Below are positions 1 through 64,000 of a DNA stretch of 64,000 nt, one piece after another. The stretch covers positions 62,001 through 126,000 of the forward strand of contig JACRME010000008.1 of NCBI GenBank assembly GCA_016235045.1. Direction: 5' to 3'. The stretch is from Nitrosomonadales bacterium (lineage in GTDB: Bacteria; Pseudomonadota; Gammaproteobacteria; Burkholderiales; Gallionellaceae). The notes under the pieces are model-generated. The model saw nothing but the letters and a program-made list of their open reading frames with translations, ran no database searches and was not told the DNA's origin. Position 1 is the first letter of the stretch; each line of letters begins with the position of its first letter. Both the position numbers and the translations under genes were made by a program.

Positions 1-342
1 TGCATGGAAATGCTGGAGCATGTGCCCGATCCGGCCGCCGTGGTCGCCGCCTGCGCCAAGCTGGCGAAGCCGAACGGCCATGTGTTTTTCTCCACCCTCA
101 ACCGCAACCCGAAGTCGTACCTGTTTGCCATCCTCGGCGCGGAATATGTGCTCAATCTGCTGCCGCGCGGCACGCATGATTTCGCCAAGTTCATCAAGCC
201 TTCCGAGCTTGCGCAGTGGTGCCGCGACGCGGAACTGAATGTCTCCGACATCACCGGCATGAGCTACAACCCGCTGAACCAGAGCTATTCGCTCGGGCGC
301 GACACCGGCGTCAATTATCTGGTGGCCTGCCAACGTGGTTGA
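1..342 (+). CDS. ubiG: UbiG, ubiquinone biosynthesis O-methyltransferase (C-terminal part, cut by window edge)
   Basis: This is the last 113 codons of a SAM-dependent methyltransferase; the start and the SAM-binding glycine loop lie outside the window. The visible part begins with the EMLEHVPDP strand motif typical of UbiG, followed by [13 protein letters not shown] and a C-terminal segment ending NYLVACQRG. In the family, UbiG performs both O-methylations of the ubiquinone head group at the inner membrane. The stop at 340-342 overlaps the GTG start of gph by 8 bases, so the two are probably translationally coupled. A ubiG-gph pair is common in beta- and gammaproteobacteria, which supports both calls. 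Confidence 0.93.
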
Positions 343-988
343 AGCCGTCCTCTTCGATCTCGACGGCACTTTTGCCGATACCGCGCCCGATCTGGGGGCG
401 GCGCTCAACCACGTGCGCGCGTTACGCGACCTGCCGCCGCTGCCCCTGGAAACCATCCGGCCCCAGGCTTCGCACGGTTCGCGTGGATTGCTCAAGCTGG
501 GCCTGAATATCGATCCCGACACGCCCAATTACGAGGAAGTGCGCGACGCATTTTTGCAGTATTACGAAAACCATATTTGCGACCAGACACGCCTGTTTCC
601 CGGCATGTCGGCATTGGTCGCGGAACTTGAGCGGCACGAACTGCCCTGGGGCATTGTCACCAACAAGCCGCACCGCTATACCGTGCCGCTGATGGAAAAA
701 CTCGGCTATGCCAAACGCGCGGCCTGCCTCGTCAGCGGGGATACTTGCGCCCGCTCCAAGCCGCACCCGATGCCGTTGCTGCATGCTGCGGAATTGATGG
801 GCGTTGCGCCCGACAATTGCATCTACCTGGGCGACGACCTGCGCGACATGGAAGCGGCGCAAGCGGCCAGCATGATCGGCATCGTCGCCGCCTACGGCTA
901 CATCGACCCAATAGCCGACCTTGCCGCTTGGCCTTGTGTCGGCAGAGTACCCACCCCATTTGCTTTACTGCGTTACATCCAGAGTTGA
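335..988 (+). CDS. gph: Phosphoglycolate phosphatase, HAD family
   Basis: A 217-residue HAD-superfamily phosphatase. The catalytic DxD motif is in [14 protein letters not shown], giving nucleophile Asp8 and acid/base Asp10. Motif II is the Thr of IVTNKP, motif III is around KPHPMPLL, and motif IV is [11 protein letters not shown]. Size and motifs fit Gph, which removes phosphate from 2-phosphoglycolate produced by RuBisCO oxygenation or DNA repair. The GTG start at 335 lies inside the ubiG stop region. A different HAD substrate cannot be excluded by motif alone, but the ubiG neighbour favours Gph. Confidence 0.9.
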
Positions 989-1033
989 ACGGCGTTATCA
1001 TGCCCTCATAACAAAAAGGGCGGGCTTAGGAGT

Positions 1034-2419
1034 ATGGAAGAAGGACGAAACGGGGACGATTCCCCTCTCAATCCGACACAAGACAGTATCCAGGAGATAT
1101 TGCACAAGGTCATCATCGCCCACCAGCAGGCGCTGGCCTTGCTGCAACAGACAGAAACGGCTTATGGCCGCCTCGTTCCGCACCAGTTGCTCAATCTGCT
1201 GGAAGCCAAAAGTATCGTAGACGTGAAACTCGGCGACCAGGTCGAGCGCAAGATGACCATCATGTTCACGGACATTCGCGACTTCACCCCCTTGTCCGAA
1301 TCGATGACGCCTGCCGAGAATTTCGAATTCATCAATTCGTATCTCAGCCAGATGGAGCCGGTCCTCAGCCGCCATCGCGGCATCATCGACAAATATATCG
1401 GCGATGCCATCATGGCGCTGTTCGAGCACGGCGCGGACGACGCGGTGAGCGGCGCAATCGCCATGCTGGAAAGGCTGAGCTACTACAACGCCGGACGCGT
1501 ACGCGCAGGCTACTCACCCATCAGCATCGGCATCGGGCTGAACACCGGCATGGTCATGATCGGCACCGTGGGCGGCATCAACCGCATGGACAGCACGGTG
1601 ATCGGCGATGCGGTCAACCTGACGGCACGCCTGGAGGAGGCCACCAAAACCTACCATGCCCCGCTCATCATCAGCCAGAACACGCTGTACGACCTTGACG
1701 ACCCCGGCAAATACGACATCCGCTTCCTGGATCGAATCCGCGTAAAGGGAAAGTCGCAGCCGCTCTCCATCTACGAAGTCTTCGACAACAACGCCGAAGA
1801 ACTGCGCAGCAGCAAACGGCAAAGCCTGGCGTCGTTTGAGAAAGCCGTCGCCTATTACCACCTGAAAGACATCGCCAAAGCCGTCCCGCTGTTCAAGCAG
1901 TGCATCGATATATCACCGGAAGACTTCCCGTCGCTCATCTATCTGGAGCGCTGCTACGAATACCAGGCCACCGGACAGCACCTGGGAACCGGCGAGTTGC
2001 AGACCGAACTGGCGTGGAAAGAAGAACAACATACCGGCCTGCCCGAAATCGACAAGGCGCACCGCAAACTGATGGAGCGCATCAACACGCTCACCGCACA
2101 AATCGACCAGGACGCATGCGGCAATTTCGCCGACATCTTCCCTTTCCTGTCCCAGCACAACCGGCAGCTTTTTCCCGTCGAAGAAGAGATGATGCGCGAG
2201 CACGACTATCCTTTTGCCGAAGGCCATGCTCAGGAGCACAAACGCTTCATCGAGAACCTCGCCGAACTGGAAATGAAGGCCAAAAACAGCACCGAAGACC
2301 CGCGCTACCTCGCCTACCGCACCGAATTGCTGCTGCTCGACTGGTTCGCCTCGCACGCCAACAAAGCCGACCGCCACTTCGCCCGCTCCCTGCAAAGCAA
2401 CAAGCCAAGGCAAAACTGA
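1034..2419 (+). CDS. Class III nucleotide cyclase - TPR-like linker - hemerythrin fusion
   Basis: A 461-residue soluble protein. The cyclase domain is at about 72-250: metal-binding Asp80 (MFTDIRDF) and Asp124 (YIGDAIM), Lys120, Thr188 in place of the purine-specifying Asp, and Asn195/Arg199 (AVNLTAR). Lys plus Thr is the class IIIb adenylate cyclase pattern, a group that includes bicarbonate-responsive enzymes. Residues 262-312 look like one or two TPR helices. Residues 327-450 are a bacteriohemerythrin domain with His343, Glu383, His398, His402, His441 and Asp446. Spacing matches the family exactly except that Leu379 occupies a His-ligand position. AGGAG lies 2 bases before the ATG. cAMP production tuned by oxygen or iron state is inference. 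There is no membrane segment. Confidence 0.85.
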   Translation: MEEGRNGDDSPLNPTQDSIQEILHKVIIAHQQALALLQQTETAYGRLVPHQLLNLLEAKSIVDVKLGDQVERKMTIMFTDIRDFTPLSESMTPAENFEFINSYLSQMEPVLSRHRGIIDKYIGDAIMALFEHGADDAVSGAIAMLERLSYYNAGRVRAGYSPISIGIGLNTGMVMIGTVGGINRMDSTVIGDAVNLTARLEEATKTYHAPLIISQNTLYDLDDPGKYDIRFLDRIRVKGKSQPLSIYEVFDNNAEELRSSKRQSLASFEKAVAYYHLKDIAKAVPLFKQCIDISPEDFPSLIYLERCYEYQATGQHLGTGELQTELAWKEEQHTGLPEIDKAHRKLMERINTLTAQIDQDACGNFADIFPFLSQHNRQLFPVEEEMMREHDYPFAEGHAQEHKRFIENLAELEMKAKNSTEDPRYLAYRTELLLLDWFASHANKADRHFARSLQSNKPRQN

Positions 2420-2425
2420 TATAAT
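2420..2425 (+). promoter_or_regulatory. -10 element (TATAAT) of ssrA promoter
   Basis: A perfect TATAAT begins at the base after the TGA stop (2417-2419) of the cyclase-hemerythrin gene. Transcription would start near 2432, about 20 bases before the mature tmRNA 5' end, leaving a short leader for RNase P removal. No convincing -35 is visible at the expected distance, so only the -10 is claimed. Confidence 0.6.
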
Positions 2426-2451
2426 TCGCACAGCTAGTAGCAAACCGAACC

Positions 2452-2821
2452 GGGGGCGACCTGGCTTCGACGTGGGTTACAAAGCAGTGTAGGGCATACC
2501 GAGGACCCGCCACCTCGTAAATCAGCTGGAAAACCAATAGTCGCAAACGACGAAAAGTACGCTCTAGCCGCTTAACCGGTTAGACCTCACACCCTGGTGT
2601 CCGTGCAGGGGCTCGATACCGCAAGGTTGAGATGAGTGAGGTCATTTACACGGAATCGTGTCGTGCAGGGTCACTTTGCACGAAGCTAAAACCAAGGTGA
2701 CTCGTCCTGTAGCAGCCTGTCGGTTGGCGTCTGCCGGATAAAATCAAATAACCAGACTAAGTATGTAGAACTGCCTGTAGAGGGCTCGCGGACGGGGGTT
2801 CAATTCCCCCCGCCTCCACCA
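2452..2821 (+). ncRNA. ssrA: Transfer-messenger RNA (tmRNA)
   Basis: One-piece tmRNA. The 5' end GGGGGCGACCTGG pairs with the 3' CGCCTCC ahead of the encoded ACCA, and the T-arm GGGTTCAATTCCC is visible near the 3' end. The tag reading frame at 2543-2575 encodes ANDEKYALAA and stops at TAA. This differs from the E. coli tag ANDENYALAA by Lys for Asn. The RNA rescues stalled ribosomes with SmpB and marks the nascent peptide for proteolysis. Exact ends are inferred from acceptor pairing. Confidence 0.97.
2543..2575 (+). other. tmRNA peptide-tag reading frame (ANDEKYALAA, stop)
   Basis: Ten codons from GCA to GCT followed by TAA. The C-terminal ALAA is the degron recognised by ClpXP-type proteases in known systems. 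Confidence 0.95.
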
Positions 2822-2831
2822 ATAAAACATA

Positions 2832-2860
2832 AAGCTCATCTGTAAGGGTGGGCTTTTTTG
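2832..2860 (+). terminator. Rho-independent terminator of ssrA
   Basis: Arms AAGCTCA and TGGGCTT (one G-T pair) are separated by a 10-base loop and followed by a run of T. It sits 10 bases after the tmRNA 3' end. Confidence 0.8.
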
Positions 2861-3020
2861 TTTGGATCTCATCAACAAGACTTTCTGAGCCCTTTTTCAG
2901 GCTTTTTGCACAGAAAAACCGTATCGCTCAGCCACATAAAAAGCTGATAACATGAAACCCACTTCCTGGGAGTCGGACAAACGGGGGGCTTGGGGGACGA
3001 CCATGAACTGCGCGTGGCAG

Positions 3021-3046
3021 TATCGTGTATTTCAGCCAACACGATA
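3021..3046. promoter_or_regulatory. Inverted repeat, candidate operator upstream of the FadL-like gene
   Basis: Perfect 8-base arms TATCGTGT and ACACGATA are separated by 10 bases, 60 bases upstream of the GTG start. The region from 2861 to 3105 otherwise shows no gene. The arm spacing suits a dimeric regulator, but no protein is identified. Confidence 0.4.
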
Positions 3047-3105
3047 TGAACTGAGCAGCCGAGTGGTTTAAGGGTATCGGCACACCATATATTTAGGAGG
3101 TATGT

Positions 3106-4386
3106 GTGATCATTTCTGCGCGCGGAAAAATTCTTCTGATCTTGTCTTTGCTGTGCGGTGGCGAATTCGCCGTGGCGGACGAGTTTCACTATAACAACAT
3201 GTTGATCGGCGATCGTGCTGCCGGTATGGGAGGGGCTTACACTGCGATTTCCGATGATGCGACCGGCTTGTACTACAACCCGGCAGGTATAGTTTACGTG
3301 GGCGACAAGAATTTTTCTGCCAGCGTCAACGCTTATTATTCCCAATCGAAAAAGTACGAGAACGTTTTTGGAAATCAATCGTTCGAACGCAACTCTTCCG
3401 CGTTACTGGCGAATTATTTCGGAATCGTCAAACCATTTGGGAGATACAAAATTGGTTTTTCTTATGCCGTTCCGGATGCCGTAAGTGAAAATCAGAACCA
3501 GGTATTTACCAACATAACAAATTTAACGTCCCGATTTACCATTAACCTGAACAATCGAGATAGTACTTATAATTTTGGCCCCTCCATTGCGACAGAAATC
3601 AATGACGATCTCTCAGTCGGAATTACGCTCTACGCGCATCAACGTGATGCACAACTCATCCTCAATCAATTTGTTGAAAGCCTTGACCCGAATACAAGCG
3701 CGCCAAGCGCACGATGGGAAAACAATTACTTCAGGATAAACGAAACGGGAATCAAGCCAATTTTAGGCGTCTCCTGGTCTCCGGCAGAGAAGTTGTCGCT
3801 GGGACTCTCCTTATCCAAAACATTTGTGCTTAACTCAAGCACAAGCCAGCAAGTAACTTGCTACGACAATTCCATTTACGACCCAACCAACAATCAAGCA
3901 ACATGCTTTAACGGTGCTACCGCGCCAACCTTGCAGGTTCCTACTCACTCGAATTCTGGAATAAAAAGAGATTACCCGGCACGTTTAGCTCTTGGTGCTG
4001 CATATTTTTCAAGCCGGGATCTTCTCGTTACTGCCGACTGGAGCTATCACACAGCGGTTAATGACCCCGTCTACGGTGACAAGGTGGCTACATACAATGT
4101 GGCGTTTGGCACCGAGTACTATTTGACACGTAAATGGGCAGTCAGAGCAGGTTTCTTCACTAATATGTCTAACGCGCAGGATATTCAGGAAGGTGTTACC
4201 AAAATCCCTGAACAGATCAATCTGTATGGAGCAAGCCTAAGCCTTTCCAATTTTTCCGGAACTTCGTCGGTAACGGTGGGGGGAAGTGTTAATTACGGCA
4301 AAGGCAAGTCACAAATTCTCAGTAACTATAGCGTCCAGAACGCCACCACACTCGGCTGGCTCTTTTTCTTGTCTTCTTCGTATTGA
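3106..4386 (+). CDS. FadL/TodX-family outer-membrane transport protein
   Basis: A 426-residue barrel protein with an N-terminal signal peptide (hydrophobic LLILSLLCGG, likely cleavage after FAVA). The mature start contains DRAAGMGGAYTAISDDATGLYYNPAG, summarised as the conserved N-terminal FadL-family hatch: GMGGA, DDATGLYYNPAG. The C-terminus ends FFLSSSY, as expected for barrel assembly. The family moves long-chain fatty acids or hydrocarbons across the outer membrane; the substrate here is unknown. The GTG start is chosen because AGGAGG lies 5 bases upstream. The gene is visibly more AT-rich than its neighbours and sits directly after ssrA, which hints at transfer. Confidence 0.8.
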   Translation: MIISARGKILLILSLLCGGEFAVADEFHYNNMLIGDRAAGMGGAYTAISDDATGLYYNPAGIVYVGDKNFSASVNAYYSQSKKYENVFGNQSFERNSSALLANYFGIVKPFGRYKIGFSYAVPDAVSENQNQVFTNITNLTSRFTINLNNRDSTYNFGPSIATEINDDLSVGITLYAHQRDAQLILNQFVESLDPNTSAPSARWENNYFRINETGIKPILGVSWSPAEKLSLGLSLSKTFVLNSSTSQQVTCYDNSIYDPTNNQATCFNGATAPTLQVPTHSNSGIKRDYPARLALGAAYFSSRDLLVTADWSYHTAVNDPVYGDKVATYNVAFGTEYYLTRKWAVRAGFFTNMSNAQDIQEGVTKIPEQINLYGASLSLSNFSGTSSVTVGGSVNYGKGKSQILSNYSVQNATTLGWLFFLSSSY

Positions 4387-4410
4387 TTTACTCTGAGCAA
4401 ACCCGCATTC

Positions 4411-4433
4411 CTCCCTCTCCAAGGGAGAGGGAG
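4411..4433. repeat. GC-rich hairpin repeat (CTCCCTCTCC family)
   Basis: Perfect 10-base arms CTCCCTCTCC and GGAGAGGGAG have a 3-base loop, between two convergent genes. It resembles half of the repeats found inside earP and folC. It has no T-run, but it may still act as a transcription barrier for the FadL-like gene. Confidence 0.65.
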
Positions 4434-4447
4434 CGCTCAGTGTTTGC

Positions 4448-5293
4448 CTAACGGCTTTCCTTCAACGCCTTCGTCGCTGCAGCAAAGCGCTTCTGGTTGT
4501 TTGCCGCGCTGCCGGTGTCGATACCGTTGGCCGCGATGGCCTCGTTGATTTGCGAAATCCTTGAGTTGATCGTCGGGTGCGTCTGGTCCGGATCGGGAGT
4601 TTTTTCCTTGATCGGACGGATCCGATCCAGATATCGCGCCAGACCCGTTGCATCGTAACCGCCTAGTCCGCAAATCATCGCGGCTGTCTTGTCGGCTTGC
4701 ATCTCGTCCTCGCGCTTGTACCCGTCGGTGAAGATCATTTCGAACCCCTTGTCGACCGCTTGCGCGAACGCAGCGCGGGCCGATTCCGAGCTTCCGCCCA
4801 CCAGTTGCGCCAAACCTGTCGTAATGGAGTCATCCACCCCTTTTATTTTCAACTCCTTGACCACATGCATTTCCGTCACGTGGCCAATTTCATGGGCCAG
4901 CACCCCGGCCAGTTCGGACTCGTCCTTCATCAGCCGCAACGCGCCTTCCGTCACAAACACATAGCCGCCCGGAGCGGCGTAGGCGTTCACGGTGTTCGTA
5001 TCGAGAATCATGAAGTGATATTCCAGCTCCGGCCGGTTCGTGCTGCGCGCCAGCGAAAGTCCAACCAGATTGACGTACTTGATTAACTCGGGATCGTTAT
5101 ACGCCTTGTACCGCCCCAGTATCCGCGCGGATATTTCCCTGCCGAATGCAACCTCGGCATCCACATCCCCCGTCGTCATTTCTTCTTCTGCCGATGCACG
5201 TTCGCGCCAATTTGCCTCGGCCGCCCCCAGCGAGAAAGAAGCTGCGGCAAATGCGACCAGCATTGAAATCTTGATGAGATTATGCAGCTTCAT
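4448..5293 (-). CDS. Periplasmic M48-family metallopeptidase
   Basis: A 281-residue secreted protease. The signal peptide is residues 1-25 (VAFAAASFSLGAAEA). The zinc site is HEIGH at 134-138 with third ligand Glu197 in REDEMQAD. The substrate-strand motif NAYAAPGGYVFVTEGAL is also present. This is the Ste24/LoiP/BepA-like group, which degrades or refolds outer-membrane proteins. Its ATG overlaps the stop of the SH3 gene (ATGA), and the CHASE2 cyclase precedes that, so the three form one leftward operon. The C-terminus lacks the long TPR region of BepA, so LoiP-like is the closer fit. Confidence 0.85.
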   Translation of the reverse strand: MKLHNLIKISMLVAFAAASFSLGAAEANWRERASAEEEMTTGDVDAEVAFGREISARILGRYKAYNDPELIKYVNLVGLSLARSTNRPELEYHFMILDTNTVNAYAAPGGYVFVTEGALRLMKDESELAGVLAHEIGHVTEMHVVKELKIKGVDDSITTGLAQLVGGSSESARAAFAQAVDKGFEMIFTDGYKREDEMQADKTAAMICGLGGYDATGLARYLDRIRPIKEKTPDPDQTHPTINSRISQINEAIAANGIDTGSAANNQKRFAAATKALKESR

Positions 5294-5778
5294 GGTTTGC
5301 TCCCTTCCGCGAACTGGGTCACTTCATCGTCGCTGAACGACAAAGCTTCCATTCTGCCGAGTGCGGTGTAATCAACGCGCTCTTCGGTATCGGCGCGCAT
5401 CCGGTCTTCCTTGGTCAGGCCGCGGGCCGCAGCGGCACTGGCAAATGCCGACGACCTGCGCCGCACCCCCATCTTGATCTCGGCATCGTTTGCCTTGATA
5501 AATCCCCGTTTCTGGAGCGGGGGATGCGTCGATACGAGCAGCGACGAGACATATCCCTCCTTGTTGCCGTTCGCCACCTTGATCCAGATGCCTTCCCGGC
5601 CCTTCATGTCGAGTTTCTGTCCCATCCCGACTTCCGCGACAACTTTCGACCTGAAGGAAGGCGCCGACAAAATCTTTGCCTTGACGCTCTGCACGTAATA
5701 AAACTGCTCCGCACACACCGCCGCCGCATAGAGCATGTTCGCCACCAACACTGCCAATAGCACAATATGCTTTTTCAT
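5290..5778 (-). CDS. Secreted bacterial SH3-domain protein
   Basis: A 162-residue exported protein. The signal peptide MKKHIVLLAVLVANMLYAAAVCA is followed by a bacterial SH3 fold: YVQSVKAKILSAPSFRSKVV, then GIWIKVA and GYVSSLLV. The C-terminal third is charged and probably disordered. The start is placed at MKKHIV because AGGAGG lies 6 bases before that ATG; a longer frame begins at 5823 without such a signal. It probably binds peptidoglycan or acts as a partner of the peptidase it overlaps. Specific function is unknown. Confidence 0.75.
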   Translation of the reverse strand: MKKHIVLLAVLVANMLYAAAVCAEQFYYVQSVKAKILSAPSFRSKVVAEVGMGQKLDMKGREGIWIKVANGNKEGYVSSLLVSTHPPLQKRGFIKANDAEIKMGVRRRSSAFASAAAARGLTKEDRMRADTEERVDYTALGRMEALSFSDDEVTQFAEGSKP

Positions 5779-5835
5779 GATTTCCTCCTGTTGCAAACAA
5801 TACGACCGAATCATTCTACCCAATATTTCAACCCG

Positions 5836-7782
5836 CTACGCCTTCCCGGCGGTAGAGCCTGTCGTGAAGATATCCACAGCCTGCCCCCTGCCCTTGACCG
5901 TTACATTCCCGATGCGCCTGCAATCGATCTTGTCCTTGATCTTCTCGTGAGTGTATTCCGAAAAAATCAGCGGAACCTTCTGTTCCTTGGTGATGCTTTC
6001 CAGCCGCGAAGCAAGGTTCACCGTATCGCCCACCACGGTGTAGTTCTTCTTGATTTCGGAACCGATGTTTCCTATGGTGGCCTCGCCCGTGTTGATGCCG
6101 ACGCCGATTGCGATCTCGTGCGCGAAACCGCGCTCCTTGAGTATGCGGTTGACTTCCTTGAGCCCCTCCAGCATTTCCTGCCCCGCCAGCACGGCCCGCT
6201 CCGCATGGTCGGTCGTTCTGACGGGCGCGCCCCAGAAAGCCATGATTGCATCGCCGATGTATTTGTCGATGGTGCCATTGTGCTTCAGGATGATGTCCGC
6301 CATCACCGTGAAGTGCACATTGAGCATTTCAACGATCTTCTCCGGCGTTTCGGTCTCGGACATGGTGGTGAATCCGCGGATGTCGGAGAACAGCACGGTA
6401 ATCTCGACCTTCTGGCCCGCGCTTGATTTCGCATAATCCTTGTAGTTATGCATCACCTCGTCCAGCACGTCTTTGGAGACGTATTGGGTAAAGAGATGGG
6501 AGACCCTGCGTTTCTCGGCGCCTTCAGTGAAAGTCAGGAAACCGAAGGACAGGAAACCGGTGGAGAACGTTGAAAACAGGAACGGCACCATTTCGACTTG
6601 CGCGTTCGATTCGAACGAAATAAATGCGTAACCAAGGTAGAGCGCCAGCATGGACAGGGGAACCAGAATCCTGACTGCGAACCTCCTTGAAAACATCACT
6701 GCCCAGCATGTCAGGAACACGCCGACGAATATCGAGAAATAGGTCAGTCTCCGGTCGGGCGGGTTCATGAAATCGTTCTGCAAATAGTTGCTGGCCAGAA
6801 AGGCGTGCAACATCACTCCGGGCGCGCTGGCCCCCATGGGGATCGCCTTCAGGTCGGCCGTCCCGACGGCGCTGGTGCCGATGAACACGATACTGTCCCT
6901 GAACTCGTTCGGGTTCACCAGCACATCGCCCGCATCGCCCTTTCTGATCTGCTGCAGCGACGAGAATACGCCGCTGATGGAATAGGTATCCACCTTGTCC
7001 AGCGCGTACATGTTGATGATGCAATTGCCCTCGGCATCGACGGGGATGGTATGTCCGTTTAGCTTGATCGAGCCATCCTTAATCTCGAAGTGCGTCGTGT
7101 TGTCGATAAAGGGGGCCAGGCCGAGCACCGGGAAATAATTTCCCTGATATTCGCGCAAGGGCTTCGTGCGGCGGTGGCCGTTGTCGCTGTCGGGCGTAAA
7201 TTCAACCACTGCCACCCCTTTGGAGGCTTCCGACAGTCCGTTGATGGGCAGGGAAAAGTTGTTGTTTTCCGCTCCATTTTTGACATGCAGCGCGCCGGAA
7301 ACATTTTTCAGTGCGAAACGCTTCACAAAATCCGCCGGGAGCGGCTGCCCCAACTCCGCATGTTCCTTGGCGCCCAGATCGGCCTGTTCCCGTCCGATCA
7401 TCATGCTGTGGTAGGCATTCTGAAAATCCCGGGTCGAGTTGCGCAATACGCCGTCGTTGGCCTGATCCTGCCTTTCCAGAAACAGGATATCGAAAAGCGC
7501 GGCTCTCGCCCCGCCCATTGAAAGGAAATCCAGCAAATCGGACCAGATCGCGCGCGGCCACGGCCACCTGCCGGCAATGTCGTTCATCGACTTCAGGGCC
7601 GCCTCGTCCACGAGAATGACCTTGATATTGCCGTCTACGGGCTTTTCCGAGCGCAACATCCTGGCCTGGACGTCGTAGGCAAAAAGCTCGGGTTTATTGA
7701 AGTAGCCAAACGTATATCCGGCTACGGAGACGGCGAACACCAGAAGCGCGATAAAAAGGGAAACGCCGACTTTATTGGTCAT
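5836..7782 (-). CDS. CHASE2-domain membrane adenylate/guanylate cyclase
   Basis: A 648-residue sensor. One transmembrane helix at 5-25 leads to a periplasmic CHASE2 domain (about 30-340; FDILF, DSIVFIGTSA, APGVMLHA). About three membrane helices follow at 345-418, then a cytoplasmic class III cyclase at 455-640. Cyclase residues are Asp467 (LFSDIRGF), Lys507, Asp511 (KYIGDAIM), Thr582, Asn589 and Arg593. Thr at the purine-selecting position points to the class IIIb type, like the hemerythrin fusion. CHASE2 ligands are mostly unknown. It is the first gene of the operon with the SH3 and M48 proteins, so the signal may concern the envelope (inference). Confidence 0.88.
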   Translation of the reverse strand: MTNKVGVSLFIALLVFAVSVAGYTFGYFNKPELFAYDVQARMLRSEKPVDGNIKVILVDEAALKSMNDIAGRWPWPRAIWSDLLDFLSMGGARAALFDILFLERQDQANDGVLRNSTRDFQNAYHSMMIGREQADLGAKEHAELGQPLPADFVKRFALKNVSGALHVKNGAENNNFSLPINGLSEASKGVAVVEFTPDSDNGHRRTKPLREYQGNYFPVLGLAPFIDNTTHFEIKDGSIKLNGHTIPVDAEGNCIINMYALDKVDTYSISGVFSSLQQIRKGDAGDVLVNPNEFRDSIVFIGTSAVGTADLKAIPMGASAPGVMLHAFLASNYLQNDFMNPPDRRLTYFSIFVGVFLTCWAVMFSRRFAVRILVPLSMLALYLGYAFISFESNAQVEMVPFLFSTFSTGFLSFGFLTFTEGAEKRRVSHLFTQYVSKDVLDEVMHNYKDYAKSSAGQKVEITVLFSDIRGFTTMSETETPEKIVEMLNVHFTVMADIILKHNGTIDKYIGDAIMAFWGAPVRTTDHAERAVLAGQEMLEGLKEVNRILKERGFAHEIAIGVGINTGEATIGNIGSEIKKNYTVVGDTVNLASRLESITKEQKVPLIFSEYTHEKIKDKIDCRRIGNVTVKGRGQAVDIFTTGSTAGKA

Positions 7783-7963
7783 GTTTGATTGACGGTTTGG
7801 TGTTACTCATTGTTTTTTCAGTGAAGAAATTCTCACCAACCTGTTTATCCACCCAGCGCTGGCACCATATTACCAATCGCCGACCTCGGTCAAGTATATA
7901 TATGTCTCCCGATTCAGCCATATAGTCCGATTTGCCTATACAATTTCCGCAAGTTTCGGTATA

Positions 7964-7983
7964 GGATTCGCCACTGCGAATCC
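7964..7983. repeat. Short perfect hairpin upstream of lipoprotein gene
   Basis: Arms GGATTCGC and GCGAATCC with a 4-base loop, 38 bases upstream of the lipoprotein start. An overlapping outer pair CCTATA/TATAGG lies just upstream. Between 7783 and 8021 nothing else was recognised. It could be an operator or an mRNA leader hairpin. Confidence 0.4.
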
Positions 7984-8021
7984 TGTACTTATTGTCGAAC
8001 CTAACAACGGAGGTGAATGTC

Positions 8022-9059
8022 GTGAAGAATTTTCAATTGACTCTGGTGCCAATGGGCATCGCATTGCTGGTGGCTGGTTGCGGCGGCGGCGGATCGACGA
8101 GCAGCAATACCGGCGGCGGAATACCTACAGCCGCGGTGCAGATCACTTCGTCCAATGCGACGACGGTTGCCAAGGGGGCGATGACTCCGTCACAGTCCAC
8201 AGCGCAAACGGGCAGCGGAATGGCCGGAGTTGTTGGCGTTGTGGTTCAACCTGTGACCCGCTCCCGCAGCATTCGTGAAATTGCTCTTGCCGAATTTGCA
8301 CGGGCACGCAGCATGAAATTCCCCCCTGCTACAGTCGTAGGGGCAACTCAAATGAGTGTCTCCAATTGCGCCACCTCCGGCACGATGACTCTCACGTTAA
8401 ATGATGCCAACAATAGCCAGACTTTTGATGTCGGCGATTCTTACACCATAGCTTTCTCTAACTGCGTAGGAAATGGCTATACGGACAACGGCAGCATGAC
8501 GTTCAGTATCAGCTCGTTGAGCGGAGGCACGGGCGTTGCGGGCAGCACAGGCACACCGCAGGCTCCGTTTGTGACGGCGTTCACGCTGACGTTTAACAAT
8601 TACAGTTCCACATATCTGTCATCCACAGAATCGATCAATGGTGACATCAGCTTTAGCACCTCCGACGACGGCACCAACACCACTGCCACCATGTACGGAA
8701 CATCCCTGACTGTGTCGAGTACGGCGGTAGGCACTTCCAGCATGACAAATTACTCGATCAGCTACACCGGAGCCAACACCCCGACCACTTCCACTCCATA
8801 TAGCTTCTCGGTTCAAATGACCGTAGCCGACTCCACCATGGGCGGATCAGTCACCATTTCAACTCCGACTGCATTCACGGGGGTGGGCATCAGCAACCCC
8901 ACAGCAGGACAGATGGTCATCACCGGCGCGAACAACAGTACGTTGACCCTTACGGCCAATTCCGACGGTCTGACTTTAACCATGGTTGTAGACGAGGATG
9001 GCGCCGCCGGCCCGATCGCTCCCGTCGCTCTGCCTGACACCACTTGGACAGCCATTTAA
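8022..9059 (+). CDS. Hypothetical Ser/Thr/Gly-rich lipoprotein
   Basis: A 345-residue predicted lipoprotein of unknown function. The N-terminus MKNFQLTLVPMGIALLVAGC carries a lipobox (LVAG|C), followed by a Gly/Ser-rich linker. The remainder is very rich in Thr, Ser, Asn and Gly, with beta-strand-like alternation and two Cys (SNCATSG and FSNCVG) that could form a disulphide. The GTG at 8022 is chosen because GGAGG lies 8 bases upstream; a TTG at 7992 is in frame but unsupported. The gene overlaps the next one by 16 bases if that gene starts at 9044. No family is recognised. Confidence 0.65.
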   Translation: MKNFQLTLVPMGIALLVAGCGGGGSTSSNTGGGIPTAAVQITSSNATTVAKGAMTPSQSTAQTGSGMAGVVGVVVQPVTRSRSIREIALAEFARARSMKFPPATVVGATQMSVSNCATSGTMTLTLNDANNSQTFDVGDSYTIAFSNCVGNGYTDNGSMTFSISSLSGGTGVAGSTGTPQAPFVTAFTLTFNNYSSTYLSSTESINGDISFSTSDDGTNTTATMYGTSLTVSSTAVGTSSMTNYSISYTGANTPTTSTPYSFSVQMTVADSTMGGSVTISTPTAFTGVGISNPTAGQMVITGANNSTLTLTANSDGLTLTMVVDEDGAAGPIAPVALPDTTWTAI

Positions 9060-9886
9060 TCTTCAATCCCTCCAACAAGAGCGCCAGTTGTATTGGCGCT
9101 CTTTTTTTCGTGGGACTGCTCGCCACTCCGGCCATGGGCAAAGGCACGTCGTCAGAGCCTGCCGCCCTCAAAGCCGGGATCGGCGTCTCCGCCATGCAGT
9201 TCAAATACGAAGAATTCAACGATGCGGGCGGCACGCTGGATAAGGAACAGGGAGGCATTCCCGGGTTATCCCTGAAGCTGGGCCTGCGCCGCGCCTCTTG
9301 GGAGTTGGAAGGCATCGCCAGCTATCACCGCGGACAGGTGCCTTACACGGGCCAGACCAATTTGGGCGTCCCCTACAACACCCGCACCGACGAGACGATC
9401 AACGATGTATCGATCCGCCTGGGGCATTGGTTCGGGGAAGGCCTTCCATTCATGCCGTTTGCCGGGATCGGTTACCGCCGCTGGGACAGGAACATCCTGC
9501 CGAACACGCTGGGGGGATTATTCGAGTCGTATCGTTGGGATTACCTCTGGGCCGGTTCGAAATTCCGGGTCTTGCAACGGAACTCGACGCAGATGATGCT
9601 GGACATCGGTCTGCTAAAACCGCTGCACCCTGAAATGCACGTCGATTTGAGAAGCGTTTACAACGTGGAACCGGTCGTGGAGCCGGTAAGCAAAACCGGC
9701 CTGCGCGTAATGTTGACGACAGACTTTTCAATTTCCGAAGGAACCGCGCTCACATTGGAGCCTTATTTCGAGTATTGGGAGCTGGGACGCAGCCCCACCG
9801 TCTTCGCGGGCAGTGTCAGCGTTTACGAACCCGCAAGCAAAACGCACAATTTCGGACTCAATCTGCGCTTTGCCTGGACGCGGTAG
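9044..9886 (+). CDS. Predicted outer-membrane beta-barrel protein
   Basis: About 280 residues. The N-terminus has a good export signal (CIGALFFVGLLATPAMG), and the rest shows alternating aromatic strands (WELEGIASYHRGQV, WDYLWAGSKFRVL), ending FGLNLRFAWTR. It resembles small OmpW/OmpA-type barrels but no family is firm. The start is uncertain: TTG at 9044 is the only standard start that includes the signal peptide, it overlaps the upstream stop, and it lacks a clear ribosome site. The codons for the signal peptide overlap a terminator hairpin at 9077-9108, so expression may depend on read-through. Confidence 0.6.
   Translation: MDSHLIFNPSNKSASCIGALFFVGLLATPAMGKGTSSEPAALKAGIGVSAMQFKYEEFNDAGGTLDKEQGGIPGLSLKLGLRRASWELEGIASYHRGQVPYTGQTNLGVPYNTRTDETINDVSIRLGHWFGEGLPFMPFAGIGYRRWDRNILPNTLGGLFESYRWDYLWAGSKFRVLQRNSTQMMLDIGLLKPLHPEMHVDLRSVYNVEPVVEPVSKTGLRVMLTTDFSISEGTALTLEPYFEYWELGRSPTVFAGSVSVYEPASKTHNFGLNLRFAWTR
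9077..9108 (+). terminator. Strong rho-independent terminator inside the signal-peptide codons of the barrel protein
   Basis: Perfect 10-base arms AAGAGCGCCA and TGGCGCTCTT surround a 7-base loop and run into a stretch of T. It lies 18 bases after the lipoprotein stop, where a terminator is expected, yet it is also in the barrel reading frame. Confidence 0.85.
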
Positions 9887-9915
9887 GCCCGATCCGGAAT
9901 TGCCGTTCCGTGCGC

Positions 9916-9921
9916 TATAAT
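9916..9921 (+). promoter_or_regulatory. Possible -10 (TATAAT) for the GspE-like gene
   Basis: A perfect TATAAT lies in the 163-base gap before the ATPase gene. No good -35 is seen at 16-18 bases, so this is tentative. Confidence 0.35.
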
Positions 9922-10049
9922 CCGCGCGCAATATGCACGGTTGCCATCGAACCGGGCAAGTGTTCAGCCGGTAGATCAAGGATGCGGTAGCGGCGACCGA
10001 TGCTATCTCGACCTCTTCAAACAATTAACGCGGTGCTTTCGCGGTACCG

Positions 10050-11849
10050 ATGCGGAAACGGAACATGGCTGCCCAAGAAGCTCCGGAACATAAACTGAAA
10101 CTGGCCGAAGTGCTGACCATGCTGCTCGCCGACGGTATGGTCGACAAAGACGTTGCCGACACGCTCGCCGCCGAGCACCGCCTCCGCCGGCACGATGCGC
10201 ATCCGCTGGTCATCGTCGCTGAAAAAAGCTGGAAATCCAAGGCCGCGCCCTACCGCATCCTGACGCTGGATGTGCTGACGGAGTGGCTGGCGAAACGGGT
10301 CGGGATCGAATATTTCCACATCGACCCGTTGAAGATCGATTTCTCCAACCTGGTCGATCTCATGTCGATCGACTATGCCAACCGCTTCGCCATCATGCCG
10401 ATCCGCATCGAGGGCAACGAACTGGTGGTTGCCACGGCCGAACCGTTCCTGCGCGATTGGGAAAACACGCTCAAGCACACTTCGCGCAAGAGCATCCGCC
10501 GCGTGGTTTCTTCGCCCACCGACATCAACCGTTACCTGGTCGAGTTCTATAATCTGGCGCGCTCGGTCAAGAGCGCAACCAAGGCGAAGATGGATTCCGG
10601 CAACATCGCCTCGTTCGAACAACTGGTCGAAATGGGCAAGACCGACAAGCAGTTCGACGCCAACGACCAGCACATCGTGCATATCGTCGATTGGCTGTGG
10701 CAATACGCCTTTGACCAGCGCGCGTCGGATATCCACATCGAGCCGCGCCGCGAACTGGGCATCGTGCGTTTCCGCATCGACGGCGTGTTGCATCAGGTGC
10801 ATCAACTGCCGATGTCGGTGGTGACCGCGATGACCAGCCGCATCAAGCTGCTCGGCCGCATGGATCTCATGGAAAAGCGCCGCCCGCAGGATGGCCGTAT
10901 CAAGACGCGCACCGAAGCCGGACAGGAGATCGAGCTGCGCCTCTCCACCCTGCCCACTGCTTTCGGCGAAAAGCTGGTGATGCGCATTTTCGACCCGGAA
11001 GTGCTGGTGCGCGATTTTTCCGAACTGGGCTTTTCCGAAGACGACCGCGCGCGCTGGGAAATGATGACCTCCAAGCCCAACGGCATCATTCTCGTCACCG
11101 GCCCCACCGGCTCAGGCAAGACCACCACGCTGTATTCCACGCTGAAGAGCCTGGCGACGCCGGAAGTGAACGTCTGCACGCTGGAAGACCCCATCGAAAT
11201 GGTGGAGCCCGCATTCAACCAGATGCAGATACAAACCGGGCTCGACCTGACTTTTGCCGAAGGTGTGCGCGCTCTGATGCGGCAGGACCCGGACATCATC
11301 ATGGTGGGCGAAATACGCGATCTGGAAACCGCAGAAATGGCGATCCAGGCCGCCCTCACCGGCCACCTGGTGCTCTCGACGCTGCACACCAACGACGCGC
11401 CTTCCGCCATCACCCGCCTGCTCGACCTGGGTGTGCCGTACTACATGATCAACGCCACGCTGCTCGGCATCATGGCACAGCGTCTGGTGCGTACGTTGTG
11501 CCCGCACTGCAAGAAACCCTACCCCATTCAGGAAGAAGACATCGAGCTGTGGAACGGACTGGTCGCGCCCTGGAAAGCGACGCGCCCGACGCAATTGCAG
11601 CGCCCGCAAGGCTGCCTGGAATGCCGCATGACCGGCTACTCGGGGCGGATCGGCATCTACGAAATTCTTCTCATGTCGCCGGAATTGCGCAAGATCATCA
11701 GTGCCGAAACCAACATCGCGGCCCTGCGCGAACAAGCCAACCGCGAAGGCATGAAGCCGCTACGCATCTCAGGTGCGCTGAAGGTGGCATCAGGGCAGAC
11801 TACGCTGGATGAGGTGTTGAAAACCTCGCCGCCCGCCGAACAAAATTAG
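10050..11849 (+). CDS. GspE/PulE/PilB-type secretion ATPase, orphan
   Basis: A 599-residue hexameric-type ATPase. An N-terminal GspE domain (about 15-165) is followed by the catalytic core. Walker A is GPTGSGKTT at about 351-359. The Asp box is LEDPIE, Walker B is QDPDIIMVGEIRD, the His box is LSTLHTNDA, and a CxxC...CxxC zinc finger lies at CPHCKK/CLECRM. Such ATPases drive type II secretion or type IV pilus assembly at the inner membrane. No pilin, GspF or PilC gene lies nearby, so its system is undetermined. ATG at 10050 or at 10065 (MAAQEA) could be the start; neither has a strong ribosome site. Confidence 0.9.
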   Translation: MRKRNMAAQEAPEHKLKLAEVLTMLLADGMVDKDVADTLAAEHRLRRHDAHPLVIVAEKSWKSKAAPYRILTLDVLTEWLAKRVGIEYFHIDPLKIDFSNLVDLMSIDYANRFAIMPIRIEGNELVVATAEPFLRDWENTLKHTSRKSIRRVVSSPTDINRYLVEFYNLARSVKSATKAKMDSGNIASFEQLVEMGKTDKQFDANDQHIVHIVDWLWQYAFDQRASDIHIEPRRELGIVRFRIDGVLHQVHQLPMSVVTAMTSRIKLLGRMDLMEKRRPQDGRIKTRTEAGQEIELRLSTLPTAFGEKLVMRIFDPEVLVRDFSELGFSEDDRARWEMMTSKPNGIILVTGPTGSGKTTTLYSTLKSLATPEVNVCTLEDPIEMVEPAFNQMQIQTGLDLTFAEGVRALMRQDPDIIMVGEIRDLETAEMAIQAALTGHLVLSTLHTNDAPSAITRLLDLGVPYYMINATLLGIMAQRLVRTLCPHCKKPYPIQEEDIELWNGLVAPWKATRPTQLQRPQGCLECRMTGYSGRIGIYEILLMSPELRKIISAETNIAALREQANREGMKPLRISGALKVASGQTTLDEVLKTSPPAEQN

Positions 11850-11957
11850 GGAATACGCCAACCAAATCCTCCGTTCGTGCTGCCCCAAAGCGCGGCCAGA
11901 GCGCCGGCTGATTCAAGATTTCCCGAACCATTTCTTTTTCGTTTCACAGGACTCGAT

Positions 11958-12860
11958 ATGACTCTGACCGAACTCAACCAGCGCTTTGCCATCGGCAATC
12001 ACGTGCAATTCAAGGAGATCGCCGCAGGCATGATCATCGCCGAGGTCGCCAACCAGCACGCCCTTGCCAACATCGTTCTGCAAGGCGCGCACATCGCCAC
12101 CTTCCAGCCGCGCGGCGAAGAACCGGTGATCTGGCTGTCGCCCTACGCCAAGTTCGCGCCGGGCAAGTCCATTCGCGGCGGCGTGCCGGTGTGCTGGCCC
12201 TGGTTCGGCGCGCACAAAAGCGACAGCAAACTGCCCGGCCACGGCTACGCACGTACCGTGCCGTGGGATGTGCTGGAAACCAATGCACTGCCGGATGGCA
12301 CGACTTTCCTGCGCTTCGGCCTGATCGAGAGCGACAGCACCCGCGCGCAATGGCCGCACCCCTCTTCCGTGCAACTGGCCGTCACCGTGGGCAAGTCGCT
12401 GCGCGTGGAACTGGTCACCACCAATACGGGCAAGGAACCGTTCGAACTCAGCGAAGCCCTGCACACCTACTTCCAGATCAGCGACGTGGCGAAAATGACC
12501 ATCCGCGGCCTGGAAAACTGTGCCTATCTGGACAAGGTGCAGGATTTCGCGCGCTGCACGCAGAAGGACGGCATCGTCATCGACAGCGAAGTGGATCGCG
12601 TATACGTCGATACCGCAGCGGATTGCGTGATCGAGGACAAAGGCCTGAAACGCGCCATCCGCATCTCCAAACAGGGCAGTTTATCCACCGTGGTGTGGAA
12701 CCCGTGGACGGAAAAAGCCGACAAGATGGGCGACTTCGGCCAGGACGGCCATCGCGGCATGGTGTGCGTGGAAAGCGGCAATGCCATGGAAAACGTTGCC
12801 ATGCTCGCCCCGGGCGAGACGCACAAGCTGGTGGCGGTGTACAGCGTGGAGAAGTTGTAA
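11958..12860 (+). CDS. D-hexose-6-phosphate mutarotase (YeaD-like)
   Basis: A 300-residue galactose-mutarotase-fold protein. Recognisable segments are GGVPVCWPWFGAH, PGHGYAR (with the conserved His), LHTYFQISD, and VVWNPWTEKADKMGDFG near the end. These match the YeaD/YMR099c group that interconverts alpha- and beta-glucose-6-phosphate. The ATG is chosen because AGGA lies 8 bases upstream; the frame extends upstream to 11877 but that part does not look like the family. It probably has its own transcript ended by the terminator at 12894. Confidence 0.87.
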   Translation: MTLTELNQRFAIGNHVQFKEIAAGMIIAEVANQHALANIVLQGAHIATFQPRGEEPVIWLSPYAKFAPGKSIRGGVPVCWPWFGAHKSDSKLPGHGYARTVPWDVLETNALPDGTTFLRFGLIESDSTRAQWPHPSSVQLAVTVGKSLRVELVTTNTGKEPFELSEALHTYFQISDVAKMTIRGLENCAYLDKVQDFARCTQKDGIVIDSEVDRVYVDTAADCVIEDKGLKRAIRISKQGSLSTVVWNPWTEKADKMGDFGQDGHRGMVCVESGNAMENVAMLAPGETHKLVAVYSVEKL

Positions 12861-12893
12861 CCGGGAGCCGACGAGACGTCGGCGCTCCCAAAC

Positions 12894-12923
12894 AAAAGAG
12901 CCGCTTCGCAGCGGCTCTTTTTT
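12894..12923. terminator. Bidirectional terminator between mutarotase and efp
   Basis: AAAGAGCCGCT and AGCGGCTCTTT flank a 4-base loop, with A-rich and T-rich tails on either side. It can serve both convergent genes. A second hairpin (GGGAGC...GCTCCC) lies at about 12863-12889. Confidence 0.85.
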
Positions 12924-12943
12924 ATTGCATCGGCAAACCGGAC

Positions 12944-13510
12944 TCAGTTCGCGCGTTTCTTGTACTCGTTGGTGCGGGTGTCGATTTCGATCTTGTCGCC
13001 GATTTCGATGAACGCCGCCACCGGCAACTCGAAACCGGAACCCTTCAGGCGCGCAGGCTTCATCACCTTGCCGGAAGTGTCGCCGCGCACGGCGGGCTCG
13101 GTGTACTCGATCTCGCGCACGATGGTGTTGGGCAACTCGACCGAAATCGCCTTGCCGTCGTAGAACACCACTTCGCAGATGTCTTCCATGCCGTCGGCCA
13201 GATAGTTCACCACGTCGCCGACGTTTTCCTTCTCGACTTCGTACTGGTTGTATTCAGTGTCCATGAACACATACATCGGGTCGGCGAAGTAAGTGTAGGT
13301 GCATTCCTTCTTGTCGAGGATGATCTGGTCGAACTTGTCGTCGGCCGCGTACACCGTCTCTTTGGCCGTTTCGGTCAACAGGTTCTTCATCTTCATCTTG
13401 ACCACGGAACCGTTACGGCCGGAGCGGCTGTATTCGGCCTTCAGGATGACCATGGGATCGCCGCCAACATTGATCACGTTTCCGGCGCGGAGTTCTTGTG
13501 CTGTTTTCAT
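12944..13510 (-). CDS. efp: Elongation factor P, arginine type
   Basis: A 188-residue, three-domain EF-P that relieves ribosome stalling at polyproline. The modification loop reads SRSGRNGS, putting Arg at residue 32 instead of the lysine used by the EpmA pathway. Arg32 is the rhamnosylation site in Pseudomonas and Neisseria EF-P. The rhamnosyltransferase gene earP lies 33 bases upstream on the same strand, which fits. Length and the C-terminal [16 protein letters not shown] motif are standard. Confidence 0.97.
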
Positions 13511-13543
13511 GTTTGCTGCCCTTCAAAATTCAAGGCGCGGATT

Positions 13544-14716
13544 TTATTCAGTTTGGCGGTAAAAATCCAGCAAATTCAACGCAAGGTTATTGGATTCCAG
13601 CCGACGCGCCCATTCTGCACCATGCCGGGTCAACACCCCGCGCTGTGCAGCAAAGTGAGCCCATGCTCCGGCAATGTCCGGCCCGCCGTTCCAGGCCAGC
13701 CACAAATCCCGCACCGTTTGTGCGGTTTCTGGCGGCAAACCCGCCGTATAGCGCATCCGCAACGCCTCCAGCTTCGCCAGATGCACCCCGTCGTGCTGCG
13801 GATATATCTGCCAGATGAAGGGCTTGGCCGCCCATTGCGCCCGCACGCAGGAATCCTCGCCGCGCACGAAATTGACGTCGCAGGCCCACAACAGTTCGTC
13901 GTAGCGCTCCTGCTCGACAAAAGGGAGCACCTGTACGCGCAGATTGCCGCGCTGCCAGACATCGCCAGCTATCCCGGCCTGCAGCCCAAAATACCCCGCC
14001 ACCTGCGGCAGCGAGCGCCCTTCCGGCAGCAGGCAGGTCACCAACTGGCCGCCCTGCTCCCAGCCGCGCAGCAAGCCTTCCATCGCCTCGTTTTCGTAGC
14101 TGAACAAGGACACGCGCACCTCGCCCGCCACACGCTCCGGAACACCCAAGTTGCGCCAGAACTCCCTCTCCCCGCGGGGGAGGGCTGGGGTGGGGGAGGT
14201 TTTCGCCGAGCCATCGCCCTGGAACGCATCGCGCCGCGCCAACAAATCGCGTTCCAGCAGCAAACCACCGGTCTTTTTGGTAAAGCCGGGGAAGAAGAAA
14301 TACTTGGTCAGCGGCAAGCTCGGATGCGGCGAAGGCAGCTTGTGGCAGCCCTCAACCCAATCTTCGGCAGAAAGATATTCGAGGTTCAGCCAAACCGGCT
14401 TGGGTTCCCGCACCGCCATCGCCCCGACGTAAGACTGCGGCAAGCGGCAGGCAAACGCCTCGATCACCAGAGTTGAAGGTTCGACAACCGGGAAATCGGC
14501 ATTCCAGCGTCGTACTTCCACTCCCCGGCACCGCTGCTCAGCCAGCCCCGCATCCAGCTCCGGGCACAACTTGCCGAAGCTGCGCAGATCGTCCACCCAC
14601 AACCGCACTGCCAAGCCATGTTCGTTCGCCAACTGCCGCGCCAGACGCCAGCACACGCCGATGTCGCCGTAGTTGTCGACGACGTTGCAAAAGATGTCGC
14701 ACGACTCACTCCGCAT
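13544..14716 (-). CDS. earP: EF-P arginine rhamnosyltransferase EarP
   Basis: A 390-residue GT-B glycosyltransferase of the former DUF2331 family. The N-terminal CDIFCNVVDNYGDIGVCWRLA and the C-terminal FVRGEDSCVRAQWAAKPFIWQIYPQ are signatures; the Asp and Glu there correspond to the catalytic and TDP-rhamnose-binding regions. It transfers rhamnose from TDP-rhamnose to Arg32 of EF-P. The start at 14716 overlaps the end of the ABC permease gene by 11 bases. Around residues 172-185 the protein contains KTSPTPALPRGERE, encoded by a GC-rich palindromic repeat, which looks like an in-frame insertion. Confidence 0.93.
   Translation of the reverse strand: MRSESCDIFCNVVDNYGDIGVCWRLARQLANEHGLAVRLWVDDLRSFGKLCPELDAGLAEQRCRGVEVRRWNADFPVVEPSTLVIEAFACRLPQSYVGAMAVREPKPVWLNLEYLSAEDWVEGCHKLPSPHPSLPLTKYFFFPGFTKKTGGLLLERDLLARRDAFQGDGSAKTSPTPALPRGEREFWRNLGVPERVAGEVRVSLFSYENEAMEGLLRGWEQGGQLVTCLLPEGRSLPQVAGYFGLQAGIAGDVWQRGNLRVQVLPFVEQERYDELLWACDVNFVRGEDSCVRAQWAAKPFIWQIYPQHDGVHLAKLEALRMRYTAGLPPETAQTVRDLWLAWNGGPDIAGAWAHFAAQRGVLTRHGAEWARRLESNNLALNLLDFYRQTE
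14162..14199. repeat. GC-rich palindromic repeat inside earP (in frame)
   Basis: The stretch CTCCCTCTCCCCGCGGGG is followed by GAGGGCTGGGGTGGGGGAGG. It shares the CCCCAGCCC/CTCCCC and GCGGGG blocks with the right arm of the folC repeat (52429-52469). On the gene strand it encodes TSPTPALPRGE without breaking the frame. Confidence 0.7.
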
Positions 14717-15905
14717 GCAGCGCCTCCACCGGGTCGAGTCGCGCCGCGCGCATGGCCGGGACCACGCCCGCCGCAAGACCGATCGTGATCGCCGTCAGTT
14801 CCGCCAGCACCGCATACAACCAGGGCGTATGCACGGGTAACGCCGGAAATAACAGATGCAGCCCCTGCGCGATGCCAACTCCCAGCAGCAGGCCCATCAG
14901 CCCGCCCAGTGCCGAGAGGAACATCGCCTCGCTCAGGAACAAGGTCAGCACCTGTTTTTCGCGCGCCCCCAACGCGCGCAGCAGGCCGATCTCGGCAGTG
15001 CGTTCGGTGACGGCCATGGTCATGATGGTGAGGATGCCGACCGCACCCACCAGCAACGAGATGCCGCCCAGCGCGCCGACCGCGAAGGTAAGGATGTTCA
15101 GCACCGAACTCAGGACTTCCAGCGCCTGCTCCTGCGAGATGATGGTGAAATCCTCGCGCCCGTGGCGTTCGGTCATGCGCCGCTTGATGAGGCGGATGAC
15201 CGTGTCGGCGGGGACATCGGCACGGTAGCTGACGTTGACCTCCATCAGGCCGGGACGGTTGAGCAGTTCCATCGCGCGTGCCGCCGGAATGAACACGGCG
15301 TCGTCCATATCCATGCCGAGTATCTGTCCTTTCGATTCCATTACACCGATCACGCGATAGCGCTGTCCGCCGATGCGCAGGTAGCTGCCGAGCGGGTTAC
15401 GGCCGTCGAACAGTTCCTGCTGGATCCTGGAACCGATCACCGCTTGCGCGCGCGCCTGATCGTCGTCCGCATCGGTCCAGAAACCTCCGCTCTGAACTTT
15501 CATGGTGAACGCCTTGCTGAAATCGCGTCCCTCGCCCAGCACCATGGTGCGCCGCGTGCGTCCCTCGAAGCGCACTTCGGCATTGCCCACCAGACTGGGG
15601 ATGACGTATTCCACGTAGGAAAGGCGGCGCAGCGCGTCGGCATCTTCCAGCGTCACCGGTCGCACCGAGCCGAAGATGCCGACGTTGCCGCCCTGGGTCT
15701 GCGTCTTGCCCGGCTGCACGCTGATGATATTGGTGCCGAACTGCGAGAATTCGGCCAGCATGAACTGGTGCAGGCCCTCGCCGATGGAAGTGAGCAGAAT
15801 CACTGCGGCGATGCCGATGGCGATGCCCAGCCCGGTGAGGAAGCTGCGCATCCGGTAGGTGAGGAAGCTGGAAGAGGTGAGCGAGATCAGGTCGCGGATG
15901 TACAT
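14706..15905 (-). CDS. MacB/FtsX-type ABC transporter permease (second copy)
   Basis: A 399-residue permease. An N-terminal helix (FLTGLGIAIGIAAVILLTSIGEGL) leads to a large periplasmic domain (about 45-270). Three C-terminal helices (NILTFAVGALGGISLLVGAVG, LFLSEAMFLSALGGLMGLLLG, LAELTAITIGLAAGVVPA) and the typical ending PAMRAARLDPVEAL follow. This is the mechanotransmission type seen in MacB, with the ATPase on a separate protein. It is homologous to the permease at 16668-17876 and is separated from it by a toxin-antitoxin pair. The 3' end overlaps the earP start. Confidence 0.88.
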   Translation of the reverse strand: MYIRDLISLTSSSFLTYRMRSFLTGLGIAIGIAAVILLTSIGEGLHQFMLAEFSQFGTNIISVQPGKTQTQGGNVGIFGSVRPVTLEDADALRRLSYVEYVIPSLVGNAEVRFEGRTRRTMVLGEGRDFSKAFTMKVQSGGFWTDADDDQARAQAVIGSRIQQELFDGRNPLGSYLRIGGQRYRVIGVMESKGQILGMDMDDAVFIPAARAMELLNRPGLMEVNVSYRADVPADTVIRLIKRRMTERHGREDFTIISQEQALEVLSSVLNILTFAVGALGGISLLVGAVGILTIMTMAVTERTAEIGLLRALGAREKQVLTLFLSEAMFLSALGGLMGLLLGVGIAQGLHLLFPALPVHTPWLYAVLAELTAITIGLAAGVVPAMRAARLDPVEALHAE

Positions 15906-15938
15906 GAAGACTTCACTCCGGCAAGAGCGCCATTGTCG

Positions 15939-16322
15939 TCAGGCCGCGCGTCGATCAGGCAATTTCATGTCCACCACGATCTCGTCGTAGGGTGCATAGA
16001 CCAACCCGTTCTCGTCCTTCTCGACCGCCATCCACTCGATCAGGCGTTCGCAATCGTTGTGCACGTTCTTGTAGTCGCGTTTGAGTTGCCTTGCGAGTTC
16101 GGCAACAGTCATTGCCCCGCCTTCGCGCAGGGCGCCGATCAGTTCCCAGCGCTTGGGGGTAAAGACGGCAAACAGTTCGCCGACGTCGTCGAAGCCGACG
16201 CCGAAATATGGCTGTGCGGGTTTGCCTTTCCCGGCTGCCTTCATCGCAGTTGCTGCGCGGGCAAGGCTGGCGGACATCGGTTCGCCCACCGTCAGGTGCA
16301 GTACAGCGTTTCCAGTTTTCAT
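15939..16322 (-). CDS. TumA-like HTH antitoxin (HVO_A0114-type DNA-binding protein)
   Basis: A 127-residue protein with a winged helix-turn-helix: LFAVFTPKRWELIGAL, then MTVAELARQLKRDYKNVHNDCERLIEW, here read as two consecutive motifs. It ends in a conserved YAPYDEIVVDMKL strand. This family is usually found beside TumE-type toxins. Its ATG overlaps the toxin stop by 4 bases, so the two are co-translated. Function as antitoxin and autorepressor is inferred from the pairing and from the palindrome upstream of the toxin. Confidence 0.8.
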   Translation of the reverse strand: MKTGNAVLHLTVGEPMSASLARAATAMKAAGKGKPAQPYFGVGFDDVGELFAVFTPKRWELIGALREGGAMTVAELARQLKRDYKNVHNDCERLIEWMAVEKDENGLVYAPYDEIVVDMKLPDRRAA

Positions 16323-16603
16323 TTTGTCGCCTCCATTACGTCTTGCCAGAAATCCTCGAGTAATCGGGTTTCGTCCACGAACAGGTAAGGCAGTTCGGTT
16401 TTGCCCAGATGCCGATGATCGCCCTTGCCGCGCTCGTTGTCATAACCGACCAGTCGCTTACCGTCGCGCACAAACACCAGCCGGTATTTAAAGGGATGCT
16501 GGGACGGAGGAACCGGCTCCGGCACCCGCCAAACCACCAGTTCGACGACGCCCCCGGCATAGGTACGTTTCTCGCGATAGAGCAAATCAGCGTTTGCGCT
16601 CAT
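16319..16603 (-). CDS. TumE-family toxin (DUF6516-like)
   Basis: A 94-residue protein whose core VELVVWRVPEPVPPS, YKYRL-like strand and GYDNERGKGDHRH match the small TumE/DUF6516 toxin family as I recall it. The conserved GKGDHRH is the likely active or structural site. The biochemical target is not known to me. The toxin gene precedes the antitoxin gene, the reverse of the classic order. No Shine-Dalgarno sequence precedes the ATG; the promoter at 16610-16639 would start transcription at or next to it, implying a leaderless message. The module splits an export operon. Confidence 0.78.
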   Translation of the reverse strand: MSANADLLYREKRTYAGGVVELVVWRVPEPVPPSQHPFKYRLVFVRDGKRLVGYDNERGKGDHRHLGKTELPYLFVDETRLLEDFWQDVMEATK

Positions 16604-16609
16604 GGGAAG

Positions 16610-16639
16610 ATTATGAACCTCGCCATTTTATGGTGTCAA
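16610..16639 (-). promoter_or_regulatory. Promoter of the toxin-antitoxin module (predicts leaderless mRNA)
   Basis: On the minus strand a perfect -35 TTGACA (16634-16639) is followed after 18 bases by -10 CATAAT (16610-16615). Six bases then separate the -10 from the toxin ATG at 16603, the normal distance to a transcription start. Confidence 0.7.
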
Positions 16640-16648
16640 GCACCATAA
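16628..16648. promoter_or_regulatory. Palindromic operator over the toxin-antitoxin -35
   Basis: Perfect 8-base arms TTATGGTG and CACCATAA have a 5-base spacer. Half of the -35 hexamer lies in the spacer, so a bound HTH dimer would block RNA polymerase. This fits autorepression by the antitoxin or toxin-antitoxin complex. Confidence 0.7.
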
Positions 16649-16667
16649 CCCGTAAGGATGGGGCGCC

Positions 16668-17876
16668 TCACTTCCCTGCCAGCGCAGCCACCGGATCGAG
16701 CTTCGCCGCGCGCCGCGCCGGCCATACGCTGAACAGCACTCCGGTACCGAGTGCGGTCAGGGTCGCAGCCAGCACCGCCCACCAGGGCGGCGAAACCGGC
16801 AGCATCGGGTAGACCTTGCCGATGACGAAACTGCCGGTATAGCCCAGCAGCAGCCCGGCTACACTGCCGATGCCGGACAGCAGTGCCGCTTCGGCAAAGA
16901 ACAGGTAGCGTATCTGTTTGCCCGGCGCACCCAGCGCCTTGAGCAGGCCGATCTCCTTGACGCGCTGCGCCACGGCGATGAGCATCACGTTCATGATGAG
17001 CACCCCCGCCACCGCCAGGCTGATGGCAGCGATGCCGCCAACGGCCATGGTGAGCGCGGTGAGGATGCGGTCGAAGGTGGCGAGCACGGCGTCCTGCGTG
17101 ATGACGGTGACATCCTTCTCGCCGCTGTGACGCTGGGACATGATCTCCTCGGCGTCATGTTTGGTCTGCTCGATGAAATCGCGGTTCTTGGCTTCGATCA
17201 GGACGCGGAACAATCCGGTGGTGTTGAACAACTGATGCGAGGAGGCGACCGGGACGATGACGAGTTCGTCGGTGCGCATTCCCATGGACTCGCCTTGGGA
17301 AGCCAGCACGCCGATCACGCGAAAACGGCGGTCGCCCAGCCGCACCCACTGCCCCACCGCCTGTTCGTTGCCGAACAGTTCCTGCTTCATCTGGTTGCCG
17401 AGCACGCATACCGAAGCGCTTTCATGGATGTCGCCCGCAGGCAGGAATTTGCCGATGCCGATGCTCATGTGGCGCACTTCCAGCAAGTCCGAGGTGGAAC
17501 CCAGCACCACCACTTCGCGGTTCAGCGCCCCGCGCGACAGCGAGGCCGAACCAATGGTCAATGGCGCGATGCGTTTGATGGCGCGGCTGCGCAACAGCGC
17601 CTGAGCGTCCTCCAGCGTGATGTCGCGCGGCGTCTGTCCGGACATCAGGCCGGGACCGATACCGGCGGTTTCGGTGCGTCCCGGCAGCACGATGACGAGA
17701 TTGGTGCCGAGCGAGGAGAACTGATCGACCACGTAGCGGCGCGCGCCCTCGCCCAGCGCGGTGAGCACCACCACCGCCGCCACGCCGATGGACATCGCCA
17801 GCATCATCAGCAGCGTGCGCGTCGGACTGCCGCGCAGGCTGCCGGAGGCGAACTGGAGGATGTCGGCGAGTTTCAT
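16668..17876 (-). CDS. MacB/FtsX-type ABC transporter permease (first copy)
   Basis: A 402-residue permease with the same layout as the copy at 14706-15905. One N-terminal helix (TLLMMLAMSIGVAAVVVLTALGEGA) and a periplasmic region are followed by three C-terminal helices and the ending VWPARRAAKLDPVAALAGK. It should pair with the ATPase at 18007-18696, possibly as a heterodimer with the second permease. A paired-repeat element (17883-17996) lies between the ATPase and this gene, and the toxin-antitoxin module follows 64 bases downstream. Confidence 0.88.
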   Translation of the reverse strand: MKLADILQFASGSLRGSPTRTLLMMLAMSIGVAAVVVLTALGEGARRYVVDQFSSLGTNLVIVLPGRTETAGIGPGLMSGQTPRDITLEDAQALLRSRAIKRIAPLTIGSASLSRGALNREVVVLGSTSDLLEVRHMSIGIGKFLPAGDIHESASVCVLGNQMKQELFGNEQAVGQWVRLGDRRFRVIGVLASQGESMGMRTDELVIVPVASSHQLFNTTGLFRVLIEAKNRDFIEQTKHDAEEIMSQRHSGEKDVTVITQDAVLATFDRILTALTMAVGGIAAISLAVAGVLIMNVMLIAVAQRVKEIGLLKALGAPGKQIRYLFFAEAALLSGIGSVAGLLLGYTGSFVIGKVYPMLPVSPPWWAVLAATLTALGTGVLFSVWPARRAAKLDPVAALAGK

Positions 17877-17882
17877 TTACCT

Positions 17883-17996
17883 CGTCATTCCGGCGCAGGC
17901 CGGAATCCAGCAAATTGGACAAGCCCAGCGCAGCAGGACAAAAACCAAATGCATATTAAATAACAGCACTGGATTCCGGCCTGCGCCGGAATGACG
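17883..17996. repeat. Paired inverted REP-like element with 28-base ends (MITE-like)
   Basis: The left arm 17883-17910 (CGTCATTCCGGCGCAGGCCG...) and right arm 17969-17996 (CTGGATTCCGGCCTGCGCCG...) are perfect reverse complements over 28 bases, around an AT-rich 58-base core. The element occupies most of the 130-base gap between ATPase and permease genes. Further copies are at 25349-25378 and 45569-45596. Confidence 0.85.
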
Positions 17997-18006
17997 GGAA
18001 AGTGTT

Positions 18007-18696
18007 TTACTTTGGATCATTTTGAGTCGATTCGTCGGAAACGACGCGCCCGTCCAGCATATGGATCTGGCGCTGCGCGCGCGCACCGATCTCGCCGTCG
18101 TGGGTCACCACCACCAGCGTAATGCCCTGTTGCAGCAGGCCTTCCAGCAGCTTGAGCACTTCCCAGCCGGTGTTGCGGTCGAGGTTGCCGGTCGGTTCGT
18201 CGGCCAGCAGTACCGTGGGGTTCATCACCGTGGCGCGCGCAATGGCCACGCGCTGGCGCTGACCGCCGGACAACTGGTCGGGCTTGTGGTCGGCGCGGTC
18301 GGACAGGCCGTAATTCTGCATCAGCACGTTTACGCGCGCCTTGCGCTCTTCGCCCGGGATGCCGGCCAGGATCATCGGCAATTCGACGTTCTGCGCGGCG
18401 GTGAGGCGCGGCACCAGATGGAAGGACTGGAACACGAAGCCGATCTTCTCGCGGCGCACGCGCGCCTGCTGTTCGTCGTTGAGGTCGCTGACGTTGCCGC
18501 CATCCAGCAGGTAAGTGCCGGAGCTCGGCCGGTCGAGCAGGCCGAGCATGTTGAGCATGGTGGATTTGCCGGAACCGGACGGCCCCATGATGGAGATGTA
18601 TTCGCCCGCATCGAGCCTGAGGTTGATGTCGCGCAACGCGGCGACTTGCTGGTCGCCGACGGTGAAGGTGCGGCAGACGTTTTGCAGTTCGATCAT
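18007..18696 (-). CDS. ABC transporter ATP-binding protein (MacB/LolD-type)
   Basis: A 229-residue ATPase. Walker A is GPSGSGKST at about 38-46, the Q-loop is FVFQSFHLVPRLTAAQN, the signature is LSGGQRQRVAIARA, Walker B is VLLADEPTGNLD, and the H-loop is VVVTHD. This is the MacB/LolD/FtsE subfamily that energises FtsX-type permeases. The ATG at 18696 overlaps the adaptor stop (ATGA). The open frame continues far upstream, but that part is the adaptor gene in another frame and is not coding. Confidence 0.93.
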   Translation of the reverse strand: MIELQNVCRTFTVGDQQVAALRDINLRLDAGEYISIMGPSGSGKSTMLNMLGLLDRPSSGTYLLDGGNVSDLNDEQQARVRREKIGFVFQSFHLVPRLTAAQNVELPMILAGIPGEERKARVNVLMQNYGLSDRADHKPDQLSGGQRQRVAIARATVMNPTVLLADEPTGNLDRNTGWEVLKLLEGLLQQGITLVVVTHDGEIGARAQRQIHMLDGRVVSDESTQNDPK

Positions 18697-19874
18697 TGCG
18701 CTGGCTTGGCTTCTTCCGGTACCACGCGCACGCCCGCCTTCACCCCCGCGCGATCCAGCGACGACACGATGCGCTCGCCCTCGACCAGGCCCGAGGTCAC
18801 CTCGGCATATTCCCAGTTGGACAGGCCGGTCGTCAGCTTGCGCTCTTCCAGCACGCCCTTGTTGCCGAACAGCAGCACGCGGTTGCCCTCCATCAGTGTC
18901 TGCGCCGGGACGCGCAGCACCTGCTTGCGCACGTCGTACACGATCTCGACATCCGCGCTGTAACCCACCAGCAGGTTGTCGTTCTGGGCGAGCTTGTCGA
19001 ACTCGACCTCCACTTCGACCGTGCGCGCCTGCTTCTCCAGGTCGAGCACATACGGCGCGATGCGCCGCACCTTGCCGCTGAATGAACGCCCCTTGATCGC
19101 ATCCAGCGTGATGCGGCTGAATTGGCCGACCTTGAGCTTGGCCGCATCCACTTCGTCGATGGGCGCGCTCACGTACAGGCAACTGTCGTCGATCAGGTCG
19201 ATGGCGGGGATGGTCGCGATACCGGGCGGGGACGGCGTGGCGTACTCTCCCAGTTCGCCGCTGATGTCCGCCACCACACCGTCGAACGGTGCGCGCAGCA
19301 CCATGCGGTCCAGACCGGCGCGGGCCAGCGCGATGCGGGATTTGCTCTGTTCGATGTCGCCCTTGGCCGACGCGCAGGCGGACTGGCGCGCCGAGGCATC
19401 GGTGAGCGCGCGGTCGAGTTGCTGCGCCGAAATGAAGCCCTTGTCGCGCAATTCCTGCGAGCGCTCCGCATCGCGCCGGGCGGCATCGGCCATGGTGCAT
19501 ACCTCTTCCACCCGCGTCAGCGCAACCTTGAGTTGTTCCTGCGCCAGGCTTTCCTGGGCATGCAGGTCGTTGTTCCACAGTTCCAGCAGCACTTCGCCTT
19601 TCTTTACGCGCTCGCCTTTTTTCACCCGCAGCTTGGAGATCTGGCCCCCGGCGGCGGGCGACATCTTGGCGCGGCGGCAGGCATTCACCGTCCCGGCGCG
19701 CGTGTTGCTCACCGACGCTTCCACGGTGCCGCGTTCCACGGCTTGCAGCACCACGGCGATGGGTTTGCTGCGCGCAAGGAAGCCGACCGCGATCACCGCC
19801 ACGATGACAACGATGCCAAGAATGGCGAGTTTCCTGAATTTTGAAGGGAGCTTGCCGAGTTGCGGGAAAGTCAT
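18693..19874 (-). CDS. HlyD/MacA-type periplasmic adaptor subunit
   Basis: A 393-residue membrane-fusion protein. One N-terminal anchor helix (LAILGIVVIVAVIAVGFLA) is followed by a split lipoyl/biotinyl domain (GGQISKLRVKKGERVKKGEVL and VLRAPFDGVVADIS), an alpha-hairpin coiled coil between them, and C-terminal beta domains. With the ATPase and two permeases downstream it forms a MacAB-type tripartite exporter that would need a TolC-type channel encoded elsewhere. Cargo is unknown. It is the first gene of the leftward operon, starting 43 bases beyond the tRNA-Thr 3' end. Confidence 0.9.
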   Translation of the reverse strand: MTFPQLGKLPSKFRKLAILGIVVIVAVIAVGFLARSKPIAVVLQAVERGTVEASVSNTRAGTVNACRRAKMSPAAGGQISKLRVKKGERVKKGEVLLELWNNDLHAQESLAQEQLKVALTRVEEVCTMADAARRDAERSQELRDKGFISAQQLDRALTDASARQSACASAKGDIEQSKSRIALARAGLDRMVLRAPFDGVVADISGELGEYATPSPPGIATIPAIDLIDDSCLYVSAPIDEVDAAKLKVGQFSRITLDAIKGRSFSGKVRRIAPYVLDLEKQARTVEVEVEFDKLAQNDNLLVGYSADVEIVYDVRKQVLRVPAQTLMEGNRVLLFGNKGVLEERKLTTGLSNWEYAEVTSGLVEGERIVSSLDRAGVKAGVRVVPEEAKPAQ

Positions 19875-19916
19875 TACTGCTCCTGACTGTTCGCTGCGAA
19901 AGATGAGACTGGAAGG

Positions 19917-19992
19917 TGGTGCCGATGACCGGAATCGAACTGGTGACCTACGCGTTACGAGTGCGTTGCTCTACCGACTGAGCTACATCGGC
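19917..19992 (-). tRNA. tRNA-Thr (anticodon CGT)
   Basis: On the minus strand the acceptor arms GCCGATG and CATCGGC pair fully, followed by discriminator A and an encoded CCA. The D arm has GCTC...GAGC, the T arm has the GTTCGATTC loop, and the anticodon loop reads CTCGTAA with anticodon CGT for ACG. The last anticodon-stem pair is A31-C39, a mismatch next to the loop; all other stems are intact. Confidence 0.96.
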
Positions 19993-20037
19993 CTTCCGGC
20001 GCGGATTATAAGCGGAGAGCGTGCACAGCGGCAACGC

Positions 20038-21069
20038 TTAACGCCAAAGATAAGGCGAAACATCAAACGGCTGCGGCTTGCCGTTCATGGTATTCAGCAG
20101 CACCTCGACGCTTGCGGGCGACATGGTCACGCCGTAACGGAAATGGCCGCTGTTGATGTACAGATTGGCCAGTTGCGGGTGGCGCCCGATGGTCGGGATA
20201 TTGCCGGGCGAAGCCGGGCGCAGCCCGGCCCAGTGTTTGACGACCGGCATGTCGCGCAAGGCGGGCAGCAGCGCAATACCGCGTTGCAGCAGCATGGCGC
20301 GCACTTCGTCGGTAGTACTCTTGTCGAAACCCACATCTTCGCGCGTGCTGCCCAGCAGCAGATGCCCGTCGCGGCGCGGAATAAGGTAAACATCGCCCTG
20401 CAGCACGATGTGCGGCAGCGGCGGCGTATCGAACTTGAACAGCAGCATCTGTCCGCGTATCGGCTTGATGTCGGCCTTCAGGGCATGCTCGCCCAGCAAG
20501 ACCTTGCTCCACGCGCCCGCGGTCACGATGTAGGCGTCGGCGCTGAATTCGCCCTGCGTGGTCGCCAGATGGCTGACCTTTCCCGCCTCGGCGACGATCT
20601 GTTTCACCTCGCACTGCTCGACAATGCGGCCGCCGAGCTTCTCGACCCGGGCGCGCAAAGCTTGCAGCAACCGCGGGTTGCGCGCCTGCGCCACGTCCGG
20701 CAGCAACAGACCGCCTTCGCGCTCCTCCGCCCGCACGCCATGTGCTGCACACCATTGCAGGGCGGCTTTTACGTCGACCGGCGGCAACACCAGCATGCCG
20801 CAACGCATGTACTCGGGATCGATACCGGTGGATTGAAGCAGCGTCCCGGCCAGGCCGCCGAACATGCTCATTCCGCGCAAGGCCAGGCGGTTCACTTCGT
20901 CCGGATAGTCCCACGGGCACAACGGCGAGAGGATGCCGCCGCCCGCCCAAGAGGACTCCCGGCCGAACCAACCCCGCTCCAGAATGGTCACTTCGTCACC
21001 TTGCCGCAACAGCGCCTCCGCCGTTGCCAACCCCAGTGCGCCAGCGCCAATTACCAGATTCGATGCCAC
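20038..21069 (-). CDS. thiO: Glycine oxidase ThiO (FAD-dependent D-amino-acid oxidase family)
   Basis: A 343-residue FAD enzyme. The Rossmann motif VIGAGALGLATAEALL is at the N-terminus, then ERGWFGRESSWAGGGILSP. The C-terminal FAD/substrate segment is HWAGLRPASPGNIPTIGRHP, then INSGHFRYGVTMSP. ThiO oxidises glycine to the imine used for the thiazole of thiamine. GTG at 21069 is preferred because GAAGGG lies upstream; another in-frame GTG is at 21087. No other thiamine gene is adjacent, so a different amino-acid oxidase is possible. Confidence 0.83.
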   Translation of the reverse strand: MASNLVIGAGALGLATAEALLRQGDEVTILERGWFGRESSWAGGGILSPLCPWDYPDEVNRLALRGMSMFGGLAGTLLQSTGIDPEYMRCGMLVLPPVDVKAALQWCAAHGVRAEEREGGLLLPDVAQARNPRLLQALRARVEKLGGRIVEQCEVKQIVAEAGKVSHLATTQGEFSADAYIVTAGAWSKVLLGEHALKADIKPIRGQMLLFKFDTPPLPHIVLQGDVYLIPRRDGHLLLGSTREDVGFDKSTTDEVRAMLLQRGIALLPALRDMPVVKHWAGLRPASPGNIPTIGRHPQLANLYINSGHFRYGVTMSPASVEVLLNTMNGKPQPFDVSPYLWR

Positions 21070-21126
21070 TTCGTCATCCCTTCGCACATGAACACTTCAA
21101 CACGCAGTTTGTCTCGCCGGCAAGTC

Positions 21127-22050
21127 TCAGCCTGCCAGCGCCTTCGGCAACGGAAACACGACATTCTCCCGAATACCTTCCGCTTCGCGCACCGTCACCA
21201 CGCCCAGTTCCTTCAAACGCGCGATCACTTCCTGCACCAGCACCTCCGGGGCGGAGGCGCCGGCCGTGATGCCGACGCGCTGTTTGCCTTGCAGCCATTC
21301 CGGCTTGAGTTCGCCGGCATTATCGACCAGATAGGCCGGGACGTTGAGGTTCTTCGCGACTTCGCGCAGGCGGTTGGAATTGGAGCTGTTGGGCGAACCG
21401 ACCACGATGACCAGGTCGCATTGTTTGGCCAGCATCTTCACCGAGTCCTGGCGGTTCTGCGTGGCATAGCAGATATCGTCCTTGCGCGGCCCGGAGATGA
21501 AGGGGAAGCGCGTCTTGAGCGCGGCGATGATCGCGCTGGCATCGTCCACGGACAGCGTGGTCTGCGTCACATACGCCAGGCTGTTCTCATCCTGCACTTG
21601 CAGCGTCTGCACGTCGGCGGGCGTTTCCACCAGGTACATGCCGCCGTTGCTCTGGCCCATGGTGCCCTCGACTTCGGGATGGCCCTTGTGGCCGATCATG
21701 ACGATCTCCTTGCCCTGCTGGCGCATGCGCGACACTTCGATATGCACCTTGGTCACCAGCGGGCAGGTCGCGTCGAAAACCGTGAGATTGCGCGCTTCGG
21801 CTTCGCGCCGCACCGACTGCGGCACGCCGTGCGCGCTGAAAATAAGGATGCTGCCGGGAGGAACGTCTTTCAGGTCTTCGATGAAGACCGCGCCTTTCGC
21901 CTTCAGGCTGTCCACCACAAAGCGGTTATGCACGACTTCGTGGCGCACGTAGATGGGCGCGCCGTGCAGGGCTAGCGCACGCTCCACGATCTCGATGGCG
22001 CGGTCGACACCGGCGCAGAATCCGCGCGGATTAGCGAGCAGCAGTTCCAT
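21127..22050 (-). CDS. ispH: 4-hydroxy-3-methylbut-2-enyl diphosphate reductase
   Basis: A 307-residue iron-sulphur enzyme, the last step of the MEP isoprenoid pathway. The three cluster cysteines are in PRGFCAGV (Cys12), DATCPLVTK and [11 protein letters not shown]; catalytic Glu lies in [11 protein letters not shown], and SSNSNRL contacts substrate phosphates. The ATG at 22050 lies inside the 3' end of lspA (20-base overlap). The order ileS-lspA-ispH on one strand is a common proteobacterial cluster and indicates one transcript. Confidence 0.97.
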
Positions 22051-22507
22051 GTGTTTTGCCCTTGAAACTATCCAAGACCAACAGCGCCGCGCCGCAGGTG
22101 ATGGCGGAGTCGGCCAGGTTGAAAGCGGCGAAGTGATAGCTGCCCCAGTAGAAATCGAGGAAGTCCACCACGTAGCCGTACGCAATGCGGTCGATCAGGT
22201 TGCCCAGTGCGCCGCCGAGGATGCACGCCAGCGCGAAGCTGAAGAGTTTTTCGGATTGGTGCCTGCGCAGCAGCCACACGATCCACACCGAGGCAACGAT
22301 GGCGATGGCGGAAAACAACCAGCGCTGCATGCCGCCCGCATCGCTCAGGAAGCTGAACGCCGCGCCCGTGTTGTGCGCCAGCACCAGATTGAAGAAGGAC
22401 GTCAAAGCAAGGCTTTCGCCATAGACAAAGTGGCTGCTGACCGCCGCCTTGCTCAACTGGTCGAGCACGATGACGCCGGCCGCAAGCAACAACCAGCGCT
22501 TAAGCAT
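22031..22507 (-). CDS. lspA: Lipoprotein signal peptidase II
   Basis: A 158-residue inner-membrane aspartic protease with four hydrophobic segments. Catalytic residues are Asp115 (GYVVDFLDF) and Asp133 (FNLADSAI), with conserved NLIDR and [11 protein letters not shown]. It cleaves diacylated prolipoproteins such as the one encoded at 8022-9059. It overlaps ileS by 8 bases upstream and ispH by 20 bases downstream. Confidence 0.97.
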
Positions 22508-25307
22508 AACGGCGCGCCTCGCCGGAGCCGAACAGGTTGCTCACACAACGGCCGCACAGCGTCGGATGGGCGGCATCGCTGCCCACGTCGTCGCGATAGT
22601 GCCAGCAACGTTCGCATTTGGCGTGCGGGCTCGGCGTGACCTTGATCTCCAGTTCGCCTTCGCGCAGGTGCACGTTGGCGCGCGAGGTGATGAACACCAG
22701 GCGCAGGTCGTCGCCCAGGCGCGACAGCAATTCAAAAGTGGCTTTCGGCGCGTACACATCCACCTCGGCCTGCAAGGCGGAACCGATGGCATTGGCGGTA
22801 CGCTGTTCTTCCAGCTTCTTGTTCACCTGTTCGCGCACGGCACGGATGTCGGACCAGGCACCTACCGCCTCGCCGGTCAATCCGGAATCCGGCAATTTGT
22901 ACCAAACCTGTTCGAACACACTGACATCGTCTTTACCTGACAACGTTGCCCACACTTCTTCGCCGGTGAAGCTCAGGATCGGCGCAATCAAACGGGCCAG
23001 CGATTGGGTGATGTGATACAGCGCGTTCTGCGCCGAGCGGCGCGATTTTGAATTCTCGCCCGCGGTATACAGGCGGTCTTTCAGGATGTCGAGGTAAAAA
23101 CCGCCCAGGTCTTCCGAACAGAAAGCCAGCAACTTCTGCACGGCAAAGTGGAACTCGTAACGCTCGTAGTCGCCGCACACTTCATCCTGCAATCCCTGCG
23201 ACAGCGCCAGCGCATAGCGGTCGATCTCCAGCCACTGCCCAACCGGCAAGGCATCGCGTTTCACATCGAAATCGGCGATGTTCGCCAGCAGGAAGCGCAG
23301 CGTATTGCGAATGCGGCGATAACTTTCCACCACGCGTTTCAGGATTTCGTCCGAGATGGTCAGTTCGCCGGAATAATCGGTGGAAGCCGTCCACAAACGC
23401 AGAATATCCGCACCCAGGGTATCGAACAATTTCTGCGGCGCGATGACGTTGCCCCTGGACTTGGACATCTTGTGGCCGTTGCCGTCCACCACAAAACCGT
23501 GGGTAAGCAGCGCGTCGTAAGGGGCGCGGTCATTGATGGCGCAGCCGGTGAGCAGCGAGGACTGGAACCAGCCTCTATGCTGGTCGGAGCCTTCCAGATA
23601 CAGATCGGCCGGCATGCGCAACCCCGCTCGCTTGGCCAGTACCGCATAGTGCGTGACGCCGGAATCGAACCACACATCCAGCGTGTCGGAAAGCTTGCGG
23701 TAATGCGCCGCGTCTTCGCCCAACAGGTCCACACTGTTCAGGCTGAACCAGGCTTCGATGCCGGATTTCTCGACCAGTTTGGCGACCTGCTCCAGCAACT
23801 CCGGCGTGCGCGGATGCAGGGCCATGGTTTCCCTGTGCACGAAGAACGGCATCGGCACCCCCCAGTTGCGCTGGCGCGACACGCACCAGTCGGGACGGTT
23901 CCTGATCATGGCTTCGATACGCGCACGGCCCCATGACGGGAAAAATGCGGTCTGGTCGACGGCCTTGTTCGCCAACACCCGCAGCGGTTTGCCATCGCCC
24001 TGCTCCATGCCGATGAACCACTGCGGCGTGGAACGGAAGATGATCGGCGTCTTGTGGCGCCAGCAGTGCGGATAGCTGTGCTTCACTTTTTCCTGATGCA
24101 ACAGATGTCCGCTCGCTTCCAGCGCCTGTAGCACGATGTCGTTGGCTTTCCACACGAACACGCCGGCCAGCGGCACGCCGCCAATCGCAGGCGTGGTGGA
24201 GATGAACTTGCCGTCGTCGCCCACCGGATTGTCGTTCGGCAGGTTGTAGCGCTGGCCGACCGCGTAGTCGTCCACGCCGTGCGCCGGGGCGGTGTGCACC
24301 AGACCGGTACCCGCTTCCAGCGTGACATGCTCGCCGCAGATGACGGGCACGATGCGGTCGTAGAACGGATGCTGCAAAGGCAGACCTTCCAGCGCGCGGC
24401 CAAAGCAGGAGGCGGCGATGCCGTCGCCACGGTCGTTGCTGCCGCCAAGCTGGTAGCGCTTCAGGCAATCGGTCGCCAGGTCGATTGCCAGGATCAGGTA
24501 CCCCTTGGGCGTGCTGATCAAATCGTATTCCAATGCCGGATGCACGCTCACCCCCTGGTTGGCAGGCAACGTCCACGGTGTGGTGGTCCAGATCACGGCA
24601 TAAACTTTTGCGCTGCCCGGCAGCGACACGCCGAAGGCTTTTTCCACGGCATGCAGGTCTTTCACCTCGAAGCCGACGTCGATGGCCGCCGAGACCTTGT
24701 CCTCGTATTCCACCTCGGCCTCTGCCAAAGCCGACTGGCAATCCAGGCACCAGTTCACCGGCTTGCGGCCCTGGTACAGGTAGCCGCGCTCATGGATCTT
24801 GCCGAGTGCGCGGATGATGTCGGCCTCGGTCTGGTAATCCATGGTCAGGTAAGGCTTATCCCAGTCGCCCAGCACGCCAAGGCGGATGAAGTCTTTCTTC
24901 TGGCGCTCGATCTGCTCTTTCGCATAGGCCCGGCACAATTCGCGGAACTGCGCGGCGGGAATCGCCTTGCCGTGTTTCTTCTCCACCTGCAACTCGATGG
25001 GCAGGCCGTGGCAATCCCAGCCCGGCACGTAGGGAGCGTCGAAGCCGCTCAGGGTCTTGCTCTTGACGATGATGTCCTTCAACACCTTGTTCACCGCATG
25101 GCCGATGTGGATGTCGCCGTTGGCATAGGGCGGGCCGTCGTGCAGGATGAACTGCTTGCGGCCTTTGGCTGCGGCGCGGATGCGCTGGTAGCGCTGTTGC
25201 GCCTGCCATTGCGCCAGCATCAGCGGCTCACGCCTGGCCAGGTCGCCGCGCATGGGAAAGCTGGTATCAGGTAGATTCAACGGGTATTTCTTTTTGTCTT
25301 CGGCCAT
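22500..25307 (-). CDS. ileS: Isoleucyl-tRNA synthetase
   Basis: A 935-residue class I synthetase. The HIGH motif is [11 protein letters not shown] near residue 68 and the KMSKS motif is [10 protein letters not shown] at about 610. The CP1 editing domain lies between them, with [12 protein letters not shown]-terminal zinc finger has [12 protein letters not shown] and CGRC. Length matches the bacterial enzyme. It leads the leftward ileS-lspA-ispH run; ribF lies 77 bases upstream on the same strand, a conserved arrangement. Confidence 0.98.
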
Positions 25308-25348
25308 ATATTTCTCGAAACCAATTTTACAAATATTAATTCAAAGTC

Positions 25349-25378
25349 CCGTCATTCCGGCCTGCGCCGGAATGACGG
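25349..25378. repeat. REP-like palindrome between ribF and ileS
   Basis: Arms CCGTCATTCCGGC and GCCGGAATGACGG with a 4-base loop. It belongs to the same family as the 17883-17996 element. It sits in the ribF-ileS gap, where it may stabilise or terminate the transcript. Confidence 0.85.
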
Positions 25379-25384
25379 CAAAAA

Positions 25385-26311
25385 TCACTCATGTTCGATA
25401 AACCATTTCCTTGCATTCTCGACATCCAACGCGATCTGCCGCGTCAGCGCTTCCAGTCCGTCAAATTTCCGTTCGTCGCGCAGTTTCTGCAAAAACTCCA
25501 CGCGCAAATGCTTGCCGTATATCTGCTGCGCAAACTCGAACATGTGCACTTCCAGCACGTAGCGCGCTTCCTGTTTCAGCGTCGGGCGGATGCCCAGGCT
25601 CGCCACGCCCTGCAGCACACCCAATCCTTCGGCATGCACCAGCACCACATACACCCCCTTGAGCGGCGGCAGATTGTGCTTCATCTGCACGTTTGCGGTG
25701 GGAAAGCCCAGTTTGCGCCCCATGCCGTCGCCATGAAACACGCGCCCGCTGATGCTGTAGGGCCTGCCCATATATTCGCGCGCCATGCGTATCTTGCCGG
25801 TCGCCAATGCCTCGCGTATCGCGGTGCTGGAAATGCGCACCCCTTCATGCAGCACGCTGCGGATTGACCGCACCGCAAACCCGCGCTGGGCGCCGATCTT
25901 CTCGACCAGCGCAAAATCGCCGGCGCGCCCGCTGCCAAAGCGGAAGTCGTCGCCGATCAGCACGAACCTGGCATGCAGTTTTTCGTCCAGCGCCTGGATG
26001 AAGTCCACCGCCGTCTTCTGCGCAAACTGCGCATCGAAGCGGCACACGTGCACGCGATCCACGCCCATGGTGCTGAACAGTTCCAGCTTCTCGCGCAGGC
26101 TGGTGAGCCGCGCCGGCGCTTGTTGCGGCGAGAAAAATTCGCGCGGATGCGGTTCGAAGATGATGACTGCCGTTTGCAGGCCCCGCGTCTGTGCCGCTGC
26201 GCGCAACTCGCCGAGCATCGCCTGATGGCCAAGGTGCACTCCATCGAAATTACCGATGGTGACCGCAACAGGCAGGGTGTTTGTAGAATGAAGTCCGCGT
26301 AGAATCTGCAT
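25385..26311 (-). CDS. ribF: Bifunctional riboflavin kinase / FAD synthetase
   Basis: A 308-residue protein. The N-terminal FMN adenylyltransferase has the nucleotidyl motif VTIGNFDGVHLGHQAML and the ISSTAIREAL segment. The C-terminal flavokinase domain has GRVFHGDGMGRKLGFPTANV and the LEVHMFEF region. It makes FMN and FAD from riboflavin. The start is set at MQILRGLHS; an in-frame extension to 26371 is not family-like and would overlap the divergent hemerythrin gene. RibF upstream of ileS is a conserved arrangement. Confidence 0.96.
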   Translation of the reverse strand: MQILRGLHSTNTLPVAVTIGNFDGVHLGHQAMLGELRAAAQTRGLQTAVIIFEPHPREFFSPQQAPARLTSLREKLELFSTMGVDRVHVCRFDAQFAQKTAVDFIQALDEKLHARFVLIGDDFRFGSGRAGDFALVEKIGAQRGFAVRSIRSVLHEGVRISSTAIREALATGKIRMAREYMGRPYSISGRVFHGDGMGRKLGFPTANVQMKHNLPPLKGVYVVLVHAEGLGVLQGVASLGIRPTLKQEARYVLEVHMFEFAQQIYGKHLRVEFLQKLRDERKFDGLEALTRQIALDVENARKWFIEHE

Positions 26312-26369
26312 AGGGCGCGGATTATACCGTGAGATACCCCGTTGATGCCCGCCGAACCTGAGGAAAACC

Positions 26370-26771
26370 ATGCTGGACTACCCGCAAGTCGCACTCGACT
26401 TCATGAACCGCGACCATGCCGAATTCGTCGCCATGCGCAGCCAACTGCTGGACTTGGTCTCGGCCCGGGCCCCGGAAAAAGACCTGGATACCCTGCTCGA
26501 CGAACTGCTGCGCCACACGCGTCACCACTTTGCCGAGGAAGAGCGCCTGATGCAGGAGACCCGCTTCCCGCCTTACGCCATGCACAAAAGCGAGCACGAC
26601 CACGTGCTGGCCGACATGTCTGCCCGGATAGCAAGCTGGAAGCGGGAACGCGATGCAACCGCATTGCGGGACTGGCTGGATAAAGCCGTCGGCAACTGGT
26701 TCGTCACCCATGTCGGCACCATGGACCTGGTAACGGCGGGATATATCGAAAAGAAGCTGCAAACGAACTGA
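26370..26771 (+). CDS. Bacteriohemerythrin (standalone)
   Basis: A 133-residue four-helix-bundle diiron oxygen-binding protein. All seven ligand positions are filled with family spacing: His16, His53, Glu57, His72, His76, His114 and Asp119. It therefore should bind O2, and may store or deliver it or act as an iron or oxygen sensor in microaerobic bacteria. It is divergent from ribF across a 58-base gap and forms a single-gene unit. It contrasts with the hemerythrin domain of the fusion at 1034-2419, where one His is missing. Confidence 0.88.
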   Translation: MLDYPQVALDFMNRDHAEFVAMRSQLLDLVSARAPEKDLDTLLDELLRHTRHHFAEEERLMQETRFPPYAMHKSEHDHVLADMSARIASWKRERDATALRDWLDKAVGNWFVTHVGTMDLVTAGYIEKKLQTN

Positions 26772-26906
26772 ATGCCCGCAGTTGGATAAACCCAAAAAAC
26801 TTTCCCGTGCGTCATACCAACCGGATCGGTGAGTCGCCCGAAAGAATGTAACCCATTGTTGTCTTTCGTGCCTTCGTGGAGTAACCGAGTAAGGACCAAA
26901 CCTCCG

Positions 26907-28343
26907 TCAGGCAGTTCCGCCCACGGTCAACCCATCGATGCGTACCGTCGGTTGCCCCACCCCAACCGGCACGCTCTGTCCTTCCTTGCCGCAGGTGCCG
27001 ACGCCGGAGTCGAGCGCCATGTCGTTGCCGATCATGCTGACGCGGGTGAGCGCTTCGGGGCCGTTGCCGATGAGGGTGGCGCCCTTGACCGGATAGGTGA
27101 TCCTGCCGTCCTCGATCATGTACGCCTCGGTGGTGGAGAACACGAATTTGCCGCTGGTGATGTCCACCTGGCCGCCGCCGAAATTGGCGGCATACAAACC
27201 GTATTTGACGGAAGCGATGATCTCGTCGCGCGTCTTGTCGCCGTTCAGCATCATGGTGTTGGTCATGCGCGGGATGGGCAGGTGGGCGAACGATTCGCGC
27301 CGTGCATTGCCGGTGACCGGCACGCCCATCAGCCGCGCGTTCATGCTGTCCTGCAGGTAGCCGCGCAAGATGCCGTCTTCGATCAGCACGGTGCGCTGCG
27401 TGGGGTTGCCCTCGTCGTCCATCTGCAACGAGCCGCGCCGGTCCTTGATGGTGCCGTCGTCCACCACCGTGACGCCCTTGGCGGCGACGCGCTGGCCGAT
27501 GCGGCCGGAGAAGGCGGAACTGCCCTTGCGGTTGAAGTCGCCCTCCAGTCCGTGCCCGACTGCTTCGTGCAACAGGATGCCGGGCCAGCCGCTGCCCAGC
27601 ACCACCGTCATGTTGCCTGCCGGCGCGGGACGCGCGTCGAGGTTGATGACGGCCTGTTGCACGGCTTCTTTGGCATAGCGCTGCAATATCTCGTCGCTGA
27701 AATAATCGTAGCCGAAACGCCCGCCGCCGCCAGCCGAACCCTGCTCGCGGCGTCCGTTGCCTTCGACGATCACCTGCAGCGACAGGCGCACCAGCGGGCG
27801 GATGTCGGCGTTCAGCAGACCGTCGTTGCGCGCCACCAGCACCACGTCGTATTCGCCGGACAGGTTGGCCATGACCTGGGTGACGCGCGGATCGAGCGCA
27901 CGCGCCATGCGTTCCAGTTTTTCCAGCAGCGCGACTTTCTGTTCGGCCTTCAGGGTGGCGATGGGGTCGTGCGGCAGATACAGTTCGTGCGTCTTGCCCG
28001 CATGCAGGTGCGCCGGCTTCTGCTTGCCGCCCTGGCGCGCGATGGCGCGCGTCGCCAGGGCGGCATCTTCCAGCGCGTCCAGCGTGATGTCGTCGGAATA
28101 GGCGAACGCGGTCTTGTCGCCGCTGACCGCGCGCACGCCGACGCCCTGGTCGATATGGAAACTGCCGGACTTGACGATGCCTTCTTCCAGCGACCAGCTT
28201 TCGGCGCGGCTGTATTGAAAATAGAGGTCGGCATAATCGACGCGATGCGCCAGCATCTTGCCGAACACCTGTTCCAGATGGCGGGCTTCCAGTCCGTGCG
28301 CGGTGAGCAGCGCACGTTGCGCCAGTTGCAGGGGTGAACTCAT
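26907..28343 (-). CDS. tldD: TldD metalloprotease subunit
   Basis: A 478-residue protein of the TldD/PmbA family. The metal motif is [11 protein letters not shown], with the preceding [10 protein letters not shown] and the C-terminal [19 protein letters not shown], both typical of TldD. TldD with TldE (PmbA, not in this window) degrades unfolded peptides and matures peptide toxins such as microcins and CcdA-type antitoxins. Its ATG overlaps the stop of the nitrilase gene by 4 bases, placing it last in a yhdP-nitrilase-tldD operon. The 135 bases between it and the convergent hemerythrin gene show nothing recognisable. Confidence 0.95.
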
Positions 28344-29194
28344 GCGGAGCAGGACAGGGTGCGGTGCGACAGCGCGGGCAGGCTGTTGCGCAAGCTGGCC
28401 TGATAGCCCGGGTTCACTTCGGCAATGACCACGCCGGAGCCGCGCGGCAATTCATCCACGATGCGCCCCCAGGGATCGACCACCATGGTATGGCCATGCG
28501 TCTCGCGTCCGCTTACGTGGTAGCCGCCCTGCGCTGCGGCGATGACGTAGGACAGGTTCTCGATGGCGCGCGCGCGCACCAGCGGCTCCCAGTGCACCTT
28601 GCCGGTGGTCGCCGTGAAAGCGGAAGGCAGCACGATGATGTTCACGTCTTTCATGGCGCGGAATATCTCGGGGAAGCGCAGGTCGTAGCACACGGCCAGG
28701 CCGATGCGGCCGAACGGGCTGTCCACCACCACCACCTTGTCGCCCGCCTCGATGGTGCTGGCTTCGTTGTAATGCTCGTTGCCCAGCGTCAGGTTGAACA
28801 GATGAACCTTGTCGTAACGCGCGACTTGCGCACCGGTTTCGTCGAACACCAGGCAACTGTTGCGCACCTTGTCCGGCGTGCTCGCCGCCAGCGGCAACGA
28901 GCCGATCAGCCAGATCTTGTGCCTGCGCGCGGTCTCGCTCATGAATTGCTGGATCGGTCCTTGTCCGGGCTGTTCGCAAACCTTGACCTTGTCCTGCTCG
29001 TTCATGCCCATGATGGCGAAGAACTCGGGCAGCACCACCAGCCGTGCGCCCTGCTCGGCCGCCTTGGCGACCAGACGGCGCGCCTCGCTCAGGTTGCCTT
29101 CGACGTTGGGGCCGGACGCCATCTGGATGGCAGCGACCTTGAAGGCATTGAGTTGGGCGGCGATGCGGCTTTGCGTGTTATCGAGGGATGACAT
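28340..29194 (-). CDS. Nitrilase-superfamily amidohydrolase (Nit1-like, deaminated glutathione amidase candidate)
   Basis: A 284-residue C-N hydrolase. The catalytic triad is visible: Glu in [10 protein letters not shown], Lys in RYDKVHLFN, and Cys in [10 protein letters not shown]. The CYDLRFPE context is typical of the Nit1/YbeM branch that removes deaminated glutathione, a metabolite-repair role. Omega-amidase activity is the alternative. The position between yhdP and tldD is conserved in betaproteobacteria. Confidence 0.88.
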
Positions 29195-29247
29195 GGTTCA
29201 GGGCTTTCAAATTTTCGGTTATTCGGACGCTACACTGGCTGATGCAA

Positions 29248-32200
29248 TTATTCCCCGGGGACGACTCCGCTCTGGGCCGATACTTGCTGACCAACCTTTT
29301 CCACCTTCGGGTCGGCCCAGCTTCCGCTGACATTGTATTCAATCGACACCAGCTTATCGAGCGGATCGCGCAAAATCTTGTTGGTCAGCAGCACTCCCAC
29401 GCCGACCACCGGACCGGCGGCAAAAGACAGTAGCGACACGTTATCACCGATGGACGGCAGGATGCGCACTTTCAGTTCCTGCGTCTCGCGGCTCAAATCG
29501 ACCTGGCCGGACAGGGTGACCTTGGCCGCCGCACCGGTCAGTTTCATGTCGCTGGTCAGCAGCAGGCCGTTCACCAGTTGCGCGTTGCCGGTGATGCTCT
29601 CGAACTGGAAGCCTTCGGCGAACACGTCGGTAAAGTCGAGCGAGACGCGCTGCAGACTCAGCACCCCGAGCAACTTCAGCGTATCCACCCCGGCCCCGCC
29701 CAATTTGAGGAAACGGCCTTTGCCGACCTTCAGGTTCAGCGTGCCGTTCAGTTTGGCGATATTGAATGTGTCCGGCGCGCCCGACCAGTACAGGTTGCTC
29801 TCCAGCGTACCGCTGCCGTCCTTGAGGCTGTCCGGATATCCGGAACGCGATAATATCTTGCCCGCATCGCTGATATCCACGCGCAGGTTAATTCTGGTCT
29901 GTTCGGGCACGGCCTGCCATTTGCCGCTGACGTTCAGCACGCCGTCGGGATTGGTGAGCAACAGCCGGTCCAGCAGAACATCGCCATCCTCTTCGCTCAA
30001 CTCCAGCTCCAGTTTGCCCAGTTGGCGTCCCTTGTAGGTGAGTTTTTCCACCGCCATGTCCACATCGGGGAAAGCGGTGTTGTCGGGCGGCTTGACCTTG
30101 CCGGGAACCGGATGCACTTCCCGCACCGGTTCGCTTCGGCCTTCGCCCAACATCGCATTCTTGAAGCGCCCCAGCAGTTTTCCATTGCCCTGCGGTTGCC
30201 AGATCAAATCGCCGTTCAACTCCCTGGAGGCAAGCCGCAAACTGATCAGGCCGTTGCGGCCGCTGCCCTTGATTTCAAGGTCGTTTACCGTATTGCCGTA
30301 ACCGGTCAATTTGTCCACGGAGACATCGATTCCCGCGATATTGGGAATTACGTCCTCACTCTCCGATGCCAGCCCCAAGCCGCTCCACCCTTCCAACGAC
30401 AACAGCGGCAACTTGCCGACCATTCTTATCCCGTCCCTGGTAGCACGCTCGGCGGTACCGCCAAAGGCAATGCGTCCGCCGCGAACATTCCAGGCTCCGC
30501 CCGCGTCATGCTGGCGCAGCAACTTGGCATCGAGCAGCGTGCCGTAACTCAAATCCAGCGATTGCTGTCGCGGATTCAGTCCCTTTTGCTCGAAATGCAG
30601 CGCGATACGCTCGTCCGCAACCTTCGATAACGGTGCCGGCAGGTCCGACCCGATTCCCTGCAGGTCGGAATCCACGGTCACATCGACCAGCTTGTTCTGC
30701 ACCCGCACGTCGGCATTCCAGTCGGCGGTGCCATGCACGCGATGCCAAAGGGGATGCGGTGCCAGCCTGTTCAGGTTATCCAGATCCAGCTTGCCGCGCG
30801 CTTTGGTAAGCATCACCCCTTTTTCGCTCTGCACCATCAGGTGCGCCGCACCGCCGAGTATCTGGGCATTGATGTCGCCCGCGTTCACCGACGATTCCGT
30901 GAACATCAACACGCCGTTGACTTGCCTCAGCAGCGGCACGCTCTCGCCGAGATCGACGTCATTGTTCACAAAACGGTAGTCGCCGCGCATCTTCACCGGC
31001 TCATCGCCATCCAGCGGGATGTCGAGTTGCAGATTCAGCCTGCCGTCGCCGCGTGCCTTGATCCCTTCGGTAAAGCCGTCGAGATAGCCGTTCACCGGGC
31101 TCTGGAGGATGTAATCCAGGCAGCGCTGGGTCGAATCTGCCGCTTCGCCGCGCACATGCAATATCGGGTTGTTGTCCAGCAAATCGGGAATGCTCACTTT
31201 GACATTCTGCAGATGCGCCCCCGTGGTCGTTGCCGTCGTGGCATTGATTTCCAGTTTTTTGCCTTCGATCAGCAACTGCGTCTGCGCGTCTTCCAGGCGC
31301 GGCCAGCCCTTGACGAACTCCATCTCCACACCCTTGGCGCGCGCCTCCAGACGGAATATGCCGCGCTCGTTCCCGACGAAGGGAAAGTCGCGCAGGTCGC
31401 CGCGCAGGCGCACGCGGAATTTGTCCGCCTGCCCGCCCTGCAAGGCCGCCTGCAGCCAATCGCGCGTTGCCTTGTTCACCGCCGGCACCGGGGTGTAGTG
31501 GCCGGTGCGGCGCACCGCCACGCGCGTCATGTCGACGGTGGCATCCACCGAGCCGGGGCCGTCCGGCTCGAACTGGTAATTGCCGTAAATCGTTCCGGCC
31601 AGATCGGCATTGGACAAATCGACGTTGCTCAGCTTGATCTCGAGTCCGCGCGAATTGCGCTGCCAACCCAGCCGTGCCGTGATCTTGTCGAATTCCACCG
31701 GTTCGGAAAACAGTTGCGGCGCGTCGAGCGAAAATTTGCGACTGTCCAGCGTCAGCGTGCCACCGCTGTCGGTCCCGTCCACTTTGCCGCTGAGTCCGGA
31801 AAATCCCGGCACAGCGCCGACGCGGCGCATCGACAATCCGTCGAAACGCGCCCTGATCTCGTAGCGGGCAATGTCGTCGTCGCTGCCTTGCCACTGCGCC
31901 AGCAGGTCGTTGACCTGACCGCGCGGCTCCGCTTCCACCCAGCGCTGCTTGATTTCCTCGTTCAGCGGCAGGTAGTTCATCAACCTGACGATGCCGCCCA
32001 GCCGCAAGGCGTTCGCCCGAATCTCGCCGGAGGGTTGTTGCCCATCCCCCTGCCCGGAGGCCAGACGCAAATAAAAATCGGTTGGCTTCAATTCGAAACC
32101 GTCGCGCATTTGCAACGCCAGCCGTTGCGTGGTCACCTCGAAGCCGCGCTCCAGCCGGTGCCAGCCGATGCGCCCGCGCAGTTCGCTCAAGTCAAGCAGC

Positions 32201-33093
32201 GGCAATTCCTCCGACAGCCTTGCCTGCACCTGGGCCAGGGCGACATCGGCATCCACACTACCCAACTGCCCTTTCTCGAAACCCAGCCACATGCGCAACG
32301 CACCCCTGCCGCGCCGGAAAACATCCGGCAGCTTCACCCACGGTTTCCACGCCAGTACATCGGCATAATCGAGCTGGGTGAAAAGCTCGCCGCGCCATTC
32401 GCTCATGTCGGCGAAACTGTCGCCGGAAAAATTGCCGCGCACATCCAGGCGCGAGGCCAGCCTTTCGGGTGCCGACGCGCGCAGCGCAAAACGGTGGCGG
32501 CCGTGCCGATTCTCGATGCTCAAATCGACCTGCTCCAGCACCAGGGCCGGCGCAGAACGCATCTCGTCCTGCCAGGCGATGCGCGCGTTGCGAATGACGA
32601 CGCTGGACTGATGCAACAGCCAGTCCGCACCATCCTGTTGATCGGCCGAAGGTTCGCCCACTGCGATTCCCGCCACATACCAGTGTCCCTGCGCATCGCG
32701 CCGGACCGACAAGTCCGCACTGTCGATCAACAAGCTCTGGAAGCGCAACTCGGCCGTGGGCAAACTGGTCCACGCCACCGTGTTTTCCAGCCGCGGCAGG
32801 CTCAGCGCAACCTTTCCCTGCGAGTCCAGGATTTTCACATCGGAAAGCAGCAGTCGCGGGCGCAAACCGTTCCAGTCCGCCGCGATCCTGCCAACGATCA
32901 GCGGCTGTCCGATGGCGGCGCTCGCCGCTGCGGTGATCTGGTCGTGATAACGCTCGATGTCGGGCAGCACGCGATAGCGCAACACCAGCAGCACCACCAC
33001 GCAGGCAATGGCCAGAAGCAACGAGATTTCCAGAGAAATACGCGTCAGTTTTCCCATGCCGCGCCAGGCCCGCAGAAAAGAATTTCTCAGCAT
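29248..33093 (-). CDS. yhdP: YhdP/AsmA-like inner-membrane protein (phospholipid transport family)
   Basis: A 1281-residue protein with one N-terminal helix (ISLEISLLLAIACVVVLLVL), then a long periplasmic beta-rich body. The body includes the DUF3971-type core and the C-terminal AsmA-2 region (LLLTSDMKLTGAAAKVTLSG). YhdP, TamB and YdbH form bridge-like channels carrying phospholipids to the outer membrane in E. coli. Length matches YhdP (about 1270). It is the first gene of the operon with the nitrilase and tldD, and is divergent from glnE over about 110 bases. Confidence 0.9.
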   Translation of the reverse strand: MLRNSFLRAWRGMGKLTRISLEISLLLAIACVVVLLVLRYRVLPDIERYHDQITAAASAAIGQPLIVGRIAADWNGLRPRLLLSDVKILDSQGKVALSLPRLENTVAWTSLPTAELRFQSLLIDSADLSVRRDAQGHWYVAGIAVGEPSADQQDGADWLLHQSSVVIRNARIAWQDEMRSAPALVLEQVDLSIENRHGRHRFALRASAPERLASRLDVRGNFSGDSFADMSEWRGELFTQLDYADVLAWKPWVKLPDVFRRGRGALRMWLGFEKGQLGSVDADVALAQVQARLSEELPLLDLSELRGRIGWHRLERGFEVTTQRLALQMRDGFELKPTDFYLRLASGQGDGQQPSGEIRANALRLGGIVRLMNYLPLNEEIKQRWVEAEPRGQVNDLLAQWQGSDDDIARYEIRARFDGLSMRRVGAVPGFSGLSGKVDGTDSGGTLTLDSRKFSLDAPQLFSEPVEFDKITARLGWQRNSRGLEIKLSNVDLSNADLAGTIYGNYQFEPDGPGSVDATVDMTRVAVRRTGHYTPVPAVNKATRDWLQAALQGGQADKFRVRLRGDLRDFPFVGNERGIFRLEARAKGVEMEFVKGWPRLEDAQTQLLIEGKKLEINATTATTTGAHLQNVKVSIPDLLDNNPILHVRGEAADSTQRCLDYILQSPVNGYLDGFTEGIKARGDGRLNLQLDIPLDGDEPVKMRGDYRFVNNDVDLGESVPLLRQVNGVLMFTESSVNAGDINAQILGGAAHLMVQSEKGVMLTKARGKLDLDNLNRLAPHPLWHRVHGTADWNADVRVQNKLVDVTVDSDLQGIGSDLPAPLSKVADERIALHFEQKGLNPRQQSLDLSYGTLLDAKLLRQHDAGGAWNVRGGRIAFGGTAERATRDGIRMVGKLPLLSLEGWSGLGLASESEDVIPNIAGIDVSVDKLTGYGNTVNDLEIKGSGRNGLISLRLASRELNGDLIWQPQGNGKLLGRFKNAMLGEGRSEPVREVHPVPGKVKPPDNTAFPDVDMAVEKLTYKGRQLGKLELELSEEDGDVLLDRLLLTNPDGVLNVSGKWQAVPEQTRINLRVDISDAGKILSRSGYPDSLKDGSGTLESNLYWSGAPDTFNIAKLNGTLNLKVGKGRFLKLGGAGVDTLKLLGVLSLQRVSLDFTDVFAEGFQFESITGNAQLVNGLLLTSDMKLTGAAAKVTLSGQVDLSRETQELKVRILPSIGDNVSLLSFAAGPVVGVGVLLTNKILRDPLDKLVSIEYNVSGSWADPKVEKVGQQVSAQSGVVPGE

Positions 33094-33151
33094 CGTGCGG
33101 AAAGTTCGGCGAATTCGGTCAAGTAGGGAGGCAGTGCATGCATGGAGAACC

Positions 33152-33157
33152 TATAAT
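33152..33157 (+). promoter_or_regulatory. -10 (TATAAT) of the glnE promoter
   Basis: Perfect TATAAT in the yhdP-glnE divergent gap; no good -35 was found. Transcription from it would start near 33164, after the ATG at 33161, which supports the later glnE start at 33203. Confidence 0.5.
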
Positions 33158-33202
33158 GCAATGAAGAAACACAGTGAGCGCATTTTAACCCGAATCCTCG
33201 CC

Positions 33203-35905
33203 ATGAATAACGCAAACCCTCGCTTGCCGCCCGATTTCGACCGACTGGCAAGACACGCCAGGCACTGCAGCCGCTATCTCTCCCGCCTGCTGGATATCGA
33301 ACCGGAACTGCTGGACTGGCTGCACCAACACTACCTAACCCCTTGCGACCGCAAGGTCATTAAATCCTGGGCCGACACGCTGCCCGCAGACAACGAGCAA
33401 CAGCTTTCCCGCGCGTTGCGCATCTTGCGCAAACGCGTGATGCTGCATGTCCTGACCCGCGACCTGAACGGGCTCTCCGATCTGGACGAAGTGATGCGCA
33501 GCATGACCGCATTGGCCGAAATCGCCGTGCGGAAATCGCAAGCGTTGGTCATGCAAAGCATGGTGGAACAATTCGGGCAACCCGTCGGGGCGGAAAGCGG
33601 CACGCGGCAGGAGTTGCTGGTGATCGGGATGGGCAAGCTGGGCGGCGGCGAGTTGAACGTCTCCTCCGACATCGACCTGATCTTTGTTTATCCGGAAGAC
33701 GGCGACACCGACGGCACGCGTTCGCTGAGCAACCATGAGTTCTTCAACCGCATGGGACGCCGGCTGATCGCGCTGATCAACGATCTCACGGCCGACGGCT
33801 ATGTGTTCCGCGTCGACATGCGCCTGCGCCCCTACGGCGACAGCGGGCCACTGACCATGAGTTTTGCCGCGCTGGAAGAATATCTGGTGGCGCAGGGCCG
33901 CGAATGGGAGCGTTATGCCTGGATCAAGGCACGCGTCATTGCGCCGGAAAACTGCACGCACACGACCGAACTGGAAAAACTCGCGCAGCCTTTCGTGTTC
34001 CGCAAATACCTGGACTTCGGTTCTTTCGATTCCATGCGCAAGCTGCATGCGCAGATCCGCTCCGAGGTTGCGCGCCGCGGGCTCCAGCAAAACATCAAGC
34101 TCGGCCCCGGCGGCATACGCGAAATCGAGTTCATCGCCCAGGTGTTCCAGTTGATACGCGGCGGGCGCGATGCCGGGTTGCGCATCCGGCCCACGCGGAA
34201 GGTGTTGCAGCAGTTGGCGCAAGACGGGGAATTGGGCGTTGAGGTGGTGGCGCGGCTGGATGACAGCTATGTTTTCCTGCGCAACCTCGAACACCGCCTG
34301 CAATATCTCGACGACCGGCAAACCCAGGAACTGCCGGAAAATCCGGAGCAACAGGCCCTCGTCGCCGAGGCGATGAACTTTGCCGACTATGGCGCGCTGC
34401 TTGCCGCGCTGGCCCCGCTGCGGGAATTCGTGAGCCGGCAATTCGAAACCGTGTTCGGCGAAAAACAGGAAAGCACCGGGCAATCATGGTGGCGCGAAGA
34501 TGCAACGAAAGAAGAATTTTCCGGCGCGCTCGCCACGCTCGGCTTCCGGGACGACGGCAGCCTCGCCGAAAACCTGCTGCAATTCCGCACCGGCAGCCGC
34601 TATCGCCAATTGCCGGAAGCCAGTTGCCAGCGACTGGATCTGCTGCTGCCCCGCCTCGCCGAACTCTGCGCCGAAACGTCCAACCGCGAAGACGCGCTGC
34701 GCCGCACGCTCGCCATGCTCGATGCGATTGCCCGCCGCTCCTCCTATCTCGCCTTCCTGGCCGAATATCCGCAAGCGCTGCCGCGCCTGGTCCATCTGCT
34801 CGCCGCCAGCGCCTGGGCCGGCGACTACCTGACGCAGCATCCCATCCTGCTCGACGAGTTGCTGGATACGCGTGAACTGTACGTCGCGCCAGACTGGAAG
34901 GCGCTGGATATGCAACTCGCCACCCGGCTCGAAGCCCATGTCGGCGATACCGAACGCGAGATGGACTCCTTGCGCCAGTTCCAGCAGGCACAAACCTTCC
35001 AGCTTCTGGCCATCGACCTGCACGGCCAGTTGCCGCTGGAAAAGCTGAGCGATCACTTGAGCGATCTCGCCGATCTCGTCCTGCGTCACGTGTTACGCCT
35101 CTGCTGGCGCGATGCGCGCAAGAAACACCGCGAAGACCCGCAGTTTGCCGTCATCGCCTACGGCAAGCTGGGCGGGCGCGAGTTGGGCTACGCCTCCGAC
35201 CTCGACCTGGTTTTTCTCTACGACGACGAGCATCCCGAAGCGGGCGAAATTTATGCGCGCCTGGCGCAGCGCATCAATACCATGCTCTCCAGCTACACCT
35301 CATCGGGCCGCCTGTACGAGGTCGACCTGCGCCTGCGCCCGAACGGCGACAGCGGGCTGCTGGTCAGTTCCATCGCCGCGTTCGAGGAGTACCAGCGCCA
35401 GCATGCCTGGGTATGGGAGCATCAGGCGCTGACGCGCGCCCGTTTCTGCGCCGGCAATGAAGCGGTCGGCGCGCAGTTCGCGCGCATCCGCGACGACGTG
35501 CTGCGCATGCCGCGCGACATCCCCAAACTCCGGCAGGACGTCATCGAAATGCGGCAGAAGATGCACGACGGCCATCCGGACAAAACCGGACTGTTCGACA
35601 TCAAGCATGGCCGGGGCGGAATGGTGGATATCGAATTCATGGTGCAGTTCATCGTGCTTGCCCATGCCGCCACCCATCCGGAACTCACGGCGAACAGGGG
35701 CAATCTTGCCCTGCTGGATATTGCGTCGAAATTGAATTTGATCGATGGCGAAATCGCCGGCGAAGTGCGCGGGTTGTATCGCGAATTGCGCCGCATCCAG
35801 CATCAGATGCGCCTGAACAACCAGACCCCGTGCCTGATCGAACCGGGCATCCTCGACACCACAGCGGCACTAAGGCTGTGGCAATCCCTGTTTATGCCGG
35901 GCTAG
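33203..35905 (+). CDS. glnE: Bifunctional glutamine synthetase adenylyltransferase / adenylyl-removing enzyme
   Basis: A 900-residue enzyme that adenylylates and de-adenylylates glutamine synthetase under PII control. The N-terminal de-adenylylase active site is GMGKLGGGELNVSSDIDLIF, and the C-terminal adenylyltransferase site is AYGKLGGRELGYASDLDLVF; both carry the DxD metal pair. The start at 33203 is preferred because the likely -10 at 33152 would place ATG 33161 outside the message. The TAG stop shares the palindrome CTAG with the stop of the convergent cyclase gene. Confidence 0.96.
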   Translation: MNNANPRLPPDFDRLARHARHCSRYLSRLLDIEPELLDWLHQHYLTPCDRKVIKSWADTLPADNEQQLSRALRILRKRVMLHVLTRDLNGLSDLDEVMRSMTALAEIAVRKSQALVMQSMVEQFGQPVGAESGTRQELLVIGMGKLGGGELNVSSDIDLIFVYPEDGDTDGTRSLSNHEFFNRMGRRLIALINDLTADGYVFRVDMRLRPYGDSGPLTMSFAALEEYLVAQGREWERYAWIKARVIAPENCTHTTELEKLAQPFVFRKYLDFGSFDSMRKLHAQIRSEVARRGLQQNIKLGPGGIREIEFIAQVFQLIRGGRDAGLRIRPTRKVLQQLAQDGELGVEVVARLDDSYVFLRNLEHRLQYLDDRQTQELPENPEQQALVAEAMNFADYGALLAALAPLREFVSRQFETVFGEKQESTGQSWWREDATKEEFSGALATLGFRDDGSLAENLLQFRTGSRYRQLPEASCQRLDLLLPRLAELCAETSNREDALRRTLAMLDAIARRSSYLAFLAEYPQALPRLVHLLAASAWAGDYLTQHPILLDELLDTRELYVAPDWKALDMQLATRLEAHVGDTEREMDSLRQFQQAQTFQLLAIDLHGQLPLEKLSDHLSDLADLVLRHVLRLCWRDARKKHREDPQFAVIAYGKLGGRELGYASDLDLVFLYDDEHPEAGEIYARLAQRINTMLSSYTSSGRLYEVDLRLRPNGDSGLLVSSIAAFEEYQRQHAWVWEHQALTRARFCAGNEAVGAQFARIRDDVLRMPRDIPKLRQDVIEMRQKMHDGHPDKTGLFDIKHGRGGMVDIEFMVQFIVLAHAATHPELTANRGNLALLDIASKLNLIDGEIAGEVRGLYRELRRIQHQMRLNNQTPCLIEPGILDTTAALRLWQSLFMPG

Positions 35906-37221
35906 GCCGAGGCCGGCGCGCTGCCGGCTGCCGGGAGTTGATATACGTTGTCGCTCGTGACGCGGTCGCCGGATTGACGCACCCGCCCGATCATCCGATA
36001 CGACGTCATTTCACCCTTGCCCTTGACGTTCAGCACATTGGGCGGCTCGAACAGGAACTCGTGGCGCAAACGGTTATAGGTAAGCTTGTCGGTCAGGATG
36101 TTGCCTTCCTTCGCATCGTCGGTCAGGCGGCTGGCGATGTTTACCGTATCGCCCCACAGGTCGTAGATGAAACGCTTGGTGCCGATGACCCCCGCCACGA
36201 CCGGGCCGGTGGCGATGCCGATGTGTATGCCCAGGCTGCGCTTGACCAGCGCCGGATGCCTGGAGACGAAATCCAGCATCTCGATCGCCATGTTCGCCAT
36301 GTCTTCCACATACTCCGGACGTTCGCGCGACAGCCCCCCCACCACCATATAGGCATCGCCGATGGTCTTGATCTTCTCCAGACCGTATTTCTCGGACAAG
36401 TCGTCGAAGCCCGAGAATACCGTGTTAAGCAATCCCACCATCTGTTCAGGCGACATCTGCTCGGTCAACTGGGTGAAATTCACCAGGTCGGCGAACATCA
36501 CGGTGACGTCGGCATAAACGTCGGCGATGAGCCCCTGGTTGTTTTTCAGGCGTTCGGCAATGTTGGACGGCAGCACATTGAACAACACGCGCTCGGATTT
36601 CTTTTGCTCTTCCGCCAGCAGGGCATGCTGCTGGTCGAGTTGGGTCTTGATCTTCTCGGTCTCGATGACGAAATAGCGCACCAGAAAATACAGAATGGAA
36701 GACATGGCCGCGAAGTTGAGCGCAAAGAACACGCCGATGGTGTTCATCGGAATGCCGGTGGCCGTACCGACGCTCAGGTAGTAATCGAAAAAGCCGGAAA
36801 CGGCCGTCATCACGATGTAGGCGAAAAACCAGGGGATCGACTCTTTCCAGCCCGAAACGACCAGCGCGCCGATCGGCGCCAGCAACGCCCACAGCATCAC
36901 GCCGCTGGAGGTCACCGAGCTGCCGATGCTCCACTGCATGATAAAGGGCGCAAAAAGAAACAGGTTGAGCTGCACGAAGCGAAGCACCACGAAGTTGCGG
37001 GTTCTCATGTAATAGATCAGCGAACCGACCGAGATCACCTGGTACCCGAGAGGCACATTGCTGGAGAACTTCAGGCCCATCATCCAGTAGATGGCCAGCC
37101 ACAGCATGACCGCAAAAGTCATGAAGGCTGCCGCGAAGATGAGCAGACTCTTGCGCAGTTTGTCTTCCTGCGTGTCCATCATTTCCGGCCTGATTTCCTT
37201 CGAACTGATGTGCTGAACCAT
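35902..37221 (-). CDS. Membrane class III adenylate cyclase (class IIIa type)
   Basis: About 439 residues. Six predicted transmembrane helices (from FAAAFMTFAVMLWLAIYW to ALNFAAMSSILYFLVRYF) are followed by a short coiled coil and a cyclase domain. Catalytic features are VMFADLVNF and KIKTIGDAYM (two metal Asp and the substrate Lys), and YDLWGDTVNIASR, where Asp occupies the purine-selecting position. Lys/Asp is the animal-like class IIIa adenylate cyclase pattern, distinct from the two Thr-type cyclases in this window. The start is uncertain between 37221 and 37182. It sits between glnE and ilvE in opposite orientation. Confidence 0.85.
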   Translation of the reverse strand: MVQHISSKEIRPEMMDTQEDKLRKSLLIFAAAFMTFAVMLWLAIYWMMGLKFSSNVPLGYQVISVGSLIYYMRTRNFVVLRFVQLNLFLFAPFIMQWSIGSSVTSSGVMLWALLAPIGALVVSGWKESIPWFFAYIVMTAVSGFFDYYLSVGTATGIPMNTIGVFFALNFAAMSSILYFLVRYFVIETEKIKTQLDQQHALLAEEQKKSERVLFNVLPSNIAERLKNNQGLIADVYADVTVMFADLVNFTQLTEQMSPEQMVGLLNTVFSGFDDLSEKYGLEKIKTIGDAYMVVGGLSRERPEYVEDMANMAIEMLDFVSRHPALVKRSLGIHIGIATGPVVAGVIGTKRFIYDLWGDTVNIASRLTDDAKEGNILTDKLTYNRLRHEFLFEPPNVLNVKGKGEMTSYRMIGRVRQSGDRVTSDNVYQLPAAGSAPASA

Positions 37222-37346
37222 GCCCCCCCCAAAGAGATACTGCCGCCCAACGTTCCGATGATTACACGAACCGCCGACAAAGAAAATACGCCTAACGGCC
37301 AATATCTTGCCTGATTGTACTCCCTGCCCATTCCCAATCGCATGTT

Positions 37347-37368
37347 CGGGCGCTTCATAAAGCGCCCG
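37347..37368. promoter_or_regulatory. Palindrome centred on the ilvE -35 (candidate operator)
   Basis: Perfect 9-base arms CGGGCGCTT and AAGCGCCCG with spacer CATA. The -35 TTCATA (37354-37359) spans its centre. Confidence 0.45.
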
Positions 37369-37382
37369 TAAAGGGCTAGAAT
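37354..37382 (+). promoter_or_regulatory. Promoter of the ilvE operon
   Basis: -35 TTCATA (37354-37359), a 17-base spacer and -10 TAGAAT (37377-37382) predict a start near 37390 and a leader of about 33 bases before the ilvE ATG. Confidence 0.5.
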
Positions 37383-37422
37383 CGCCGCCTTCGCAATATT
37401 TTAACTTTGAGGAAACATTATC

Positions 37423-38343
37423 ATGTCCATGTCCGACCGCGACGGCTTCATCTGGTACGACGGCAAGCTCGTACCCTGGCGCGAAGCTACCACCCACGTG
37501 CTCACCCATACCCTGCACTATGGCATGGGCGTGTTCGAGGGAGTGCGGGCGTACAAGACCACACAGGGAACAGCGATATTCCGCTTGCAGGAGCATACCG
37601 ACCGCCTGTTCAACTCGGCCTACATCTTCAAGATGAAAATGCCTTACGACAAGGCCACGCTGATGGAAGCGCAGAAGGAAGTGGTGCGCACCAACAAGCT
37701 GGAATCCTGCTATATCCGTCCCATCGTGTTCTACGGCTCCGAAGCGATGGGCATTGCCGCCACCAACATCAGCGTGCACGTGGCCGTGGCCGCCTGGCCG
37801 TGGGGCGCCTATCTGGGCGAGGAAGGCATGGCCAAGGGTATCCGCGTGAAGACTTCCAGCTTCACCCGCCATCATGTGAATATCAACATGTGCCGCTCCA
37901 AATCGGTGGGCACCTACACCAATTCCATCCTGGCGCACCAGGAAGTGGCGCACGACGGCTACGACGAAGCCCTGCTGCTGGATGTGGACGGTTACGTGGC
38001 CGAAGGTGCGGGCGAAAACATCTTCGTCGTGAAGAAGGGCAAGCTCTACACCCCCGACCTGACCTCGTGCCTGGAGGGCATCACGCGCGATTCCATCGTC
38101 ACGCTGGCCAAGGACATGGGGCTGGAATTGATCGAGAAGCGCATCACGCGCGATGAAGTGTATTGCGCCGACGAAGCCTTCTTCACCGGCACCGCCGCCG
38201 AAGTCACGCCGATCCGCGAACTCGACACCCGCACCATCGGCAGTGGCAGCCGCGGACCGGTCACCACCAAACTGCAGGCGGCGTTCTTCGACATTGTCGC
38301 GGGCAGGAACGCCAACTATGCCGGTTGGCTGGCGCACGTATAA
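37423..38343 (+). CDS. ilvE: Branched-chain amino acid aminotransferase
   Basis: A 306-residue fold-type IV PLP enzyme for the last step of valine, leucine and isoleucine synthesis. Visible features: HTLHYGMGVFEGVRAY at the N-terminus, the PLP lysine in CRSKSVGTYTNSILAHQEA, and the phosphate-binding EGAGENIFVV and GITRDSI segments. AGGAAA lies 8 bases before the ATG. It leads a rightward cluster ilvE-zinc finger-waaF-phosphohexomutase. Confidence 0.96.
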   Translation: MSMSDRDGFIWYDGKLVPWREATTHVLTHTLHYGMGVFEGVRAYKTTQGTAIFRLQEHTDRLFNSAYIFKMKMPYDKATLMEAQKEVVRTNKLESCYIRPIVFYGSEAMGIAATNISVHVAVAAWPWGAYLGEEGMAKGIRVKTSSFTRHHVNINMCRSKSVGTYTNSILAHQEVAHDGYDEALLLDVDGYVAEGAGENIFVVKKGKLYTPDLTSCLEGITRDSIVTLAKDMGLELIEKRITRDEVYCADEAFFTGTAAEVTPIRELDTRTIGSGSRGPVTTKLQAAFFDIVAGRNANYAGWLAHV

Positions 38344-38366
38344 CGACTCGAACCTGGGGGAAGAGC

Positions 38367-38567
38367 ATGTCCAACGAGAACACCAATTCACGCTATGTCG
38401 AAGTCAGTGTAGAGGCCTTGCCGCTGTTCTGCCCCACCCCGGCAGTCAGCCTGTGGAGCTCGCATCCGCGTGTCGCCATCCCTGTAGACAAGCTCGGCGA
38501 AGCCGTGTGCCCTTATTGCGGAACGCGCTACAAGTTCAAGGGCGAACTGCCGCACGGACACCATTAA
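38367..38567 (+). CDS. Small zinc-finger protein (CHCC type, NDUFS6-like)
   Basis: A 66-residue protein. The C-terminal VCPYCGTRYKFKG has the CxxC pair; Cys22 and upstream His residues can complete a zinc site. This matches the zf-CHCC family, whose mitochondrial relative NDUFS6 helps assemble complex I. The start has a purine-rich GGGGGAAGAG just upstream. Its place between ilvE and waaF is conserved in betaproteobacteria. Cellular role here is not established. Confidence 0.85.
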   Translation: MSNENTNSRYVEVSVEALPLFCPTPAVSLWSSHPRVAIPVDKLGEAVCPYCGTRYKFKGELPHGHH

Positions 38568-38583
38568 TCCGGCCACATTCTCC

Positions 38584-39597
38584 TTGATCAACAAAATCCT
38601 CGTCATCGCGCCAAGCTGGGTTGGCGACTGCATGCTGATGCAACCCATGTTGCATCGCCTGCATCAGCGCCATCCCGGGGTGCAGATCGACGTGCTGGCC
38701 CCGTCCTGGACGGCCAAGTTGCTGGTCCAGATACCCGAGATCAATGAAATCCTGATCAACCCGTTCCCGCACGGCAGCGTCAAATTGGCCGCCCGCCGCA
38801 ACCTGGGCAGGCAGTTGCGCGAGGCGGGATACGATCAGGCCATCGTGCTGCCCAACTCATGGAAATCCGCGCTGATTCCCTATTTTGCCGACATCCCGTT
38901 GCGTACCGGATTCACCGGCGAAATGCGCTACGTTGTACTCAACGACGCGCGCAAGCTGGACAAGAACAAACTGCCCCTGATGGTGGAGCGCTTCGCACAA
39001 CTCGCGGAAGCCCCGCGCGAAGATATCGTCCGTCCGCTGCCGCCTCCCGTGTTGCATGCCAGCGACGAACAGCGTTCGCAGGCACTCGCCAAATTCGATT
39101 TGATGCTCGACAAACCGGTCGCCGTTTTCTGTCCCGGCGCCGAATACGGCCCGGCAAAACGCTGGCCTGCGCACTACTACGCCGAATTGGCGCAACACCT
39201 GCGCGCGCAAGGCTATGCAGTCTGGCTGATCGGTTCGCCCAAGGACAAGGAAGTTGCCGACAAGATCGTCGCATTGGGCAACGAGCCTTGCCGCAACCTG
39301 TGCGGCATTACCGATTTGACCGATGCCATCGCATTAATGTCGTGCGCTGACCTGGTCGTCAGCAACGATTCCGGACTGATGCACATCGCCGCCGCGCTGG
39401 ACAGGCCGATGCTGGCGATTTTCGGCTCCAGCAGCCCGCAATTCACGCCGCCGCTGTCGGACAAGGCGCAGGTACTCAAACTCGACCTGCCGTGCAGCCC
39501 CTGCTTCAAGCGCGAATGCCCGCTGGGGCATTTCAACTGCATGCTCAAACTTCCCCCCAGGGAAGTCGCAAAACACCTCCCCAACCTGCAACGGTGA
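38584..39597 (+). CDS. waaF: ADP-heptose:LPS heptosyltransferase II
   Basis: A 337-residue GT-B enzyme of glycosyltransferase family 9. Signatures are IAPSWVGDCMLMQPML at the N-terminus, CPGAEYGPAKRWP in the middle, and VVSNDSGLMHIAAALDRPMLAIFGSSSP at the nucleotide-sugar site. It adds the second heptose to the lipopolysaccharide inner core on the cytoplasmic face. It uses a TTG start with no clear ribosome site, so coupling to the gene 16 bases upstream is likely. Confidence 0.93.
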   Translation: MINKILVIAPSWVGDCMLMQPMLHRLHQRHPGVQIDVLAPSWTAKLLVQIPEINEILINPFPHGSVKLAARRNLGRQLREAGYDQAIVLPNSWKSALIPYFADIPLRTGFTGEMRYVVLNDARKLDKNKLPLMVERFAQLAEAPREDIVRPLPPPVLHASDEQRSQALAKFDLMLDKPVAVFCPGAEYGPAKRWPAHYYAELAQHLRAQGYAVWLIGSPKDKEVADKIVALGNEPCRNLCGITDLTDAIALMSCADLVVSNDSGLMHIAAALDRPMLAIFGSSSPQFTPPLSDKAQVLKLDLPCSPCFKRECPLGHFNCMLKLPPREVAKHLPNLQR

Positions 39598-39601
39598 TTT
39601 C

Positions 39602-40978
39602 ATGGCAAGCGTTCCCAAAGAGATATTCAAGGCGTATGACATACGCGGCATCGTCGGCAAGACACTGACCAACGAGATCGTGGAAGCGATCGGCCACGCC
39701 ATCGGCTCGGAAGCGGTCGCGCGCAAGCAGCACAGCATCGCCATCGGCCGCGACGGCCGCCTGTCCGGCCCGGAGTTCGCCAAGGCGCTCGCGCGCGGCA
39801 TCCAGAAGAGCGGCATCAACGTGGTCGACGTCGGCATGGTCGCCACGCCGATGACTTACTTCGCCGCTTTCCAGCTCAAGACCGATTGCGCGGTGATGAT
39901 CACCGGCAGCCACAACCCGCCGGATTACAACGGCCTGAAAATGGTGCTGGCGGGCGAGACGCTGTCGGGCGAGACCATCCAGAAATTGCGCCAGCGCATC
40001 GAGCAGAACGACCTCGCGCACGGCAACGGCAGATATTCGCAATACGACATCGCGCCGGAATACCTGGCGCGCATCATCGGCGACATCAAGCTGGCACGCC
40101 CGCTGAACATCACCGTGGATTGCGGCAACGGCGTGGCCGGAGATTTCGCCGCCAAGCTGTATCGCGGCATCGGCTGCACCGTAACCGAGATGTTCTGCGA
40201 AGTGGACGGAAATTTTCCCAACCACCACCCCGATCCGTCCGACCCGCACAACCTGGAAGACCTGATCGCCGCGTTAAGCGGCAACGACAGCGAACTGGGC
40301 CTGGCGTTCGATGGCGACGGCGACCGCCTCGGCGTGGTCACCAAGGACGGCAAGATCATCTTTCCTGACCGCCAGTTGATGCTGTTCGCCGCCGACGTGC
40401 TGAGCCGCAACGCCGGCGCCGAGATCATTTTCGACGTGAAATCCACGCGCAACCTGTTCCCGTGGATACGCGAACACGGCGGCAAACCCACGCTATGGAA
40501 GACCGGACACTCGCTGGTGAAAGCCAAGATGAAAGAGACCGGCGCGCTGCTGGCGGGCGAGATGAGCGGGCATGTGTTCTTCAAGGAACGCTGGTACGGT
40601 TTCGACGACGGTCTTTATGCCGGTGCGCGACTGCTGGAAATTTTGAGCAAAGTGGCCGATTCCGGCGCGACGCTGAATGCATTGCCGGACGCGGTATGCA
40701 CGCCGGAACTGCACATCCACACCGCAGAAGGCGTGAACCATACGCTGCTGGCACGCCTGCAAAAAGAAGCCCGTTTCACCGATGCCAAAGACATCATCAC
40801 CATCGACGGACTGCGCGTGGAATACGCCGACGGCTTCGGTCTGATGCGCCCTTCCAACACCACGCCGGTGATCGTGTTGCGCTTCGAGGCGGACGATGCC
40901 GCCGCGTTGCAGCGTATCCAGGATGACTTCAGAAGAGTGTTGCTGGGCGCAGCACCGGAATTGACGCTGCCGTTTTAG
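39602..40978 (+). CDS. Phosphomannomutase/phosphoglucomutase (AlgC-like)
   Basis: A 458-residue phosphohexomutase with four domains. The phosphoserine loop is TGSHNPPDYNG, the metal loop is FDGDGDRLGV, the sugar loop is GEMSGHVFF, and the phosphate loop is RPSNTTPVIVLRFE. AlgC-type enzymes supply GDP-mannose, UDP-glucose and LPS precursors, which suits the adjacent waaF. It is 4 bases downstream of waaF, so in the same transcript. Confidence 0.93.
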   Translation: MASVPKEIFKAYDIRGIVGKTLTNEIVEAIGHAIGSEAVARKQHSIAIGRDGRLSGPEFAKALARGIQKSGINVVDVGMVATPMTYFAAFQLKTDCAVMITGSHNPPDYNGLKMVLAGETLSGETIQKLRQRIEQNDLAHGNGRYSQYDIAPEYLARIIGDIKLARPLNITVDCGNGVAGDFAAKLYRGIGCTVTEMFCEVDGNFPNHHPDPSDPHNLEDLIAALSGNDSELGLAFDGDGDRLGVVTKDGKIIFPDRQLMLFAADVLSRNAGAEIIFDVKSTRNLFPWIREHGGKPTLWKTGHSLVKAKMKETGALLAGEMSGHVFFKERWYGFDDGLYAGARLLEILSKVADSGATLNALPDAVCTPELHIHTAEGVNHTLLARLQKEARFTDAKDIITIDGLRVEYADGFGLMRPSNTTPVIVLRFEADDAAALQRIQDDFRRVLLGAAPELTLPF

Positions 40979-40990
40979 GCCGCTCCAGCC

Positions 40991-41467
40991 TTAACGGGGG
41001 GTGGCGCGCCGATCGACAGCGGCGCTCGGGCGGGAATGATGCAGCCCCTTGCCGCTCAACCAGCCGAGATCGGCGAGTTCGCGCAGGAACTTGGTGAATT
41101 CGGCATGGTTGGCCGGCTTTTTGACAAAACTGTTCGCTCCCAACTGGTAGCTCAACACCACATCGGCCGGTTCGTGAATTTCCGAAAACACCACGATGGG
41201 CACATCCTCCAAGCGGGATTCCATGCGCAGGGTGCGCAGGACGGCGAGTCCGGCAAGTTTGGGAAGCTTCAGATCCAGCAGGATCATGCGCGGCATCGAA
41301 TAGCCCCGCGCAACAGTGTCAGTCAGCCATTCCAACGCTTCGCCCGCATCGCTTGCCACCGCAAGATGCAGATCTTCCGGACAACTCGCCACCGCTTGTT
41401 GTATCAGGAGAACCTCGGCCTCACCGTCTTCTACCAACAGAATCGTATCGTTCGCTTGTCTGAGCAT
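40991..41467 (-). CDS. Single-domain response regulator (Rcp1-like receiver)
   Basis: A 158-residue protein of one receiver domain with a short basic tail. The acidic pair is Glu13/Asp14, the phospho-acceptor is Asp65 (ILLDLKLP), the switch Ser95 is in VVFSEIHE, and the conserved Lys117 is in FVKKP. No output domain is present, so it probably relays phosphate or modulates a partner, as phytochrome-linked Rcp1 proteins do. No histidine kinase is adjacent. The start is placed at MLRQAND; a 4-codon longer form is possible. The 163 bases before alaS show only weak hairpins. Confidence 0.85.
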   Translation of the reverse strand: MLRQANDTILLVEDGEAEVLLIQQAVASCPEDLHLAVASDAGEALEWLTDTVARGYSMPRMILLDLKLPKLAGLAVLRTLRMESRLEDVPIVVFSEIHEPADVVLSYQLGANSFVKKPANHAEFTKFLRELADLGWLSGKGLHHSRPSAAVDRRATPR

Positions 41468-41630
41468 CGCCTGCCACACCTTAGAATTATTCAGGAAACG
41501 ACTCGGATCATCCCTTGTTTGCAGACTCTCCTGCCCTCATTTCCATCCCCATGCGTACCCTACACTAGCGGTATGCTATTTGGCAACCAGCTAAAACAGC
41601 AAATAAACATGGATTTCCGACCTCTTCTGG

Positions 41631-44252
<2,622 letters not shown>

Positions 44253-44368
44253 GATGCACCCTGAACTTTTTAATTCACGTCCCGGCCAAGCCGGACAAGG
44301 CGCGCATCATATCACGGGGAGGAATTTTACCGCTTGGGGAGAGCAATAGGATCAACCAGTCTCTGTAG

Positions 44369-44395
44369 GGTGCAATAACCAAAGGGCATTGCACC
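44369..44395. repeat. GTGCAAT palindromic repeat, copy 1
   Basis: GGTGCAAT and ATTGCACC form a perfect 8-base inverted repeat with an 11-base spacer. It lies in the alaS upstream region. Confidence 0.75.
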
Positions 44396-44412
44396 ATTTG
44401 CTGAAAATATCC

Positions 44413-44440
44413 TGTGCAATGCACTACGCTTATTTCACCT
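44413..44440. repeat. GTGCAAT repeat, copy 2 (degenerate right arm)
   Basis: TGTGCAATGCACTACGCTTA followed by TTTCACC shares GCAATGCACTACGCTTATT with copy 3. It abuts the stop codon of the truncated antitoxin. Confidence 0.7.
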
Positions 44441-44445
44441 GCGGG

Positions 44446-44619
44446 CTATTTGTTTGCAAACTCCTTCAGATAGTGTTTGCTCTCATAAACCTCCACCAAT
44501 GTCACCAGCGCATCAAGTCTTTCTCCTTGAGGGGTATTTGGCTGAGCAGTCATCAGCTTTTCGATCTCCTTGAGCGCGGCAGCATAATCAACTGTTGTTT
44601 CTAGTGGCTTCATGTTCAT
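44446..44619 (-). pseudogene. Truncated HigA-type antitoxin (N-terminal part only)
   Basis: A 57-codon frame, MNMKPLETTVDYAAAL followed by KEIEKLM, TPQGERLDALVTLVEVYE and SKHY, ending after FANK. This is the conserved N-terminal region of HigA-family antitoxins (about 110 residues). In intact members the segment after KHY continues into a Cro/C1 helix-turn-helix, which is absent here. The frame ends just before a GTGCAAT repeat. No toxin partner is adjacent. A GAG precedes the ATG, so a short product could still be made. Confidence 0.75.
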
Positions 44620-44645
44620 GTCAATCTCAACCGTTCAAGCATTCG

Positions 44646-44680
44646 GCGCAATGCACTACGCTTATTGCACCCTACGCGCG
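44646..44680. repeat. GTGCAAT repeat, copy 3
   Basis: GCGCAATGCACTACGCTTA then TTGCACCCTACGCGCG. It lies just upstream of the antitoxin remnant. Confidence 0.75.
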
Positions 44681-44698
44681 CTGCTTCATAAAGCATCC

Positions 44699-44734
44699 AG
44701 TGCAATACACTACGCATATTGCACTCTACGCGAG
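44699..44734. repeat. GTGCAAT repeat, copy 4
   Basis: AGTGCAATACACTACGCATA then TTGCACTCTACGCGAG; arms AGTGCAAT and ATTGCACT pair exactly. It abuts the 3' end of the PLD-like gene. Confidence 0.75.
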
Positions 44735-44735
44735 C

Positions 44736-45497
44736 TCATACTTGCGGTGTCCCGGCGACCCAAAGTGATTCGTAAGTAGATTGCATAGCTGGAAATGCAT
44801 CACTAATTTGAGTAAGCGTCGTAGGGGACTTTTTAGCTCCGTCTTTAAAGGATGCTCCTGACTGAAAACACATGGACTTATCAATGAAAACAAAACGATC
44901 ATGAAGCGCCGTGGATGACCGTACTTCGATGGTGAGTCCGGTCTGTTGGCGTAGCAGGTGAACAGCGGGAAGAAGGGTTGACATTCGATCTCTGCCCAAA
45001 AGGCGCACGAAAACTCCTGACGTGATGTTTGGCAAGTACCGGGAAGCGAATTCCGCATCCAAGAAAGGGTCAACAAAGAGCAAGTCCAATTTGGCGCCTT
45101 CAATAACCTTGCGCAGCTCGTCAAAGTAGTCAAAAACCGCACCTTGTGAAACTGCAACCGATAATGGACCGACTGTGTTCAGACGAAGGCTGTGTCGGAC
45201 TTGATGAAGCATGGTCATAATGCCGTTCACAGCTTGGCCAGCGTCGATAGCACGGGTTGCGTGAACTGTGCTAACTAACCCGTCGAAGGCAATTGCCTTT
45301 GCCGTGTTCCACTCTGAAACTAGCGCGGCTGCGCGGCCAAGCCAAGCATAGTTCTCAGGTATCTCGTGCCGAATCGTCGCTCGTGGTGGCATGGTTCGAA
45401 GGATATCTTCGACTTCGGCGAGTAACTGCTCATTTGTGAGTTTCGGCATGTTGGGATTAGTATATGAATAAGGGTTCGTACTATTGGGTCGAGTCAT
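44736..45497 (-). CDS. Hypothetical protein with PLD-like domain (single HxR motif)
   Basis: A 253-residue protein of unknown function. The C-terminal half resembles the phospholipase-D-like fold: a strand-helix DLLFVDPFLDAEFASRYL, a VFVRLLGRD strand, then LHDRFVFIDK and QSGASFKDGAKK. The HDRFVFID sequence fits HxRx4D, a variant of the HxKx4D catalytic motif with Arg for Lys. Only one motif is present, so activity would need a dimer. The N-terminal half is helical. The start is at the ATG preceded by GAGG; in-frame starts exist to 45521. The gene is more AT-rich than its neighbours and lies in a repeat-rich patch, so it is probably acquired. Confidence 0.6.
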   Translation of the reverse strand: MTRPNSTNPYSYTNPNMPKLTNEQLLAEVEDILRTMPPRATIRHEIPENYAWLGRAAALVSEWNTAKAIAFDGLVSTVHATRAIDAGQAVNGIMTMLHQVRHSLRLNTVGPLSVAVSQGAVFDYFDELRKVIEGAKLDLLFVDPFLDAEFASRYLPNITSGVFVRLLGRDRMSTLLPAVHLLRQQTGLTIEVRSSTALHDRFVFIDKSMCFQSGASFKDGAKKSPTTLTQISDAFPAMQSTYESLWVAGTPQV

Positions 45498-45568
45498 AAA
45501 TGACCTCATGAAAATACTCAACGTTATTTAGACGGTTTTTTTTGAACAAAGCATTTTCTATAAACCCG

Positions 45569-45596
45569 CTGGATTCCGGCCTGCGCCGGAATGACG
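45569..45596. repeat. REP-like repeat, single copy
   Basis: Identical over 28 bases to the right arm of the element at 17883-17996 (CTGGATTCCGGCCTGCGCCG...). It lies between the PLD-like gene and recX. Confidence 0.85.
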
Positions 45597-45612
45597 ATGC
45601 GGAGAGTTCCCG

Positions 45613-46074
45613 TTATTCAATATCAAAATCGCTACGCAGCACCCTGAAGATCACATCCATCGAAAACCCGCGCGATTGCAGGAAACGGACTTGTTTGGCT
45701 TTTTCTTTTTGATCCTGCGGCTGTACACCGAACTTCCGCAGCCAGACTTCCCTGGCAGCATCCAGTTCTGTTTCCTTCAATTGCGGCATGGCATCGGCAA
45801 TCAGATTCTCGGCGATGCCCTTCTGGCGGAGTTCGTGGGCGATGCGCTGGGTGCCGAAGCGGCTGCGCTTGCTGTCCACCAGCATGGTCGCGGCTCGGGC
45901 GTCGGAGAGCCAGTTCTTCTTCTCCAACTCGTCCAGCACGGCGTCCAGGTCTTCGCCTTCTTGCACATAAGGCGAGAGCTTGGCGTGCAATTCCGCCCGA
46001 CTATGCTCGCGCCGCGCCAGATACCGCATGGCGCGGACGCGCAGGCTTAACTCAGGCTTCTTCTGCGACTTCAC
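45613..46074 (-). CDS. recX: RecX, regulator of RecA
   Basis: About 153 residues. The conserved N-terminal [21 protein letters not shown]-type helix is present (shown in part: [13 protein letters not shown]). It is followed by three-helix repeats ([46 protein letters not shown]). RecX binds inside the RecA filament and limits its extension. The family-like N-terminus begins inside the recA 3' end, so a GTG at 46074 (23-base overlap with recA) is favoured; ATG 46029 would remove conserved residues. Confidence 0.92.
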
Positions 46075-47077
46075 TGGTGCCCATGGCGGCAATGCCGAGC
46101 GCTGCACGCACTTTGTTCTCGATCTCGGCGGCGATCACCGGGTTGTTCTTGAGGAATTCGCGCGCGTTGTCCTTGCCCTGTCCGATCTTCTCGCCGTTGT
46201 AGGCATACCAGGCGCCCGACTTCTCGACCAGTTTGTGCAGTACGCCCAACTCGATGATCTCGCCTTCGCGCGAGATGCCCTCTCCGTACAGGATGTCGAA
46301 ATTGGCTTCCTTGAACGGCGGCGCGACCTTGTTCTTGACCACCTTGACGCGGGTCTCGTTGCCGATGACTTCGTCGCCCTTCTTGATCGCGCCGGTGCGG
46401 CGGATGTCCATACGCACGGAGGCGTAGAACTTCAAGGCATTGCCGCCGGTGGTGGTCTCGGGATTGCCGAACATCACGCCGATCTTCATGCGGATCTGGT
46501 TGATGAAGATGACCATGGTGTTGGAGCGGTTGATATTCGCGGTGAGCTTGCGCAGGGCCTGCGACATGAGGCGCGCATGCAGGCCCATCTGCGCGTCGCC
46601 CATCTCGCCTTCGATCTCGGCCTTGGGCGTCAGCGCGGCAACGGAGTCGACCACCACCACATCCACCGAACCGGAACGCACCAGCATATCGACGATCTCC
46701 AGCGCCTGTTCGCCGTTGTCCGGCTGCGAGATCAACAGGTCTTCAACCTTCACGCCCAGTTTCTTGGCATAGCCCGGGTCGAGCGCATGCTCGGCGTCGA
46801 TGAAGGCGGCGGTGCCGCCCAGTTTTTGCATCTCGGCGATGACTTGCAGGGTGAGGGTGGTTTTGCCGGAGGATTCCGGACCGTAGATCTCGATGACGCG
46901 ACCGCGCGGCAGACCGCCGACGCCCAGCGCGATGTCCAGACCGAGCGAACCGGTCGAAACGACCTGGATGTCCTTGCCGACCTCGCTCTCGCCGAGGCGC
47001 ATGATGGAGCCTTTGCCGAACTGTTTTTCGATCTGGCTCAGTGCCGCCGCGAGTGCCTTGCTCTTGTTGTCATCCAT
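46052..47077 (-). CDS. recA: RecA recombinase
   Basis: A 341-residue strand-exchange ATPase. Walker A is [10 protein letters not shown], Walker B is [10 protein letters not shown], and the N-terminal [23 protein letters not shown] and loop [21 protein letters not shown] are all standard. It also triggers LexA self-cleavage. A ribosome site (AAAGGGG) precedes the ATG. A palindrome and plausible promoter lie in the 83 bases upstream. recX follows with overlap. Confidence 0.99.
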
Positions 47078-47111
47078 TTTGTTCCCCTTTCAAAAATTCG
47101 ATGGGGCGGAT

Positions 47112-47151
47112 TGTGGCACAACAATTCGGAGTTGTACAGAACGTTCGTTCT
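47112..47151 (-). promoter_or_regulatory. recA promoter with adjacent palindrome (candidate SOS operator)
   Basis: On the minus strand AGAAC-GAAC-GTTCT (47138-47151) forms a perfect 5-base dyad directly beside a weak -35 TGTACA. After 17 bases comes -10 CACAAT. The dyad fits GAAC-N4-GTTC rather than the CTGT-N8-ACAG box of most proteobacterial LexA. Confidence 0.45.
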
Positions 47152-47160
47152 CTTTGTAGT

Positions 47161-47721
47161 TTATGCTATTTTTGCAATTCCATTCAACAAGTTGAGCACG
47201 CCTTGCAGGGCAATTTGCACCGATTTCGCACGCACGGCATCGCGGTCTCCGGAAATCTGATGGCAGGCCGCCTGCACGGTATCGTTGCTCGCCCATGCGA
47301 ACCAGACCATGCCCACCGGCTTCTCCGGCGTACCGCCGGTGGGCCCGGCGACGCCGCTCACCGACAGCGCCACTTGGGCGCGGCTGTATTGCAGCGCGCC
47401 GTCGGCCATTTCGCGCACGGTCTGCTCGCTCACCGCCCCATGTTGCTCCAGCGTGTCCGGCGCGACGCCCAGCATCTCTTCCTTCGCGGTGTTGGAGTAG
47501 GTCACAAAACCGCGGTCGAACCAGGCCGAGCTGCCGGAAATCATGGTGACCGCCTGCGCCACACCGCCGCCGGTGCAGGATTCCGCCGTCACCAGCGTCA
47601 TACCGTGTTCCTTGAGCGCATTTCCCACCTGTTGCGCGAGCAACCGCCCGGAATCCTGTCCGCTTGCCGCAGTCACAGTCGCTGTTGGACGTGCTTTTCT
47701 TTTTGCCCGCTTCATCTTCAT
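47161..47721 (-). CDS. pncC: Nicotinamide-nucleotide amidase (CinA C-terminal family)
   Basis: A 186-residue protein of the CinA C-terminal domain. The catalytic Ser lies in TAESCTGGGVAQ; other signatures are YSNTAKEEMLGV, AVSEQTVREMA and SVSGVAGPTGGTPEKPVG. PncC deamidates NMN to NaMN in the pyridine nucleotide cycle. The first 20 residues are basic and not conserved. Its ATG overlaps the metZ stop by 4 bases, so it is expressed with metZ and would fall under the same riboswitch. Confidence 0.92.
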   Translation of the reverse strand: MKMKRAKRKARPTATVTAASGQDSGRLLAQQVGNALKEHGMTLVTAESCTGGGVAQAVTMISGSSAWFDRGFVTYSNTAKEEMLGVAPDTLEQHGAVSEQTVREMADGALQYSRAQVALSVSGVAGPTGGTPEKPVGMVWFAWASNDTVQAACHQISGDRDAVRAKSVQIALQGVLNLLNGIAKIA

Positions 47722-48890
47722 AATCCCCTGGCCAGATCGTTTTGAATATCGATAAGCGCTTCCAGTCCCACCGCGATGCGGATCAGTCCGTCGCCGATGC
47801 CCGCCGCCGCACGCGCTTCAGGCGAAATGCGCGCATGGGTGGTGGTCGCGGGATGCGTAATTGTTGTCTTGGTATCGCCCAGATTGGCGGTGATGGACAG
47901 CAGTTTGGTGTTGTCGATCACCTTCCAGGCCGCCGCCTTGCCGCCCTTCACCTCGAAGGCCACGATACCGCCGCCGGTCTTCTGCTGCTTCGTCGCCAGC
48001 GCATGTTGCGGATGCGATTTCAATCCGGGATAGAACACGCGCGCCACGTTGGGCTGTTTTTCCAGCCATTGCGCCAGTTGCAGTGCGTTGGCGCTGTGCG
48101 CATCCATGCGCAGCTTGAGCGTCTCCAAACCTTTCAGGAACACCCAGGCGTTGAACGCGCTCATGGTCGGACCGGTGGTGCGCAGGAAGCCGTACACCGG
48201 CTCCATCAGTTTCTTGCTGCCCAAGACCGCCCCGCCCAGCACCCGGCCTTGCCCGTCGATGTATTTGGTGGCGGAATGGATCACGATGTCCGCGCCGAAA
48301 TCGAACGGGCGTTGCAGAATGGGCGTGCAGAAACAGTTATCCACCGCCAGCAAGGCGCCACAACCCTTCGCCACGGCAGAGATGGCTGCAATGTCAGAGA
48401 TTTCGGTGAGCGGGTTGGATGGCGTCTCCAGAAAGAACAGTTTGGTATTCTGGCGCACCGCCGCCTTCCATGCCGCTACATCGGTGGCGGAAACAAATGT
48501 CGTTTCCACGCCGAACTTCTTCAGCACGTTGTTGAACAAATTCACCGTCGAACCGAACAGGCTCTGCGACGAAACGACATGATCGCCCGCCTTGAGCAAG
48601 CCCATGCAGGTCGACAGGATGGCGGCCATACCGGATGACGTCGCCACGCATTGCTCGGCGCCTTCCAGCGCGGCCAGGCGTTCTTCGAACATGGTGACGG
48701 TGGGGTTGGTGAAGCGCGCATAGATGTTGCCCGGCTCTTCGCCGATGAAACGCCGGGCGGCCTGCTCGGCATTTTCGAAGGTAAAGCTGGACGTGAGGAA
48801 CAAGGCCTCGCTGTGCTCGTGGAACTGGCTTTGCACATTGCCGGCGCGTACGGCCAGCGTTTCCGGCTGGTATGAATTTTTATCCGCCAT
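47718..48890 (-). CDS. metZ: O-succinylhomoserine sulfhydrylase
   Basis: A 390-residue PLP enzyme of the cystathionine gamma-synthase family. The PLP lysine is in IHSATKYIDGQGRVLGG, with SSGMAAIL and DNCFCTP upstream. MetZ makes homocysteine directly from O-succinylhomoserine and sulphide. The ATG is chosen because AGGAG lies 6 bases upstream. The leader carries a SAM-II-type aptamer and a terminator, so expression should fall when S-adenosylmethionine is plentiful. The order purF-metZ-pncC-recA on this strand is partly a conserved betaproteobacterial arrangement. Confidence 0.94.
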   Translation of the reverse strand: MADKNSYQPETLAVRAGNVQSQFHEHSEALFLTSSFTFENAEQAARRFIGEEPGNIYARFTNPTVTMFEERLAALEGAEQCVATSSGMAAILSTCMGLLKAGDHVVSSQSLFGSTVNLFNNVLKKFGVETTFVSATDVAAWKAAVRQNTKLFFLETPSNPLTEISDIAAISAVAKGCGALLAVDNCFCTPILQRPFDFGADIVIHSATKYIDGQGRVLGGAVLGSKKLMEPVYGFLRTTGPTMSAFNAWVFLKGLETLKLRMDAHSANALQLAQWLEKQPNVARVFYPGLKSHPQHALATKQQKTGGGIVAFEVKGGKAAAWKVIDNTKLLSITANLGDTKTTITHPATTTHARISPEARAAAGIGDGLIRIAVGLEALIDIQNDLARGL

Positions 48891-48904
48891 GGTATCTCCT
48901 GAAA

Positions 48905-48941
48905 ACAAAAAACCCGGAAAGCTTAGAGCCAAACCGGGTTT
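48905..48941 (-). terminator. Leader terminator between the riboswitch and metZ
   Basis: On the minus strand AAACCCGG pairs with CCGGGTTT around a 16-base loop, followed by six T. It begins directly after the aptamer and ends about 15 bases before the metZ ATG. Confidence 0.8.
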
Positions 48942-48998
48942 CCCTCGCTTTAGCTGCATTTATAACGCGCCCGCAAGCTGTTCCTCAAATCGGCGCAG
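48942..48998 (-). promoter_or_regulatory. SAM-II (metA) riboswitch aptamer
   Basis: Read on the minus strand, TGCGCCGATTTGAG opens a P1 stem (GCGCC with GGCGC). The 3' part is ATAAATGCAGCTAAAG followed by CGAGGG. GATTT after P1 and ATAAATGnAGCTAAA at the 3' side are the hallmark core of the SAM-II H-type pseudoknot. It sits in the metZ leader, the expected gene context. Confidence 0.85.
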
Positions 48999-49033
48999 GT
49001 GAAAAGTAGCACCACCCACCACAAGCCGTCAAC

Positions 49034-50560
<1,527 letters not shown>

Positions 50561-50588
50561 ATTTGCTTCTCGATTAAAGTTGACATGT

Positions 50589-51068
50589 CTACTTCTGAGC
50601 CACGTTTTCCGGCATGTAGTCCTTGGCGTACAACGCAACTTGCTGCAGCGGCTTGCTCGACAGCGCATTGCGCCAGAACGGCAACTGCGGCAAATCGGTC
50701 AGCCCGCCCAGCCACACCAGCGCGATCACAATCAGCCCGCCGCGCAGCATGCCGAATATCGCGCCGAACTTCCCATCCATCCCGGACAATCCGGCGAATT
50801 TCGCGAGGCGTGCCAGAAACCACGCAAACAACGCCCCCACGATCAGCGTCACGATGAACAGGGCGGCAAACGCCACTGCCGAACGGATGTTATCCGCTCC
50901 CACCGCCACCGGCACATGGGGCAACATCTGTGCCGAAAACGTGCGCGCCACGATATATGCCGCCAGCCAGCCGATCAGCGAAAACAACTCGTACATGAAG
51001 CCGCGCCACCAACCCACCAACGCCGACAGCACAATGATCGCAATGACCGCGTAATCAAAGGATGTCAC
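50589..51068 (-). CDS. cvpA: CvpA family membrane protein
   Basis: A 159-residue inner-membrane protein with four hydrophobic helices, starting [21 protein letters not shown]. It matches CvpA, long linked genetically to purF and to colicin V export; it contributes to envelope integrity in enterobacteria. It lies 28 bases upstream of purF in a conserved dedD-cvpA-purF order. Confidence 0.92.
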
Positions 51069-51077
51069 TTACAAACC

Positions 51078-51731
51078 TTACTCAAGGTTGACCACGTTCG
51101 ATTGCATTCCCTGCGTTTCCAGCTTGCTCTTGGTTTTCTCAGCCGCTTCCAGCGACGGGAAACTGCCCACGCGCACGCGCACGACGTCGCCCGCTTTCTC
51201 GGTGTAGGCACGATAGCCCTGCTGGCTCAGTTTGGCTTGCAGGCTCCTGGCAGTATCCGCATTGGCGAACGCCCCGACCTGCACCACCCAGCCGGATTTC
51301 GGCACGTCCTGCGTCTTGGCGACCGGTTTGCTTTCCACCTTGGGCTTCGCAGGCAGTGGTTTGGCCTCCGGCTTCGCTTTGCTCGCCGTCGGCGCTGTTG
51401 CGGCAGGCTTCTTCTCCGCCGGCATCGGCGTCATGGTCAGGCCGGTGGCGGGCGCGCTGGCAGCGACTGGCACATCCGCCGGCACAGCGGCAGCCACCCC
51501 GGAAGCCATCCTGTCCAGTTCCGGCAGGTTGATCTTGGGCTGGAACTCGGGCGCATTGTCCTTATCCGGAATACGCAGTTCGATATTGCCTCCGGGAACT
51601 GGCGCCGGCTCGCTGTCGAATATGACGGGCAGCAGGAACACCACCAGCAAGACCAGCGCAATCGCGCCGATCAGGCGGCGCCTCGCTTGACGCCGCAAAT
51701 TGAATTCGTCTTCCGTTGTCTGTTTTGCCAT
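51078..51731 (-). CDS. SPOR-domain protein (DedD-like)
   Basis: A 217-residue protein with one anchor helix (LIGAIALVLLVVFLLPVIF). A Pro/Ala/Lys-rich periplasmic linker (about 75-140) and a C-terminal SPOR domain (SGWVVQVGAFANADTARSLQAK..., ending in a VRVGSFPSLEAAEKTKSKL strand-helix) follow. SPOR domains bind denuded glycan strands at the septum, so a role in cell division is likely. Position between folC and cvpA matches dedD in other proteobacteria. Confidence 0.9.
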   Translation of the reverse strand: MAKQTTEDEFNLRRQARRRLIGAIALVLLVVFLLPVIFDSEPAPVPGGNIELRIPDKDNAPEFQPKINLPELDRMASGVAAAVPADVPVAASAPATGLTMTPMPAEKKPAATAPTASKAKPEAKPLPAKPKVESKPVAKTQDVPKSGWVVQVGAFANADTARSLQAKLSQQGYRAYTEKAGDVVRVRVGSFPSLEAAEKTKSKLETQGMQSNVVNLE

Positions 51732-51749
51732 CGCGCTTAATCCGGAAAT

Positions 51750-53132
51750 TCAGCCGCCGCGCAAGCCGCGCACCCGCATCACTTCCGCTACCGTATAGAA
51801 TGATCCGAAGGCGGCGATTCTATCATTTTCGCCCGCCCGATTGCTGGCCTCATGCAGGGCATCGGCGATGGATACGCAGGCTTTAACCTCACCGCGAACT
51901 CGTGCATTTTGCAGCACCTGCACCAGTTCCGCAGCCGTTGCCCCGCGCCGCGCATCGATCCCCGCAACCAGCCAGACATCGACCTGCGCATCCAGCGCCT
52001 TGGCCACGCCCACCATATCCTTGTCTTTGAGCATCGCGAACACGGCAAACGTCCGGGCGGGCGGCAGATCGGCCAGGTTCTGCGCCAGCGACCGCGCCGC
52101 ATGCGGGTTGTGCGCCACATCCAGGATCAACCGGGGCTTGCCCGGTATGAACTGGAAACGTCCGGCAAGCTGCACCTCGACCAATCCACGCCGCACAGCC
52201 ACCATGCTCACCGGCAGCTTATCCCTGAGCGCATCCAGCGCGGCCAGCACCGCGCTGGCGTTGTGCAACTGGAAGGCTCCGCGCAAGGCAGGGAATGGCA
52301 GAGCACTGCGCGTTCCCACTCTGCTGTAGAAATTCCACTGCCCGTTAGATAGCCCCTCTCCCGCAGGCGGGAGAGGGGTTGGGGAGAGGGACTTCACTAT
52401 GGAAATAGGGTTGGCAGCAACTCTACCACCCTCTCCCCCAGCCCCTCCCCCCCCTGCGGGGGAGGGGAGTTGAAACTCGAACTCCCTGCCGATGCACCAC
52501 AACTCCGCGCCTATCTCTTGCGCATGGTTTCGCAACGCCTGCGGCACATCGCTGTCCGCACAGATCGCCACGCGGCCCTGGCGGAAAATACCCGCCTTTT
52601 CGAACCCGATCTGCTCGCGAGAATCGCCCAGATAATCGACATGATCAATGTCGATACTGGCCACCACCGAACAATCGGAATCGAATACATTCACCGCATC
52701 CAGCCTGCCGCCCAGCCCGACTTCGAGGATGGCGACATCCACCTTGTGCTCGATAAAGCACTGCATCGCCGCCAGCGTGCCAAACTCGAAATAGGTCAGC
52801 GGAATATCACCGCGCTCCTGCTCGATCTGTGCAAACGAAGCGCACAGCTCCGCATCGCTCGCTTGCTGCTTGCCGATGCGCACCCGTTCGTTGTAATCCA
52901 GCAGATGCGGCGAGGTATAGCAGCCGACCTTGTATCCGGCGGCATGCAGAATGGCTTCCAGCATCGCGCACACCGACCCTTTGCCGTTGGTACCGCCGAC
53001 GACGATGATGGGGAAATCAGGTTGCAGACCGAGGCGATGCTTGACTTGCGCTACGCGCTCCAGGCCGAGCGCGATGGTTTTGGGGTGCAGGGATTCTAGG
53101 TGGGTTAGCCAGTCGGCCAGGGTATTGGGCAT
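51750..53132 (-). CDS. folC: Dihydrofolate synthase / folylpolyglutamate synthase, with in-frame repeat insertion
   Basis: A 460-residue ligase of the Mur family. The P-loop is VVGGTNGKGSVCAMLEA, with YTSPHLLDYNERVRI and VGLGGRLDAVNVFD downstream, and LDVAHNPHAA in the C-terminal domain. It adds glutamate to dihydropteroate and folates. Residues about 222-260 (LPSPAGGGGAGGEGG ... SLSPTPLPPAGEG) are encoded by a GC-rich inverted-repeat element and are not family sequence. They fall between the GREFEF strand and the QWNFYSRVG strand, in a surface-loop position. The frame is intact, so the protein is probably functional. Confidence 0.93.
   Translation of the reverse strand: MPNTLADWLTHLESLHPKTIALGLERVAQVKHRLGLQPDFPIIVVGGTNGKGSVCAMLEAILHAAGYKVGCYTSPHLLDYNERVRIGKQQASDAELCASFAQIEQERGDIPLTYFEFGTLAAMQCFIEHKVDVAILEVGLGGRLDAVNVFDSDCSVVASIDIDHVDYLGDSREQIGFEKAGIFRQGRVAICADSDVPQALRNHAQEIGAELWCIGREFEFQLPSPAGGGGAGGEGGRVAANPISIVKSLSPTPLPPAGEGLSNGQWNFYSRVGTRSALPFPALRGAFQLHNASAVLAALDALRDKLPVSMVAVRRGLVEVQLAGRFQFIPGKPRLILDVAHNPHAARSLAQNLADLPPARTFAVFAMLKDKDMVGVAKALDAQVDVWLVAGIDARRGATAAELVQVLQNARVRGEVKACVSIADALHEASNRAGENDRIAAFGSFYTVAEVMRVRGLRGG
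52351..52469. repeat. GC-rich inverted-repeat element inserted in folC (in frame)
   Basis: The left arm 52351-52390 (AGCCCCTCTCCCGCAGGCGG...) and right arm 52429-52469 (CCCTCTCCCCCAGCCCCTCC...) are imperfect reverse complements around a 38-base core. Each arm itself holds a hairpin. The right arm resembles the earP repeat. Confidence 0.8.
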
Positions 53133-53149
53133 ATTTCAATATGGTTCAC

Positions 53150-53222
53150 GTAGGGTGGGCACGCTTCTGTGCCCACGCGGTGCGGAAATCAGTGTGGGCA
53201 AAAAGACGAGCCCACCACCCTA
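53150..53222. repeat. GTAGGGTGGGC palindromic repeat between folC and the nuclease-like gene
   Basis: TAGGGTGG and CCACCCTA form the ends, with inner pairs GGGCAC/GTGCCC. The 11-base word GTAGGGTGGGC recurs at 62551-62561. Confidence 0.65.
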
Positions 53223-53227
53223 CTTGA

Positions 53228-53617
53228 CTAATGCTCAAACCAAACTTCAATGCCTGCACCTTTTAGTTGTTCAAGTGTTGGCTTTAGATATTTGCGAAAA
53301 CTTTCGGAATCTGGAACCGCAAGGATGACATGCTCGTTTTCTCGGTTTGAATTCTTGGCGCGAAGCTCTATACAAGTAAACACTCCTTTAGCCACTCGAT
53401 TAAATACCTGCGAAGCAGAATAAGCACGGCCTGAACGAGCACTCCCATCTCTTGAACTTGTGCCACCTTTGGCTTCAACAAAGTACTTGTGCCCGCTAGC
53501 CAAGTGGTGCGCAATAACATCAATACCCTTTTGTTTGGTTGTAAGCTGCTGATCAATTTTGCAGCCCATAGCAACCAACCGAGCGCACACTGAAGTGACT
53601 ACTTTGTTTTCATCCAT
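53228..53617 (-). CDS. Small PD-(D/E)XK nuclease-like protein
   Basis: A 129-residue protein of unknown role. KGIDVIAHHL followed by KYFVEAKGG gives the Asp33...Glu48-x-Lys50 arrangement of PD-(D/E)XK nucleases, resembling the Mrr/restriction-like core without a DNA-recognition domain. AYSASQVFNRVAKG could be the following helix with its conserved Gln. The gene is AT-rich against GC-rich neighbours. It separates folC from accD, which are normally adjacent in this conserved operon, and is flanked on one side by a palindromic repeat. It is probably acquired. No methylase or partner is nearby. Confidence 0.6.
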   Translation of the reverse strand: MDENKVVTSVCARLVAMGCKIDQQLTTKQKGIDVIAHHLASGHKYFVEAKGGTSSRDGSARSGRAYSASQVFNRVAKGVFTCIELRAKNSNRENEHVILAVPDSESFRKYLKPTLEQLKGAGIEVWFEH

Positions 53618-53632
53618 ATCTTGAGAGCTAGC

Positions 53633-54517
53633 TTAAGCCGCCTCCAACCTCGCCACCGCATCCTGCTTGGTCAGCAGCGTAATCAGCGTCGCCAGTTGAT
53701 CGCGCATCTGGCGCCTGTCCACAATCATGTCGATGGCACCATGTTCGAGCAGAAACTCTGCCCGCTGGAAGCCATCCGGCAGGGTCTCGCGCACGGTCTG
53801 CTGGATCACGCGCGCACCGGCAAAACCGATCAGCGCACCCGGTTCGGCGATGACCACGTCGCCGAGGAAAGCATAGCTGGCGGAGACGCCGCCCATGGTG
53901 GGGTCGGTCAGCACGGAGATGAAGGGCAGCCTGGCTTCGCTCAATTGGGTAATCGCGGCACTGGTCTTGGCCATCTGCATCAGCGACAGCAGGCCTTCCT
54001 GCATGCGCGCACCGCCGCTGGCGGAAAAACAAACGTAGGGGCATTTCTGTTCCAGCGAAACTTGCACGCCGCGCACGAAACGTTCGCCCACCACCGACCC
54101 CATCGAGCCGCCCATGAAATCGAACTCGAATGCGGCCGCCACCACCGGCAACGCATGGATGCTGCCCTGCATCACGATCAGCGCGTCGTCCTCGCCGGTT
54201 TTCTTTTTCGCCTCGACCAGACGGTCGCTGTATTTTTTCTGGTCCTTGAATTTCAGGGTGTCGACCGACAACACTTCCGAACCGATCTCGAAACGGCCTT
54301 CGCTGTCCAGCAGCCAGTCGAGACGGGTGCGCGCAGTGATGCGGTGATGGTGGCTGCACTTGGGGCAGACGCTGAAGTTCTTCTCCAGGTCGGCGTGATA
54401 GAGCACGGCCTGGCAGGACGGGCATTTGTGCCACAAGCCATCCGGCACGCTCTTCTTGGTGTCGGCCTCTCCCCTGCGCTTGATCTTGGGGGGTAACAGT
54501 TTTTGGAACCAGCTCAT
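53633..54517 (-). CDS. accD: Acetyl-CoA carboxylase carboxyltransferase subunit beta
   Basis: A 294-residue subunit with the N-terminal four-cysteine zinc finger ([10 protein letters not shown] and [11 protein letters not shown]) and the crotonase-like domain ([22 protein letters not shown], then [15 protein letters not shown]). With AccA it transfers CO2 from carboxybiotin to acetyl-CoA for fatty-acid synthesis. It follows trpA by 13 bases on the same strand. Confidence 0.98.
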
Positions 54518-54530
54518 AACGTCCTCCTCT

Positions 54531-55328
54531 TTATTGATCGATTGCTATTCGCAATTCTTTCACCAATTTGCCCACATTGGCGACTACATTTTTTTCGTCC
54601 GAATTCTCGATTTCCTGCACGATGCGGCTGCCTACCACCACGCCGTCGCACAATTTCGACACCGCCCTGGCCGTTGCCGCATCGCGGATGCCGAAGCCGA
54701 CGCCGATGGGTAAGTGGATGTGCTTGCGCAGTTGCGGAATCTTCTCTTCGATGGCCGACAGGTCGAGATTGCCCGCGCCGGTCACGCCCTTGAGCGAGAC
54801 GTAATACACATAACCGCGCGCCAGCTTGGCGACTTGTTCGATGCGCGCCTCGTTGGTGGTCGGCGCGAGCAGGAAGATGGGGGCGATGTTGTGGCGCTGC
54901 AGATGCTCGAATGCCTCATGGCTTTCTTCCGGCGGGAAGTCCACGGTGAGCACGCCGTCCACGCCGACCTCGGCACAGCGTTGCGCGAACGTCTCCCATC
55001 CCATGGCCTCGATCGGGTTGCCGTAGCCCATCAGCACCACCGGCGTGGTCGTATCCTGTTTGCGGAATTCCGCCACCATGCCCAGTACGCCGCGCAGCGA
55101 CATGCCGTTCTTGAGCGCACGCTCGGAAGCGCGCTGGATCACCGGGCCGTCCGCCATCGGGTCGGAAAACGGCACTCCGAGCTCGATTACGTCCGCGCCC
55201 ACCTTGACCAGTTCGTGCATCAACGGCACGGTGAGCAATTGCGACGGATCGCCTGCGGTAACGAACGGGATGAGCGCCTTGCGCTGTTGTTGTTTGAGCT
55301 TGCCGAAGGTCGTGTCGATGCGGCTCAT
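54531..55328 (-). CDS. trpA: Tryptophan synthase alpha chain
   Basis: A 265-residue TIM barrel. Catalytic Glu lies in [18 protein letters not shown] and catalytic Asp in [14 protein letters not shown]; phosphate-binding GFGIRD is near the end. It releases indole from indole-glycerol phosphate and passes it to TrpB. The ATG overlaps the trpB stop by 4 bases (ATGA). Confidence 0.98.
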
Positions 55329-56524
55329 AGCGTGATCCCCTTGATGCGCGCCACCGTGTTCATGTCCTTGTCGCCGCGGCCGGAGAGATTCACCAGCAGC
55401 ACTTTGTCCTTGCCCATGCTCGGCGCGATCTTCATCGCATGCGCGAGCGCATGGCTGGATTCCAGCGCGGGGATGATGCCTTCGAAACGGCACAGCGCAT
55501 CGAATGCGGCCAGCGCTTCATCGTCGTTGATGGCGACATACTGCGCGCGGCCCAAGTCCTTCAACAGGCAATGCTCGGGGCCGACGCCCGGATAATCCAG
55601 TCCGGCAGAGATGGAATGTGTCTCGATGATCTGGCCGTTCTCGTCCTGCATCAAATAGACTTTATTTCCGTGCAATACGCCGACCTTGGCATTGCCGGTC
55701 AGCGGTGCGGCATGTTTGCCGCTGGCGATACCGTGACCGCCCGCTTCCACGCCGATGATCTGCACGCTTTTCTCTTCGATGTAGGGATGGAACAAGCCAA
55801 TCGCGTTGGAACCGCCGCCCACGCAAGCGATCACCGCATCCGGCTGGCGGCCTATCATTTCCGGCATCTGCTCCTTCGCTTCGTTGCCGATGACGCACTG
55901 GAAGTCGCGCACCATCATGGGGTACGGATGCGGGCCGGCCGCCGTGCCGAAGATGTAGAAGGTGCTCTCGACGTTGGTGACCCAGTCGCGGATGGCTTCG
56001 TTGCAGGCGTCCTTGAGCGTCTTCGAACCGCTCTCGACCGGCACCACGGTTGCGCCCAGCAACTTCATGCGGAACACGTTGGGTGCCTGGCGCTGGATGT
56101 CTTCCGCACCCATGTAGACAATGCATTCCATGCCGAAGCGCGCCGCCACGGTGGCCGTCGCCACGCCGTGCATGCCTGCGCCGGTCTCGGCGATGACGCG
56201 CTTCTTGCCCATGCGTTTGGCCAGCAGGGCCTGGCCGATGGCGTTGTTGATCTTGTGCGCGCCGGTGTGGTTGAGGTCTTCGCGCTTCAGGTATATCTGT
56301 GCACCCCCCAGACTCTCCGACAGGCGTTTGGCGTGATAGATCGGGCTGGGACGGCCGACGTAGTGTTTCAACTCGTAGGCGAATTCGGCCTTGAATTCGG
56401 GATCGTCGCGGAAGCGCAGGTACTGCTGGCGCAACTCTTCCACGGCCGGGATGAGCGTCTCGGCCATGTAAATGCCGCCATACTGTTCGAAGTGACCTTG
56501 CTGGTCGGGGTAGTTATAACTCAA
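55325..56524 (-). CDS. trpB: Tryptophan synthase beta chain
   Basis: A 399-residue PLP enzyme. The PLP lysine is in [20 protein letters not shown], with [13 protein letters not shown] and the phosphate loop [12 protein letters not shown]. The family N-terminus [18 protein letters not shown] indicates a TTG start at 56524; a later ATG would lose it. The start overlaps the trpF stop by 11 bases. Confidence 0.97.
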
Positions 56525-57134
56525 TGCTTTTGACCTCGTTGATGAATGCCGCGACCCTCGCCGCATCCTTGATTCCCTTGCTCGCCTCCACGCCGCTGGA
56601 CACATCCACCGCGTAAGGCCTCACTCGCCTGATGGCCTCCGCCACATTGCCCGCATGCAGCCCGCCGGACAGGATCACCGGCAAGGGCAGGTTCTGCGGG
56701 ATCAGCGCCCAGTCGAACGATTCTCCCGTGCCGCCCTGCGTGCCCTCGACGAAGGCATCGAGCAACAAGCCCTGGGCGTCCGCGTAGCGAGCCGCGCATT
56801 CTACCAAATCCACCCCTGCCTTGACCCGAATCGCCTTCAGGTAGGGCTTGCCGAATTGGCGGCAAAATTCGGGAGCTTCCTCGCCGTGGAACTGCAACAC
56901 ATCCAAAGGCACTTTTGCCAGCACTTCGCGCACGTAGTCGACAGTTGGGTTCACGAACAGCCCCACCACGGTCACAAAAGGCGGCACGGCATGCGCCAAC
57001 TTCGCCGCTTGCGGCAGGGTGACGTGGCGCGGGCTTTTCTCGTAGAACACCAAGCCGAGCGCGTCCGCGCCGCTGCTCGCTGCAGCGCGCAGGTCTTGCT
57101 CTCGGGTGATGCCGCAAATCTTGATCCTGGTCAT
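56514..57134 (-). CDS. trpF: Phosphoribosylanthranilate isomerase
   Basis: A 206-residue TIM barrel starting [13 protein letters not shown], with the catalytic Cys in KICG. Asp lies in [19 protein letters not shown], and [13 protein letters not shown] and [17 protein letters not shown] form the phosphate site. It makes CdRP for the next tryptophan step. It lies 14 bases after truA and leads trpF-trpB-trpA. Confidence 0.97.
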
Positions 57135-57148
57135 CGGGGCGATTCAGT

Positions 57149-57925
57149 TCAAAAATGAGGTGGCATTGTACCTTGCGGCAGGCGCCACTTCTTGTCGTAG
57201 GTGATGTGGCGCAGATACAGGCCATCCGGAGCGAAGGTCGGCGCCGCGAACTTGCGGTCGGCGCCTTCCAGCACCTCGCGCACCCAGTGTGGCGGATGCT
57301 TGCCCTTGCCCACGTACAGCAGGCAGCCGAGGATGTTGCGCACCATGTGGTGCAGGAAGGCATTGGCGGTCAGCTCGAAGATGAGGGTGTCGCCCTGTTG
57401 CCGGATATCGAGCTGCACCAGGTTTTTCACCGGAGTCTTGGCCTGGCATTGCGAAGAGCGGAATGCGCTGAAATCGTGCTCGCCCAGCAGATGTTGCGCC
57501 GCCTCCCGCATCGCCGCCACATCCAGCGGCAAGTGGAACCAGCCGACCTTGCCGTGATGCACGGCGCTGCGCGATGGGCGGTTGATCAGCACATACTGGT
57601 AACTGCGCGCCTGTGCCGAGAAACGCGCATGGAATTCGTCCGGGACCGGGTGCGCCCACAGCACCGCGATGTCTTTGGGCAATAGCGCGTTCACGCCGCG
57701 CACCCAGGCCCCGAGCGGTCGCTCGACTGCGGTATCGAAATGGATGACCTGCTCCAGCGCATGCACGCCGGTGTCGGTGCGTCCGGCGGCCAGGATGGCG
57801 ATGCGAGTGCCCGCGATGCCGCTCAATGCCGCCTGCAAGGCGTCCTGCACGTTCGGCACGTCGGGCTGGCTCTGCCAGCCGTTGTAGGCACTGCCGTCGT
57901 ATTCCACTCCCAGCGCGATCCTCAT
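57149..57925 (-). CDS. truA: tRNA pseudouridine(38-40) synthase
   Basis: A 258-residue enzyme. The catalytic Asp is in AAGRTDTGVHALEQV; MRIALGVEYDGSAYNGWQ at the N-terminus and FLHHMVRNILGCLL later are signatures. It isomerises uridines in the anticodon stem-loop. The ATG at 57925 shares one base with the upstream TGA (TGATG), and GGAGTG lies upstream. The open frame continues to 58504, but that part is the membrane gene in another frame. Confidence 0.96.
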   Translation of the reverse strand: MRIALGVEYDGSAYNGWQSQPDVPNVQDALQAALSGIAGTRIAILAAGRTDTGVHALEQVIHFDTAVERPLGAWVRGVNALLPKDIAVLWAHPVPDEFHARFSAQARSYQYVLINRPSRSAVHHGKVGWFHLPLDVAAMREAAQHLLGEHDFSAFRSSQCQAKTPVKNLVQLDIRQQGDTLIFELTANAFLHHMVRNILGCLLYVGKGKHPPHWVREVLEGADRKFAAPTFAPDGLYLRHITYDKKWRLPQGTMPPHF

Positions 57926-58551
57926 CACCACACTCCTGTCAGCACTGCTGCACTCGCCAGCAGCAACAAGGCATCGATGGTGCCGAGGGGCTGCAATGCC
58001 AATTCGATATGTTCCGCACCCGTTGCGGAAGGCTGCAGGGCTGCGCTTATGGTTGATCGCCAGTCCTTGGCTGTATCGCCCATGGCGGACTCGGCGTATT
58101 CGAGAGTCAAGGCCAGGCGCACTGCGATGCGTTCGCGCGACAACCCGAGCCAACGCAGGGGATACGCCAGGGAATACAAACCGCTGATAAGCTGCGTCTG
58201 CGGCAGCAATTCCAGCAAAATCGCCAGTCCGGACAGTACGCTTACCAGTCGCCCCAACTGCAGCATCCCGTCCAGCAGTCCTTCGCGGGTGGGGGATACA
58301 ACGCCAAGCTGCGCCAGCAGCGCGACGCCCGGCGTCGTGTAGGCATAGATCAGCAACAGGGAAAATAATATCCAGCGCGTGCGCCGTAACAGGCTTAGCA
58401 GTTGCTTGCGGCACAGCCTCAATGCCAGGCCAAACAGAACGGCAGCAAAAACCAGCAAAGCAAGCGGCTGCAGACGTTGCGCCAGCAAGGCAAGCAACAC
58501 CCAAAGGAGTATCTGAACCGCAGGATGTGGAATGAGTTTCATATCGCTCAA
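57925..58551 (-). CDS. EcfT/CbiQ-like membrane protein
   Basis: A 208-residue protein with about five hydrophobic helices, for example VQILLWVLLALLAQRLQ and WILFSLLLIYAYTTPGVALL. The segment YPLRWLGLSRERIAVRLALTLEYAE resembles the cytoplasmic coupling helices of CbiQ/EcfT transmembrane components of energy-coupling-factor transporters. No ECF ATPase or substrate-binding S component is adjacent. Its location between fimV and truA is, as I recall, shared with relatives. Function is uncertain. Confidence 0.6.
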   Translation of the reverse strand: MSDMKLIPHPAVQILLWVLLALLAQRLQPLALLVFAAVLFGLALRLCRKQLLSLLRRTRWILFSLLLIYAYTTPGVALLAQLGVVSPTREGLLDGMLQLGRLVSVLSGLAILLELLPQTQLISGLYSLAYPLRWLGLSRERIAVRLALTLEYAESAMGDTAKDWRSTISAALQPSATGAEHIELALQPLGTIDALLLLASAAVLTGVW

Positions 58552-58598
58552 ATGAAAACGGCAGCCGTACAGGCTGCCGCTCGGTTAGTTACAGCCAA

Positions 58599-61307
58599 TT
58601 ACAACTGTTGCATCAGGGCTTGCGCGCTGTCGCGCTGCTGGGCATCGCCGTCGCGCAACACTTCATCCAGAATCTCCTTGGCTCCGGCAATGTCGCCCAT
58701 TTCCTGATATGCCTTGGCCAGATCCAGCTTGGTCGCGACTTCCTGCCAGCGCTCGTCCTTCACTTCGGCGCCGCCGGTCGCGGCTGACGACCCGGCTTTA
58801 TCCAGATTCAGCGTGATTTCATCCAGCCCCAAGTCCCGTGCCGGTGCAACTTTTGGTTTTTCTTCCGTGGGGAAATCGAGCGAGAACGAAAACTCGTCGT
58901 CCTTGGCTGCTGCAACCGGTGCGGCTGGCGCAGCGGGTGCCGTCGGTACGCGGGGGTGAGTCGCCGTCACGTCGAATACCAGGTCATCCATATTCAGCGT
59001 CATCGTTTTTTCTTGATCGCCACCGCCGGCAAAATTGACCGCCGGCATTCCCGGATTGGTCCCGGTTATGTCGAAGTCCATGGTCGCGGTGGCGGAACTC
59101 AATGCCGTCGGCGACATGATGGTAGTGCTCTCTTGCGATGAGGGTGCTTCCAGAACTATCGTGCTCTGACTGCCGAATTCGGGTTTGGCCGCGGAGCCAA
59201 AACCCAGATCGAAGTCCACTGCCGGAGCCGCCGCCTCAGGCCTGGCTTCGGCAGCAGGTGCGGCACCGGCACCCCCATAGAGCGGATTGCCCGGATCCAG
59301 TTGACGACCCATCGCAACGGTTTGCTCCCAGGCATCCTTATCGCCCGATTCCTTGATTTCCTTGGCGTAGGTATAGAAAGAATTGGTGTCCTTGCGGGTG
59401 ACGTAGATCGAAAGCAGCTTGAGTTTGACCGTTATGTTGTTCGGATTCTTCTTCAGCGCTTCTTTCAAAACTTCTTCGGCCTGCGCGTCGCGACCAAAGG
59501 TCAGGAACAAATCCGCTTCGCCGATGGGATCCACTTCTTCGGAAACTGCGCTGGGCGGCGGTGCCGGTTGTGCCACTGCATGAGTAAAGTCGCCCGTTTC
59601 AGGAGAGGGCGCGACCGGCGCGGCAATGCGGCCAGTACTGCTGCCGACATCTGCTTTCGACGCCGCTTTCTTCTTTCCGCCGGTCTTGCCGCGACGCGCA
59701 GCCACAAATCCAAAACCACCCAGCGCGAGCAGTAACGCTGCCGCACCTCCCAGATATATCGGATCACCCAGCAGTTGGTCTATCAGGGAAGGTTGTTCGA
59801 TAACCTTGGGGGTTTCTGCTTTACGGGGTGCAGCCTTGGGCTTCGCTTCAGCCACGCCGCTTGCCGTCGCCGGCAGTGGCGCGGAAGCCGCTTGCAACGT
59901 GACCGGCGCAGTCGGGGCGGATGCGGGAGCAGTTTCCTTCTTCAACTCCGCCAGACGTTGCATGTCCTTGACGTTCTTTTCCAGAATCGCGGTACGTTCC
60001 TGAGCCTCCTTCAGCGCTTTGCTCTTGGCGATGGCCTCCTCTTCCTTGGCAATCGCCTTTTCCTGCGCTGTCGTCTTGCCACCGCCTACTGCCATATCGT
60101 TCGGCGCTTCGCCCTTGGACAGTTTCAGAACCTCTTTTGCCGGCTCCTTGCTGGAAGATGCCTTGTCGGTCACGGCAGTGCTGATCTTGCCGGACACTTC
60201 CTGCTTGTCTGCGTGCTCTGGTCGCGCAGTACCGGCCGCAGCCAGCTTCTGGCGATACACGTTCCAATCGGCGGCCTGCGCACGAATTTCTTCTTCCGCA
60301 TCGGCCTGGGGCAACATCTCGGCCGCTGCGCTGGGCGGGATGTTCAGAATCTTCCCGGCCCTGATCCGGTTCATGTTATGTGCGTCGAACACAGCGGCGT
60401 TTTCGCGGTACAACGCGACCAGCATGCGCTCAAGGCTGACATTATCCGGCTTGATCTGCGCCGCAATCTTGGTCAGCGTATCTCCGCGCAGCACAGTGAT
60501 ACTTTCCCGAGTTTCTTCGGAAAGCGCTTCTTCCTTGCTCAACGCGTCTTGTGTAGCAGGCGCCTGCTCTTGCGTCAACGCTTGCTCCGTCAGCGCTTTT
60601 TCGGCAGGGGCTGTCTCGGCAACCGGCTCGGAAGCTGCCCCGCCCATCGCGATTGGCTCGGCGCTAACCTCGCTCTCGCCCACCGGCGCTGCAGCAACCG
60701 CGCTCTCGACGACAGGGGCGGCAGCGGGGGCTGTTTCCGCAGCAACAGCGGGTTCTGCCACGGGTTCGGCCGCAACCGGCTGGGCGGCCACAGGCTCGGA
60801 AGGCGCGGGTTCGGAAATGACCAACGGTGCCGGGATCGGTTCGACGACAGGCGCTGCCAACACCGGTTCGATGGGTTTTACTTCTTCCGCTTTGGGCTGT
60901 TCCGGCTTGTAATCAGCCGGATCGAGCAGGAAGGTATATTCGCGCAGCAGCCTGCCGGCGGACCAGCTCAAATCGACCATCAAAGTGACGAATGGCTCAT
61001 TTACCGGCTGCTGGGTTGTCACCTTGATATAAGGTTCGCCATCGCTGCGTTCTTCAACCTGGAACTTGAGCTTGGGAATGGTATACGGGTAATCGATTCC
61101 CGCATTCTTGTAGGCCTCGGCGGAAGCCAATTTGGCTCTCAGACTGGATTTGTGGGCCCGGTCAACGGAGACGATTTCGATCTCCGCCTTCAGCGGTTGC
61201 CCGAGTGAAGACGTGACATTGATGCCGCCCAAACCGGCCGCATCGATGATGCCGGACCAGGCCAGACAGGCAATATATATTGACGTTTTTAGAATTGATT
61301 TCAGCAC
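58599..61307 (-). CDS. fimV: FimV/HubP-type polar peptidoglycan-binding protein
   Basis: A 902-residue inner-membrane protein. The signal region is followed by the N-terminal FimV domain (GLGGINVTSSLGQPLKAEIEI), an Ala/Pro/Glu-rich linker, and a LysM domain at about 265-325 (ITVLRGDTLTKIAAQI ... GKILNIPP). A coiled coil, one transmembrane helix (LGGAAALLLALGGFGFVAA) and an acidic cytoplasmic part with TPR-like repeats come next. The end is the C-terminal FimV helix (KLDLAKAYQEMGDIAGAKEILDEVL). Homologues organise cell poles, type IV pili and chemoreceptors. Its linkage to asd and truA is conserved. Confidence 0.92.
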   Translation of the reverse strand: MLKSILKTSIYIACLAWSGIIDAAGLGGINVTSSLGQPLKAEIEIVSVDRAHKSSLRAKLASAEAYKNAGIDYPYTIPKLKFQVEERSDGEPYIKVTTQQPVNEPFVTLMVDLSWSAGRLLREYTFLLDPADYKPEQPKAEEVKPIEPVLAAPVVEPIPAPLVISEPAPSEPVAAQPVAAEPVAEPAVAAETAPAAAPVVESAVAAAPVGESEVSAEPIAMGGAASEPVAETAPAEKALTEQALTQEQAPATQDALSKEEALSEETRESITVLRGDTLTKIAAQIKPDNVSLERMLVALYRENAAVFDAHNMNRIRAGKILNIPPSAAAEMLPQADAEEEIRAQAADWNVYRQKLAAAGTARPEHADKQEVSGKISTAVTDKASSSKEPAKEVLKLSKGEAPNDMAVGGGKTTAQEKAIAKEEEAIAKSKALKEAQERTAILEKNVKDMQRLAELKKETAPASAPTAPVTLQAASAPLPATASGVAEAKPKAAPRKAETPKVIEQPSLIDQLLGDPIYLGGAAALLLALGGFGFVAARRGKTGGKKKAASKADVGSSTGRIAAPVAPSPETGDFTHAVAQPAPPPSAVSEEVDPIGEADLFLTFGRDAQAEEVLKEALKKNPNNITVKLKLLSIYVTRKDTNSFYTYAKEIKESGDKDAWEQTVAMGRQLDPGNPLYGGAGAAPAAEARPEAAAPAVDFDLGFGSAAKPEFGSQSTIVLEAPSSQESTTIMSPTALSSATATMDFDITGTNPGMPAVNFAGGGDQEKTMTLNMDDLVFDVTATHPRVPTAPAAPAAPVAAAKDDEFSFSLDFPTEEKPKVAPARDLGLDEITLNLDKAGSSAATGGAEVKDERWQEVATKLDLAKAYQEMGDIAGAKEILDEVLRDGDAQQRDSAQALMQQL

Positions 61308-61432
61308 GTCGCCACCCTTTTATTTTCCCAGACGTTATTCAGATTAACATCATAGGGTTAGTGATGCAAGCTCAGTTTTACCTTAAGTTCATGCGTTAAC
61401 CGCCAGTTAAAAACCGGAATTAATCCGCCGAA

Positions 61433-62536
61433 CTACTTGTTCAGCAGGATGCGCAACATACGGCGCAACGGCTCTGCCGCCCCCCACAACAACTGGTCGC
61501 CACAGACGAAAGCAGTCACATACTCCGGCCCCAGTTCCATCTTGCGCACACGCCCTACCGCCACGTCCAGCTTGCCAGTCACGGCCACCGGGGTTAATTC
61601 GCGCACGGATATTTCGCGCTGGTTGGGCACGAACTTCACCCATGGATTGCCACCCTTGATGAGCGCCTCAATCTCGGCCAAAGGGATATCCTTTTTCAGT
61701 TTGAGCGTCAGCGCCAAGCTGTGGCAACGCATCGCCCCGATGCGCACGCACAGACCGTCCACCGGAATGCGTTGGCTCGTCCCCAGAATCTTGTTGACCT
61801 CGGCCTGCCCCTTCCACTCCTCCTTGGACTGGCCGTTTTCGAGTTGTTTGTCGATCCAGGGGATCAGGCTGCCCGCCAGGGATACGCCAAAATTCTCGGT
61901 CGGCATATCGGAAGAGCGCAGCTTTTCGGCAACGCGGCGATCGATCTCCAGAATTGCGGATTTCGGATCGGCCAGCAGGTCGGCCACCGAAGCATAAGCC
62001 ACGCCCATCTGACTCAGCAATTCGCGCATGTTTTGCGCCCCTGCGCCGCTTGCCGCCTGATAGGTCATCGAAGAAACCCACTCCACCAACCCTGCATTGA
62101 ATAAGCCGTTCAAGCCCATCAACAGGATGCTGTTGGTACAGTTTCCGCCGATGAAATTCCTGCCGCCGCTCGCCAGCGATTTCTTGATGAGATCGAGGTT
62201 GACCGGGTCTAGGATGATGACCGCGTCCTTTTCCATGCGCAGCGTGGACGCCGCATCGATCCAGTAACCCTGCCAACCGGCCGCGCGCAGTTTGGGGAAC
62301 ATCTCGGTGGTGTAGTCGCCGCCCTGGCAGGAGATGATGGCGTCCATCGCCTTCAGCTCGTTCAGATCGTGCGCATCTTTCAGCGGCACGCCTTTGCCTT
62401 CGGCCGGCGCTGCGCCGCCTGCATTGGACGTGGTGAAGAACACCGCATCGATGAGATCGAAATCCTTTTCTTCGCGCATGCGCTGCATGAGCACCGAACC
62501 CACCATACCGCGCCAACCGATCAAACCTACTTTCAT
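61433..62536 (-). CDS. asd: Aspartate-semialdehyde dehydrogenase
   Basis: A 367-residue NADP enzyme of the lysine/threonine/methionine branch. The nucleotide loop is [17 protein letters not shown], the active-site Cys is in [15 protein letters not shown], and [16 protein letters not shown] holds the catalytic His. Length and the SCQGGDYT segment match the Gram-negative type. The 125 bases before fimV show no feature. Confidence 0.97.
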
Positions 62537-62550
62537 TCCATCACCTCATC

Positions 62551-62630
62551 GTAGGGTGGGCTATCCGCTTGCGGCGCAACCCACCATTTCGCCCGGCGGG
62601 TTACGGCCTGCGGCCCAACCCACCCGACAT
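62551..62630. repeat. GTAGGGTGGGC-type repeat between leuB and asd
   Basis: GTAGGGTGGGC (62551-62561) pairs partly with CCCACC downstream, and further inverted blocks GGCGGGTTACGG and CAACCCACCCG follow. It shares an 11-base word with the repeat at 53150. It fills almost all of the gap. Confidence 0.6.
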
Positions 62631-62632
62631 TA

Positions 62633-63697
62633 TCAAAGCGCTGCGACCACCGCGTCGCCCATCGCGGCACAACCAACCTTCTGCTTGCCGTCTTCGTAGA
62701 TATCGCCCGTGCGCAGGCCTTGCTGCAACACCTTGCGCACCGCCGCCTCGATGCGTTGGGCGACATCCGCACGGCCGAAGGTGTATTGCATCATCATCGC
62801 CACGGACAGGATGGTCGCCAGCGGATTGGCGATGTCCTTGCCCGCAATATCCGGCGCCGAACCGTGGCAGGGTTCGTACAAGCCCTTGTTGTTCGAATCC
62901 AGCGAGGCCGAGGGCAGCATGCCGATGGAGCCAGTCAGCATCGATGCCTCATCCGACAGGATGTCGCCGAAAATGTTGCCGGTGAGGATCACATCGAACT
63001 GCTTGGGTGCGCGCACCAGTTGCATCGCCGCGTTATCCACATACATGTGCGAAGTCGCGACCTGCGGATACTCCTTCGCCACCTCGGTGACGATCTCGCG
63101 CCAGAACATGCTGGTGTCGAGCACGTTGGCCTTGTCCACCGAGCACAATTTCTTGTTGCGCTTCATGGCGATCTGGAAACCGACATGCGCCACGCGGCGG
63201 ATCTCCGATTCGCTATAGTGCATGGTATCGAAACCCTGGCGTTCGCCATTCTCCAGCGTGCGGATGCCGCGCGGCTGGCCGAAATAGATGTCGCCGGTCA
63301 GTTCGCGCAGGATCATGATGTCCAGGCCGGACACGATATCCGAACGCAGCGTCGAGGCATTCACCAGTTCCGGATAAACCATCGCCGGACGCAGATTGGC
63401 GAACAAGCCCAAACCCTTGCGGATGCGCAGCAGACCTTGTTCGGGACGCATCGGTCGCGGCAAATTGTCATACTGGTAACCACCTACAGCACCGAGCAAC
63501 ACCGCGTCGGATTCTTTCGACAGCTTCAGTGTCGCCTCCGGCAGCGGGTCTTTCGCCGCGTCATAGCCGGCGCCGCCGATGTGCGCGTATTCCATCTCGA
63601 TCTTGAGGCCGTCGCTGCGCAACGCCTCCAGCACCTTGGTCGCCTGCGCGACGATCTCCGGCCCAATGCCGTCACCCGGCAAAACTGCGATCTTCAT
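62633..63697 (-). CDS. leuB: 3-isopropylmalate dehydrogenase
   Basis: A 354-residue NAD enzyme starting [15 protein letters not shown]. Substrate arginines lie in [22 protein letters not shown], and metal Asp residues are in the VDNAAMQL and SDEASML segments, with [15 protein letters not shown] near the end. It performs the third step of leucine synthesis. It follows leuD across about 97 bases that hold a palindrome. Confidence 0.98.
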
Positions 63698-63731
63698 GTA
63701 TTTCTCACTCTAAAAAAATCAAACTTTTTCC

Positions 63732-63779
63732 GCAGATTACACAGGCAGATTATTGGCTGTTAATCTGTTTAATCTGCGA
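63732..63779. repeat. CGCAGATTA palindromic element between leuD and leuB
   Basis: Perfect 9-base ends CGCAGATTA and TAATCTGCG flank inner repeats of ATTA/TAAT and ACAG/CTGT. It could be a REP-like element or an mRNA-stabilising hairpin in the leu transcript. Confidence 0.6.
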
Positions 63780-63794
63780 ACGATTGTTTTTGAA

Positions 63795-64000
63795 TCACGC
63801 AAACAGCCACGGCTGCGCCGCGCGATGCTTCGCCTCATAGGCCTTGATCTCGTCCACATGCTGCAGGGTCAGGCCGATATCGTCCAGCCCGTTCAGCAGG
63901 CAATGCTTGCGGAACGCATCCACTTCGAACTGGTACACCGTGCCGTCGGGCGCCGTGATGATTTGCTTTTCCAGGTCGACCTTCAGCTTATAGCCGACAT
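63795..64000 (-). CDS. leuD: 3-isopropylmalate dehydratase small subunit (C-terminal part, cut by window edge)
   Basis: The last 67 codons of LeuD; the start lies beyond the window. Visible are [38 protein letters not shown], and the C-terminal [14 protein letters not shown] before TGA. With LeuC it isomerises isopropylmalate. The leuD-leuB-asd order on this strand supports the call. Confidence 0.95.

Follow-up and report, generated by a model that had tools for sequence, protein, structure and literature searches.

Within the window, by which is meant the whole 64,000-nucleotide stretch of the Nitrosomonadales contig analysed here, metZ is preceded on the minus strand by a leader in which a SAM-II aptamer is followed at once by an intrinsic terminator, and the question which this arrangement raises is whether the aptamer governs the terminator and, if it does, which nucleotides carry the decision. 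The answer which we hold to be very likely, and which rests on predicted structures and their conservation, is that the SAM-II riboswitch would turn off metZ, and probably the pncC-like gene behind it, by premature termination of transcription at high SAM. We infer that SAM is the ligand, that the logic is OFF, that the antiterminator is the SAM-free structure and that pncC shares the control; the class and its general mechanism are already known, and the window holds a further member.

The assignment of the aptamer to its class was evaluated with the Rfam covariance model RF00521 (SAM-II), which, searched against the whole 64-kb window, returned a match at 48933-49006 on the minus strand with 36.3 bits against a gathering score of 36 (E 1.5e-4), leaving 0.3 bits to spare. 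Because this margin is thin, a hold-out model, R2, was applied, which consists of 58 aptamers, all from other families and none from Gallionellaceae. R2 gives the element (48943-49001, minus strand) 78.2 bits with an E value of 2.3e-23, which is rough because the calibration of the model was short, and its second-best place in the 64 kb reaches 13.5 bits. The covariance check is thus passed narrowly with Rfam and clearly with the beta-proteobacterial model. In an alignment of 69 of the 180 distinct aptamers (A2), hand-picked for spread, P1 is paired in 100% of cells and two of its five pairs are changed on both sides (six cells; GCGCC/GGCGC becoming GUGCC/GGCAC is one example), while the P2 pseudoknot is paired in 95.4% of cells, with four of six pairs that never vary and none with changes on both sides, and is too conserved to covary. 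The segments GAUUUG, UUGC and GCUAAA, which we take to hold the SAM contacts of SAM-II (crystal structure 2QWY), are present in the window and invariant among the 69 aligned relatives, an invariance that is partly by construction because the pattern used for picking loci contained GATTT, TTGC and GCTAAA. This core pattern recognised 196 of the 200 loci collected and missed L050, L131, L194 and L195; L050 has its match at another offset near a contig end, and in the other three GATTTG is replaced by GTTTTG, GAGTTG or AATTTG with GCTAAAG intact. Among the matches listed by the Rfam scans, which took in the window and the scanned relative loci, there is none to SAM-V. By its sequence and predicted structure, the element in the window is a SAM-II aptamer (Table 1).

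Table 1. Features of the metZ leader and neighbouring genes, in window coordinates.
Feature	Position	Strand	Basis
purF (upstream context)	49034-50566	minus	Glutamine amidotransferase and Pribosyltran domains (basis of name)
Probable sigma-70 promoter	TTGACG 49032-49027, 18 nt, TACTTT 49008-49003	minus	sequence
SAM-II aptamer, beta-proteobacterial form	48943-49001	minus	RF00521, R2, P1 compensation
Aptamer P1	GCGCC 48996-48992 / GGCGC 48971-48967	minus	sequence
Aptamer L1 GAUUUG	48991-48986	minus	sequence
Aptamer P2 5' strand AGCUUGC	48979-48973	minus	sequence
Aptamer P2 3' strand GCUAAAGCG, i.e. GCUAAAGC(G)	48954-48946	minus	sequence
GGG 3' of aptamer P2 strand	48944-48942	minus	sequence
Predicted antiterminator	AGCUAAA.CG 48955-48946 / CG.UUUGGCU 48936-48927, inner GG/CC	minus	MFE fold
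Intrinsic terminator	48907-48942; lower stem 48942-48934/48917-48909; upper stem GGCU/AGCU	minus	fold
Terminator U-run	48912-48907	minus	sequence
Shine-Dalgarno AGGAG, outside aptamer and terminator hairpin	48900-48896	minus	sequence
metZ, O-succinylhomoserine sulfhydrylase, 390 aa	47718-48890, ATG at 48890	minus	NCBIfam NF006003, 723.2 bits (cut-off 522); Pfam PF01053
pncC-like nicotinamide-nucleotide amidase	47161-47721	minus	Pfam CinA PF02464; TIGR00199 over cut-off

The leader most likely gives rise to an RNA that starts at or near P1, as suggested by a TTGAC box ahead of the aptamer: of 196 related loci, 173 carry TTGAC at a distance of 25-60 nt before GATTTG, compared with 2 of 196 shuffled stretches. 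A stricter promoter scan of the leader lists none. The start of the pncC-like gene, which scores 206.9 bits with NF002975, just below the cut-off of 212, overlaps the end of metZ by 4 nt (47718-47721), an overlap which suggests that the two genes are probably carried on the same transcript. Among the 14 metZ loci of the family with long flanks, a pncC-like gene is found downstream in 10, some loci stopping short of the gene, and a relative of purF is found upstream in 11.

The genes served by related leaders are those expected of the class. In 164 of the 196 loci the downstream gene is metZ (93) or metX (71), with neither in reach in the remaining 32, and the source genome itself has a second SAM-II copy (G000:C15:39904-39977, equivalent to L002 1501-1574) in front of metX. 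When the 32 loci are inspected by eye, the downstream frame of several begins like metH or metK; it is metK-like in the f14 loci L043, L059 and L123, and its start is metH-like in L054, L126, L139, L159, L163, L166, L169, L174, L178 and L189, which belong to several families. L043 also carries an SAH riboswitch at 2916-2994 (RF01057, 61.2 bits). In L023 a FMN_bind_2 (PaiB-like) gene at 1617-2237 follows the riboswitch, with metZ next at 2242, and a gene of the same type was seen by eye after the riboswitch in L021, L022, L029, L072, L084 and L086.

The distribution of the element depends strongly on the model used to detect it. At E <= 0.001, RF00521 matches 90 of 120 Gallionellaceae genomes, 115 of 250 genomes of the source's order (Burkholderiales) and 71 of 299 in the phylum draw, whereas the matches pass the Rfam cut-off in just 41, 43 and 61 of these genomes respectively; in the control genomes searched alongside family, order and phylum alike there is none (0 of 14). 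Model R1, which comprises 69 aptamers of the order, 11 of them from Gallionellaceae, matches 117 of the 120 family genomes and 195 of the 250 order genomes, tallies that are partly in-sample. Among the matches listed, RF00521 scores run from 26 to 53 bits in the order, and elsewhere in the phylum, where the set is taken to be largely alphaproteobacterial, they are mostly 46-88 bits with eight below 36. The loci collected include 60 of the matches listed from the family search and 80 from the order search, chosen mostly by rank; related sequences share ancestry, and counts across loci are not independent. One Gallionellaceae genome (G061) holds six matches to the beta SAM-II model, the other listed genomes holding one to four, and a leader of the same kind stands on a Sideroxydans contig (L237).

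The terminator hairpin, whose arms AAACCCGG and CCGGGUUU form nine pairs if the outer G-U is counted, has a computed energy of -16.8 kcal/mol (z -3.6), which none of 200 shuffles equals. A terminator with MFE below -8 kcal/mol lies within 200 nt in 183 of 196 loci, compared with 52 of 196 shuffled downstream stretches. Conservation of the stem was assessed in alignment A1, in which 92 family loci were reduced to 74 distinct platforms by removal of 5 odd terminator calls, 3 loci without metZ or metX in reach and 10 duplicates; the stem is paired in 91.7% of cells against a shuffled mean of 87.3%, and a single column pair, 23-54, which occurs as GC, CG, UA and UG, has an excess of cells changed on both sides (27 against a shuffled mean of 12.0). 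A simple terminator scan of the window does not list the 48942-48909 hairpin, probably because the scan is restricted to unbroken stems with loops of 3-8 nt. With these results most of what the initial annotation had read from the letters is confirmed, namely a SAM-II aptamer with all its pieces in place, metZ as the gene behind it, the overlap of pncC with metZ, and an intrinsic terminator following the aptamer.

That annotation had also supposed that the GGG after the aptamer might pair with the CCC of the terminator's 5' arm and so allow the ligand to decide termination. This pairing does exist in the predicted fold, but it contributes just 2 of 11 antiterminator pairs, and as the main switch it was set aside for a longer helix, AGCUAAA/UUUGGCU plus CG/CG, in which the P2 3' strand GCUAAAGCG (48954-48946) pairs with CGGUUUGGC (48936-48928), a segment of the terminator's 5' half. 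When the leader is ended before the terminator 3' arm, its MFE structure consists of P1 and this antiterminator, and the local antiterminator hairpin (48962-48922) has -14.0 kcal/mol and a z of -2.66, with 2 of 200 shuffles as good; the 79-nt shortened leader taken as a whole does not stand out from its shuffles (z -0.70, equalled by 44 of 200). In the MFE structure of the full leader the terminator is present and P1 absent (z -1.37), and the computed energies of terminator and antiterminator are close, the terminator being slightly more stable, with pseudoknots outside the folding model in both of these computations. In sequence and predicted structure, then, the leader contains a terminator and a mutually exclusive antiterminator which share the ligand-bound aptamer strand.

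The register of this antiterminator is conserved in the family: among the 74 distinct platforms 89.2% of cells are paired, as opposed to at most 52.7% when one strand is slid along the other, and 8-9 of the 9 pairs are kept in 70 of 74 platforms across several arm sequences. The 5' arm of the terminator is mostly CGGUUURGC before metZ and mostly CGCUCUAGC or CGUUUUGGC before metX; the metX copy of the source genome has a perfect 9-bp complement, CGCTTTAGC, of GCTAAAGCG inside its terminator, and L068, a metX leader with an unrelated terminator stem, has the perfect complement CGCUUUAGC elsewhere in its hairpin. Mismatches fall at G9/column 23 in 42 of the 74 platforms, the window included, and at A7/column 25 in 24. 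No antiterminator pair is changed on both sides and the shuffle control is equally empty (500 of 500), since the 5' strand is aptamer core, invariant in these rows, and covariation in the antiterminator is for this reason invisible.

Complementarity between a conserved aptamer strand and a terminator must be separated from what any terminator would offer, and real terminators from elsewhere were accordingly used as the control in place of dinucleotide shuffling of the 11-nt P2 strand, which was dropped because a strand of that length can be rearranged in few ways (p<=0.05 is reached at 23 of 183 loci when the P2 strand is shuffled and at 108 of 183 when the terminator half is shuffled). The control used 176 of the 196 platforms, excluding those with no terminator below -8 or with a terminator start beyond 45 nt. 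Capture of at least four of the six core bases is seen in 97.7% of the 87 family platforms compared with 22.0% of 1740 swaps, and capture of all six in 70.1% of the real platforms compared with 2.2% of the swaps to unrelated terminators. Of 125 terminators linked to SAM-II by a loose pattern, 41.6% contain a motif resembling UUURGC, as do 3.0% of 722 others. Two further measures were considered. A criterion of core or tail paired proved uninformative, as 70.9-79.5% of swaps reach it too, and pairing of the P2 5' strand CAGCUUGC, as a fourth strand, with the terminator 3' half finds no support in the duplex energies, -8 being reached by 7.2% of linked against 5.4% of other terminators, although AAGCT is present in 36% of the linked and 2.6% of the others.

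Outside the family other designs may have been adopted by some families. In the order outside Gallionellaceae 89 platforms capture the core in 44.9% of cases, compared with 19.2% for 1780 swaps, which is weaker support, and capture is seen in one or more platforms of 20 of the 29 families, where 200 rounds of swaps give a mean of 13.3 families and a maximum of 20. Among the phylum members elsewhere with a usable terminator, none of 23 captures the core; in their predicted folds it is the 3' side of P2a, the strand after the core, that pairs with the terminator 5' half. P2a itself is present in the phylum set (longest Watson-Crick run 4.76 against 3.38 when shuffled, n=29) and absent both from Gallionellaceae (2.14 against 2.21, n=92) and from the remainder of the order, f4 excepted (2.61 against 2.67, n=98). 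A P2a of 5 bp is reported for 60% of SAM-II members (PMC6061858); in the crystal-structure RNA it has 2 bp, and because it is so short there, P2a is not a defining feature of SAM-II.

Several smaller groups of loci have arrangements of their own. The six f4 loci (L045, L133, L135, L141, L144 and L190) have SAM-II aptamers without a terminator by the finder, and in five of them GAGG directly follows GCTAAA with an ATG a few bases on, whereas in L190 the motif is AAGG and the ATG lies farther away; this arrangement suggests that f4 has probably moved to translational control. In the f12 loci L130, L137, L143 and L146 the end of the aptamer runs into a GAGAAAT...ATTTCTC hairpin that overlaps the P2 3' strand and may be an antiterminator or competitor of a different design. 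Six of ten loci inspected (L124, L147, L162, L167, L170 and L175, of f5 and f21) contain a further pseudoknot stretch that resembles SAM-II (ATCGACAACTTGCGGGGCG ... GCTAAAGCG), about 95-350 nt downstream of where the first core begins; RF00521 leaves it unscored in L124, L162, L170 and L175, and by sequence the arrangement is likely a tandem with a second aptamer variant.

Under the proposed mechanism for the window, the RNA would begin just before P1, and its P2 3' strand would be contested between the P2 5' strand, its partner when SAM is bound, and the terminator 5' half, its partner when SAM is absent. With SAM, the P2 pseudoknot (AGCUUGC with GCUAAAGC) would close around the ligand and hold the P2 3' strand, which, being locked there, would leave the terminator hairpin free to form, so that transcription would end about 17 nt short of the metZ ATG. 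In the absence of SAM, GCUAAAGCG, no longer held, would pair with the nascent CGGUUUGGC, and the antiterminator would trap the terminator arm and permit read-through into metZ. A precedent for SAM-II termination at metZ is provided by Sinorhizobium meliloti, S. meliloti, whose metZ SAM-II is predicted to terminate and where an sRNA of about 100 nt is more abundant in complex medium (PMC9373788).

The same data must also be weighed against readings in which the aptamer does not act through the terminator. The aptamer could be real and the terminator uncoupled from it, a constitutive attenuator that yields a riboswitch-derived sRNA while SAM acts on translation or stability; the slightly greater stability of the terminator in the window would suit such an arrangement, as would the S. 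meliloti metA terminator, predicted to be unaffected by its SAM-II riboswitch, but for the metZ copy of that species coupling is predicted (PMC9373788), and the complementarity of P2 3' strand and terminator 5' half is conserved in Gallionellaceae, so that we regard an uncoupled terminator as unlikely. Control at translation, in which P2 would mask the ribosome site when SAM is bound, the mode of the metX RNA known from the crystal structure, has a counterpart in the six f4 loci without terminators described above, five of them with GAGG directly after GCTAAA; the AGGAG of the window, however, lies about 45 nt past the end of GCUAAAGCG and outside the hairpin, with a strong terminator between, and translational control is here quite improbable.

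Two other readings concern the aptamer itself. A SAM-II-like aptamer with a changed ligand, for example SAH, could account for the 36.3 bits of the window where the listed RF00521 matches elsewhere in the phylum are mostly higher, eight below 36 excepted, and there is a report of a spermidine riboswitch that arose from a SAM aptamer (PMC10853860). Against such a change stand the identified targets, which are metZ and metX, and the presence of GAUUUG, UUGC and GCUAAA in the window and 69 relatives, their invariance being partly by construction; we give it slightly less credence even than translational control. That the element is a chance resemblance next to an ordinary terminator is hardly credible; the Rfam score, at 0.3 bits above the cut-off, would allow it, but the hold-out model scores the element far above any other place in the window, and the element recurs before metZ and metX across the order. 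The reading preferred throughout is thus a SAM-II riboswitch coupled to the terminator through the P2 3' strand.

A SAM-II aptamer with a terminator before metZ is not in itself new, because the 2005 description of the class, which already noted putative terminators for many members (PMC1273637), the publication of SAM-II elements with terminators in Alpha- and Betaproteobacteria (PMC2258182) and the S. meliloti metZ riboswitch (PMC9373788) all precede it. The view in the initial annotation that SAM-II usually acts on translation does not hold up against the terminator-bearing members in print (PMC2258182); transcription is considered the level of control for the majority of members (PMC6061858), and the RNA whose binding is best understood is a small, probably translational one from the Sargasso Sea (PMC9373788). 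Experimental proof of SAM-II control was noted as lacking in 2007 (PMC2258182), and by 2022 SAM-II had been studied inside S. meliloti cells (PMC9373788). In titles and abstract openings, a body of text with subscription journals mostly outside it, no published description of an antiterminator formed by the P2 3' strand was found, and one may be in print elsewhere.

Comparison with named elements suggests that a single structure may have been described more than once. A novel metXZ element was reported in 2014 before metX and metZ in beta-proteobacteria, including Nitrosospira and Methylophilales (PMC4239095), the only paper among the literature searched in which 'metXZ' and 'SAM-II' occur together. 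It shares with the present leader a two-helix pseudoknot, then a terminator, upstream of metX or metZ, and differs in that its regions 3 and 4 are proposed as the antiterminator and that SAM_alpha is there reported only in Rhizobiales and Rhodobacterales. The metXZ element is probably SAM-II, because its taxa and targets fit the RF00521 and R1 matches; RF00521 matches stand before metZ in Nitrosospira sp. Nsp14 (L212, 32.1 bits) and Methylophilales bacterium HTCC2181 (L280, 29.4 bits), both below the cut-off. A Burkholderia sRNA, Bp2_Cand287, which lies upstream of methionine genes, was described in 2012, and metZ, metX and purF are named in the legend to the figure of its gene neighbourhood (PMC3521395). 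Its model, RF02424 (Bp2_287), overlaps SAM-II aptamers on the opposite strand in the window (48915-48995, plus) and in L043 (1483-1601, minus), L170 (75-233, minus) and L175 (87-257, minus), with scores among these four of 37.1, 33.1, 26.9 and 21.3 bits, all under the cut-off of 70, and it is probably, to judge from these overlaps, a model of the beta SAM-II leader built on the wrong strand. The strictness of the RF00521 cut-off may explain both the report of a new element in 2014 and the sRNA report of 2012.

Measured against the known systems, the leader shares with RF00521 SAM-II/SAM_alpha (the metA motif; PMC1273637) P1, the P2 pseudoknot, GAUUUG, CUUGC, GCUAAA, methionine genes downstream and the common occurrence of terminators, and differs in that Gallionellaceae leaders have no P2a extension and that the listed RF00521 scores mostly run lower in the order than elsewhere in the phylum. 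With the S. meliloti metZ SAM-II and its sRNA RZ (PMC9373788) it has in common the target gene, the post-aptamer terminator and the proposed OFF logic, that system being alphaproteobacterial; with SAM-V (PMC6061858) it has in common the pseudoknot core, SAM-V being translational. On balance we lean towards the view that the beta-proteobacterial SAM-II is a subfamily without P2a in which GCUAAAG serves as the antiterminator strand, one element that has gone under the names SAM-II, metXZ and, on the wrong strand, Bp2_287. Since the SAM-contacting GCUAAAG would double as the antiterminator strand, ligand and terminator arm would compete for the same nucleotides, and a conserved antiterminator made from the ligand-binding strand would offer a precise and easily mutated model of transcriptional SAM-II control. 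What is added here to the known systems is likely a modest mechanistic step, a specific, conserved, predicted antiterminator from the SAM-binding strand in Gallionellaceae, together with the probable merging of three names into one element.
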